Assembly: GCA_902515175.1 (NCBI GenBank)
Contig: CABXTP010000002.1
Location: 1-48,854, forward strand
DNA length: 48,854 bases
Origin: an uncultured Pelagibacteraceae bacterium
GTDB lineage: Bacteria > Pseudomonadota > Alphaproteobacteria > Pelagibacterales > Pelagibacteraceae
Direction: 5' to 3'
Numbering within the stretch: the first letter of the stretch is position 1; every line of letters begins with the position of its first letter. Below the pieces are notes generated by a model. That model did no database searches and was not told the origin of the DNA. It saw only the letters and a list, made by a program, of their open reading frames with translations. A program made the position numbers and the translations under genes. This document shows, one piece after another, positions 1 to 48,854 of the stretch.

Positions 1-2
1 AT

Positions 3-206
3 CTAAAAAATGGTTTAAAAATTTTTACAAAGAAAGCTTTACCTCTAACAATTCTAACCGCTATTTTTTGTTTAATTGGCCTTTATTTACTTAATAATAC
101 TTATAATTTTGATAGTTCAATTATTAAAATCATATTTATAGGTTTGGCGTCTTTAACCTTTCCACATATATTGCTTGAATATTTAATTGAGAAAAATGAA
201 AGATAA
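3..206 (+). CDS. C-terminal fragment of Brp/Blh-like beta-carotene 15,15'-dioxygenase family membrane protein (5' end outside window)
   Basis: Frame 3 is open from the window start to TAA at 204-206: LKNGLKIFTKKALPLTILTAIFCLIGLYLLNNTYNFDSSIIKIIFIGLASLTFPHILLEYLIEKNER. The 'ASLTFPHILLE' end resembles the conserved C-terminal TM/His motif of Brp/Blh proteins. Only 67 aa are available. Confidence 0.5.
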   Translation, partial: LKNGLKIFTKKALPLTILTAIFCLIGLYLLNNTYNFDSSIIKIIFIGLASLTFPHILLEYLIEKNER

Positions 207-1140
207 ACATTTAAAGATATTACTTTCAGCACCAAGAGGCTTTTGTGCGGGTGTTGAGAGAGCTATAGAAATTGTCGAAAAATCCATTCAAAAATATGGT
301 GCTCCAGTTTATGTTCGTCATGAAATCGTGCACAATAAATATGTTGTTGATGACTTAAAAAAAAAGGGAGCTATTTTTGTTGAAGAACTTGAAGAGATTC
401 AAGATAAAACACGGCCAGTTATATTTTCAGCACACGGTGTTCCAAAAAAAATTCCAGAAGATGCTAAAAATTATAATATGACTTATGTTGACGCGACATG
501 TCCATTAGTATCAAAAGTACATAGAGAAGCTGAAAATTTACATAAAGCTGGATATCATTTAATTTTGATAGGACACCAAAATCACCCTGAAGTTATTGGT
601 ACTATGGGTCAATTGCCTAAAGGTTCAATTGATCTAATTCAAAATGAAGAAGAAGCTAAAAAATACAAAACTAAAAATAATAAAAAAATTTCATATGTTA
701 CACAAACAACATTATCTGTTGATGATACAAAAGATATAATTCAAATCTTAAGAGATAAATTTCCTGGTATAAGGGAACCAGTAAAAGAGGATATTTGCTA
801 TGCTACAACAAATAGACAAATGGCGGTTAAAAATATTGCAAAAATGTGTGATTTATTTTTTGTGATAGGTAGCAGAAATTCATCTAATTCAGTAAGATTA
901 GTAGAAGTCGCTAAAAAGTCTGGTTGCTCTAATTCACAGTTAATACATTCAAAAAGTGAAATACCATTTGATTTAATTAAATCTTCTAACACAATCGGTA
1001 TTTCATCGGGAGCATCTGCTCCGGAAGTTTTGGTTGATAATTTTATAAATGAGTTAAAAAATAAATTTACAGTCACTATAGATGAAGTTGAAATCATCAA
1101 AGAAGATGTTGTTTTCAAAGTGCCAAAAAAATTAAACTAA
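196..1140 (+). CDS. ispH: 4-hydroxy-3-methylbut-2-enyl diphosphate reductase
   Basis: Motifs SAPRGFCAGVERAI, VDATCPLVSKVH, GHQNHPEVIGTMGQ, YATTNRQ, SGASAPE. ATG at 196 preferred over TTG at 187. Confidence 0.97.
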   Translation: MKDKHLKILLSAPRGFCAGVERAIEIVEKSIQKYGAPVYVRHEIVHNKYVVDDLKKKGAIFVEELEEIQDKTRPVIFSAHGVPKKIPEDAKNYNMTYVDATCPLVSKVHREAENLHKAGYHLILIGHQNHPEVIGTMGQLPKGSIDLIQNEEEAKKYKTKNNKKISYVTQTTLSVDDTKDIIQILRDKFPGIREPVKEDICYATTNRQMAVKNIAKMCDLFFVIGSRNSSNSVRLVEVAKKSGCSNSQLIHSKSEIPFDLIKSSNTIGISSGASAPEVLVDNFINELKNKFTVTIDEVEIIKEDVVFKVPKKLN

Positions 1141-1141
1141 A

Positions 1142-2104
1142 ATGGCTGTATATACAAAAATAGTTAATAAAGATATTTCTTATATTAATAAAAAATTTGA
1201 AATAGAAAAAATTATAAGTTTTAAAGGTATTAAAAAAGGAATAGAAAATACGAACTATTTATTAAGATCAAAAAATAAAAAATTTATTCTTACAATCTTT
1301 GAAAAAAGAGTTTTAAAAAAAGAAATACCTTTTTTTATGAAATTAATGGATCAACTAAGTGATCTAGATATAAATTGCCCTAAACCACTGAAAAATAGAA
1401 ATGGAAAATTTTTGATAACATTAAAGAATAAAACAGCATGTATTGTTACATTTCTAAATGGAAAAGATAAAAAAAAATTAAATCATAAAAATTGTTATGA
1501 AATAGGAAAAGCAATTGCCAAAATACATTTATCTACAAAAAAATTAAAACTTTATAGAGGTAATTCTATGAGCATAGTTAAGCTTAATCCCTTACTTAAA
1601 AAGATTAAGTTTAGATCAAGAGAATTTAAAAACCTAGAAAAATTCTTAAAAACAAATTTTCAGAACATTAAAAAAAATTGGCCAAGACAACTGCCAAAAG
1701 GGATCATTCATGGAGATTTGTTTATTGATAATATTTTTTTTAAAAACAATAAATTATCTGGGATAATTGATTTTTATTTTGCTGCAAATGATTTTTTTAT
1801 GTACGAAATAGCAATTTGTATAAATGCATTATGTTTTGACCAATTAAATTCCAAATTTTACCTTAATAAGAAAAAGGTGGCGAACTTAATCAGGGGGTAT
1901 GAAAAAATGAAGAAAATTTCAATTAAAGAAAAAAGATCATTGAATATTCTTTGTCGAGGTGCTGCTTTAAGATATTTTCTAACTAGACTCTATGATTATA
2001 CAAATACACCTAAGACAGCATTAATAAAAATAAAGAATCCAAGAGAATATTATCAAAAACTAGTAATTCATAACAAATTAAGGGCTTACAAAGATTACTT
2101 ATAA
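1142..2104 (+). CDS. thrB: homoserine kinase, type II (APH-like fold)
   Basis: GIENTNYLL and IHGDLFIDNIFF...GIIDFYFA APH-type catalytic motifs; length typical of alphaproteobacterial ThrB. Confidence 0.85.
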   Translation: MAVYTKIVNKDISYINKKFEIEKIISFKGIKKGIENTNYLLRSKNKKFILTIFEKRVLKKEIPFFMKLMDQLSDLDINCPKPLKNRNGKFLITLKNKTACIVTFLNGKDKKKLNHKNCYEIGKAIAKIHLSTKKLKLYRGNSMSIVKLNPLLKKIKFRSREFKNLEKFLKTNFQNIKKNWPRQLPKGIIHGDLFIDNIFFKNNKLSGIIDFYFAANDFFMYEIAICINALCFDQLNSKFYLNKKKVANLIRGYEKMKKISIKEKRSLNILCRGAALRYFLTRLYDYTNTPKTALIKIKNPREYYQKLVIHNKLRAYKDYL

Positions 2105-2107
2105 ATA

Positions 2108-2530
2108 ATGATAAAAATTTATACTGATGGCTCATGTATTGGAAATCCAGGTAAAGGTGGTTGGGCAGCAATTATATTAATTGATGGTAAGAAAACTGAG
2201 ATAAAAGGAAATAATAAAGATACAACAAATAATCAGATGGAATTATTAGCGCCTATAAAAGCTCTTAGAGAAATTCCAAAGGGTAGTAAAGTCCAAATTT
2301 TTACAGATTCTAAATACGTAAAATCTGGAATAACAGAGTGGATACATAATTGGAAAAAAAATGGATGGAAAACAGCAAACAAAAAAGATGTGAGTAATAA
2401 AGAACTTTGGACAGAATTAGATCTACTTAATACGGAATTTGAAATAAGTTGGAATTGGGTAAAAGCACATTCAACCGATAAATTAAACAACGAAGTCGAT
2501 TTACTTGCAAGGTCAGCAGCTAATAATTAA
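2108..2530 (+). CDS. rnhA: ribonuclease HI
   Basis: IYTDGSCIGNPGKGGWAA, TTNNQMELLAPIKAL, IFTDSKYV, WVKAHS motifs. Confidence 0.96.
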   Translation: MIKIYTDGSCIGNPGKGGWAAIILIDGKKTEIKGNNKDTTNNQMELLAPIKALREIPKGSKVQIFTDSKYVKSGITEWIHNWKKNGWKTANKKDVSNKELWTELDLLNTEFEISWNWVKAHSTDKLNNEVDLLARSAANN

Positions 2531-2551
2531 AGCGCGCTTGGAAAGCACAGT

Positions 2552-3040
2552 TTATAGTAAATTATTTAATAAATTTTCTGCAGAGGTCAAACCACATTCT
2601 TTAGTTTCTTTTTCTTCATAAATATTAACAACTGTAAAATTTTCAATCACCATTAAGTAACGATTAGATCTAATTCCCATTCCTTTTGAATTTCGATCAA
2701 CTTCTGCACCAATTGCTTTCGTGAATAACAAATATGGATCGGATAACATTTTTATTTTATCTCCAGTATTATTAATCTCTCCCCAACCATTCATCACATA
2801 AGGATCATTTACTGATAAACAAAATATACTTTTTATTCCTTTTGCTTTGATTTTATCCGCATTTGCTACAAATCCTGGAAGATGAAGTTTTGAACAAGTT
2901 GATGTAAATGCACCAGGTAGACCGAATAAAACAATCTTTCCATTACCAATGATTTCTCTTAATTTACTTTTTTGTGGCTCTCCATCAACAAGATGAAAAA
3001 TATCTATATCTGGTATTTGATCTTTTATCTTTAGTTTCAT
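2552..3040 (-). CDS. peroxiredoxin (Prx5/AhpE-like, redoxin family)
   Basis: LFGLPGAFTSTCSKLHLPGF active-site motif; overlaps the thrC stop (ATGA). Confidence 0.9.
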   Translation of the reverse strand: MKLKIKDQIPDIDIFHLVDGEPQKSKLREIIGNGKIVLFGLPGAFTSTCSKLHLPGFVANADKIKAKGIKSIFCLSVNDPYVMNGWGEINNTGDKIKMLSDPYLLFTKAIGAEVDRNSKGMGIRSNRYLMVIENFTVVNIYEEKETKECGLTSAENLLNNLL

Positions 3041-4410
3041 ATTGAATTCATTATATAGCCCTTGACTTTTTCAATGTCATTAGAGAGAAGTTCAAATTTT
3101 TCTTTTCTGTCATAAACATAATTAAGACTATCTGGTAAATTTTCTATTTTTGAAATTGCATCCTCTATTGCTCGTGGGAATTTACATGGGTGGGCAGTTG
3201 ATAAAACAACACAATTTTTTTCCAATCTTAGTTTTCTTGCTGCACCAATTGCAACTGCTGTATGTGGATCAACTACTATCTTGTGTTCATTATTAATTGT
3301 CTTTATCATTTCAACAGTTTCATTTTCATCAAGCATTTCAGATATAAAATTCTTTTTGATTTTATCTAAATCATTTTTCTCAATTTTATAGGTATTATTT
3401 TTAATTTTACTCATTACGTCTTTTGTAATTTCAGAGTTACAATCTTTTACATCATATAAAAGTCTCTCAAAGTTACTTGCTATCTGTATATCCATGCTTG
3501 GAGTGTTAGTTTCCTCGACTTTTTTTTGGGTATAATCACCAACTGATATTGCTCTATGAAGTATGTCATTTTTATTCGTAGCCACGATTAGTTTCTCCAC
3601 TGGAAGACCTAATTTTTTTGCTAAGTAGCCAGCGTAAATATCTCCAAAATTACCAGTTGGAACACAAAAAGATAAAGGTTTGCCATTTCCAACTTTGAAA
3701 TACGCATAAAAATAATAAACAGATTGAGCAATAATTCTTGCCCAATTAATTGAATTTACCCCTGACATATTTATTGCTTTAGAAAATTTTTCGTCATTAA
3801 ACATTGCTTTTACTAAATTTTGACAGTCATCAAAATTGCCCTCTACTGCAATATTAAATACATTACTCTCTTCATGTATTGTCATTAATTTTCTTTGAAC
3901 TGGTGAAATTTTATTATTTGGATGTAATACAAAAACATTTAAATTACTTTTTCCTTTTAACGCATCTATAGCAGCTGCACCAGTATCACCTGAGGTTGCT
4001 ACTATTATATTTATTTTTTTTTGATCACTTCCTAAATGATATTTATAGAAATTACCTATTAGTTGCATAGCAATATCTTTAAAAGCAAGTGTTGGGCCGT
4101 GAAATAATTCTAAAACTTTTAAATTTCCTAAATCAGATATTTGAACAACATCATTAGTTCTGAAATTTGAATATGACTCTGATATTATAGAGATTAAATC
4201 ATCTTTTGACATAAAATCTCCGATAAAGGGATAAATTATTTCAGCTGCCAAATCATTGTAATTAAGACTTTTAAGGTTATTTAATTCGTTACTATTAAAT
4301 TGTTTTATTGATCTAGGTACAAAAAGTCCTCCATCATCTGCCAAACCTTTAAGGAAAACATCCTTAAAAGTAAATTTTTTTTGATTATTTCTTGTGCTTA
4401 CATAATTCAT
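3037..4410 (-). CDS. thrC: threonine synthase
   Basis: MNYVSTRN...LADDGGLFVP, HGPTLAFKDIAMQ (PLP Lys), VATSGDTGAAA, PTGNFGDIYAGY. Confidence 0.96.
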   Translation of the reverse strand: MNYVSTRNNQKKFTFKDVFLKGLADDGGLFVPRSIKQFNSNELNNLKSLNYNDLAAEIIYPFIGDFMSKDDLISIISESYSNFRTNDVVQISDLGNLKVLELFHGPTLAFKDIAMQLIGNFYKYHLGSDQKKINIIVATSGDTGAAAIDALKGKSNLNVFVLHPNNKISPVQRKLMTIHEESNVFNIAVEGNFDDCQNLVKAMFNDEKFSKAINMSGVNSINWARIIAQSVYYFYAYFKVGNGKPLSFCVPTGNFGDIYAGYLAKKLGLPVEKLIVATNKNDILHRAISVGDYTQKKVEETNTPSMDIQIASNFERLLYDVKDCNSEITKDVMSKIKNNTYKIEKNDLDKIKKNFISEMLDENETVEMIKTINNEHKIVVDPHTAVAIGAARKLRLEKNCVVLSTAHPCKFPRAIEDAISKIENLPDSLNYVYDRKEKFELLSNDIEKVKGYIMNSI

Positions 4411-5064
4411 TTAATAGTTCTTTTTTCTAAAATATAAATATAGCAAAAGAATTGAAATCGCCATTGAAAACCAAGTAATTGCATATTTTTTATGATTGTT
4501 TGAAATTTTTGCAGTAATCACTCTTGGTTTTGGAATATCAAAATCACCATTCAAATAAATGATATATTTTGAAAATCTTTTTCCAGTAAAACTAAAAACA
4601 TCATCTCTATTCAGAGTAAACCAATAATTTTTTATTATATCATTGTCTGGCTTAAAAATACTTGATTTTGACTGCATCATTAGTGTTCCAATTATATTAT
4701 TTTGATCAAATATGTTTATTTCGTTTAACCCTTTTTTTTCAAAAGGTATCCAACCCCGATTAATCAAATAATTTTCATTATTTATTAGAATTGGGTTTAT
4801 GACTTCAAATCCTGGTTTGCCACTTTCATTTAAGTTATATAAATAAATTTGTTTATCAAAATCAATTAATCCAGAAGTTTTAATTCTTAAATAATTTTTT
4901 TTATTTGATTCATTTAGTTCAATATGATCATTTTTAAGTGAATTTTCAATTTGGGTTATGAGATTTAATTTCCAATTAAGTCTATATATCTGCCAAAAAC
5001 CTAAAGAAATAAGAACTAAAATTATAAAATAAACAAAAACCGAAAATAGAAGTTTATTCCTCAA
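4411..5064 (-). CDS. SURF1 family cytochrome oxidase biogenesis protein
   Basis: LGFWQIYRLNWKLNLI, LINRGWIP motif, two terminal TM segments; sits in the cox cluster. Confidence 0.87.
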   Translation of the reverse strand: MRNKLLFSVFVYFIILVLISLGFWQIYRLNWKLNLITQIENSLKNDHIELNESNKKNYLRIKTSGLIDFDKQIYLYNLNESGKPGFEVINPILINNENYLINRGWIPFEKKGLNEINIFDQNNIIGTLMMQSKSSIFKPDNDIIKNYWFTLNRDDVFSFTGKRFSKYIIYLNGDFDIPKPRVITAKISNNHKKYAITWFSMAISILLLYLYFRKKNY

Positions 5065-5073
5065 AGATAAAAT

Positions 5074-5862
5074 CTAACTTCCCCATATATAAATAGCGGC
5101 AAATAAAAATAACCAAACTACATCAACAAAGTGCCAATACCAAGCTGCTGCTTCAAATCCAAAATGATGTTCTTTTGTAAAATGACCAATTTTACCTCTC
5201 CATAGACAAACAGCTAAAAATATTGTTCCAACAATTACATGAAAACCATGAAAACCTGTTGCCATATAAAACACTGCTCCATATATATGGCCTGAATAAT
5301 TAAATGTTGCATGATGATATTCATAAGCCTGTAATAAAGTAAAAAAGAAACCAAGAATTACAGTTAAGGTTAATCCTTGAATAAAACTTTTTCTATCATC
5401 CTCTAACAAAGCGTGATGAGACCATGTAACTGTTGTACCTGAAAGTAATAAAACGAGTGTATTTATAAGAGGAATATCCCAAGGATTAAATGTTTCAATA
5501 TCTTTTGGGGGCCAAACATTACCAACAAATTCGTTAGGAAATAAACTCGCGTCAAAATACGCCCAGAACCAAGCAACGAAAAACATTACTTCTGATGCAA
5601 TAAAAAGAGTCATTCCATAACGATGGTGAATTTGAACAACAGGAGTATGATGTCCTTGATGTTCTGCTTCAATTACAACATCTCTAAACCACATGTAAGC
5701 TCCATAAACTAATAATGCTAAACCAAGATACATGCCCCAAGAAACATCATTATGCATATAAAATATTGAACCAATGGCTAATACTAAACATGAGAAAGAG
5801 GTGTAAATTGGCCACGGACTTGGGTCAACTAAATGATAATCATGTTTTTTTTCTGATGACAT
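5074..5862 (-). CDS. coxC: cytochrome c oxidase subunit III
   Basis: KKHDYHLVDPSPWPIYTS, ASEVMFFVAWFWAYF, GFHGFHVIVGT, AAWYWHFVDVVWLFLF. Confidence 0.97.
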   Translation of the reverse strand: MSSEKKHDYHLVDPSPWPIYTSFSCLVLAIGSIFYMHNDVSWGMYLGLALLVYGAYMWFRDVVIEAEHQGHHTPVVQIHHRYGMTLFIASEVMFFVAWFWAYFDASLFPNEFVGNVWPPKDIETFNPWDIPLINTLVLLLSGTTVTWSHHALLEDDRKSFIQGLTLTVILGFFFTLLQAYEYHHATFNYSGHIYGAVFYMATGFHGFHVIVGTIFLAVCLWRGKIGHFTKEHHFGFEAAAWYWHFVDVVWLFLFAAIYIWGS

Positions 5863-5871
5863 AAATTATAA

Positions 5872-6405
5872 TTATGATTTTTTATAGTAATCTGTCGAGA
5901 AAAAAGTATACGACATAGTTACATCCTGTAAATTTTTTGTTGTTGGATCGTTTACAAGTTCTGGGTCTAAATAAAATGACATCACAAAAGTTGCTCTCTC
6001 TCCTGCTTTTAACTCCTGTTTTTCAAAACAAAAACATGACAATTTACTATAATATTTCCCAAAAGTTGAGGGAGAAACATTAAAACTTGCAACTCCATAA
6101 GTAGTTTCATTCCCATAATTTTCCACTTCAAATTCAATCTTGTTTACTTGCCCAACTTTAACGTCTATTACATTAGATTTTGCCTTAAAGTCCCATGTAA
6201 GATTGTTTACATTAGTATCAAATCTTACACTTACCACCTTATTTAGAACCACTCTGGGTATCTCTTTAGAAACCTGTGTAGTTCCACCAAACCCTGTGAT
6301 TCTACAAAACATATCGTATAAGGGTACTGCAGCAAATGATAATCCCAGCATTAGTACAAATATACCTGCGAGTAAAATTGGAGTTAAGGTTTTATTTCTA
6401 ATCAT
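5872..6405 (-). CDS. ctaG: cytochrome c oxidase assembly protein CtaG/Cox11
   Basis: VPLYDMFCRITGFGGTTQ and CFCFEKQ copper-binding motif. Confidence 0.95.
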   Translation of the reverse strand: MIRNKTLTPILLAGIFVLMLGLSFAAVPLYDMFCRITGFGGTTQVSKEIPRVVLNKVVSVRFDTNVNNLTWDFKAKSNVIDVKVGQVNKIEFEVENYGNETTYGVASFNVSPSTFGKYYSKLSCFCFEKQELKAGERATFVMSFYLDPELVNDPTTKNLQDVTMSYTFFSTDYYKKS

Positions 6406-6527
6406 ATCGGTCTATTAAATACTCCAACATTATATAAAGTAAATACAAATAAAAAAACCATAAATGCAAGAATCGCTAAAGCAGTCAAAATGTTTTTTTT
6501 CTTTGTTTTTTTATCAGGCGTTATCAT
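6402..6527 (-). CDS. 41-aa single-TM small protein between ctaB and ctaG (CoxF-like position)
   Basis: Not in the ORF track. Translation read by hand: MITPDKKTKKKNILTALAILAFMVFLFVFTLYNVGVFNRPI*. Its ATG overlaps the ctaB stop (ATGA) and its TGA overlaps the ctaG ATG. Confidence 0.75.
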   Translation of the reverse strand: MITPDKKTKKKNILTALAILAFMVFLFVFTLYNVGVFNRPI

Positions 6528-7435
6528 AAAATTTTATCAATTAAAAAAAGTACAAATATTAGGAATAAATACAATATAGAATATCCAAATATTGACTTAG
6601 CTTTTTTCGCATCAAATTTATTTTTTTTATATTTGTAAAGCTCAAAACACAACAAATTATAATAAATAGTCAAAATTAAAGTTGGAATTAAAAAAGCTAA
6701 ACCAACAAAACCTATAGCATAAGGTAAAATTATAATAGGTATCATTAATAATGAATAGATAAATATGTTTAATTTTGTGCTTTCAACTCCATTAGTTAAT
6801 GGCAGCATAGGGATTTTAGCTTTTTTATAATCATCAGATTTATATAAACTTAAAGCCCAAAAGTGAGAAGGTGTCCAAAAAAAAATTATTAAAAAAAACG
6901 TAATTGGCTCAAATGAGATTGTATTAGTAGCAATGGTCCAACCTATGACGGGAGGAAGGGCTCCTGCAGCGCCTCCTATGACAATATTTTGTGGAGTTTT
7001 TCTTTTGAGCCAAATTGTATAAACAAAAACATAAAATAAAATGGTAAACATTAATATTCCAGCAGATAATCTATTCGCAAAATAATCTAAAGCTATTACC
7101 GAAAATATTGATAATGAAATTCCGAACACTAATGCTTGGTTTTTGTTTACTTTTCCTGTTGGAATTGGCCTTAAGCATGTTCTTGTCATTAATGCATCAA
7201 GATCTGACTCGTACCACATATTCAATGCACCAGCAGCACCAGCTCCTATTGAAACTAGTATAATACCAATAATCGCATCTTTTGTTGGTACAATATTTGG
7301 TGACATCATCAAGCCTACAGCGCATGTAAATATAACCAATGACATAACTCTTGGTTTCATTAACTTAAATAGATCAGATAAATTAAATACATCCTCTTGA
7401 CTTAAGTTTCTATTTTTCAATTTAGACTTAATCAT
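6524..7435 (-). CDS. ctaB: protoheme IX farnesyltransferase
   Basis: UbiA-superfamily motifs NMWYESDLDALMTRTCLRPIPTGK and DDYKKAKIPMLP; cox cluster context. Confidence 0.95.
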   Translation of the reverse strand: MIKSKLKNRNLSQEDVFNLSDLFKLMKPRVMSLVIFTCAVGLMMSPNIVPTKDAIIGIILVSIGAGAAGALNMWYESDLDALMTRTCLRPIPTGKVNKNQALVFGISLSIFSVIALDYFANRLSAGILMFTILFYVFVYTIWLKRKTPQNIVIGGAAGALPPVIGWTIATNTISFEPITFFLIIFFWTPSHFWALSLYKSDDYKKAKIPMLPLTNGVESTKLNIFIYSLLMIPIIILPYAIGFVGLAFLIPTLILTIYYNLLCFELYKYKKNKFDAKKAKSIFGYSILYLFLIFVLFLIDKIL

Positions 7436-7464
7436 TAATTCATGTTTTTTATTTAGAAAAACTT

Positions 7465-9102
<1,638 letters not shown>

Positions 9103-9930
9103 TTATTTTTTCGCTAATTTTTTTAATCCATCTTTCTCTGGTTCAATATTTATAGTTTCCATTGCAAATTTTTCTTTTGCTTCAATAAGCCATTCTTCAT
9201 ATTCATCCTCCGAAACCACTCTAACAGTTATTGGCATAAAAGCATGTTTTATACCACAAAGCTCTGAGCATTGACCATAATAAGTACCAATTTTTTCAGC
9301 TTTAAACCATGTTTCGTTAATCCTACCTGGAACTGCATCTCTTTTTACACCAAATGATGGTAGTGCCCAAGCATGCAGAACATCATTAGCAGTAATTAAA
9401 ACTTTAATAACTTTATTTACAGGTACCACAAGTTCATTATCAACTGCTAAAAGTCTTGGTTGGTTTTCTTTAAGGTCCTTATCTTCAATCATGTAGGAAT
9501 CAAATATTATATTTTCATCTGGATATTCGTATCCCCAATACCATTGATATCCAATTGCTTTAACAGTTACATCGGCTTTAGGAATTGCATCCTGTTTATA
9601 CAAAATCTTAAAAGATGGTACAGCCATAATAATTAAAATTAGACATGGTATTAAAGTCCACAATACTTCAACAGCTACATTATGGGTTCTTTTCGATGGA
9701 ACTGGATTAGCTGAAGCTCTAAATCTCACACAGGCATAGATCATTAAAAACAATACAAACACACTTATACCAATAATTATTGGTAACAATAACTTGTCAT
9801 GAAAATTCACTATATCTCTCATTGACTCTGACGCTGCTTTTTGAAAACCTAATTGCCAATCTTTAGGTTGATCCGCCATAGCATAAGGAGCACTTAAAAT
9901 ACTAAAAAATATATATAAAATTTTTTTCAT
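9103..9930 (-). CDS. coxB: cytochrome c oxidase subunit II
   Basis: Signal peptide, VEVLWTLIPCLILI, CuA motif GQCSELCGIKHAFMPI. Confidence 0.97.
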   Translation of the reverse strand: MKKILYIFFSILSAPYAMADQPKDWQLGFQKAASESMRDIVNFHDKLLLPIIIGISVFVLFLMIYACVRFRASANPVPSKRTHNVAVEVLWTLIPCLILIIMAVPSFKILYKQDAIPKADVTVKAIGYQWYWGYEYPDENIIFDSYMIEDKDLKENQPRLLAVDNELVVPVNKVIKVLITANDVLHAWALPSFGVKRDAVPGRINETWFKAEKIGTYYGQCSELCGIKHAFMPITVRVVSEDEYEEWLIEAKEKFAMETINIEPEKDGLKKLAKK

Positions 9931-9990
9931 TTTTAACTCCTATATAAATCGTCTTTTAAAAAATTACACTTTACTTTTCGCGACAAAATA

Positions 9991-10692
9991 TCAATTTATT
10001 TGATAATTTATGATTGATAGGGCTGAAATTGCGGCTGTTTCAGACCTCAAAATGTTTTCATTAATTTTAACTGACTGAACATCTTTAAATTTAAGAATTT
10101 TTTCTCTTTCATTCTCTGAAAAATCTCCCTCAGGGCCAATAATTATACAGATTGGATTCGTTGTCATTTTGTTAATATTTAATTTTTTATTAGTTTCATT
10201 TAAGTTTGTAAAAATTAGATTAAATTTATAGCTTCTCAAAAGTTTATCTAGTGATTGTGGGTCCTCAATGGTCGGTATTAAAAGTCTGTTTGATTGTTCA
10301 GAGGCTTCGATAATAATTTTTGTTAATCTTTCTTTGTTAATTTTTCTAACTATTGTTCGATCAAATATAATTGGTAAAAATTTCGTTACACCAAGTTCAG
10401 TTGATTTTTGTATCATAAAATCAGAAAAACTTGATTTAATCGGTGAGAAAGCTAGCCAAAGCTCCTTAATATTTTCTTTTTGTCTTAATTGATTGATAAC
10501 TTCAAATTCCACAATTTTTTTATAAATTGTTATAATTCTAACTTCCCACTCCCCATTGCTATTAAATAAAGAAAAAATTTCATTTTCTTTTAATCTCATT
10601 ACTTTTGAAAGATAGTGAGATTGAGATTTGTCTAGTTTGCCTTTTAAATTTATTGATAAACTTTTCGGAAAAAATAATCTAATGTTACTCAT
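9991..10692 (-). CDS. rsmE: 16S rRNA m3U1498 methyltransferase
   Basis: IIIGPEGDFSENE and LRSETAAISAL motifs. Confidence 0.93.
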   Translation of the reverse strand: MSNIRLFFPKSLSINLKGKLDKSQSHYLSKVMRLKENEIFSLFNSNGEWEVRIITIYKKIVEFEVINQLRQKENIKELWLAFSPIKSSFSDFMIQKSTELGVTKFLPIIFDRTIVRKINKERLTKIIIEASEQSNRLLIPTIEDPQSLDKLLRSYKFNLIFTNLNETNKKLNINKMTTNPICIIIGPEGDFSENEREKILKFKDVQSVKINENILRSETAAISALSIINYQIN

Positions 10693-10709
10693 AATTATGA
10701 AACTAGTTT

Positions 10710-11372
10710 ATGAAAAATATTAAAGCAATAATTTTTGACGCATATGGAACATTATTTGATGTAAATTCTGCTGCTGAAAAGTGTAAAGATAAAATCGGGA
10801 ACAAATGGGAAGATTTTGCAAATTATTGGAGAACAACTCAATTAGAATATACCTGGCTTAGAAGTTTAATGAAAAGACACAAGGATTTTTGGCAAGTCAC
10901 AGAAGATAGTTTAGATAAATCTTTAAAAGCCTTCAGTATTGATAATTCTATGAGAAATGAACTATTGAATTTATATAAAATACTTTCCCCATATAAGGAA
11001 GTGCCTGAAGTTTTAAAAACACTTAAAGAAAAAAAATTTAAATTAGCTATTTTATCAAATGGGACTCCTGCTCTATTAAATGAACTAGTTAAAAATAATA
11101 ACTTAAATAATATTTTTGATGATATTTTTTCAATTGAACAAGTAGGAATTTATAAACCCGATTTTAGAGTTTATGAAATGCCTATTCAAAAATATGATAT
11201 AAAAAAAAATGAGGTAGTTTTTTTAAGTGCAAATACTTGGGACGTTTCTGGTGGAGGAAATTACGGTTATAATTCTATTTGGGTAAATAGAAATAAGAAT
11301 ATTTTTGATAACTTAGACTTTAAACCTAATTTTGAAATCAAAAATTTATTAGAGTTAGTAAGCTTAATTTAA
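10710..11372 (+). CDS. HAD superfamily hydrolase, type II haloacid dehalogenase-like
   Basis: IIFDAYGTLFDVNSA, ILSNGTP, KPDFRVYE, FLSANTWDVSGGGNYGY. Confidence 0.92.
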   Translation: MKNIKAIIFDAYGTLFDVNSAAEKCKDKIGNKWEDFANYWRTTQLEYTWLRSLMKRHKDFWQVTEDSLDKSLKAFSIDNSMRNELLNLYKILSPYKEVPEVLKTLKEKKFKLAILSNGTPALLNELVKNNNLNNIFDDIFSIEQVGIYKPDFRVYEMPIQKYDIKKNEVVFLSANTWDVSGGGNYGYNSIWVNRNKNIFDNLDFKPNFEIKNLLELVSLI

Positions 11373-11453
11373 CATAGACAATTAGCACATATCCTTATCA
11401 CTGCTTTAATATATAGTTATATGTGCTGAGATATAATCATAAAGGAGAAAAAT

Positions 11454-11642
11454 ATGAGTGAAAAAAAAGATGTTTCTTTTGAAATTTATTCTGATTCAGA
11501 AAAAATGTTAGAACAAATAGTTGATAAATACGATCTTCCTGATCAATCAAAGGCCCTAAGATGTTTGTTAGATTACGTTGAGGAAAAAGAAACTGACTGG
11601 GACGATATGTTTGCAACTATTCGATGTAATAGATGTGGATAG
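11454..11642 (+). CDS. 62-aa protein with ribbon-helix-helix-like N-terminus and C-terminal CxxCG
   Basis: SD AAAGGAG upstream; pattern VSFEIYSDSEKMLEQIVDKYDLPDQSKALRCLLDYVEE...IRCNRCG*. Confidence 0.75.
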   Translation: MSEKKDVSFEIYSDSEKMLEQIVDKYDLPDQSKALRCLLDYVEEKETDWDDMFATIRCNRCG

Positions 11643-11644
11643 AA

Positions 11645-12205
11645 TTACCATGAAGAATTTGGTCCTTTCAAAAATTCTATCTCCTCTTTAGTAGACTCTC
11701 TACCTAGAATTTTATTTCTATGAGGGTATCTATTAAATTTTTTTATTGTTTTTGTATGATCTTTCCAAAATTTTTTTATATCAATCAAATCAGTATGTTC
11801 TTGAAGAAATAATTCCATAAAATGATATGCCATTTCATGGTCAAACATTTCTTCACTGTGAATCAAAGGTAACAACATAAAAAATCTCTGGCTTTGATCC
11901 ATTTCTTTTAAGAAATCAGATTTGATAGAATAATGAACAATTAATCTTGTTTTTGGATCTTGTTCAAAAGCCTTTTTATGATCTCTGAACATATTTCTTG
12001 AAAATTGATCAAATAAAATGACAAGCGCAAGACTACCCATAGCTGTATCCTGCCAATCATCATATTCATTTAAACTTGCTTTTTCGTAATCATTTAAAAA
12101 TTTTTCTCTAATTAACTGATCGAATTTTTCATCTTTTTTAAAACGTTTTTCAGATGGTGTTTCTACAAACCAGAAATCAAGTATTGCTTTGGCACGGGAA
12201 TTCAT
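11645..12205 (-). CDS. DUF924 family protein
   Basis: ILDFWFVE, LVILFDQFSRNMFR, FFMLLPLIHSE motifs. Confidence 0.88.
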   Translation of the reverse strand: MNSRAKAILDFWFVETPSEKRFKKDEKFDQLIREKFLNDYEKASLNEYDDWQDTAMGSLALVILFDQFSRNMFRDHKKAFEQDPKTRLIVHYSIKSDFLKEMDQSQRFFMLLPLIHSEEMFDHEMAYHFMELFLQEHTDLIDIKKFWKDHTKTIKKFNRYPHRNKILGRESTKEEIEFLKGPNSSW

Positions 12206-12317
12206 AGTCTTTATATGATTTTTATCATTTCAGTAGGTGACAAAAAAGATATTTTTTTTCACTTGAAAAGAATTTTACAATCAGTCATTGTGTTGTAAAT
12301 AGTACAATTAATTAATT

Positions 12318-12686
12318 ATGACTCAAATATTAGACTTAATTGGAAGAATTTTTATTTCAGGTATCTTTTTATTAAGTGGAATTAATAAAATTGGAAACTA
12401 TGAAGGAACAGTTGGCTGGATGGAAAGTTTTGGTATCCCTGAATTTTTATTAATACCAGCTATAATTTTAGAGATAATAGCTCCAATTTTAATTATCATT
12501 GGTTACAAAACTAAAATTGCGGCAGCAGCCTTAAGTATATTTTGTATTGCTACAGCAGTAATATTTCATAATAATTTTAGTGACCAAATGCAATTTATTG
12601 CTTTCATGAAAAATATTGCTTTGGCTGGTGGATTTTTGTTTTTAGTAGTAAATGGTGCCAAAAGTTATTGCTTAGACAAAAAGTAA
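12318..12686 (+). CDS. DoxX family membrane protein
   Basis: RIFISGIFLLSGINKI, four TM segments, GAKSYCLDKK end. Confidence 0.87.
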   Translation: MTQILDLIGRIFISGIFLLSGINKIGNYEGTVGWMESFGIPEFLLIPAIILEIIAPILIIIGYKTKIAAAALSIFCIATAVIFHNNFSDQMQFIAFMKNIALAGGFLFLVVNGAKSYCLDKK

Positions 12687-12722
12687 TCTTGAATCAAATA
12701 TTAAACTTACTATTAATCTTCT

Positions 12723-13559
12723 ATGAAAAATATTGAAGTAAAAAAAATTATAAATCCTATCCCAGCATCTGATGGTGCTGGAGTAAAATTAAAAAGAAGC
12801 ATTGGAGTCGAACCAAATTACTTTGATCCCTTTTTAATGTTAGATGAATTTGGATCAGAAAATAGTGAAGATTATATTGCTGGCTTCCCGCCACATCCGC
12901 ATAGAGGTATTGAGACAGTTACTTACATGTTGGCAGGAGATTTTGAGCACAAAGATAGCACTGGTGGTGAGGGAAGAATGACCGCTGGAGATGTTCAATG
13001 GATGAAAACGGGGAGTGGAATTATTCATTCAGAGATGCCTGCTATGAAAGAAGGAAAATTACATGGATTTCAATTATGGATAAACATGCCGGCAAAATTA
13101 AAAATGAGTAAACCAGAATACATCTATATTGATGCTGATAAAATGAAAATTCATAAAGACACAGATAAAACGGTCAAAGTCATTGCTGGTAAATTTGAAA
13201 AAGCTGAAGGCCCTGTTAAAGGGCATAATGTGGAACCAGTTTATTTTGATGTTGAACTTAAAAAAGATAAAGAATTTTTTTTTCAATTACCTTCTACTCA
13301 CAATTCATTTGTTTATTTAATTAATGGAGAAATAGTAATTGGTGGAAAGAAGCACGATAATGTCAAAGATAGTACTCTCATACTACTGACTATAGGTGAA
13401 GAGTTAAAAGTTAAAGCTAAAACTGACGCGAAATTCTTATTAATTTCTGGAAAACCTATTAATGAAGAGATCGCAAGAGGTGGTCCGTTTGTAATGAACA
13501 CTAAAGCTGAAATCTTGCAAGCAGTTCAAGATTATCATAACGATACCTTTGTAAAATGA
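12723..13559 (+). CDS. pirin family protein
   Basis: FDPFLMLDEFG, FPPHPHRGIETVTYML, GDVQWMKTGSGIIHSEMP, FQLWINMP. Confidence 0.95.
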   Translation: MKNIEVKKIINPIPASDGAGVKLKRSIGVEPNYFDPFLMLDEFGSENSEDYIAGFPPHPHRGIETVTYMLAGDFEHKDSTGGEGRMTAGDVQWMKTGSGIIHSEMPAMKEGKLHGFQLWINMPAKLKMSKPEYIYIDADKMKIHKDTDKTVKVIAGKFEKAEGPVKGHNVEPVYFDVELKKDKEFFFQLPSTHNSFVYLINGEIVIGGKKHDNVKDSTLILLTIGEELKVKAKTDAKFLLISGKPINEEIARGGPFVMNTKAEILQAVQDYHNDTFVK

Positions 13560-14527
13560 AGGCAGTATTAATTTCAAAAAATGGGGGTCCAGAAGTTTTA
13601 GAAATAAAAGATATTAAGCTTGAAGATCCAAAATCTGGTGAAGTTTTGATTAAAAACGAAGCCATTGGTTTAAATTATATAGACACTTATCACAGATCTG
13701 GCCTCTACCCTGTAGAATTACCATCTACTATTGGTATTGAGGGTGCGGGAATAATTGAAAAAATTGGTCCAAATGTAAAAAATTTTGATGTTGGTGACAA
13801 GGTAGCTTACGCATCTATGCCTATTGGCTCATATTCAACACATAGAATTTTTCCTACTAAAAAATTGGTTAAAGTGCCAAGTCAAATTGAATTAGAAAAT
13901 GTTGTAACTTTAATGACTAAAGGTTTTACAGTTTTCTATCTTCTACATAAAACATATCCTGTAAGATCTGGTGAGACTATATTGTTTCACGCTGCTGCTG
14001 GAGGTGTAGGACAAATATTTTGCCAGTGGGCAAAAAGTTTGGGTTGCACTGTAATTGGAACTGTTGGCTCAGATGAAAAAATAGAAATAGCAAAATCTAA
14101 TGGTTGTTCTTATGTTATAAATTATTCAAAAGAAAATTTTGCAGAAAAAGTTAAGGAAATTACTAATGGAGAGGGTGTTCCTGTTGTTTATGATGGGGTA
14201 GGAAAAAAAACATTCGACGGTTCTATTGAAAGTTTAAAAGTAAGAGGGATGATGGTCTCATTTGGAAATGCCTCAGGCCCACTTGATCCATGCGATGTAA
14301 CGAAATCATTAGCACCAAAAGGACTATATTTAACTAGACCAAGCATTGCTCATTACACTTCCACAAAGGAAGAACTAGACGAAGCTGCAAATAAAGTTTT
14401 TGATATGTTTATCTCAAAAAAATTCAAGTTAAATATTTTCAAAAAATATGCATTAAATGAAATAGTACAAGCTCATAAAGATCTTGAAGATAGAAAAATA
14501 TTGGGTCCAGCTGTAATTATTCCCTAA
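13556..14527 (+). CDS. NADPH:quinone reductase (zeta-crystallin-like)
   Basis: GLNYIDTYHRSGLYPVELPSTIGIEGAGI, LFHAAAGGVGQIFCQWAK; 4-nt overlap with pirin gene. Confidence 0.94.
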   Translation: MKAVLISKNGGPEVLEIKDIKLEDPKSGEVLIKNEAIGLNYIDTYHRSGLYPVELPSTIGIEGAGIIEKIGPNVKNFDVGDKVAYASMPIGSYSTHRIFPTKKLVKVPSQIELENVVTLMTKGFTVFYLLHKTYPVRSGETILFHAAAGGVGQIFCQWAKSLGCTVIGTVGSDEKIEIAKSNGCSYVINYSKENFAEKVKEITNGEGVPVVYDGVGKKTFDGSIESLKVRGMMVSFGNASGPLDPCDVTKSLAPKGLYLTRPSIAHYTSTKEELDEAANKVFDMFISKKFKLNIFKKYALNEIVQAHKDLEDRKILGPAVIIP

Positions 14528-14928
14528 TCTACTTTTACATCCATATCAGACATATGAAGCTTTAAAGCGTTTGTTGAAATATGAATTTCTCTTATAAAAA
14601 ATAATATCGAAATAATCATTGATAAACAACAAGATCCAAAAATTATTCTTGCCACAAATAAGCTATCTAAATAAAGAGCAAACACCGTTAGCATATTAAA
14701 TAAAAAACCAAAAGCAGCAAATAAAATTGTCCATCTCAAAAGCGTAATTCTACCACTTAAGTTAATAAATTGTTTTTTCCACTCGGGTGGAATATGTTTT
14801 TCATAAACATGTTCATCATGTAATTGTCTAATGAGGATGCTCAAAGAGTGAAAACGATTACTATAAACTGCCATTAATAATGGTATAGCTGGAAACATTA
14901 AAGCAGTGACGGTATAGTCAATATTCAT
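14524..14928 (-). CDS. DUF2721 family membrane protein
   Basis: DYTVTALMFPAIPLLMAVYSNRFHSLSILIRQLHDEH; start moved to the internal ATG. Confidence 0.8.
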   Translation of the reverse strand: MNIDYTVTALMFPAIPLLMAVYSNRFHSLSILIRQLHDEHVYEKHIPPEWKKQFINLSGRITLLRWTILFAAFGFLFNMLTVFALYLDSLFVARIIFGSCCLSMIISILFFIREIHISTNALKLHMSDMDVKVD

Positions 14929-14977
14929 TCGAATCAGTTTGATTATCAACCTTGCCTTTGTTATTTACAAGTATTTT

Positions 14978-15841
14978 ATGAAGCAAATTTATTATTTCAT
15001 TGAATTAATAAGATTTAAGAAACCTATAGGTTTTATGCTCTTATTCTGGCCTTGTGCATGGGGTTTAACAATTGCATATGATTTTTCCTCCGAAAAAATT
15101 ACTTATTTTTATTACCTCACTTTATTTTTAACAGGAGCAATACTAATGAGATCTGCAGGCTGCATTGTTAATGATATTGTTGACAGAAAATTTGATAAGA
15201 AAGTTTTTAGAACAAAAAACAGACCTATAGCATCTGGACAGGTTTCAATAAAATTAGGTTTATTCTACTCTATTTGTTTATGCCTATTGGCATTAACAGT
15301 TTTAATACAATTTAATCTTTTAACAATTATTCTTGCCTTGGGTTCAATGCCATTAGCATTCACATATCCTCTTATGAAAAGGTACACTTACTGGCCTCAA
15401 CTCTTTTTGGGTATTACCTTTAATTATGGATTAATATTAGGTTGGACATCTGTAACAAATGAAATTGCTGTCTTACCTTTTGTTTTATATGTTGGAGCCA
15501 TATTTTGGACACTTGGATTTGACACTATATATGGATTTCAAGATATTAAAGATGATGAAATTATAGGTCTAAAGTCTACTTCGATAAAATTTAAATCTAA
15601 TCCTTATAGGTTTTTAAAAATATGTTACTCAATTTTTCTCTCAAGTTTACTTATTATAGGTTTTCTAATAAAACTAAATCTATTTTATTTTATTTTATTA
15701 ATTACTGTTGCTTTACAAATGTTTTATTTTCAACTTAATAAATTAGATATAAAAAAAACAGAAAGTTGTCTTAAAATTTTCAAATCTAATAACTTTTTAG
15801 GTTTATTAATTTTTATATGTTTAATTATAGGAAAAATATAA
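14978..15841 (+). CDS. ubiA: 4-hydroxybenzoate polyprenyltransferase
   Basis: RFKKPIGFMLLFWPCAWG, NDIVDRKFDKKVFRTKNRPIASG, YGFQDIKDDEIIGLKSTS; start at internal ATG 14978. Confidence 0.93.
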   Translation: MKQIYYFIELIRFKKPIGFMLLFWPCAWGLTIAYDFSSEKITYFYYLTLFLTGAILMRSAGCIVNDIVDRKFDKKVFRTKNRPIASGQVSIKLGLFYSICLCLLALTVLIQFNLLTIILALGSMPLAFTYPLMKRYTYWPQLFLGITFNYGLILGWTSVTNEIAVLPFVLYVGAIFWTLGFDTIYGFQDIKDDEIIGLKSTSIKFKSNPYRFLKICYSIFLSSLLIIGFLIKLNLFYFILLITVALQMFYFQLNKLDIKKTESCLKIFKSNNFLGLLIFICLIIGKI

Positions 15842-17579
15842 ATGTCTTTAGACTTTAAAATTTTAAAAAGACTTTACAAAAGTTATACAAAAAAATATTT
15901 AAAAAAAATATTAGTATCTCTTTTTTTTACAATCATTCTAGCAGGTAGTACTTCTGCTGTCGCATATTTACTTGATCCTGCAATAGATCAGTTATTTATT
16001 AATCAAAATAAAAAAATGCTTTTTTTAATTCCAGGATTAATCATTTTGGCTTTTGCTACAAAAGGAGCCTCTCTGTACCTTGCAAAAGTTTTAATGATTG
16101 CAGTTTCTCAAGATGTAAAAAGGGATATGCAAGTGGATATGTTTAATTCAATTGTAGTTGCTGATACAGGTTTAATAGATAAAAAACATTCAGGAAAATT
16201 CATAGCTAACTTAAATAATGATATAAATATGATTACAAATCTTCTTAGTGTAGCAATTTTAAATCTTTTTAAAGATAGCTTTACGTTAATCGCTTTATTA
16301 GGTGTAATGTTTTATCAAAATTGGAAATTATCCTTAATAGCAATAATAATGATCCCTTTGGCCAGTGGTGCGGCTAGAACATTAGGAAAAAGAATGGGTA
16401 AAGTGACCATTGAACAAATGGTCAAGGCTGGTGATTTTATGAGTTACTTAGTTGAGGTATTAAAAAATCATAGAATAATTAAAATTTTTCAAACGGAAAA
16501 TTATGAAAAAGAAAGAGCACGTAAATTTCTTGAGGAACTTAAGTTAAAGGGTCAAAAAATTGCTGAGATAATGGTAAGGGCCTCACCAATTATGGAATTT
16601 TTGACAGGAATTATGATTGCATGTTTAGTTTATGTTGCTGCAATACTAGTTGCTAATAATGAATTAGAGGTAAGTAAATTTTTTTCTTTTCTTGCTGCGA
16701 TGATGTTGGCTTACCAACCTGTGAGATCATTAGCTACAATAAATATAACAATACAACAAGGTTTAGCGGGTGCTAAAAGAGTATTGCCAGTTATTGATGA
16801 AAAACCAGAGGTAAGAGATAAAGATAATATTGAAGATTTGGAATTTAAAAAAGGTGATATAGATTTTGAGAATGTCAATTTTAATTATTCAAATGAAGGG
16901 GTTGTTTTAAAATCAATTAATCTTAATTTTCCAGGTGAAAAAATGACAGCACTAGTTGGTTTAAGTGGAGCGGGAAAATCTACAATTTTAAATCTTATTC
17001 CAAGATTTTATAATATACAAAATGGTGATATAAAGATTGATCAACAGTCAATTTATAATCATACGCTTTATTCTTTAAGAAAAGGAATTTCTCTTGTAAG
17101 CCAGGACACAACTTTATTTGATGATACTGTTAAAAATAATATTACATATGCAAATCTTGATGCAACTGAAGAGGAAATAAAAGAAGCAGCTCGACATTCT
17201 TTTGCTGATGAATTTATTCAAAAACTGCCAAATCAATATGATACTTTGATTGGAGAAAACGGTGTTAGACTCTCAGGAGGAGAAAAGCAGAGACTCTCAA
17301 TTGCAAGGGCTATACTTAAAAAAAAGCCCTATAATTTTACTTGATGAAGCGACATCATCTTTAGATTCCGAAACTGAGAGTAAAATTCAAAAAGCAATAA
17401 ATTTTTTAAGAAAAGGAAGAACAACCATTGTTATCGCTCATAGGTTATCTACAATATTAAATTCTGATAAAATTTATGTTATTGACCGAGGGCAGGTTAT
17501 AGAGTCAGGTACTCATGATATTTTACTTAATAGTTCTCAAATCTATAAAAATTTTTACGAAAAACAAATCAAAAAATAA
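15842..17579 (+). pseudogene. MsbA-like ABC transporter (TMD-NBD) with frame disruption at an A8 run (17318-17325)
   Basis: ORF 15842-17344 has Walker A GLSGAGKST and signature LSGGEKQRLSIARAILKK, then KPYNFT*. Walker B and H-loop (PIILLDEATSSLD..., IVIAHRLS) continue in the +1 frame to 17579. Could be sequence error, pseudogene or slippage. Confidence 0.85.
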
Positions 17580-17581
17580 TA

Positions 17582-18838
17582 ATGCTTATAATTTATAGAC
17601 TTCTAAGTAGTCTAATTTTAATTTTATCTCCAATTATATTAATTTTTAGATTATTGAATAAAAAAGAAGATATAAAAAGATTTAAAGAAAAGTTTTGTTT
17701 TTTTTCTGAAAAAAAAAATCAGGGTAAGTTAATTTGGTTTCACGGTGCTAGCGTAGGAGAACTACAAAGTATAATACCTTTGGTAGAAAAATTAAGCCAA
17801 AATAAAAAAATCAAACAAATTTTAATTACATCTAATACTTTAAGCTCATCAAAAATAATAAGTAAATTAAAATTAAAAAAAGTAATTCATCAATTTTTTC
17901 CAATTGATGTAAATTTTCTATCTAAAAAATTTTTAGATTATTGGAGTCCATCAATAGCATTTTTTATCGATTCTGAGATATGGCCTAATATGTTAATAAA
18001 TTTAAAAAAAAATAAAACACCAGTTCTTCTTTTAAATGGAAGAATAACAAAAAAGACATTTAAAAGATGGTTAATATTTCCAAATTTTGCAAATAGCTTA
18101 TTTCAAAAATTTAACTTATGTCTTACCTCAAATAATGAGACAAAAAGATATTTATCAAAACTTGGAGCAAAAAAAATTAAGTATATTGGAAATCTTAAAT
18201 ATTCTCAATCAGAGCAAAAAATAGATGTGATAAAAAAAAATACTTTGATGTTTATCAAATCTAGGAAAGTTTGGTGTGCCTCAAGCACACATCATAACGA
18301 GGAAATGATTTGTGGTTTGATACACCAAAAACTAAAAATAAAGCATAAAAATTTATTAACAATAATTATACCAAGACATGTTAATAGAATTGAAAATATA
18401 AGAAGAGAATTGACTAATCTCAATTTAAAAGTTCACTTAGATGATCCATTGTCAACAATTGATAAAAAAACTGATATCTATTTAGTAAATTCATACGGCA
18501 AAACAAAGTCCTTTTACAATGTTTGCAAAAATGTGTTTCTTGGAGGGTCAATAATCAATCATGGTGGTCAAAATCCTTTGGAGGCTGCAAGATTTGGATG
18601 TAATATTTTACATGGTAAAAATGTTTCAAATTTTAGAGAAATTTACGAGTTTCTTAACAAAAATAAAATTTCTAATTTGATTAAATCCAATAATAATTTT
18701 GAAGATAAGTTGGGTAGGCTTTTATCTAAAAAAAATGATTCTGCTAAATCTATTAAATATAAAATAAACTTTATCGGAAAAAAAATATTAACAAATACTA
18801 AAAAAGAAATTGATCTTTTTTTAAAAAATGCAGTTTAG
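17582..18838 (+). CDS. waaA: 3-deoxy-D-manno-octulosonic acid transferase
   Basis: LIWFHGASVGELQSIIPLV, FIDSEIWPNML, LLNGRITKKTFKRW, GGSIINHGGQNPLEAA. Confidence 0.95.
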   Translation: MLIIYRLLSSLILILSPIILIFRLLNKKEDIKRFKEKFCFFSEKKNQGKLIWFHGASVGELQSIIPLVEKLSQNKKIKQILITSNTLSSSKIISKLKLKKVIHQFFPIDVNFLSKKFLDYWSPSIAFFIDSEIWPNMLINLKKNKTPVLLLNGRITKKTFKRWLIFPNFANSLFQKFNLCLTSNNETKRYLSKLGAKKIKYIGNLKYSQSEQKIDVIKKNTLMFIKSRKVWCASSTHHNEEMICGLIHQKLKIKHKNLLTIIIPRHVNRIENIRRELTNLNLKVHLDDPLSTIDKKTDIYLVNSYGKTKSFYNVCKNVFLGGSIINHGGQNPLEAARFGCNILHGKNVSNFREIYEFLNKNKISNLIKSNNNFEDKLGRLLSKKNDSAKSIKYKINFIGKKILTNTKKEIDLFLKNAV

Positions 18839-19763
18839 AAAACCAAAATTTTGGGTAAATCAAAAATTATCAATCTGGTCAATATTACTATTGCCCTTTT
18901 CAATGATTTTTTTATTTTTAACTTGGATCGTAAAAATACCCTCAATTCTCAAAGGTCATAAAAAAAATCCACTTCCAGTTATATGCGTGGGGAATATTTA
19001 CATTGGGGGTACAGGCAAAACTCCCTTGGCTAGAGAAATTTTTGAAATCACTAAATCCTTTGGCAAAAATCCAGCGTTTATAAAAAAATACTATAGTTAT
19101 TTGACTGATGAATTTGAAATGTTGAAAGCTACAGGAAAAACTTACACCGATTATGATAGGAATAAAAGTATATTTTTATCTCATAACGATAGTCATGATG
19201 TTGCGATATTAGATGATGGTTTTCAGGATTTTTCAATTAAACCCGATTTTTCAATTTTATGTTTTAACTCAAAACAAATGATTGGTAACGGCTTAGTAAT
19301 TCCCTCTGGGCCTTTAAGAGAAAGGCTTGGTGCTATTTTGAGAGCAGATTGTATTGTTATTAATGGTAATAGAAATTTAGAGTTCGAAAAAAAAATTTTT
19401 AAGATAATTGGTGATAAAGAATTTCATATTTTTTACTCAAAATACATAATTAAAAATATTGAAAAACTTAAAAATAACAAAATTACGGCATTTGCAGGTA
19501 TTGGTAATCCTTCAAATTTTTTTAATCTATTAAAAGAAAATAACTTAAATGTTAAAGAGACATTTTCTTTTCCTGATCATCATAATTATTCTGAAAAAGA
19601 TTTTGAAAAAATAATTGGAAATAAATCAAATCAAATTATGACCACTGAGAAAGATTATTATCGGTTGAATAATGAACAAAAAAAACATTGTAGCTATATA
19701 GAAGTAATTTTAGAAATTGATAATAAAAATAAATTTAAAGAGATTATTAAGTCTTATTTATGA
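18828..19763 (+). CDS. lpxK: tetraacyldisaccharide 4'-kinase
   Basis: PVICVGNIYIGGTGKTPLA, ILDDGFQDFSI, FAGIGNPSNFF, TTEKDYYRL. Confidence 0.95.
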   Translation: MQFRKPKFWVNQKLSIWSILLLPFSMIFLFLTWIVKIPSILKGHKKNPLPVICVGNIYIGGTGKTPLAREIFEITKSFGKNPAFIKKYYSYLTDEFEMLKATGKTYTDYDRNKSIFLSHNDSHDVAILDDGFQDFSIKPDFSILCFNSKQMIGNGLVIPSGPLRERLGAILRADCIVINGNRNLEFEKKIFKIIGDKEFHIFYSKYIIKNIEKLKNNKITAFAGIGNPSNFFNLLKENNLNVKETFSFPDHHNYSEKDFEKIIGNKSNQIMTTEKDYYRLNNEQKKHCSYIEVILEIDNKNKFKEIIKSYL

Positions 19764-20626
19764 GAATACTAAAATATTTTTTTGAATTCATATTCATAAT
19801 TGCTTTCTTCATCATTTTTAAAATTTTGGGTTATAAAATTGCAACTGATTTAGGTGAGTTTATAGGAAAAAGATTAGGTCCATTTTTCAGATCTAATGAC
19901 AAAATTATAAAAAATTTAGAAAATTCTAAAATTGGAAATACGGAAAAAGATAGAGAAATGATTACTAAAAATATGTGGGGAAATTATGGAAGAATTTTAG
20001 CAGAGTACATGTTTATAAAGGAGTTCAGAAAAAATATAAATAATTTTTCAGCGAATTTAGAAATAGTTGGTCAAAATAATTTAGAGGAAATTTCAAAAAA
20101 TAAAAATCCTGTAATTTTTGTTTCTGGACACTTTAATAATTTTGAGTTAATGGCAATGCACCTTGAAAAATCCGGTATAGATGTTGCAGCCATATATCGG
20201 CCCTTGAATAACATATTTTTAAATCCACTAATGGAAAAAATTAGAAAAAAATATATCTGCAAAAAACAAATTAAAAAAGGTATGTCTGGGACAAAAGAAA
20301 TTTTAAAACAATTTAAAAACGGAACCTCAATAGCACTTATGATTGACCAGAGAGTCTCTGAAGGTCTTAGTAGTAATTTTTTTTATAGAAAAGCTTTTAC
20401 AACTACAATACCTGCGCAATTTGTAAAAAAATTTAATTGTAATGTAGTACCTGTATATATTGAAAGAATAAAAAAACACCAATTCAGATTAGAGGTATTT
20501 AAACCAATTAAGTTCTCTAAAAATGAAAAGATTGAGACAATAACCTTAAATTTAAATCAAATTATTGAGAACATGATAAAAAGAAATCCAGACCAATGGA
20601 TTTGGACACATAATAGATGGAAATAA
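19760..20626 (+). CDS. LpxL/HtrB-type lysophospholipid/lipid A acyltransferase
   Basis: FVSGHFNNFELM (HxxxxE variant of the acyltransferase motif), IYRPLNN, ALMIDQR, WIWTHNRWK end. Confidence 0.9.
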   Translation: MRILKYFFEFIFIIAFFIIFKILGYKIATDLGEFIGKRLGPFFRSNDKIIKNLENSKIGNTEKDREMITKNMWGNYGRILAEYMFIKEFRKNINNFSANLEIVGQNNLEEISKNKNPVIFVSGHFNNFELMAMHLEKSGIDVAAIYRPLNNIFLNPLMEKIRKKYICKKQIKKGMSGTKEILKQFKNGTSIALMIDQRVSEGLSSNFFYRKAFTTTIPAQFVKKFNCNVVPVYIERIKKHQFRLEVFKPIKFSKNEKIETITLNLNQIIENMIKRNPDQWIWTHNRWK

Positions 20627-20627
20627 T

Positions 20628-20819
20628 TTAATTACTTTTTTCTCTTTTTTCCGAAGCTTCTATAAAGGAAAAATATGCCTCCTGCAAATCTACATTCCAA
20701 TAACTAAGTTTATCTATGGAAATTTTTTTACCAGAAATAGCACAAATCACATGATCACCATCTTCAATAACTTCAAAATTGTTTGGTAAATATTTTAATT
20801 TAGCTAATTTTTTAAACAT
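20628..20819 (-). CDS. DUF2093 domain protein
   Basis: KLKYLPNNFEVIEDGDHVICAISGKKISIDKLSYWNVDLQEAY; start set to internal ATG. Confidence 0.85.
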   Translation of the reverse strand: MFKKLAKLKYLPNNFEVIEDGDHVICAISGKKISIDKLSYWNVDLQEAYFSFIEASEKREKSN

Positions 20820-20841
20820 TTTTAGGTTATACATCATTCAT

Positions 20842-22110
20842 ATGAAAGTTGGAATAATTGGTAGCGGTGGTAGAGAGCATGCTTTGTGTTATGCTGTTAA
20901 AAAATCCAAAAAAGTTAATAAAATTTATTGTTTTCCTGGAAACGCAGGGACCCATAATATAGCAGAGAATGTAGATTTAGATATAAGTGATTTTGAAGCT
21001 TTAAATGAATTCATTAATAAAAAAAATATAGATATTATTATTGTAGGTCCTGAAAAGCCATTAGTTGATGGAATAGTAGATTTTTTAAAAAAAAATAAAA
21101 TAAAAGTATTTGGTCCAAATCAAACTGCATCTAAACTTGAAGGGTCCAAAATATTTACAAAAAATTTATGTAAAGAATTTGATATTCCAACTGCTAATTT
21201 TGGTGTTTTTAATAATGTTGATGAATCAATTGATTTTTTAAACAAGTCAAAATTTCCCTTAGTAGTCAAAGCAGATGGACTTGCAGCTGGAAAAGGGGTC
21301 TATATTTGTGAGAATAAAAATGATGGAGAGAATGCAGTCAAAGAAATATTTGATGGAAAATTTGGAAAAACTAGTGAATTGTTAATTGAAGAATTTTTAA
21401 CAGGTGAAGAGATGAGTTTTTTCATAATTTCTGATGGAGTGAATATTAAACAATTTGGCACTGCACAAGATCATAAAAGAGTTGGTGAGGGAGATGTTGG
21501 TCTTAATACTGGGGGTATGGGTGCCTACTCACCATCTCGATTAGAAAACGATAAATTGAATAAAAAAATTTTAGATAAGATTATATTGCCTACTCTAAAA
21601 GGCTTGAGGGAAAATTATAAAACAAATTTTTTAGGTTTTTTGTACGCAGGTTTAATGATCAAAGAGGGTGAACCCTATTTGATTGAATATAATGTAAGAA
21701 TGGGGGATCCAGAGTGTCAAACTATATTACCAAGACTAGAAACAAATTTAATTGATATAATAGAAGCAACTATTGACCAAAAATTAGATAAAATAAACTT
21801 AAGTTGGTCAAATGAAAAATCTTTATCTATTGTGCAATGCTCAAAAGGTTACCCCGGCCCTTATGAAAATAATCAAGAAATTAAAAATTTAGATAAAATT
21901 AATCTAAAAATGAATGAGTATATATTTCATGCAGGTACAAAAATAGACAATTCAAAAATTTTTTCAAATGGAGGCCGTGTCCTTAATTTTGTTGGTAAAT
22001 CTAATAGTTTTAAAGAAAGTAGAGAAATTATTTTTAGTTTGATCAATAAAATTGACTGGAGAAAAGGATTTTATAGAAAAGATATTGGTCACAAAGTTAT
22101 TGATATATGA
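20842..22110 (+). CDS. purD: phosphoribosylamine-glycine ligase
   Basis: MKVGIIGSGGREHAL, FPGNAGT, VKADGLAAGKGV, NTGGMGAYSPS; ORF-track N-terminal extension rejected. Confidence 0.96.
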   Translation: MKVGIIGSGGREHALCYAVKKSKKVNKIYCFPGNAGTHNIAENVDLDISDFEALNEFINKKNIDIIIVGPEKPLVDGIVDFLKKNKIKVFGPNQTASKLEGSKIFTKNLCKEFDIPTANFGVFNNVDESIDFLNKSKFPLVVKADGLAAGKGVYICENKNDGENAVKEIFDGKFGKTSELLIEEFLTGEEMSFFIISDGVNIKQFGTAQDHKRVGEGDVGLNTGGMGAYSPSRLENDKLNKKILDKIILPTLKGLRENYKTNFLGFLYAGLMIKEGEPYLIEYNVRMGDPECQTILPRLETNLIDIIEATIDQKLDKINLSWSNEKSLSIVQCSKGYPGPYENNQEIKNLDKINLKMNEYIFHAGTKIDNSKIFSNGGRVLNFVGKSNSFKESREIIFSLINKIDWRKGFYRKDIGHKVIDI

Positions 22111-22667
22111 GAATAATAGGAGGAAATTATAAAGGTAAAAAACTTTTTTTACCTAAAGATAAATATACTAGGCCGCTAAAAGATATTGTAAAAGAATCCA
22201 TTTTTAATTTAATTACTCATTCAAAAAAAATTAATATAGATATTGAAAAATCTGAAGTTTTAGACTTATTTTCTGGAACTGGCTCATTTGGGCTAGAATG
22301 TTTATCAAGAAATTGTAAAAAAGTAGTTTTTTTTGAAAATTATATAGAAGCAATAAAGATTTTACAAAAAAATCTTAATCTTTTTTTAAATATAGAAAAT
22401 ACTCAAATTTATAAAAAAAACTTCTTTGATTTTTTTTCCTCTAAAAAATTTTTTAATTTTAATTTTGATATAATCTTTATTGACCCGCCTTATAAAGAAA
22501 AAAAAATTAATGAAATAATAGAAATTATTTTAGAAAAAAAAATTCTTAGTAAAAATGGAATTCTAATTATACATCGTCATAAAAAGGATAATATAAAAAT
22601 TACAGAAAAGCTAAAAATTATTGAAGATAGGGTTTATGGAATATCTAAAATACTATTTGGAAATTAG
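22107..22667 (+). CDS. rsmD: 16S rRNA m2G966 methyltransferase
   Basis: MRIIGGNYKGKKLFLP, LDLFSGTGSFGLECLSR, IIFIDPPYK. Confidence 0.94.
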   Translation: MRIIGGNYKGKKLFLPKDKYTRPLKDIVKESIFNLITHSKKINIDIEKSEVLDLFSGTGSFGLECLSRNCKKVVFFENYIEAIKILQKNLNLFLNIENTQIYKKNFFDFFSSKKFFNFNFDIIFIDPPYKEKKINEIIEIILEKKILSKNGILIIHRHKKDNIKITEKLKIIEDRVYGISKILFGN

Positions 22668-23825
22668 AATTTTTTTTGTTTGCTTTTTAATAAGCTCAAC
22701 AGCAGGCTGATTAAATGGATCAATTTTCATTGCCCTACCTAATATTATTGTCTCTAGAATAAAAAAAGTGAACAATTCACCTAAAGTTTGCTCATTTCTA
22801 TCATTTATAACAAAACTTCGGAAAGGAATTTCCTTTTTTCTAAAAATATTTTCAGTAGCCAAAAACTGACTGTATGAAATATCATTTAATTTTTTGTTTG
22901 CTAAAAATGAGTGTGAGCTGAGTAGATCTTTATAATTTATTTTTTTTGATTTTTTTTCTTTAACAAAAAAAAAAGTAAAAAAATGATTTTTTTTACCATC
23001 CAAGTAATATTGCATCAAACTATGATTATCTTTAGGCATTGTTGATATAACTGGAAGTATCCCTTTGCCTTTCTTACCTAAACTTTCAGCTACTAACTGT
23101 TGATACCAATTAAATAAGTCATTAGATCTATCATCATAATTCAAAATTATTGAATTAGTTTTTTTTTTTTCAATTAAATCAAATATATTAGTTGTATTTA
23201 GTACTAATGAATTTATAAAATTCTTATTTTTAATTAATTGATTTAACCTTCTAAATTTATTAACTTTAAATCCCATTAATTGCGCTGGCAACATACCAAC
23301 TTCTGAAAGTACCGAGTATCTTCCTCCAATAAAATTATTATGATGTATAATTTCTGATTTTAATTCATTTGCTAATTCTGTTAAATAATTTTTCTTATTT
23401 TCAGTAATGAAAACATTTTTATTTTTTTTATTTGTAAAAATACTTGTGTTTGAAATAGTTTCTAATGTATTTCCTGATTTTGAAATAATTAAAACTAACT
23501 TTTTTTTAAAATAATTTTGAGGTAAAACGTTTGATATATTGTCAATGAACTCAAAATTTTTATTTTTTGGATTTAAAAATTTATATATCGCTTTTGCACC
23601 AAGTATAGATCCTCCCATTCCAATTAATTGAACAGATTTAATTTTTTTTAATTTACTAATTATTTTTTTGGGAAATGAATCTTTGTATTTTTTGTCTAAA
23701 GATAAAATTAAATCATTTTTTTCAGCAATTAGTTTTTTGAAAATTTTAAAAATTTTTTTTTTATTTTTAAATTTTTTATTTCTAGTATTAAAGTTTTTAA
23801 ATTCTATATATCTGCCAAGCATCAA
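22653..23825 (-). CDS. pgi: glucose-6-phosphate isomerase
   Basis: SIS-domain motifs GMGGSILGAKAI, ISKSGNTLET, GGRYSVLSEVGMLPA; divergent short form. Confidence 0.87.
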   Translation of the reverse strand: MMLGRYIEFKNFNTRNKKFKNKKKIFKIFKKLIAEKNDLILSLDKKYKDSFPKKIISKLKKIKSVQLIGMGGSILGAKAIYKFLNPKNKNFEFIDNISNVLPQNYFKKKLVLIISKSGNTLETISNTSIFTNKKNKNVFITENKKNYLTELANELKSEIIHHNNFIGGRYSVLSEVGMLPAQLMGFKVNKFRRLNQLIKNKNFINSLVLNTTNIFDLIEKKKTNSIILNYDDRSNDLFNWYQQLVAESLGKKGKGILPVISTMPKDNHSLMQYYLDGKKNHFFTFFFVKEKKSKKINYKDLLSSHSFLANKKLNDISYSQFLATENIFRKKEIPFRSFVINDRNEQTLGELFTFFILETIILGRAMKIDPFNQPAVELIKKQTKKILISK

Positions 23826-23827
23826 TG

Positions 23828-24136
23828 TTATTCGATTTTTTCAAGAATTGATTTTTCTATTGATGTTGGTTTTAAATTTTTTTCACCATTAGAAGATTTT
23901 TTAGTTTCGTTATTAACTAGAATTTTAATCTCATCATCATCTATTTGATTGATATTTTCCTCAGCATTTTCTGGAATTGGTAGCTTTCCATAATCAGGTG
24001 GTAATACAAGAGGGTTTTTCTTTTCAACCAAAAATTCATCAGCTGTTGATTTTTTTTTAAGAGTAAAAGCATCTTTGGTAGACTGACACGAAGTGAAAAA
24101 AAGTGATACAATTAATAATAAAATAAATTTTTTCAT
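23828..24136 (-). CDS. DUF3035-like lipoprotein
   Basis: Lipobox LFFTSC; ADEFLVEKKNPLVLPPDYGKLPIP pattern. Confidence 0.75.
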   Translation of the reverse strand: MKKFILLLIVSLFFTSCQSTKDAFTLKKKSTADEFLVEKKNPLVLPPDYGKLPIPENAEENINQIDDDEIKILVNNETKKSSNGEKNLKPTSIEKSILEKIE

Positions 24137-24606
24137 GATGTTTTTTTTTTAATAAATTCTAAAATTATTAATAAAAATACTCCAATAGTAATAAATATAT
24201 CAGCAACATTAAATATAAACCAATGAAAATTATTTATATTTATATCTATAAAGTCTGGTACAGAAGAATAGTATATTCTATCAAATAGATTACCGAACGA
24301 GCCACCTACTATCATTAAAAAGCTTATTTTTTCAATACCTTGTGATTTATTTGCAAACCATATAATTATTAATGTTATCAAGGCTATTATAATTGAAATC
24401 ATATTATAAAAAAATCTATCTTCAAAGGATAGCAAGCCAAAAGCAATTCCGTCATTCCATATCAAATTAAAATTCATAAAAGATGTAACAGAAATGTTTA
24501 ATTCACCTAAGGGTTCTGAATATTTGATAATTAAAAATTTAGTTAGACGGTCTAAAGCAAAAACAAAAGCAACTAAGACAAGGTATAATAAATTTTTTTT
24601 TAACAT
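24133..24606 (-). CDS. lspA: lipoprotein signal peptidase
   Basis: ALDRLTKFLI, MNFNLIWNDGIAFGLL, VGGSFGNLFDRIYY, NVADIFITIG. Confidence 0.96.
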   Translation of the reverse strand: MLKKNLLYLVLVAFVFALDRLTKFLIIKYSEPLGELNISVTSFMNFNLIWNDGIAFGLLSFEDRFFYNMISIIIALITLIIIWFANKSQGIEKISFLMIVGGSFGNLFDRIYYSSVPDFIDININNFHWFIFNVADIFITIGVFLLIILEFIKKKTS

Positions 24607-24615
24607 TAAAAAATT

Positions 24616-27330
24616 TTAACCATGTCTATCACATGGGTCTTTATTAATTTTCCAGCAAACCGGACATTTTTTACCCTCTGCTTTAACAGTCTCAACCTCA
24701 ATTTCAGAATTTTCAATTTTTGAAATTATTGCTGAAGAGGTAATACATAATTCTGAAAAGTCAGTATCTTTAGCTATTTTCATATATTCTGAATTTAATT
24801 GAATTTTTAAAGATGCCTCTAAACTTGACCCAATAGTCTTCTCAGCTCTTTTTTTTTCGATACTTAAATTACAAATATCTCTTATCTTAATCAGTTTTGT
24901 CCATTTTAAATTTATTTCATCATCTTGCATTTTTTTCGGAAAATCTAAAAATTTCTCTAAGTGTATACTTTTTTTATCAGCACTAATTAATCTATAAATT
25001 TCCTCTGTTGTAAATGAAAGTATTGGAGCAAACCATTTTAACAAAGACTCAAGTATCACTTTCAAGGTTAATATTACTGATTTCCTTTTTTCAGAATTTT
25101 TAGCATCACAATACAAAGAATCTTTTCTAATATCAAAATAGAAAGCTGATAAATCAACTGTGCAAAAATTTAGTAATTCTTTATATAAATTGTGAAAGTC
25201 ATATATTTCAAAATATTTTTTAAAATTTTTATCTAATAAAAAAATTTTATGAAACATAAATCTTTCAAGCTCTGGTAACTTTTTAATATCAATTTTTTGT
25301 AGGTCAATTTTTTCGAAATCATCATTAATATTTCCTAATAAATATCTGAACGTGTTTCTAATTTTTCTGTACGAATCTGAATGCTGATCTAAAATAGAAT
25401 AATCAATTCTTAGATCTTCTGCATAATTTGAAGACGCTACCCAAATTCTTAAAATATCTGCTCCGTATTTCTTTAAAATATCCTCTGGGGCAATTACGTT
25501 TCCAAGAGATTTTGACATTTTTAAACCTTTTCCATCTACAACAAATCCATGAGACAAGATAGAGTCAAAAGGAGCTCTTCCTCGTGTTCCACATGACTCG
25601 AGCAAAGATGAATGAAACCAACCTCTGTGTTGATCAGAACCCTCAAGATACATTGATGCCGGCCATTTTAAATCTTGTCTTTTTTCAAGAACAAAAGAGT
25701 GAGTAGAACCGCTATCAAACCAAACTTCTACAATATCACTTAGCTTATCGTAGTCTTCTGCTTTATATTTGTTTCCTAGGAATTTTTGTGGATCATCTGA
25801 GAACCAGCAATCAGATCCCTCCTTTTCATAAATATTTGCAATATTTTCTATAACATCATCATCAACTAGTACTTTTTTAGTTTTTTTATGAACAAAAATC
25901 GGTAGTGGGACACCCCAGACTCTTTGTCTTGACACGCACCAATCAGGTCTAGTTTCTATCATAGATTTAAGTCTTTCTTTACCTTTGCTTGGGTAAAATT
26001 TAGTTTGATCTATTGCTTTGATAGCTTTAGATCTTAATTCATGACTTTCCATTGAAATAAACCATTGTGGTGTAGCTCTATGAACTAATGGTGCCTTTGA
26101 TCTCCACGAGTGCGGGTAGGAATGGGTAAGTTCTCCATTAAACAAAAGTTTCTTTTGCTCTTTTAGTTTTTCAATTACAATTTTGTTAGATTTAAAAATA
26201 TGTAGCCCTTCAAATAAAAGAACATTGTTAGTATATTTGCCATCTCCATCAACAGTTTCTATCGCTTTAATACCGTTACTTAAACATAGATTAAAATCAT
26301 CTGGTCCATGACTAGGTGCACAATGTACGATTCCGGTACCTTGCTCTGTTGTGACAAATCTTGCCGCAAGCATTGGTATTTTATAATCGTAACCTAAATC
26401 AAAAAAAGGATGACGACAAAATGTATCTCTCAGTTCTATGCCTTTAAATTTTTTAAGTTTCTCAAAATTTTTAATACTGCAATCTCGTATTACACTTTCA
26501 AGCAACTCAGCAGCAATTACTATTTTTTTATTTTTAAAATCACCGTCATCATTAATTTTAATTAGGAGATAATTTAAATTTTCATTAAAAGCTAAAGCTT
26601 TATTTGCTGGAATGGTCCATGGTGTTGTAGTCCAAATTATTATTTCACAATTTTCAATATCTTTAAATTTTGTTTCCTCCACAGGAAATGATGCGTAGAT
26701 TGTATCTGATTTATGATCTAGATATTCTACTTCAGCATCTGCTAATGCTGTTTTTTCTACTGTAGACCATAAAACAGGTTTAAATCCTCTGTAAAGACTT
26801 CCCTCTTTTAAAAATTTTCCAAGTTCTCTTACAATTTGCGCTTCAGCTTGAAAACTCATTGTTGAATAATAATTTTGCCAATCACCTACTACACCTAAAC
26901 GTTTAAATTGATCTTTATGGACACCGATCCATTTTTCAGCAAAATTTCTACACTCTTTCCTAAACTCAACTATCGGTATCTCATTTTTATTTTTTTTGTT
27001 TTTTTTGTATTGTTCTTCAATTTTCCATTCTATTGGTAATCCATGACAATCCCACCCAGGAACATAAACTGAGTCTTTTCCGTCCATTTGGTGGAATTTT
27101 ACAATAATATCTTTTAATATTTTATTTAGCGCAGTCCCCATATGTATATTTCCATTTGCATATGGTGGTCCATCATGAAGTACAAACTTCTCCTGGCCTT
27201 TGCTTGATTTTCTCAATTCTTTGTAAAGACTAATTTCATCCCAATATTTTAATATCTCAGGTTCTTTTGTCGGTAGATTAGCTTTCATTGAAAAAGCTGT
27301 TTTAGGTAAATTTATCAAAGATTTGTTCAT
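24616..27330 (-). CDS. ileS: isoleucyl-tRNA synthetase
   Basis: LHDGPPYANGNIHMGTALNKILKD (HIGH), KMSKSLGN (KMSKS), C-terminal CPVCWKI zinc motif. Confidence 0.98.
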   Translation of the reverse strand: MNKSLINLPKTAFSMKANLPTKEPEILKYWDEISLYKELRKSSKGQEKFVLHDGPPYANGNIHMGTALNKILKDIIVKFHQMDGKDSVYVPGWDCHGLPIEWKIEEQYKKNKKNKNEIPIVEFRKECRNFAEKWIGVHKDQFKRLGVVGDWQNYYSTMSFQAEAQIVRELGKFLKEGSLYRGFKPVLWSTVEKTALADAEVEYLDHKSDTIYASFPVEETKFKDIENCEIIIWTTTPWTIPANKALAFNENLNYLLIKINDDGDFKNKKIVIAAELLESVIRDCSIKNFEKLKKFKGIELRDTFCRHPFFDLGYDYKIPMLAARFVTTEQGTGIVHCAPSHGPDDFNLCLSNGIKAIETVDGDGKYTNNVLLFEGLHIFKSNKIVIEKLKEQKKLLFNGELTHSYPHSWRSKAPLVHRATPQWFISMESHELRSKAIKAIDQTKFYPSKGKERLKSMIETRPDWCVSRQRVWGVPLPIFVHKKTKKVLVDDDVIENIANIYEKEGSDCWFSDDPQKFLGNKYKAEDYDKLSDIVEVWFDSGSTHSFVLEKRQDLKWPASMYLEGSDQHRGWFHSSLLESCGTRGRAPFDSILSHGFVVDGKGLKMSKSLGNVIAPEDILKKYGADILRIWVASSNYAEDLRIDYSILDQHSDSYRKIRNTFRYLLGNINDDFEKIDLQKIDIKKLPELERFMFHKIFLLDKNFKKYFEIYDFHNLYKELLNFCTVDLSAFYFDIRKDSLYCDAKNSEKRKSVILTLKVILESLLKWFAPILSFTTEEIYRLISADKKSIHLEKFLDFPKKMQDDEINLKWTKLIKIRDICNLSIEKKRAEKTIGSSLEASLKIQLNSEYMKIAKDTDFSELCITSSAIISKIENSEIEVETVKAEGKKCPVCWKINKDPCDRHG

Positions 27331-28259
27331 TAAGTTTTTTTCGCAATTAATAGATCTTTATTAATTTGTTTTTTTAATTGTTTAGCATTCTTAAATTTTT
27401 TTTCTTTTCTAATAAATTTCAAAAACTCTACTGTTAAATACTTATTATAAAGATTTCCAGAGAAATTAAACAAATGTACTTCTAAAACTAACTCCTTTTG
27501 ATTAAAAGTAGGTCTATAACCTAAATTCGCAATACCTTTAATAAATGACTTAATATTCTCTTGCTTAACTTTTACAGCGTATACTCCTGGCTTAGCTAAA
27601 ACATAATCTTTGATATCTAAATTACACGTTGGAAAACCAATCTTTTTTCCAAATTGTCTTCCTTTTTCAACTTTTCCAACAATGGTCCAATTTCTTTTTA
27701 AAAATTTATTGGCTTTTGAAAGATCACCACTCTGTAGAAGTTTTCTAATCAAAGTTGAGGAAATAATTCTTTTTTTTATTTTTTTTGGTTCAGATTTTAT
27801 AATTTTGTATCCATATTTTTTTTGTAGATTAATTAATTGAGAAACATTGCCTTCTCTTTTATTTCCATATCTGAAATTATTACTTACAAAAACAAATTTT
27901 GATTTAAGTTTTTTATAAATTATATTATCGACAAAATCTAACGATTTGATTTTTGAAAACTTAAGGTCAAATTTTTTGTTTATAACAAAATCAACACCAA
28001 ATTTTTTAAGTAAGTAAAATTTTTGCTCAAAATTTGAAATTCTAAAATTTTTTATCTTTTTATTAAAGAACATTTTTGGCATCGGTTCAAAAGTTAAAAC
28101 CCCAATGCTTACCTGGTATTTCTTTTTAAACTTTTTAGCAAGATTAAATAATTTTTGATGTCCAATATGAATTCCATCAAAATTTCCAATCAAGATAATA
28201 GAATTTTTATGTTCTTTTTTGATATTAAAATTTTTATATAAAAAAGTTTTTTTTACCAT
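27330..28259 (-). CDS. ribF: bifunctional riboflavin kinase/FAD synthetase
   Basis: IGNFDGIHIGHQKLF, ISSTLIRKLLQSGDL, GKKIGFPTCNLD, GIANLGYRPTF. Confidence 0.95.
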   Translation of the reverse strand: MVKKTFLYKNFNIKKEHKNSIILIGNFDGIHIGHQKLFNLAKKFKKKYQVSIGVLTFEPMPKMFFNKKIKNFRISNFEQKFYLLKKFGVDFVINKKFDLKFSKIKSLDFVDNIIYKKLKSKFVFVSNNFRYGNKREGNVSQLINLQKKYGYKIIKSEPKKIKKRIISSTLIRKLLQSGDLSKANKFLKRNWTIVGKVEKGRQFGKKIGFPTCNLDIKDYVLAKPGVYAVKVKQENIKSFIKGIANLGYRPTFNQKELVLEVHLFNFSGNLYNKYLTVEFLKFIRKEKKFKNAKQLKKQINKDLLIAKKT

Positions 28260-29071
28260 TTTAAAAATGATTGAGTGTAATTACAAATTGTTTCATAATT
28301 TTGTAAAACTTTTCTTAATCCCTCTTTCTCAATTTCGCTCTTATGAATACCATTACTTATTAATAAAGAATCATAATTTAAAAGATTTGCACCTTTTATA
28401 TCTGTATTAAGGTTGTCCCCAATACAAAGTATTTTTTTATTCTTTTTATCTACTGATTGCTGATAGACTTCAGGGTAAGGTTTTCCAAAATAAATTACTT
28501 TTCCACCAAGTTTTTCAAATACCATGGCAACAGAACCTGCGCATAATTCTCTTCTGTCACCTTTATCAACAATAAGATCTGGGTTAGTGCAAATCATTGT
28601 TTTATCAATAACGTTTTCTAACAAATTTTTATAAAATGTTAAATCATCATTATGCTCATCAAACAATCCCGTGCATAATATATATTTGCTTATATTTATA
28701 TCTAGGGATTTCATTTCTCTAAAATCGTTAAATAAATCAAAATCTCTCGGCGGACCTATATGAAAAAATTTTTGATTAAAAAAATTTTTTTTTAAATAAT
28801 TTAATGCTGCTTCTCCTGATGTGAATACGTGATTACTAATTTCCTCTTCTAAACCCATTTTTTTTAAAAAAGTTTTCACTGGAGTGCTTGGTCTTGGAGC
28901 ATTAGTTAATAAAACATAATCTTTTTTGATTCTTGATAATTCATCAAGCACATTGATTGCCTCTTTATGAAGAGAAATTCCATTATGAACAACCCCCCAT
29001 AAATCTATGTAGAATAGATTATAATTATCTGCTATGGAACGTAGCCCTGATTGATCTAAATTTTTAGTCAT
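28253..29071 (-). CDS. HAD superfamily class IIA hydrolase (TIGR01459-like)
   Basis: FYIDLWGVVHNG, LTNAPRPS, YFGKPYPEVYQ, CIGDNLNTDIKGA. Confidence 0.9.
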   Translation of the reverse strand: MTKNLDQSGLRSIADNYNLFYIDLWGVVHNGISLHKEAINVLDELSRIKKDYVLLTNAPRPSTPVKTFLKKMGLEEEISNHVFTSGEAALNYLKKNFFNQKFFHIGPPRDFDLFNDFREMKSLDINISKYILCTGLFDEHNDDLTFYKNLLENVIDKTMICTNPDLIVDKGDRRELCAGSVAMVFEKLGGKVIYFGKPYPEVYQQSVDKKNKKILCIGDNLNTDIKGANLLNYDSLLISNGIHKSEIEKEGLRKVLQNYETICNYTQSFLKW

Positions 29072-29138
29072 AAAACAATCTATAAACCATTAAACCCCAT
29101 ATTTCCTACATATTTTAGCAAGTAATTTTGAAAACCAT

Positions 29139-29166
29139 CTTGAAATACTACTCCAAATATCTATAT
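29139..29166 (+). promoter_or_regulatory. candidate sigma32 (RpoH) promoter for groES-groEL
   Basis: CTTGAAA (29139-29145), 14-nt spacer, TCTATAT (29160-29166) against E. coli consensus CTTGAAA-N13-15-CCCATNT; -10 only partly matches. Confidence 0.45.
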
Positions 29167-29192
29167 GAAGATCATATTTAAAGGAGATTTTT

Positions 29193-29483
29193 ATGAAATT
29201 TAAACCGTTACACGATAGAGTTTTAATAGAAGTTTTAGACAGTAGTGAAAAAACTTCTGGTGGGATAATTATTCCAGATACTGCACAAGAAAAACCTCAA
29301 GAAGGTAAAGTTGTTGCAGTTGGAGGTGGAGCTAAAACTGAGGATGGAAAAAAAATTCCGATGGATGTTAAAGTTGGTGACAAAGTTTTGTTTGGCAAAT
29401 GGTCCGGAACTGAAGTCAAAATTGATGGTAAAGAATACAGCATAATGAAAGAGTCTGACATTATGGGTATTTCAAGCAAGTAA
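29193..29483 (+). CDS. groES: co-chaperonin GroES
   Basis: [13 protein letters not shown]...[23 protein letters not shown]. Confidence 0.98.
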
Positions 29484-29493
29484 TTTAAATTAA

Positions 29494-31167
<1,674 letters not shown>

Positions 31168-31193
31168 TCCCTATTAATCTCAAACACAAATTC

Positions 31194-31224
31194 AAAAAGG
31201 GCAGTTTTTACTGCCCTTTTTTTT
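31194..31224 (+). terminator. intrinsic terminator of groESL
   Basis: GGGCAG-TTTTTA-CTGCCC followed by a T tract. Confidence 0.9.
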
Positions 31225-31394
31225 TATCTTAAAAAAAAATAAGTAATTAAAATTACTGTTAAAATTATAATTAACCAAATTGATAAGTTGTTAAAGAATT
31301 GCCTTTTTACTAAATTAGTTTTTATAAAAGATGGTAACATTAATATTAAAATTCCAATTAAGTAAAAAATTGGAATAATTTGATCAAAATCCAT
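31224..31394 (-). CDS. 56-aa small membrane protein
   Basis: MDFDQIIPIFYLIGILILMLPSFI...LSIWLIIILTVILITYFFLR; two predicted TM helices; start moved to internal ATG. Confidence 0.55.
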   Translation of the reverse strand: MDFDQIIPIFYLIGILILMLPSFIKTNLVKRQFFNNLSIWLIIILTVILITYFFLR

Positions 31395-31404
31395 GCTAAT
31401 TATT

Positions 31405-32163
31405 CTATTTTTTACTGAGATATATCCTAGGGACTTGTTTGCTATAATTATACTCACTAAAAAAAAATTTAGCTTCTTTTTGGATTAACTTAATATCCTC
31501 TTGACTAAATTTAAGCTTATACTTAATTTTTGAATTAAATTTTAATTCTTTTAACTTTATTTCACCAAATCTTATTTTCTCATTATTTAATGATAATTTG
31601 TGTTTTAGCTTTACAATATCTTTTTCAAGGTTTTCATATTTATAAATATGAACTTTATATTTGTTACTGGAAATAATATCCTTCATCCAGGTAAAAAAAT
31701 ATAAGCATTTAAATTGAAGGAATAGCTTAAAAAGTAAACTTATTTCTCTCTTTTTAAGTTTATTAAAATTTTTCATAGGTAAAATTTTTTCATCATATAA
31801 GTACCACCAAAAATAACTTACTATCCAATGATAAGGGTTTCTTACAAAAGCAAAGGTATAATAGTGATTTAGATTCATTTTAATTTTATCTTCTAAAATT
31901 TTAAGACTAGAGTGATCATTTAATATAATTCTTTTTGAGAAATTGAATTTTTTAAAGTTTTTCAACGTAAATTTATTTTTTTTATATTCGTAATTTTGTT
32001 TTTTTAAAATATTAAATTTTTTTTTTAATTTCTCTTCAATTGGTCTTAGACTGGTTATAGTATCTTTGCTTCCACAAAATTGAGATAAATAAAATTCAAT
32101 TGAACTCCCAGCAGTTTTTGCTGTTTTTAGAAAAATAAAATTATTTTTTTTTGAAACTATCAT
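31405..32163 (-). CDS. sulfotransferase family protein
   Basis: FIFLKTAKTAGSSIEFYL (5'-PSB-like) and YTFAFVRNPYHWIVSYFWW (3'-PB-like) motifs. Confidence 0.8.
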   Translation of the reverse strand: MIVSKKNNFIFLKTAKTAGSSIEFYLSQFCGSKDTITSLRPIEEKLKKKFNILKKQNYEYKKNKFTLKNFKKFNFSKRIILNDHSSLKILEDKIKMNLNHYYTFAFVRNPYHWIVSYFWWYLYDEKILPMKNFNKLKKREISLLFKLFLQFKCLYFFTWMKDIISSNKYKVHIYKYENLEKDIVKLKHKLSLNNEKIRFGEIKLKELKFNSKIKYKLKFSQEDIKLIQKEAKFFFSEYNYSKQVPRIYLSKK

Positions 32164-32399
32164 GAATCTTAATTATATTTTTATTATAATCTACAGCATA
32201 TTAAAAATAAAAAAAATTCATTAAGTTATCATTTGATCATAATATGAATTATAATTTTTAAATCTAAACAAGATTGAATAATTTTTTGTAAATTAGCGAA
32301 AAATTTAAATTGAACATAAATTTAATGTTAAAAAAGACCAATATTTGTTATTTTTTTAAGTTTTCAAAAGATTTTTTTAATGTATAACGGCGTGAATTT

Positions 32400-34226
32400 A
32401 TGAACCAAGAAATAAGAAATATTACAATTATAGCACACGTAGACCACGGCAAAACAACATTAATTGATAATTTAATGAAACAGAGTGGGTCATTTAGAGA
32501 AAATGAGATCATTGATGAGAGATTAATGGACTCTGGTGAACTCGAAAAAGAAAGAGGAATTACTATTCTTGCTAAACCGGCTTCTATTAATTGGAAAAAC
32601 TCTAGAGTTAATATAATTGATACACCTGGTCATAGGGATTTTGCGGCTGAAGTTGAGAGAGTTTTAAGTATGGCTGATGGTGCTCTTCTATTAATTGACT
32701 CCGCAGAAGGAGTTATGCCTCAAACAAAGTTTGTCTTAGCAAAGGCCCTTAAACAAGGTTTAAAGCCAATTGTCGTGATAAATAAACTTGATAAAGCTGA
32801 TCAAAGAGCGAACGAAGTGTTAGACGAAACTTTTGATTTATTTGTAAGTTTAGAAGCTAATGAAGAGCAATTAGATTTCCCTGTATTATATGCTAGTGGA
32901 CGATCTGGTTGGGCTGATAAGGAAATTGAGGGTCCTAGAGAAAATCTTAATCCCTTATTAGACCTGATAATTCAACATGTAAAACCAGCAGAATTAGATA
33001 AGACAAAGCCATTTGCAATGCTTTCTACTCTACTTTACGCAGATAGTTTTTTAGGGAGAAGTTTAGTAGGTCGAATTGCACAAGGCACTGCAAAAGCTAA
33101 CCAAACTATAAAAGCAATAAATTTAAAAGGTGAAAAAGTCGATGAGGGACGACTTACTAAAATTTTTAGGTATGAAGGAACAAAAAAAGTTCCAATCGAA
33201 ATTGGTGAAGCTGGAGATATTGTTGTTGTCGCTGGCTTAGAAAAAGCAAACGTTGCAGATACAATTTGTGATCTTGAGGTAGATCAGGCTATAAAAGCTA
33301 CTCCAATTGATCCACCAACAATGTCAATTACAATTACAGTTAATACCTCTCCTTTAGCAGGCACAGAGGGAAAAAAACTTACGAGTACTCAAATTAGAGA
33401 TAGATTAGTTCAAGAGGCACAAAATAATGTAGGTATAACCTTTACAGAGAATGAGGGAAATGATTCTTTTGTTGTAAGTGGTAGAGGGGAATTAATGTTA
33501 GAAATATTATTGACTCAAATGAGAAGAGAAGGTTTTGAGATGACAGTAAGTCCTCCTAAGGTTTTATACAAAAAAGATGAAAATGGAAATAAGCTTGAGC
33601 CTATAGAGGAAATTACTATGGATCTCGATGAAGAGTTTTCATCTAAAATTATTGATTCTATGAATAGACGTAAAGGTAAATTAGTTGAATTAAAAGATAC
33701 TGGCAAAAACAAAAAAAGATTAATTTTTCATGCCCCAACTAGAGGTTTAATGGGTTATACAAGTAGATTTCTTACGCTGACAAAAGGAAACGGGGTGATA
33801 AATAGAATTTTTCATAACTATGGCCCTTTTGAAGGAGAGATGGAAGGTAGAAGAAATGGTGCATTAATTTCTATGGAGCAAGGTAAGGCTGTTGCATTTG
33901 CAATTTTTAATTTGCAAGCAAGGGGAGAAATGTTTGTAACACATAACGACCCTGTATATCCAGGTATGATTGTTGGTTTGTCTCCAAAGCCTGGGGATAT
34001 GATTATAAATGTTATGAAAGGTAAAAAATTAACTAACATGAGAACTCAGGGTACTGATGAAAATGTTGTTCTTACGCCAGTTAGAAAAATGTCAATTGCA
34101 GAGCAATTAAGTATGTTAAATACTGATGAAGCTCTAGAAATCACTCCAGATTCATGTCGATTAAGAAAAGCAATTCTTGACCCACATGAGAGAAAAAGAA
34201 GTGAAAAATCTGGCACTGCAGCCTAA
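32400..34226 (+). CDS. typA: ribosome-associated GTPase TypA/BipA
   Basis: IIAHVDHGKTTLID, RGITILAK, DTPGHRDF, NKLDKAD, C-terminal TypA domain. Confidence 0.98.
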   Translation: MNQEIRNITIIAHVDHGKTTLIDNLMKQSGSFRENEIIDERLMDSGELEKERGITILAKPASINWKNSRVNIIDTPGHRDFAAEVERVLSMADGALLLIDSAEGVMPQTKFVLAKALKQGLKPIVVINKLDKADQRANEVLDETFDLFVSLEANEEQLDFPVLYASGRSGWADKEIEGPRENLNPLLDLIIQHVKPAELDKTKPFAMLSTLLYADSFLGRSLVGRIAQGTAKANQTIKAINLKGEKVDEGRLTKIFRYEGTKKVPIEIGEAGDIVVVAGLEKANVADTICDLEVDQAIKATPIDPPTMSITITVNTSPLAGTEGKKLTSTQIRDRLVQEAQNNVGITFTENEGNDSFVVSGRGELMLEILLTQMRREGFEMTVSPPKVLYKKDENGNKLEPIEEITMDLDEEFSSKIIDSMNRRKGKLVELKDTGKNKKRLIFHAPTRGLMGYTSRFLTLTKGNGVINRIFHNYGPFEGEMEGRRNGALISMEQGKAVAFAIFNLQARGEMFVTHNDPVYPGMIVGLSPKPGDMIINVMKGKKLTNMRTQGTDENVVLTPVRKMSIAEQLSMLNTDEALEITPDSCRLRKAILDPHERKRSEKSGTAA

Positions 34227-34870
34227 TTAAAAGTTTTATCAACCAAGTACAATCCTAATGCAACACATGGACCTATTCCGAAAGCAAAAAGTAAGGTACC
34301 AGCTCCTACGGTTCCTCCTAGATACCACCCAATGCTAACAACTGAAATTTCTAAAATTGCTCTAACTAAGGCTATGGGTAAATTTGTTTTTTTTTGAAGA
34401 CCAATCATTAAACCATCTCTAGGACCTGCTCCTAAATTAGATACCAAATATATTGCACCACCTATTCCAACAGTTACAACTGAAATTAATGCTAAGATTA
34501 ATTGATCAAAGTAATTGGAGGGAGTTGGTACAAATTTAATGCAAAGATCAATCATTAAAGCAATTATAAGTGCATTAAAAATTGTTCCCATGCCAGGTTT
34601 TTGGCCAAGAGGTATCCATAAGATTAAAACAGCTAAACTTATTATGAATGTAATCATGCCAATACTAAGATTTACATTAAGAGAAATACCCTGTGCTAAT
34701 ACACTCCATGGAGAGGCCCCGGTATAAGAGACAATTAATAAACCTTCGCCTAAACCAAATAAACTTAATCCAAAACATAAAAAAAAGAATGTTGAAAATT
34801 TAGGTCTAAAATTATAGGGTTTTTCAGAACTCCAGTTTACTTTTGGTATTTTTTTAATCTTTAAAAACAT
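34223..34870 (-). CDS. YczE/YyaS/YitT family membrane protein
   Basis: LFGLGEGLLIVSYTGASPWSVLAQGISLN, NLGAGPRDGLMIGLQ; start set to internal ATG (track start is TTG). Confidence 0.8.
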   Translation of the reverse strand: MFLKIKKIPKVNWSSEKPYNFRPKFSTFFFLCFGLSLFGLGEGLLIVSYTGASPWSVLAQGISLNVNLSIGMITFIISLAVLILWIPLGQKPGMGTIFNALIIALMIDLCIKFVPTPSNYFDQLILALISVVTVGIGGAIYLVSNLGAGPRDGLMIGLQKKTNLPIALVRAILEISVVSIGWYLGGTVGAGTLLFAFGIGPCVALGLYLVDKTFN

Positions 34871-34921
34871 TTTTAATAAATTACTTCTATTATTGATAAA
34901 GTCTAATATTGTAATTGCCAA

Positions 34922-35602
34922 ATGAAAAAATTTATAATTATTTTATTTTTTTTATTTTTATCATCTATTTCGCAGGCTCATATAGCTCACTACAATGACT
35001 TTAAGAAGATTGAGATGGAAATATTCAGAAATGGTAAATTAATAGGAAATAGCTTTTACTTTTTCACAAAAAAGGGTGATGAAATGATGGTAACTAATCA
35101 AACAAAGTTTTCTGTAGAAGTTTTAGGGACAACTATTTTCAAAGTTGAGGGATATAGTGAAGAAGTATATTTGAAAGATCAATTAATATCTTTTAATTCT
35201 AAAACATTTCAGAATGATAAAGAAAAATTTGTAAATTTAAATTTTGATAAAAATAAAAATAAATTTATTATAGATGGATCTTCTTATAATGGTGAGGCAT
35301 CAAATGAAAATATAATTGGAAATTGGTGGAATCATAAGATACTACAATCTAGCTCTCAAATCAGTCCAATATCAGGTAGTATCAAAGAACAAGTTGTTAC
35401 TTATGTTGGTAAGAAAATTATAAATCAATATAATAAATCATATAACGTTAATCATTTTACACTAAAATCCAAAGATATTAGTTTGCCAAGAGATAAAAGG
35501 TTAGATTTTAATGTTTGGTATGATCCAGAAAATTTTCAGATAATTAAAATATCATATTCCAGATTAGGTGATTGGGAATATCGACTTAAAAAAGTGGAGT
35601 AA
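34922..35602 (+). CDS. exported DUF6134-like protein
   Basis: Signal peptide; FEKIEMEIFRNGKLIG-type start and WYDPENFQIIKISYS end; family call from memory. Confidence 0.55.
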   Translation: MKKFIIILFFLFLSSISQAHIAHYNDFKKIEMEIFRNGKLIGNSFYFFTKKGDEMMVTNQTKFSVEVLGTTIFKVEGYSEEVYLKDQLISFNSKTFQNDKEKFVNLNFDKNKNKFIIDGSSYNGEASNENIIGNWWNHKILQSSSQISPISGSIKEQVVTYVGKKIINQYNKSYNVNHFTLKSKDISLPRDKRLDFNVWYDPENFQIIKISYSRLGDWEYRLKKVE

Positions 35603-35607
35603 ATATT

Positions 35608-36924
35608 TTATTTCCCTGCAACAACCATTCCTTCAATTAACATTGTTGGGGAGTTCGTTGAATATTCAAATTCAAGATCATTGGCTAAAGTTATATTTTG
35701 AAACATATCTTTAAAATTTCCCGCTATTGTAATTTCATTTATAGGGTAATTGATTTTCCCATTTTCAACCAAGAAGCCTGTAGCGCCTACTGAATAATCT
35801 CCTGTAACAATGTTGCTCCCATGACCTATAGTCTCTGTAATATATAGGCTCTTTGGACTACAATTTAATAAGTCTTTATATTCAATATTACCATTTTCAA
35901 AATAAAGATTACTTGTGCCTCCACATCTTCCATTTGATTTAAGATTAAGTTTTTTACCATTATAAGTATCTATTAAATAATGCTTCAACAAACCATTATC
36001 CACTAACTTAAGAGTATCTGTTTTTACTCCCTCTGTGTCAAAGTTTCGAGATCCAACCCCTTTTAATAAATCAGGCTTGTCAAAAATACTTATATTATTA
36101 GAGAATATTTTTTGATTAATTTTATCTTTTAAAAATGATGTTCCTCTCGAAATGGCAGATGAGGATATCGCGCTAGCAAATGTGTTGAGAATTCCCTTTG
36201 CTATTCTTTTGTCAAAAATAATACTAATTTTTTCACTTCCTATTTTTTTTGGATTAAGTTTTCTTATTGTTTGATCAGCCGCCATAATACCTAGATCTTC
36301 AGCATTTTTAATGTCTTTTAAATGACATCTGCTAGAAAACTCATAATCTCGTTGCATACTTTTTTCATCTTTAGCAACTGTAACACTGGAAGCTGTAAAT
36401 GATGAGGATTTATACCCTTTACTAAAGCCATGGCTATTAGCTAAAATAAAGTTTGATTTATATTCTGAAAAACTAGACTCTGTATTTATAATCTTATTAT
36501 TGCTGGATGCTGAATCCTCTAATCGTTTTAAATATTCTATTTTTTTTTCATTCTCAAAATGACTTTCATCATACAATTTTAGGTCTTTTATTTCAGTAGC
36601 AAGTAAATCTTTATCTGGTAATGCATTAAACTCGTCTTCAGGTGTATGTTTTGTAGTTTCAACACATTTTTCAATCAAGATATCAAGATTATCTCTCTGT
36701 AAATTTGATGAAGAAATTGAGGATTTTCTTTTATTAATAAAGGTCGTGATATTTATCCCCAGATTATCTGATCTATTTGACTCATCTAATTTTTTATTTC
36801 TAAAATTTACATTCTCAGAGATAGAATTTGCTACTGTAACACTTGCATCTGTAGCGCCTAATTTTTTTGCTAAATCTAAACAATAAGAAGCTTTATTTGA
36901 TAAATATTCTTGATCTTTGACCAT
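35608..36924 (-). CDS. pmbA: TldE/PmbA metalloprotease-related protein
   Basis: GGTSNLYFENGNIEYKDLL, ETIGHGSNIVTGDYSVGATGFLVENG. Confidence 0.92.
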   Translation of the reverse strand: MVKDQEYLSNKASYCLDLAKKLGATDASVTVANSISENVNFRNKKLDESNRSDNLGINITTFINKRKSSISSSNLQRDNLDILIEKCVETTKHTPEDEFNALPDKDLLATEIKDLKLYDESHFENEKKIEYLKRLEDSASSNNKIINTESSFSEYKSNFILANSHGFSKGYKSSSFTASSVTVAKDEKSMQRDYEFSSRCHLKDIKNAEDLGIMAADQTIRKLNPKKIGSEKISIIFDKRIAKGILNTFASAISSSAISRGTSFLKDKINQKIFSNNISIFDKPDLLKGVGSRNFDTEGVKTDTLKLVDNGLLKHYLIDTYNGKKLNLKSNGRCGGTSNLYFENGNIEYKDLLNCSPKSLYITETIGHGSNIVTGDYSVGATGFLVENGKINYPINEITIAGNFKDMFQNITLANDLEFEYSTNSPTMLIEGMVVAGK

Positions 36925-38346
36925 TTACAATTTTGTTCCACCAACTGTCATTTTGTTAATCAAAATTGATGGTTGCGCAACACCAACTGGAACACCTTGG
37001 CCAGCTTTACCACATGTTCCAATACCTGGATCTAACATCATATCATTACCGACCATAGAAACTTCTTTTAAAATTGAAGGGCCATCTCCTATGAGTGTTG
37101 CACCTTTAATAGGTGAACCAATTTTGCCATTAATTATTTCATACGCCTCAGTACAATTAAATACAAATTTTCCTGAGGTAATATCTACTTGACCCCCACC
37201 AAAACTAACTGCAAATATTCCTCTATCTACAGATTTAATCATTTCATCTTGAGTTTGTTTTCCATTTAACATCATAGTATTTCTCATTCGAGGTAAAACT
37301 ATATGTCTGAAATTTTCTCTTCTACCACTTCCAGTGGACTTTGTTTTCATTAAACGTGCATTTAGCCTATCTTGCATAAAATTTTTTAATACACCATTTT
37401 CAATTAAAACTGTCTTTTCTGTTGGTGTTCCCTCGTCATCTATCGTTAAACTTCCTCTTCTATTATCTATAGTACCATCATCAATAATAGTTACGCCCTC
37501 ACTTGCAACTTTTTTACCCATTAAGTCATGAAAAGCAGAAGTTTTTTTTCTGTTAAAGTCACCTTCAAGCCCATGTCCTACTGCCTCATGAATTAGTATT
37601 GCTGGCCAGCCAGGTCCTAATACCACTTTCATCTCACCAGCTGGCGCTGGTTTACTTTCTAGATTAGTTGAAGCTATTCTTAATGCTTCATCACATACAT
37701 TTTTCCATTTGTCATCTTTAAGATATGAGTCATATGACTGTCTTCCACCAATTCCATACACACCAGTTTCTTTTCTACCGTTTTTCTCAAGCATAACTGA
37801 AACATTAAACCTTATTAATGGCCTTACATCCGTCAAAGTTTCACCTCCTGATCGAATTATTTCGATAGATTTCTGTTCTCCATTAAAATTTGCTGTAACT
37901 TGTTTTACGTTGTTATCCTTTGATCGAAGATATTCATTAACCTTATTTAAAATTTCTACTTTGGAATTAAACGATTTTTGTTCAATGGGATTAATATTTT
38001 CATAATATGTATTATTAGATTTAGGTATTGAATAATTATAATTTCCTTTGGCTGATTTTAAAGTTGATTTCAGATTGTCTGAGGATTTTTTAAGTGAGTC
38101 TTTTGATATCTCATTAGAGTGAGAATAGGCTACTATTTCACCTGATATTGCTCTTAATCCATAACCTAAGTCAGAATTAAAACTAGAATTTTTTATCTTA
38201 TTATCATCCAATAATATTGTTTCTGATTTGGTATTTTCTAAGTACAACTCACCATCATCACATTTTTTTAATGTATCAGACACAATTTTTTCAGCATCGT
38301 TCCTTGTAAGGTCAGATTTTTCAAAGAAATTACTCATAGATAGCAA
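36925..38346 (-). CDS. tldD: metalloprotease TldD
   Basis: HEAVGHGLEGDFNRKKTSAFHDLMGKKVAS motif, GGGQVDITSGKFVFN; start may be the second ATG (MSNFFEK, 38340). Confidence 0.95.
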   Translation of the reverse strand: MLSMSNFFEKSDLTRNDAEKIVSDTLKKCDDGELYLENTKSETILLDDNKIKNSSFNSDLGYGLRAISGEIVAYSHSNEISKDSLKKSSDNLKSTLKSAKGNYNYSIPKSNNTYYENINPIEQKSFNSKVEILNKVNEYLRSKDNNVKQVTANFNGEQKSIEIIRSGGETLTDVRPLIRFNVSVMLEKNGRKETGVYGIGGRQSYDSYLKDDKWKNVCDEALRIASTNLESKPAPAGEMKVVLGPGWPAILIHEAVGHGLEGDFNRKKTSAFHDLMGKKVASEGVTIIDDGTIDNRRGSLTIDDEGTPTEKTVLIENGVLKNFMQDRLNARLMKTKSTGSGRRENFRHIVLPRMRNTMMLNGKQTQDEMIKSVDRGIFAVSFGGGQVDITSGKFVFNCTEAYEIINGKIGSPIKGATLIGDGPSILKEVSMVGNDMMLDPGIGTCGKAGQGVPVGVAQPSILINKMTVGGTKL

Positions 38347-38428
38347 TTCATAGCCACTTATTAAGAATTTTCAACTGGAGTATTTTACGCATATACATAA
38401 TTCAAAAAAATTTATATTTTCCTTATCT

Positions 38429-38776
38429 ATGAAAGTTTACTTTAATAATTCATGCAAAATATGTAAGGCAGAGATCGATTTATATAAAAAAGAGAAAATT
38501 GATTACATTAATTGGGTTGATATTACAAACAATGATACAGCTGAGAAAGAAACTTCTAGAAATAGTAGGCAACTTTTAAGAAGACTTCATGTAAAAGATG
38601 GGGACAATGTTTTACAAGGAGCAAAAGCATTTCTTCATGTTTGGAAAAATATACCAAAATATAAAATTTTATATAATATTTTAAAATTACCCATAATTTT
38701 CAATTTATTTTCTTTTGGTTATGAAGTTATTGCATTTTTTCTTTATCTTAAAAATAAAAAACAACTAAAAAATTAA
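38429..38776 (+). CDS. DUF393/DCC-family thiol-disulfide oxidoreductase-like protein
   Basis: VYFNNSCKICKAEIDLYKK and GAKAFLHVW. Confidence 0.85.
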   Translation: MKVYFNNSCKICKAEIDLYKKEKIDYINWVDITNNDTAEKETSRNSRQLLRRLHVKDGDNVLQGAKAFLHVWKNIPKYKILYNILKLPIIFNLFSFGYEVIAFFLYLKNKKQLKN

Positions 38777-39066
38777 TTAAAAAAAAATAATAAAAATTTA
38801 CTTAATAAAGACATTGAGGAAATAAAGAATATAAAAATAACGGAATACATTATTAAAATTATTTTATTTTTTTTTCTTCTTAATCTTACAAAATTTTTAT
38901 CATCCAAATCGGATATATCTCTCTCTCCTATAACAGGATAGTCATAAGTAAATCGCCATGTACTATCACCAAGCCTCGTATCTAATTTGTTATAATAAGT
39001 TATCCAGGCAATAATATATTTTAAAATTAAATATAGAAATATCAAAAATAATGTACCAAATACCAT
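38773..39066 (-). CDS. 97-aa hypothetical two-TM membrane protein
   Basis: Intact ORF between annotated genes; hydrophobic ends with charged middle. Confidence 0.55.
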   Translation of the reverse strand: MVFGTLFLIFLYLILKYIIAWITYYNKLDTRLGDSTWRFTYDYPVIGERDISDLDDKNFVRLRRKKNKIILIMYSVIFIFFISSMSLLSKFLLFFFN

Positions 39067-39096
39067 TTCTGATAATACATAATATATTTCAAATTT

Positions 39097-40296
39097 TTAA
39101 TTATTATTTTTAGTTCTTTTTCTTGCAATAAGTTGTGTTAACGAATCCACCATGGTGTCTGAGGCCTTAAAAATATCTACACTCCTAAACTCATAAACAT
39201 TATTTTTTTCAGGGTTTGTCTTATCTTCAATTACTATACCTTCATCTGGTGAATTATTTTTTATATAAATTAATAATAGCCAATCCTCATCTTCAGACTC
39301 ATCCCATTTTATAAAAATCTCTCCTGTTTCAAATCTTCGATCAATACATCTGAAAATTGACATGTTGCGAGTAATATGTCTTTTATTTAATTGAAATACT
39401 AGACTACTCGCACTTCTATAGAAACTTTCCAATGCAAATTCAATTTTTTGACGGGCAAGCGTGTATTCTTTTTCTTTTTGTAATAATACTTCTCTATTTT
39501 CATTTCCTTGAAGTTGGACACCTAAGGCCTCAACTCTTTCTTTAATTTTTTGATCTCTAATAATTTGATATTTTTCCCTAAGCTTATCAATTCTTGCTTG
39601 TAGTCCAGCATAATCTTCTCTTTTTTCTTTTAATGAGATTTTTTCAAGTTGTTCAAGCTCTTTAATCTCCCGAATTCTAAATTTTTCAATTTGTTTTTCG
39701 ATTCTTAACTGCTGTAAGAATTGTTTTTGTTTTTCTGCTTGTTCGATTCGTAAAAGCGCTTGTTCTTTTCTTAAAAATAATTTTATATCTTTTGCTCTTT
39801 GTTTTTCTAATCTTTCTTCTTCTTTTAGCGTTTGCTCCTTCAGCTTTAATATTAAATTTTCTTCTTCTTCTTTCTTTTTTGCTTCTTCGATTTTTTCTTT
39901 TCTTTCTCTTTCAATTTTTTCTATTTTTATTCTTCTTTTTTCATCGGTTTTTAACACTTTATAGTTAGAAATTGTTTCTGAAATTTTATCAAAAAAACTC
40001 TGAATACTTTTTTCCAAACCAAAATTTAATCTGAAATTAAATCGAGGTTTGAGAGATAATTGAAATTTAACTAGTTTTAAGACTAGGCTATCTTTCTGTT
40101 TTTTTTTTATTTGTGGTTGGTAATTGATTTTTTTTATTTTTTTTGACTTATTTTTTTTCTTTTTTTTGATTAACTTGTTTTTTCTTTGTTTTTTAGAGCC
40201 TTTTCTGATTCTAATTATTTTTTTATTAACTTTGTAAGCTTTATTTTTCTTTCGTTTTTTTATCTTTTTTTTTGATTTTTTTTGTTTTTTTTTCAT
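39097..40296 (-). CDS. Lys-rich-tail coiled-coil protein of unknown function
   Basis: First 60 residues contain 35 K/R; central long E/K/R/Q helix; C-terminal globular part (EIFIKWDESEDEDWLLLIYIKNN...). Confidence 0.75.
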   Translation of the reverse strand: MKKKQKKSKKKIKKRKKNKAYKVNKKIIRIRKGSKKQRKNKLIKKKKKNKSKKIKKINYQPQIKKKQKDSLVLKLVKFQLSLKPRFNFRLNFGLEKSIQSFFDKISETISNYKVLKTDEKRRIKIEKIERERKEKIEEAKKKEEEENLILKLKEQTLKEEERLEKQRAKDIKLFLRKEQALLRIEQAEKQKQFLQQLRIEKQIEKFRIREIKELEQLEKISLKEKREDYAGLQARIDKLREKYQIIRDQKIKERVEALGVQLQGNENREVLLQKEKEYTLARQKIEFALESFYRSASSLVFQLNKRHITRNMSIFRCIDRRFETGEIFIKWDESEDEDWLLLIYIKNNSPDEGIVIEDKTNPEKNNVYEFRSVDIFKASDTMVDSLTQLIARKRTKNNN

Positions 40297-40312
40297 TTCT
40301 GAGAAGAAATGA
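40293..40312 (-). promoter_or_regulatory. hairpin containing the start codon of the Lys-rich protein
   Basis: mRNA strand UCAUUUCU-UCUC-AGAAAUGA, perfect 8-bp stem; AUG in the 3' arm. Confidence 0.5.
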
Positions 40313-40325
40313 CCCTATCAATAAT

Positions 40326-41513
40326 TTATTGATAAATATAGTCTCTAGTCACTGGTGTTGATCCGTAATTTTTAGAAAGCTGAAATTGATATACAACTTG
40401 ATCTCCCCACTTAAATGCCATTTCACAACCAGCAAGATAAAACTCCCACATTCTAAAAAATTTTTCATCAAACATTTGGATTATTTTATCTTTATTTTTT
40501 AGGCAATTTTCTTTCCAATGTCTCAACGTGTGTGCGTAATGAAGCCTTAAAACCTCAATATCTGTTACTATTAAGCCAGCTTTTTCAATAGGATTGGTTA
40601 CTTCACTTAAACTTGGAGTATAACCACCGGGAAAAATATATTTCGTAATCCATGGATGGGGATCTCTTGGAGGATTAACAGATCCAATAGTGTGTATTAG
40701 TGAGACACCATCCTCCTTCAAAATTTTTTCGATTTGTTTGAAAAATTTCTTATAGAATTTTCTTCCAACATGTTCAAACATTCCAACACTTACTATTCTA
40801 TCAAATTTTTCGTTTAACTCTCTATAATCCATTAGTTTAAACTTTACTTGGTTTTCTAAATTTAGTTCTTTAGCTTTTTGGTTACAATAATTAAGTTGGT
40901 TCTCTGATAAAGTAATACCTGTTACTTCACATTGAGCACTTTTGGCTATATCGATGGCAAGTGAACCCCAGCCACATCCAATGTCTAAAACTTTTTGATT
41001 AGTTTTTATATTTAATTTTTTAATTATATGTTGAATTTTATTATTTTGAGCTGTTTCTAAACTATCATTTTCATTTTTAAAATATGCACAAGAATATTGT
41101 CTTTTTGGATCTAAGAATAAGTCATACAAGTCGTCTTTAATATCATAATGGTGAGATACATTCATTTTGGATTTTTTAATAAAATTAAAGTTAGTTAAAT
41201 ATCTATATGATCCTCTTAATCTATTAATTAAATAACTGAAAAAATTTAATTCTCCTCTTCCAAAATTCATTAAGGCAAGATCTAAAAAATCTGTAAGTGT
41301 GCCGTTTTCAATTACAATTTCACCATTAGTATACGCCTCACCAAAATATAAATCAGGATGGAATAACAATTTATAATGAAGATTTTTATTTAAAATTTTT
41401 AATTTAATAGGGTTGTTATCTGGCTGTCCAATAATATAATCTTTAGAATTAGCATCAGTCAATACAAAACCACCCTTTTTAAAAATTTTATTTAAAAATC
41501 TTGCTAATTGCAT
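40326..41513 (-). CDS. cfa: cyclopropane-fatty-acyl-phospholipid synthase family
   Basis: VLDIGCGWGSLAIDIAK, QYSCAYFKNENDSLETAQ, IVSVGMFEHVGRKFY. Confidence 0.93.
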   Translation of the reverse strand: MQLARFLNKIFKKGGFVLTDANSKDYIIGQPDNNPIKLKILNKNLHYKLLFHPDLYFGEAYTNGEIVIENGTLTDFLDLALMNFGRGELNFFSYLINRLRGSYRYLTNFNFIKKSKMNVSHHYDIKDDLYDLFLDPKRQYSCAYFKNENDSLETAQNNKIQHIIKKLNIKTNQKVLDIGCGWGSLAIDIAKSAQCEVTGITLSENQLNYCNQKAKELNLENQVKFKLMDYRELNEKFDRIVSVGMFEHVGRKFYKKFFKQIEKILKEDGVSLIHTIGSVNPPRDPHPWITKYIFPGGYTPSLSEVTNPIEKAGLIVTDIEVLRLHYAHTLRHWKENCLKNKDKIIQMFDEKFFRMWEFYLAGCEMAFKWGDQVVYQFQLSKNYGSTPVTRDYIYQ

Positions 41514-41514
41514 T

Positions 41515-42399
41515 TTATGCCGCCATGGTTGATTTGTTATAAAATTCTAAATCTTTTAATCTTTTCATTAATTCTTCCTCATCATTTCGATTTAAAAGAC
41601 TTAGCGGTGGTAAAATATTTTTATATATTTTGTCATTTTGAGCACAATAGGTATGCAACCCAGAAATTAGATTATAATTATCAAAAGTACTTCTCACATC
41701 ACATAATTTATCATTATGTAATTGCTTTTTTCCTGCAAAAAAATCATCATAAACCTGCCTAGATAATTCTGCTGTAACGTTGCATGTTGCAGTTATTATA
41801 CCAGAGCATCCTAATTCCAAACCTTTTAACAATTTAATTTCTGAACCAGGTAAAATTGAGAAATTTTTAAGTTTTAAATTTTCATACAAATTGTAAGAGC
41901 TATCTTTAACTCCAATTATTTGATTTGGAAATTTACTTACAAGTGTTTCTACGCAATTCAAACTAAATTTATAACCACTTAGTTTCTCAAAATTATATAG
42001 AATAATTTTACAATCTGGCACAGAATTAATTATTCTAGAATAAAAATCCAAAACCTCTGCATCACCATAAATGTAATATGCGGGAGGCATAATTAAAAAT
42101 TTATTTAAGTTTAATGAAATTGCAATCTTCATAAAATTTATTGTTTCACCCAAAGAGTTTAAACCTGTGCCAATAATATGCTTATCCTTATATTTGCTTC
42201 TCGAAAGATTGTTAAGTAAGTCAATTTTTTCTGAAATAGGTATTAATTGAGCCTGACCTGTACTACCAAATATTACCGTACCATGACAACCTTGATCGAT
42301 AAGTTTCTCAGCATGCATTATTGTTTTTTCAACATTCAAGCTTAAATCATTGTTTAGCACTGACATTGAAGCAGCAAAAATTCCACTTATTTTTGTCAT
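41515..42399 (-). CDS. dihydrodipicolinate synthase/N-acetylneuraminate lyase family aldolase
   Basis: GCHGTVIFGSTGQ, IILYNFEKLSGYKF, IIGVKDSSYN (Schiff-base Lys). Confidence 0.85.
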   Translation of the reverse strand: MTKISGIFAASMSVLNNDLSLNVEKTIMHAEKLIDQGCHGTVIFGSTGQAQLIPISEKIDLLNNLSRSKYKDKHIIGTGLNSLGETINFMKIAISLNLNKFLIMPPAYYIYGDAEVLDFYSRIINSVPDCKIILYNFEKLSGYKFSLNCVETLVSKFPNQIIGVKDSSYNLYENLKLKNFSILPGSEIKLLKGLELGCSGIITATCNVTAELSRQVYDDFFAGKKQLHNDKLCDVRSTFDNYNLISGLHTYCAQNDKIYKNILPPLSLLNRNDEEELMKRLKDLEFYNKSTMAA

Positions 42400-42447
42400 A
42401 ATAAAAATTTATATAAAAATATACTCAGTAAAGTTTATAAATACTAT

Positions 42448-43410
42448 ATGAAAATTTTAGCAGTTCAGAGCAGAATGGGTATTGGGGATACCATAATTTA
42501 CCTACCTTTTATTAAGGCTTTATCCAAAAAATTTAATTCACCAATAAGTATATTGGTAAAAGAAAACTCTAAAGCTAATCAATATTTACACCAAACAAAA
42601 TATATAGATAAAATTATTATCTTAGAAAGAGATAATAAAACTAATAATAGACATGGTGGTTTTTTTGGTATTTTTAATTTAGCTAAGGATTTAAAAAAAA
42701 ATAACTTTGATAGAATTTTTATTTTTAATTCATCACTAAGATTTAACATAATTGCAAGAATATCTGGTATTCCAAAAATTTACCAATATCCACTATTAAC
42801 AAAAAACAAACAACACATAACCGAGGTTCCAAAAAAATTCCTAAAATCAAATTTTGATTTAGATGTTGATGAAGATCCTGAGGTACAAATTGATAATGTG
42901 TCAATTTCGAAAGCAGCAAAAGAATTTCAAATAGTCAAGGGTACTACAAATATTCTATTGGGCATAGGTGGCTCTGGACCAACAAAGAGAATTCCTGCAA
43001 AAACTTTTTTAAATGTAATTGATAAAATATCAAATATAAAAAATTGTAAATTTTTTCTTGCAACAGGTAAGGCAAATGAAGAACAGGAAATATTAAATGA
43101 AATTTTGCAGTCTAAATTTAATAATTTATGTACTCGTTTAGATAATTTAACCATTAGTGAAATTTTACCATTAATTAAGAATTGTAATGTATCCATTTGT
43201 AACGACTCGAGCTTTAGTCATTTATCTTCAGCTTTAGGAATTAAAACAATTACTTTAATGGCTGATACTCCTTTGATTTATGGAAATTATAGTACGAAAA
43301 TGTTCCCAATAATTCCAGAAGGAGAAAAAACAGTAACACACAATACTTTAGGTAAAGAAAAAATAGATCCACAAAAAATTTTTGAGAAATTCTTAGAAAT
43401 TACTGACTAA
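42448..43410 (+). CDS. glycosyltransferase family 9 (heptosyltransferase-like)
   Basis: SRMGIGDTIIYLPFIKAL, LGIGGSGPTKRIPAKTF, CNDSSFSHLSSALGIKTI. Confidence 0.87.
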   Translation: MKILAVQSRMGIGDTIIYLPFIKALSKKFNSPISILVKENSKANQYLHQTKYIDKIIILERDNKTNNRHGGFFGIFNLAKDLKKNNFDRIFIFNSSLRFNIIARISGIPKIYQYPLLTKNKQHITEVPKKFLKSNFDLDVDEDPEVQIDNVSISKAAKEFQIVKGTTNILLGIGGSGPTKRIPAKTFLNVIDKISNIKNCKFFLATGKANEEQEILNEILQSKFNNLCTRLDNLTISEILPLIKNCNVSICNDSSFSHLSSALGIKTITLMADTPLIYGNYSTKMFPIIPEGEKTVTHNTLGKEKIDPQKIFEKFLEITD

Positions 43411-43910
43411 GAAATATCGTTTAGTACAATATCTTTTGCTTCATTTACAATTGAGGATAATCTTGAGGTTTCAGGAGAAATATCGGGATGGATCTTTTTT
43501 TGTATTTTAATATATGCTTTATTTACATCTTCTTTAGTGACTTTTCTATTCATATCTAAGTTTAAAATTTTATAAGCCTCTGAAACAGATATTGATGAAA
43601 CGTTGTTAGAGCCTGTCTGATTAAAAGAAAATCTACCAGATCTTCTTAAAGTTTGAATAAGTCTAAAAAGGGAAATTAATTGAAAAATAGACAAACCTTT
43701 TAATTTCAATAAAGCTAAACTTGCTAAAGTTAAAGGTAAAGTTAATAGAAATTTTCCACCAACAGCAAATAAAATCGCTAAAGCAATCAATCCCAATATA
43801 ACTAGAAATCTTAGACCTTTTGATATTTTTTTAGAGGAAATTTTAGTAATAAAACGTAGTAGTAAATAAAAAATGACTAATATGACTACTGTATAAATTA
43901 TTATATTCAT
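43407..43910 (-). CDS. membrane-anchored J-domain protein (DjlA/Tim14-like)
   Basis: N-terminal TM segments; EAYKILNLDMNRKVTKEDVNKAYIKIQKKIHPDIS (HPD). Start set to internal ATG. Confidence 0.85.
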   Translation of the reverse strand: MNIIIYTVVILVIFYLLLRFITKISSKKISKGLRFLVILGLIALAILFAVGGKFLLTLPLTLASLALLKLKGLSIFQLISLFRLIQTLRRSGRFSFNQTGSNNVSSISVSEAYKILNLDMNRKVTKEDVNKAYIKIQKKIHPDISPETSRLSSIVNEAKDIVLNDIS

Positions 43911-43924
43911 ATATTTATATTTTG

Positions 43925-46006
43925 ATGAAAGTACCACAACTTAATAAGAAACCAGAGTTAAAATCTTGTCACAATACAACTTGGGAGGATAATTATAGTT
44001 GGATACACCAAGATAATATTCTTGAAGTTTTAAAAGATAGTTCCAAGCTTCTTCCAGATGTAAGGAAATATCTTGAAGAAGAAAACAATCATACAGAATA
44101 TAATTTAAAAGACACAAAACAATGCCAAAAAATATTATTTGATGAAATTAAGGGTAGAATAAAATTAGATGATGAATCGTTAAAATTTAAAGATAAAGAA
44201 TTTGAATATTGGACTAAAACAACAACAACAGGGAATTACTCAATAAAGTTAAGAAAAAAAATTAGAGGCAACAAAATAGAAGAAATTTGGAATGGTGATG
44301 AAGAAAAAAAAAAATTAAAAACTGAATATTTTGGTGTTGGAGACCTAGAGGTGAGTTACAATGACAAACTTTTAGGTTATTCTTTAGATTTAAAAGGTTC
44401 TGAATATTATACAATTTACATAAGAGATATTTCCTCAGGAAAATTTGTCACTGAAAAAATAGAAGAAACGAGTGGAGGTATTACTTTTAGTTTAGACGAC
44501 AAATATTTTTTTTATTCAAAACTTGATGAATTTCATAGGCCAAGAAAAATATTTAGACACAAAATTGGATCATCGGTCAAAGACGATGAGCTAATTTTTG
44601 AGGAAAAAAGTGAGGCATTTACTGTAGGCATTAGTTTGAGTTCAGATGAAAAATATTTTTTTATAACAACATCAGATCATAATACATCGGAACAATACTA
44701 TTTTGAGGTTTCAGAAAAAAATCCAAAACCAAAATTAATAAAAAAGAGAAAAAAAGGTATAATTTACTCTATAAATTCTTGGGATGAATATTTTTATTGT
44801 CATACCAATGATGGTGCAGAAGATTTCAAAATTGAGAGATGTGATGATTTATCTAATCAAAAATGGAAAATTTATATAGCTGCAAAAGATGAAGTTTTAA
44901 TTGGAGGATTAATATTTTTAAATAATTGGATTATTAGAGGAGAAAAATCAAATGCTTTAGGAAAATTATTTGTAAGAAATAAACAAACAGGGATTGAGGA
45001 GGAATTAAAATTTACTGATGAAACAGTGATTGTGCCTGGTGTTTCATTAATTCAAAGAGATAAAAATACTGACTTGGTCTACTTGTCATACTCATCCCCT
45101 AAAACTCCAGGTAAGGCCTATTTATATAATTTAGAAACAAAAGAAAAAAAATTAGTTAAAGAGCAAGAAATCCCATCTGGTCATAATCCAGATGATTATA
45201 TAGTCGAAAGGCTAGAGTGTCCGTCTCATGATGGAAGATTAGTTCCAATAACAATAACTAGACATAAAAAGACAAAAATTGATGGGTCAGCAAATTTACT
45301 TTTGTATGGTTATGGATCATATGGAAGTTCAATGTCTCCAGATTTTTCCTCAACTAGATTGAGTTTAATTGACAGAAATATTATTTGGGTAACAGCACAT
45401 ATTAGAGGTGGAATGGAAAAAGGGATGAAATGGTGGAAAGAGGGAAAACTTCTTAACAAAAAAAATACATTTGAAGATTATATATATGCTGCAAAATTTT
45501 TAATTGATAAAAAATATACATCAGAAGGGAAAATTATTGGTATGGGTGGCTCAGCTGGTGGTTTATTAATGGGAGCGGTAGTAAATCAATCGCCAGAACT
45601 ATTTCTTGGAATAGTTATGGCTGTGCCGTTTGTTGACTCATTAACAACTAACTTGGACCATTCCTTGCCCTTAACTGTTGGAGAATTTGATGAATTTGGT
45701 AATGCAAAAGATAAAAAAGATCACTTTGATTATATCTACTCCTATGCTCCATATAACAATATAAAAAAAATGGATTACCCTCACATGTTAATTACAACAA
45801 GCTTAAGTGATAATAGAGTATTGTTTGATGAACCAGCAAAATTTACAGCCAAACTTAGAGATTTGAAAACAGATAACAACTTGCTTTTATTAAAAACTGA
45901 GATGAATGCAGGTCACGGAGGTAAGTCAGGTAGAGATGGTGCAATTGAAGAAATAGCTTTTGACTACGCTTTTATTTTAAAGATCTCCGAAAAAATTAAA
46001 ATTTGA
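43925..46006 (+). CDS. S9A prolyl oligopeptidase/oligopeptidase B-like
   Basis: NYSWIHQDN, GYGSYGSSMSPDFSSTRLSL, MGGSAGGLLMG catalytic Ser motif, NAGHGGKSGR. Confidence 0.93.
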   Translation: MKVPQLNKKPELKSCHNTTWEDNYSWIHQDNILEVLKDSSKLLPDVRKYLEEENNHTEYNLKDTKQCQKILFDEIKGRIKLDDESLKFKDKEFEYWTKTTTTGNYSIKLRKKIRGNKIEEIWNGDEEKKKLKTEYFGVGDLEVSYNDKLLGYSLDLKGSEYYTIYIRDISSGKFVTEKIEETSGGITFSLDDKYFFYSKLDEFHRPRKIFRHKIGSSVKDDELIFEEKSEAFTVGISLSSDEKYFFITTSDHNTSEQYYFEVSEKNPKPKLIKKRKKGIIYSINSWDEYFYCHTNDGAEDFKIERCDDLSNQKWKIYIAAKDEVLIGGLIFLNNWIIRGEKSNALGKLFVRNKQTGIEEELKFTDETVIVPGVSLIQRDKNTDLVYLSYSSPKTPGKAYLYNLETKEKKLVKEQEIPSGHNPDDYIVERLECPSHDGRLVPITITRHKKTKIDGSANLLLYGYGSYGSSMSPDFSSTRLSLIDRNIIWVTAHIRGGMEKGMKWWKEGKLLNKKNTFEDYIYAAKFLIDKKYTSEGKIIGMGGSAGGLLMGAVVNQSPELFLGIVMAVPFVDSLTTNLDHSLPLTVGEFDEFGNAKDKKDHFDYIYSYAPYNNIKKMDYPHMLITTSLSDNRVLFDEPAKFTAKLRDLKTDNNLLLLKTEMNAGHGGKSGRDGAIEEIAFDYAFILKISEKIKI

Positions 46007-46009
46007 TAT

Positions 46010-46037
46010 CTTGAAAAAAAACAAATAACACCCATAT
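46010..46037 (+). promoter_or_regulatory. sigma32 (RpoH)-type promoter for hsp20
   Basis: CTTGAAA (46010-46016), 14-nt spacer, CCCATAT (46031-46037): full match to E. coli CTTGAAA-N13-15-CCCATNT. Confidence 0.8.
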
Positions 46038-46040
46038 AAG

Positions 46041-46100
46041 TATTGTTGGTTGCCTAATGGGACTAACAATAAATAAACTTGCTTAACAAAGGAGGATATT
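46041..46100 (+). promoter_or_regulatory. ROSE-like RNA thermometer candidate in hsp20 5'UTR
   Basis: Hairpin 1 TATTGTTGGT/ACTAACAATA (46041-46071). Hairpin 2 CUUGCUU-AACA-AAGGAG (46078-46094) pairs the SD with UUGCU and leaves G46081 bulged. Confidence 0.6.
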
Positions 46101-46547
46101 ATGACAAGTAAGGATTTATCTATATTTAATACCCTAAGACCTTTTTCAATTGGTTTTGACGACATGTTTGACCAATTCGAAAATATGCTTGGTAATGGTT
46201 CTTTGACAATGCAATCAAATTACCCACCATATAACATCAGAAAAACTGGCAGTGATAATTATGCAATAGAAGTTGCATTAGCTGGCTTCAATAAAAAAGA
46301 TGTTGAAGTAGAGTTTGAGGACAAGATATTAACTGTAAAAACAAAACAAGTTAATAAGTCTGATGACAAAAATGACGATGGAGAGATTATTCATAAAGGA
46401 ATATCTCAGAGACAATTTGCAAGATCATTTACAATTGCGGATGATGTGAAAGTTAATGGTGCTGAACTTAAAGATGGTTTGTTAACAATTTCTTGTGAAA
46501 GAGTTGTTCCAGAGCATAAAAAGAAAAAAATTATTGAAATAAAATAA
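46101..46547 (+). CDS. Hsp20/IbpA family small heat shock protein
   Basis: GFDDMFDQFENM, YPPYNIRKTGSDNYAIEVALAGFNKKDVEVEFEDKILTV, alpha-crystallin domain. Confidence 0.95.
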   Translation: MTSKDLSIFNTLRPFSIGFDDMFDQFENMLGNGSLTMQSNYPPYNIRKTGSDNYAIEVALAGFNKKDVEVEFEDKILTVKTKQVNKSDDKNDDGEIIHKGISQRQFARSFTIADDVKVNGAELKDGLLTISCERVVPEHKKKKIIEIK

Positions 46548-46559
46548 TTTATTACCTTA

Positions 46560-46583
46560 CTTGTGGGGGATTTCCCCCACAAG
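46560..46583. terminator. GC-rich hairpin between convergent hsp20 and lipoprotein genes
   Basis: CTTGTGGGGG-ATTT-CCCCCACAAG, perfect 10-bp stem, no strong T tract. Confidence 0.55.
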
Positions 46584-46603
46584 ATTTATTAAGAATACGT
46601 TAG

Positions 46604-46906
46604 TTAAATACATCCACTTGAAGAAAAACTTACAATAATATTTTTTTGATTTACCTCAAACTTTCTTTCACATGAAATTCCATATTTTTTTGACTTATAT
46701 ACAAATACATTGTTACCTGTTTCATTCAAAAAACTATCTGTAGGTTTTCCTAATTCAATATTTAATTCATCAATATTATTTCCAACAAATTTTCCATATT
46801 TTTGATTTTCTTTTTCTGCTATAGCATCAGATTTTTTTTTAATTGTTTGACATCCTGTTAAAACAAAAAAAATTGATACTAAAATAATTAAGTTTTTAAA
46901 TTTCAT
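46604..46906 (-). CDS. small lipoprotein
   Basis: Lipobox FVLTGC; GKFVGNNIDELNIELGKPTD pattern loosely like SmpA/BamE-type proteins. Confidence 0.7.
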   Translation of the reverse strand: MKFKNLIILVSIFFVLTGCQTIKKKSDAIAEKENQKYGKFVGNNIDELNIELGKPTDSFLNETGNNVFVYKSKKYGISCERKFEVNQKNIIVSFSSSGCI

Positions 46907-47054
46907 ATTCATTTTATATCATGAAATAATAATGATTAACTAACCTCAGAGTTGTAAATTTAATCAAAATAGTGCAATTCATGGGAATTGAACAAATTCA
47001 AAATAAAGATTTTTTAATTAGAATCATCTACTGTGGTTAAAAAATGGAGGTCTA

Positions 47055-48344
47055 ATGTTAGATAACTACTTTAACTACAAAAAACATAAGACAGATTTTA
47101 AAACTGAAGTCATTGCAGGAGTGTCGACCTTTTTGACAATGGCTTATATAATGTTTTTAAATCCTGTCATACTCTCCGACGGCGGTTTTGATTTTGGTGG
47201 TGTTTTTACAGCAACAGCTCTTGCAGCAGCATTAGCTTGTTTTATTGCTGCATTTTACGCTAAAACTTGGCCAGTTGGACTTGCACCAGGAATGGGGATA
47301 AATGCATTTATCGCGTATGGTGTTTGTTTAGGAATGGAATACACTCCTGCTGAAGCACTTGGTGCGGTTTTAGTTGCAGGTGTAGTCTTCTTAATAATTT
47401 CATTAACCCCTTTAAGAGCTTGGTTAATTAATTCAATTCCAAAAAGTTTAAAATTAGGAATTGGTGCTGGAATAGGATTGTTTTTAGCAATTATTGGTTT
47501 TGAAATTATGGGACTTACTGCTGATAATCCAGTAACGCTTGTGCAACTTGGTGATGTTTCTAATCCTCTTCTGCTTTTAGGAGCTGGAGCATTTATTTCA
47601 ATGATAGTTATGGAAAAAATGAATATAAAAGGAAATATCATTATTGGAATAATTCTCTTTAGTGCAATTGCTTGGGTAACTGGATTAGGTAAATTTAATG
47701 GGGTTGTTTCTTCCCCGCCACCCATGACACACTTGATGACATTTGATTTAGGTGCTGCTTTAAGTGCTTCAATGGTAACTGTAATTTTCACTTTGTTTTT
47801 TATCGACTTTTTTGATACCGCAGGAACACTAACAAGTGTAGCGAATGTATCTGGAAAAATCGGCCCTGATGGGAAAATAAAAGATATCAACAAAGCTATG
47901 TTATCAGACAGTGCTTCTACAGTTGTTGGATCAGTTCTAGGTACTTCTACGGTTACTACCTATGTCGAAAGTGCGGCTGGAGTAAAAGCAGGTGGAAGAA
48001 CAGGAATGACATCCCTAGTGATTGGCGTCTTGTTTTTAGCTTGTTTATTCTTTAGTCCATTAGCAACGTCCTTACCAAAAGAGATTGATGGAGCTGCTTT
48101 GATATACATAGCAACATTATTTGTAAGAAATATTACAGATATTGAGTGGGATGATATAGCAGAGTCGGGGCCAGCAGTACTTGCAATGATCGCAATGCCA
48201 TTTACTTACTCTATCTCGAATGGAATTGCATTAGCCTTTGTTGCTTACGCGGCAGTAAAACTTTGTACTGGAAAATTTGATAGTACTAGTCCAGCTATTT
48301 GGGTAATAGCTGCTCTTAGTATTGTAAGTTTCTTAGTAGCTTAA
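47055..48344 (+). CDS. NCS2 family purine permease (AzgA-like)
   Basis: GVSTFLTMAYIMFLNPVILSD, GLAPGMGINAF, DFFDTAGTLTSVA. Confidence 0.92.
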   Translation: MLDNYFNYKKHKTDFKTEVIAGVSTFLTMAYIMFLNPVILSDGGFDFGGVFTATALAAALACFIAAFYAKTWPVGLAPGMGINAFIAYGVCLGMEYTPAEALGAVLVAGVVFLIISLTPLRAWLINSIPKSLKLGIGAGIGLFLAIIGFEIMGLTADNPVTLVQLGDVSNPLLLLGAGAFISMIVMEKMNIKGNIIIGIILFSAIAWVTGLGKFNGVVSSPPPMTHLMTFDLGAALSASMVTVIFTLFFIDFFDTAGTLTSVANVSGKIGPDGKIKDINKAMLSDSASTVVGSVLGTSTVTTYVESAAGVKAGGRTGMTSLVIGVLFLACLFFSPLATSLPKEIDGAALIYIATLFVRNITDIEWDDIAESGPAVLAMIAMPFTYSISNGIALAFVAYAAVKLCTGKFDSTSPAIWVIAALSIVSFLVA

Positions 48345-48363
48345 AATAAAAAATTAAAAATTT

Positions 48364-48393
48364 GGGCGGCTTTTATTTGCCGCCCTTTTTTTT
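48364..48393. terminator. bidirectional intrinsic terminator
   Basis: GGGCGGC-TTTTATTT-GCCGCCC followed by T8; A-rich upstream flank gives a T-rich tail on the other strand. Confidence 0.85.
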
Positions 48394-48854
48394 ATTTTTG
48401 ATGTTTTTTGATTATTTCTTCAATCCTTATTTCTTCATAAATTTCAAATGGCTGTACAATCCACGGGTCCGCATCTAATTTAACTGCACAAAAATCAGGT
48501 TCAAATGTAGATTTTTTTTTTTTCCATAGAGTGGCTGTTTTTATATCTTCAATCTTACCCTTTATTGGTTCATATTTTCTTAACCAGTCTATACTTTTAT
48601 TAAAAGTAATTCCTGTATCTGATAAATCATCACAAAGTAAAATTCTTCCACCCATGTTAGGAGCTATTGAACTCATCTCCCTTGAAAATACAATGTCTCC
48701 TTGTTCATCTTCTGCGCCCTTGCCACTGTATGATTCTACTGCGAGGTAAGCACACTTTAATTTAAAAATTCTGCTAAGGACATCTATCATTGGGGCCGCA
48801 CCTCTCATAATACCAATTAAAATTGTCGGCTTATAGTTGCTTCTCTCAATTTGA
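48392..48854 (-). CDS. purine phosphoribosyltransferase-like protein (5' end outside window)
   Basis: ILLCDDLSDTGITF PRPP-binding motif, DPWIVQPFE end; frame stays open through 48854 (QIERSNYKPTILIGIMRGAAP). Confidence 0.8.
   Translation of the reverse strand, partial: QIERSNYKPTILIGIMRGAAPMIDVLSRIFKLKCAYLAVESYSGKGAEDEQGDIVFSREMSSIAPNMGGRILLCDDLSDTGITFNKSIDWLRKYEPIKGKIEDIKTATLWKKKKSTFEPDFCAVKLDADPWIVQPFEIYEEIRIEEIIKKHQK

Follow-up and report, generated by a model that had tools for sequence, protein, structure and literature searches.

A compact, conserved ROSE-type leader on hsp20 of SAR11 bacteria and its counterparts in marine phages

The window analyzed here comprises positions 1 to 48,854 (forward strand) of contig CABXTP010000002.1 of assembly GCA_902515175.1, derived from an uncultured Pelagibacteraceae bacterium. 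On its plus strand, at 46101–46547, it encodes an IbpA-like small heat shock protein of 148 amino acids (hsp20; Pfam HSP20, E = 2.1e-17), which is the only hsp20 copy in the source genome (54% complete). In a protein search, the nearest named relatives of this Hsp20 all belong to Pelagibacteraceae or Pelagibacter, in agreement with the SAR11 host guessed in an earlier, sequence-only reading of this DNA. A terminator-like hairpin follows the gene on the same strand (46560–46583) and suggests that hsp20 forms a monocistronic unit. Two genes away, the list of open reading frames contains a minus-strand frame (43407–43937) whose C-terminal segment is DnaJ-like and includes an HPD motif (KIHPDISPE).

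Upstream of hsp20 lies a sigma32-type promoter on the plus strand, consisting of the -35 element CTTGAAA (46010–46016) and the -10 element CCCATAT (46031–46037) with a spacer of 14 nt. For comparison, 136 distinct SAR11 hsp20 leaders were compiled from relatives found by protein search: 131 of them score at least 11 out of 14 against CTTGAAA-N-CCCATAT, compared to 2 after shuffling, and the 14-nt spacer is kept in 133. Moreover, exactly 7 nt separate the end of the -10 element from the first hairpin of the leader in 122 of the 136 cases, and because of this constant distance the hsp20 transcript probably begins with hairpin 1, the putative start being placed at its 5' base (46043–46045). The same promoter position makes a start 3' of 46078, which had been considered as an objection to the element, unlikely. 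RpoH is present in 25 of 26 genomes searched, with the incomplete source genome as the sole exception. A sigma32 promoter upstream, which is usual but not obligatory for ROSE elements, is therefore found in SAR11 as well.

The leader itself is 57 nt long (46044–46100) and contains two hairpins, both of which appear in the minimum-energy and the centroid structure predicted by RNAfold for 46044–46110 (-12.7 kcal/mol), in the place where they had been drawn before. Hairpin 1 (46044–46068, plus strand) has 10 bp, a bulged G46052, a UAAU loop, and the apical pattern UYGCC-N4-GGGR. Hairpin 2 (46078–46095, plus strand) covers the Shine-Dalgarno (SD) sequence AGGAGG (46090–46095), which it is predicted to mask through UUGCU (46079–46083), i.e., the anti-SD motif U(U/C)GCU of ROSE elements, with G46081 either bulged or opposite G46092. 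The burial of the SD proposed in the sequence-only reading is thus reproduced by RNAfold, but its exact pairing is not: the register given there (C78–G94, U79–A93, and U80–G92, with G81 bulged) yields only -0.3 kcal/mol at 37°C, compared to -3.1 kcal/mol for the preferred register, in which G81 is mismatched with G92 (C78–G95, U79–G94, U80–A93, C82–G91, U83–A90, and U84–A89). The bulged-G81 register is nevertheless the pairing drawn in the Rfam ROSE consensus, so that both registers may interconvert.

Taken by itself, the predicted fold energy is just mildly unusual: 5 of 200 dinucleotide shuffles of 46044–46110 are as stable (z = -2.2), and z-scores are weak evidence at such short length. When the folded segment is extended to 46150, the SD region (46088–46095) is predicted to pair instead with CCUUUUU at about 46138–46144 in the early coding region. 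This pairing could be a mere by-product of the RPF codons, or it could add a second layer of masking. Because of the mild fold energy and this competing pairing, the significance of the leader rests on conservation and covariation.

Both are pronounced. UUGCU lies just upstream of the SD in every one of the 136 distinct SAR11 leaders, and hairpin 1 with its UYGCC-loop-GGGR apex is present in all of them, two differing by a single base (CUGCC or GGAG). Covariation is seen in five base pairs beneath the bulge, with GTAAG/CTTAC, GTTGG/CTAAC, GTATG/CATAC, AAAGG/CCTTT, and GTAAA/TTTAC among the examples. On a tree of the coding sequences, 24 inferred double substitutions keep hairpin 1 paired in its true register, compared to 0, 1, 3, 1, and 2 in registers slid by -2, -1, +1, +2, and +3, and the lower stem has a mean of 5.4 consecutive pairs vs. 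3.4 after shuffling. The lack of conservation or covariation among relatives that might have spoken against the element is hence ruled out. The covariation lies in hairpin 1. With the SD as one of its strands, hairpin 2 hardly varies, and its predicted pairing is backed by conservation rather than by compensatory change. MAFFT-based counts for hairpin 2 (80% of cells paired, partly owing to misalignment) were discarded as unreliable, since the columns misalign the A-run before the SD, and the leaders were re-anchored on the motifs. As in other ROSE elements, the structure lies in the leader of a gene for a small heat-shock protein, the 3'-most hairpin pairs U(U/C)GCU, with its G bulged or mismatched, to the AGGA of the SD (according to the predicted fold and its conservation), and the conserved structure falls within the usual two to four hairpins, with a 5' hairpin before the SD hairpin. 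The SAR11 hsp20 leader is a real, conserved, and compact ROSE-type element.

A covariance model built for the element (R1) matches in 173 of 247 genomes of the family; of the 101 near-complete genomes it matches 92, and the matches span 12 of 14 genera. Eight non-matching near-complete genomes were checked: in seven, no hsp20 was detected, and the remaining one encodes a diverged Hsp20, upstream of which the element is clearly present in a UCGCU form (L568). No second strong copy was found in the 54%-complete source genome. One leader in a SAR11 genome bin (L071, on the 8.2 kb contig G057:C12) stands apart: its hairpin 1 is diverged, its promoter is TTGACA/TATAAT-like, and its Hsp20 is 57% identical to the product of 46101–46547; this contig is probably of phage origin and was binned together with host DNA. 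The scope of the element is much wider than the sequence-only reading saw, as it extends to another family within the same order (f2) and to marine phages. In f2, UUAAUCGCUUAAGGAGGAUUAA lies over the SD, with the UCGCU form of the anti-SD motif. The f2 leaders (L072–L110) have three hairpins, the second of which also carries a bulged G, and their SD hairpin has a perfect UUAAUC/GAUUAA lower stem.

Relatedness to described ROSE elements is evident in the Rfam models. RF00435 matches the SAR11 leader end to end and in register, but with 18.8 bits it stays below the gathering cut-off of 45. Likewise, ROSE_3 (RF02523; cut-off 43) matches the SAR11 leaders L033 and L050 in register with 22–23 bits, and at gathering thresholds Rfam gives no match in SAR11 or f2. 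The sub-cut-off score of RF00435 is an annotation limit and not a biological test: only 1 of 290 alphaproteobacterial genomes reaches the cut-off, while 44 have matches at E-values up to 0.1. Since the threshold misses nearly all alphaproteobacterial ROSE elements, a score below it is not counted against membership. Among the alphaproteobacterial RF00435 matches listed, UUGCU stands beside an SD of the GGAGG or GAGG type, and the alphaproteobacterial elements have the same first hairpin with a bulged G (e.g., GUGAAU-G-CC-AAUU-GG-GUUCAC in L192). The SAR11 leader thus shares the bulged-G hairpin I (GCC-loop-GG) and the UUGCU/AGGA core with rhizobial and other alphaproteobacterial ROSE, but lacks their middle hairpin or hairpins. 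It resembles the ROSE-like element of Pseudomonas ibpA, a working thermometer with the same motif (Krajewski 2013, PMC3669281), which also has a sigma32 promoter, a leader of about 60 nt (61–62 nt), and two hairpins, the second of which sets U(U/C)GCU opposite the SD; a Pseudomonas-type copy in L569 has the same bulged-G hairpin 1 as SAR11. Unlike the Pseudomonas element, the SAR11 element has an AT-rich 5' stem, resides in a SAR11 host, and has a putative thermal role. The element is absent from a 2009 survey of SAR11 RNAs, which used intergenic regions of more than 100 bp (PMC2704228); the region that contains the hsp20 leader measures 94 bp, which may explain the omission.

Beyond bacteria, the exact SAR11 anti-SD/SD string occurs in 68 viral contigs, nearly all with an adjoining Hsp20 gene. 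The first hairpins of these viral leaders are very different in sequence, yet they pair, and the promoter near the string matches is often TATAAATA-like and not of the sigma32 type. In a protein-based, motif-blind collection of 157 distinct viral hsp20 leaders, U(U/C)GCU adjoins the SD in 149, compared to 20 of 339 other genes with an SD on the same viral contigs, and in 129 vs. 7 there is, in addition, a hairpin with a bulged G and 4 or more base pairs. These other genes serve as the control because the last 18 nt retained in shuffled upstream sequences often include part of the motif; the shuffled controls were discarded. The phage collection holds about 500 records with an Hsp20 gene, and leader motifs are present in all 20 that were sampled, including HTVC008M, Mosig, HTVC103P, HTVC115P, P-SSM4, P-HM1, S-RSM4, S-SSM7, Melnitz, and Atu_ph07; one of the 20, Pseudomonas phage Y7, is unverified and may be host DNA. 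Two-hairpin hsp20 leaders occur in pelagiphages, T4-like cyanophages, and a Methylophilales phage. ROSE_3, which matches SAR11 leaders as described above, also matches the leaders of phages Melnitz (34.1 bits, E = 0.001 in a full-Rfam scan) and MED4-213 (29.2 bits) in register, in each case below its cut-off.

A sigma32 promoter upstream is not usual among the phage versions. Atu_ph07 has a sigma32-like hsp20 promoter, while the pelagiphages HTVC103P and HTVC115P use sigma70-type promoters, and most of the viral leaders (L217–L284 and L285–L567) follow promoters that are either of the sigma70 type or resemble TATAAATA (T4-late type). No papers tying phage hsp20 to RNA thermometers were found in the open-access literature, and the extension of the ROSE-type leader to marine phages is apparently unreported and unexpected. 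We consider it probable that marine phages carry ROSE-type switches on their own hsp20, mostly apart from sigma32 and behind phage-type or sigma70-type promoters, such that chaperone synthesis during infection would be gated post-transcriptionally by heat or misfolded protein, and that SAR11 and its phages have one exchangeable riboregulator in common.

The anatomy of the leader, its conservation and stem covariation, its promoter, its strict linkage to hsp20, and its presence in related phages are matters of direct observation; for its function, masking of the SD by a weak hairpin is the best-supported candidate. We are confident that the leader acts as an SD-masking, ROSE-type translational switch. 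In the proposed sequence of events, the sigma32 promoter would start the mRNA at hairpin 1, which might act as a structural clamp that aids the folding of hairpin 2. There, CUUGCUU would pair with AAGGAGG in a weak, G–G-containing helix and thereby block ribosome binding, until warming or protein-folding stress opens the helix and permits translation, presumably as a second, fast layer on top of the sigma32 response. That heat is the direct main trigger seems likely, with somewhat less assurance than the switch itself. In folding models, SD accessibility changes little over 0–42°C. Whole-leader melting curves were dropped as uninformative, because the two registers share the SD, and only relative opening energies were kept. 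At 37°C, opening of the SD is predicted to require 3.6 kcal/mol in SAR11 and 3.1 kcal/mol in phages, compared to 5.0 kcal/mol both in E. coli ibpA and in the ROSE elements of other alphaproteobacteria, and the model half-opening temperature of the SAR11 and phage leaders is about 15–30°C below that of these two references, with both quantities to be taken as relative model values and not as melting points. Within these models, the lower opening energies are consistent with a set point that is lower in hosts from cold water, the direction anticipated in the sequence-only reading, which had argued for a low melting point.

The signal might, however, be misfolded protein instead of temperature, if the leader served mainly as an operator for Hsp20: free Hsp20 would bind the hairpins and repress its own translation, and aggregates would titrate it away. 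A precedent is E. coli IbpA, which binds its own leader and represses itself, with Arg93 being essential and an aromatic residue at position 34 implicated (PMC10474464). The E. coli leader resembles that of SAR11 in placing a U(U/C)GCU anti-SD motif on an IbpA-type gene, and the equivalent of the essential Arg93 is conserved in the SAR11 protein; indeed, Arg93 and an aromatic residue at position 34 are found in SAR11 Hsp20 and in every phage Hsp20 that was sampled. IbpB lacks Arg93. The apex of hairpin 1 is conserved in sequence beyond the needs of SD masking, and the leader is kept in phages without sigma32 promoters, both of which would fit an operator. However, the arginine could be conserved for another reason, and in the literature found, self-binding is demonstrated only in gammaproteobacteria. 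We regard a predominant operator function as possible but on the doubtful side. It can coexist with a thermometer, as heat sensing and self-repression by Hsp20 are compatible with each other.

Readings that dispense with translational gating fare worse. The hairpins could serve mRNA stability, or as a 5' end or ribosome-standby structure, and the probable location of hairpin 1 at the extreme 5' end is indeed reminiscent of stabilizing hairpins. This would leave unexplained why U(U/C)GCU is invariant opposite the SD and why it recurs in f2, in phages, and in other alphaproteobacteria although the hairpin-1 stems differ there, which makes such a role improbable. If an AT-rich leader folded and contained UUGCU by coincidence, this could account for a fold energy only about two standard deviations below shuffles and for the low Rfam score, but not for the conservation, the covariation, and the linkage to hsp20; because of the covariation, we consider chance as already refuted. 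SD masking thus remains the reading that we prefer.

SAR11 bacteria are among the most abundant cell groups in the ocean and have very few regulators. A translational stress switch on their Hsp20 would provide a testable handle on how these cells perceive warming or damaged proteins. Still more surprising are the copies in phages, which allow testing whether viruses gate chaperone output by temperature or by folding load. Moreover, the phage leaders supply natural ROSE variants in large number, with 5' hairpins that covary cleanly, and could help to resolve the role of the 5' hairpin and whether heat or the chaperone is the primary signal of ROSE elements.
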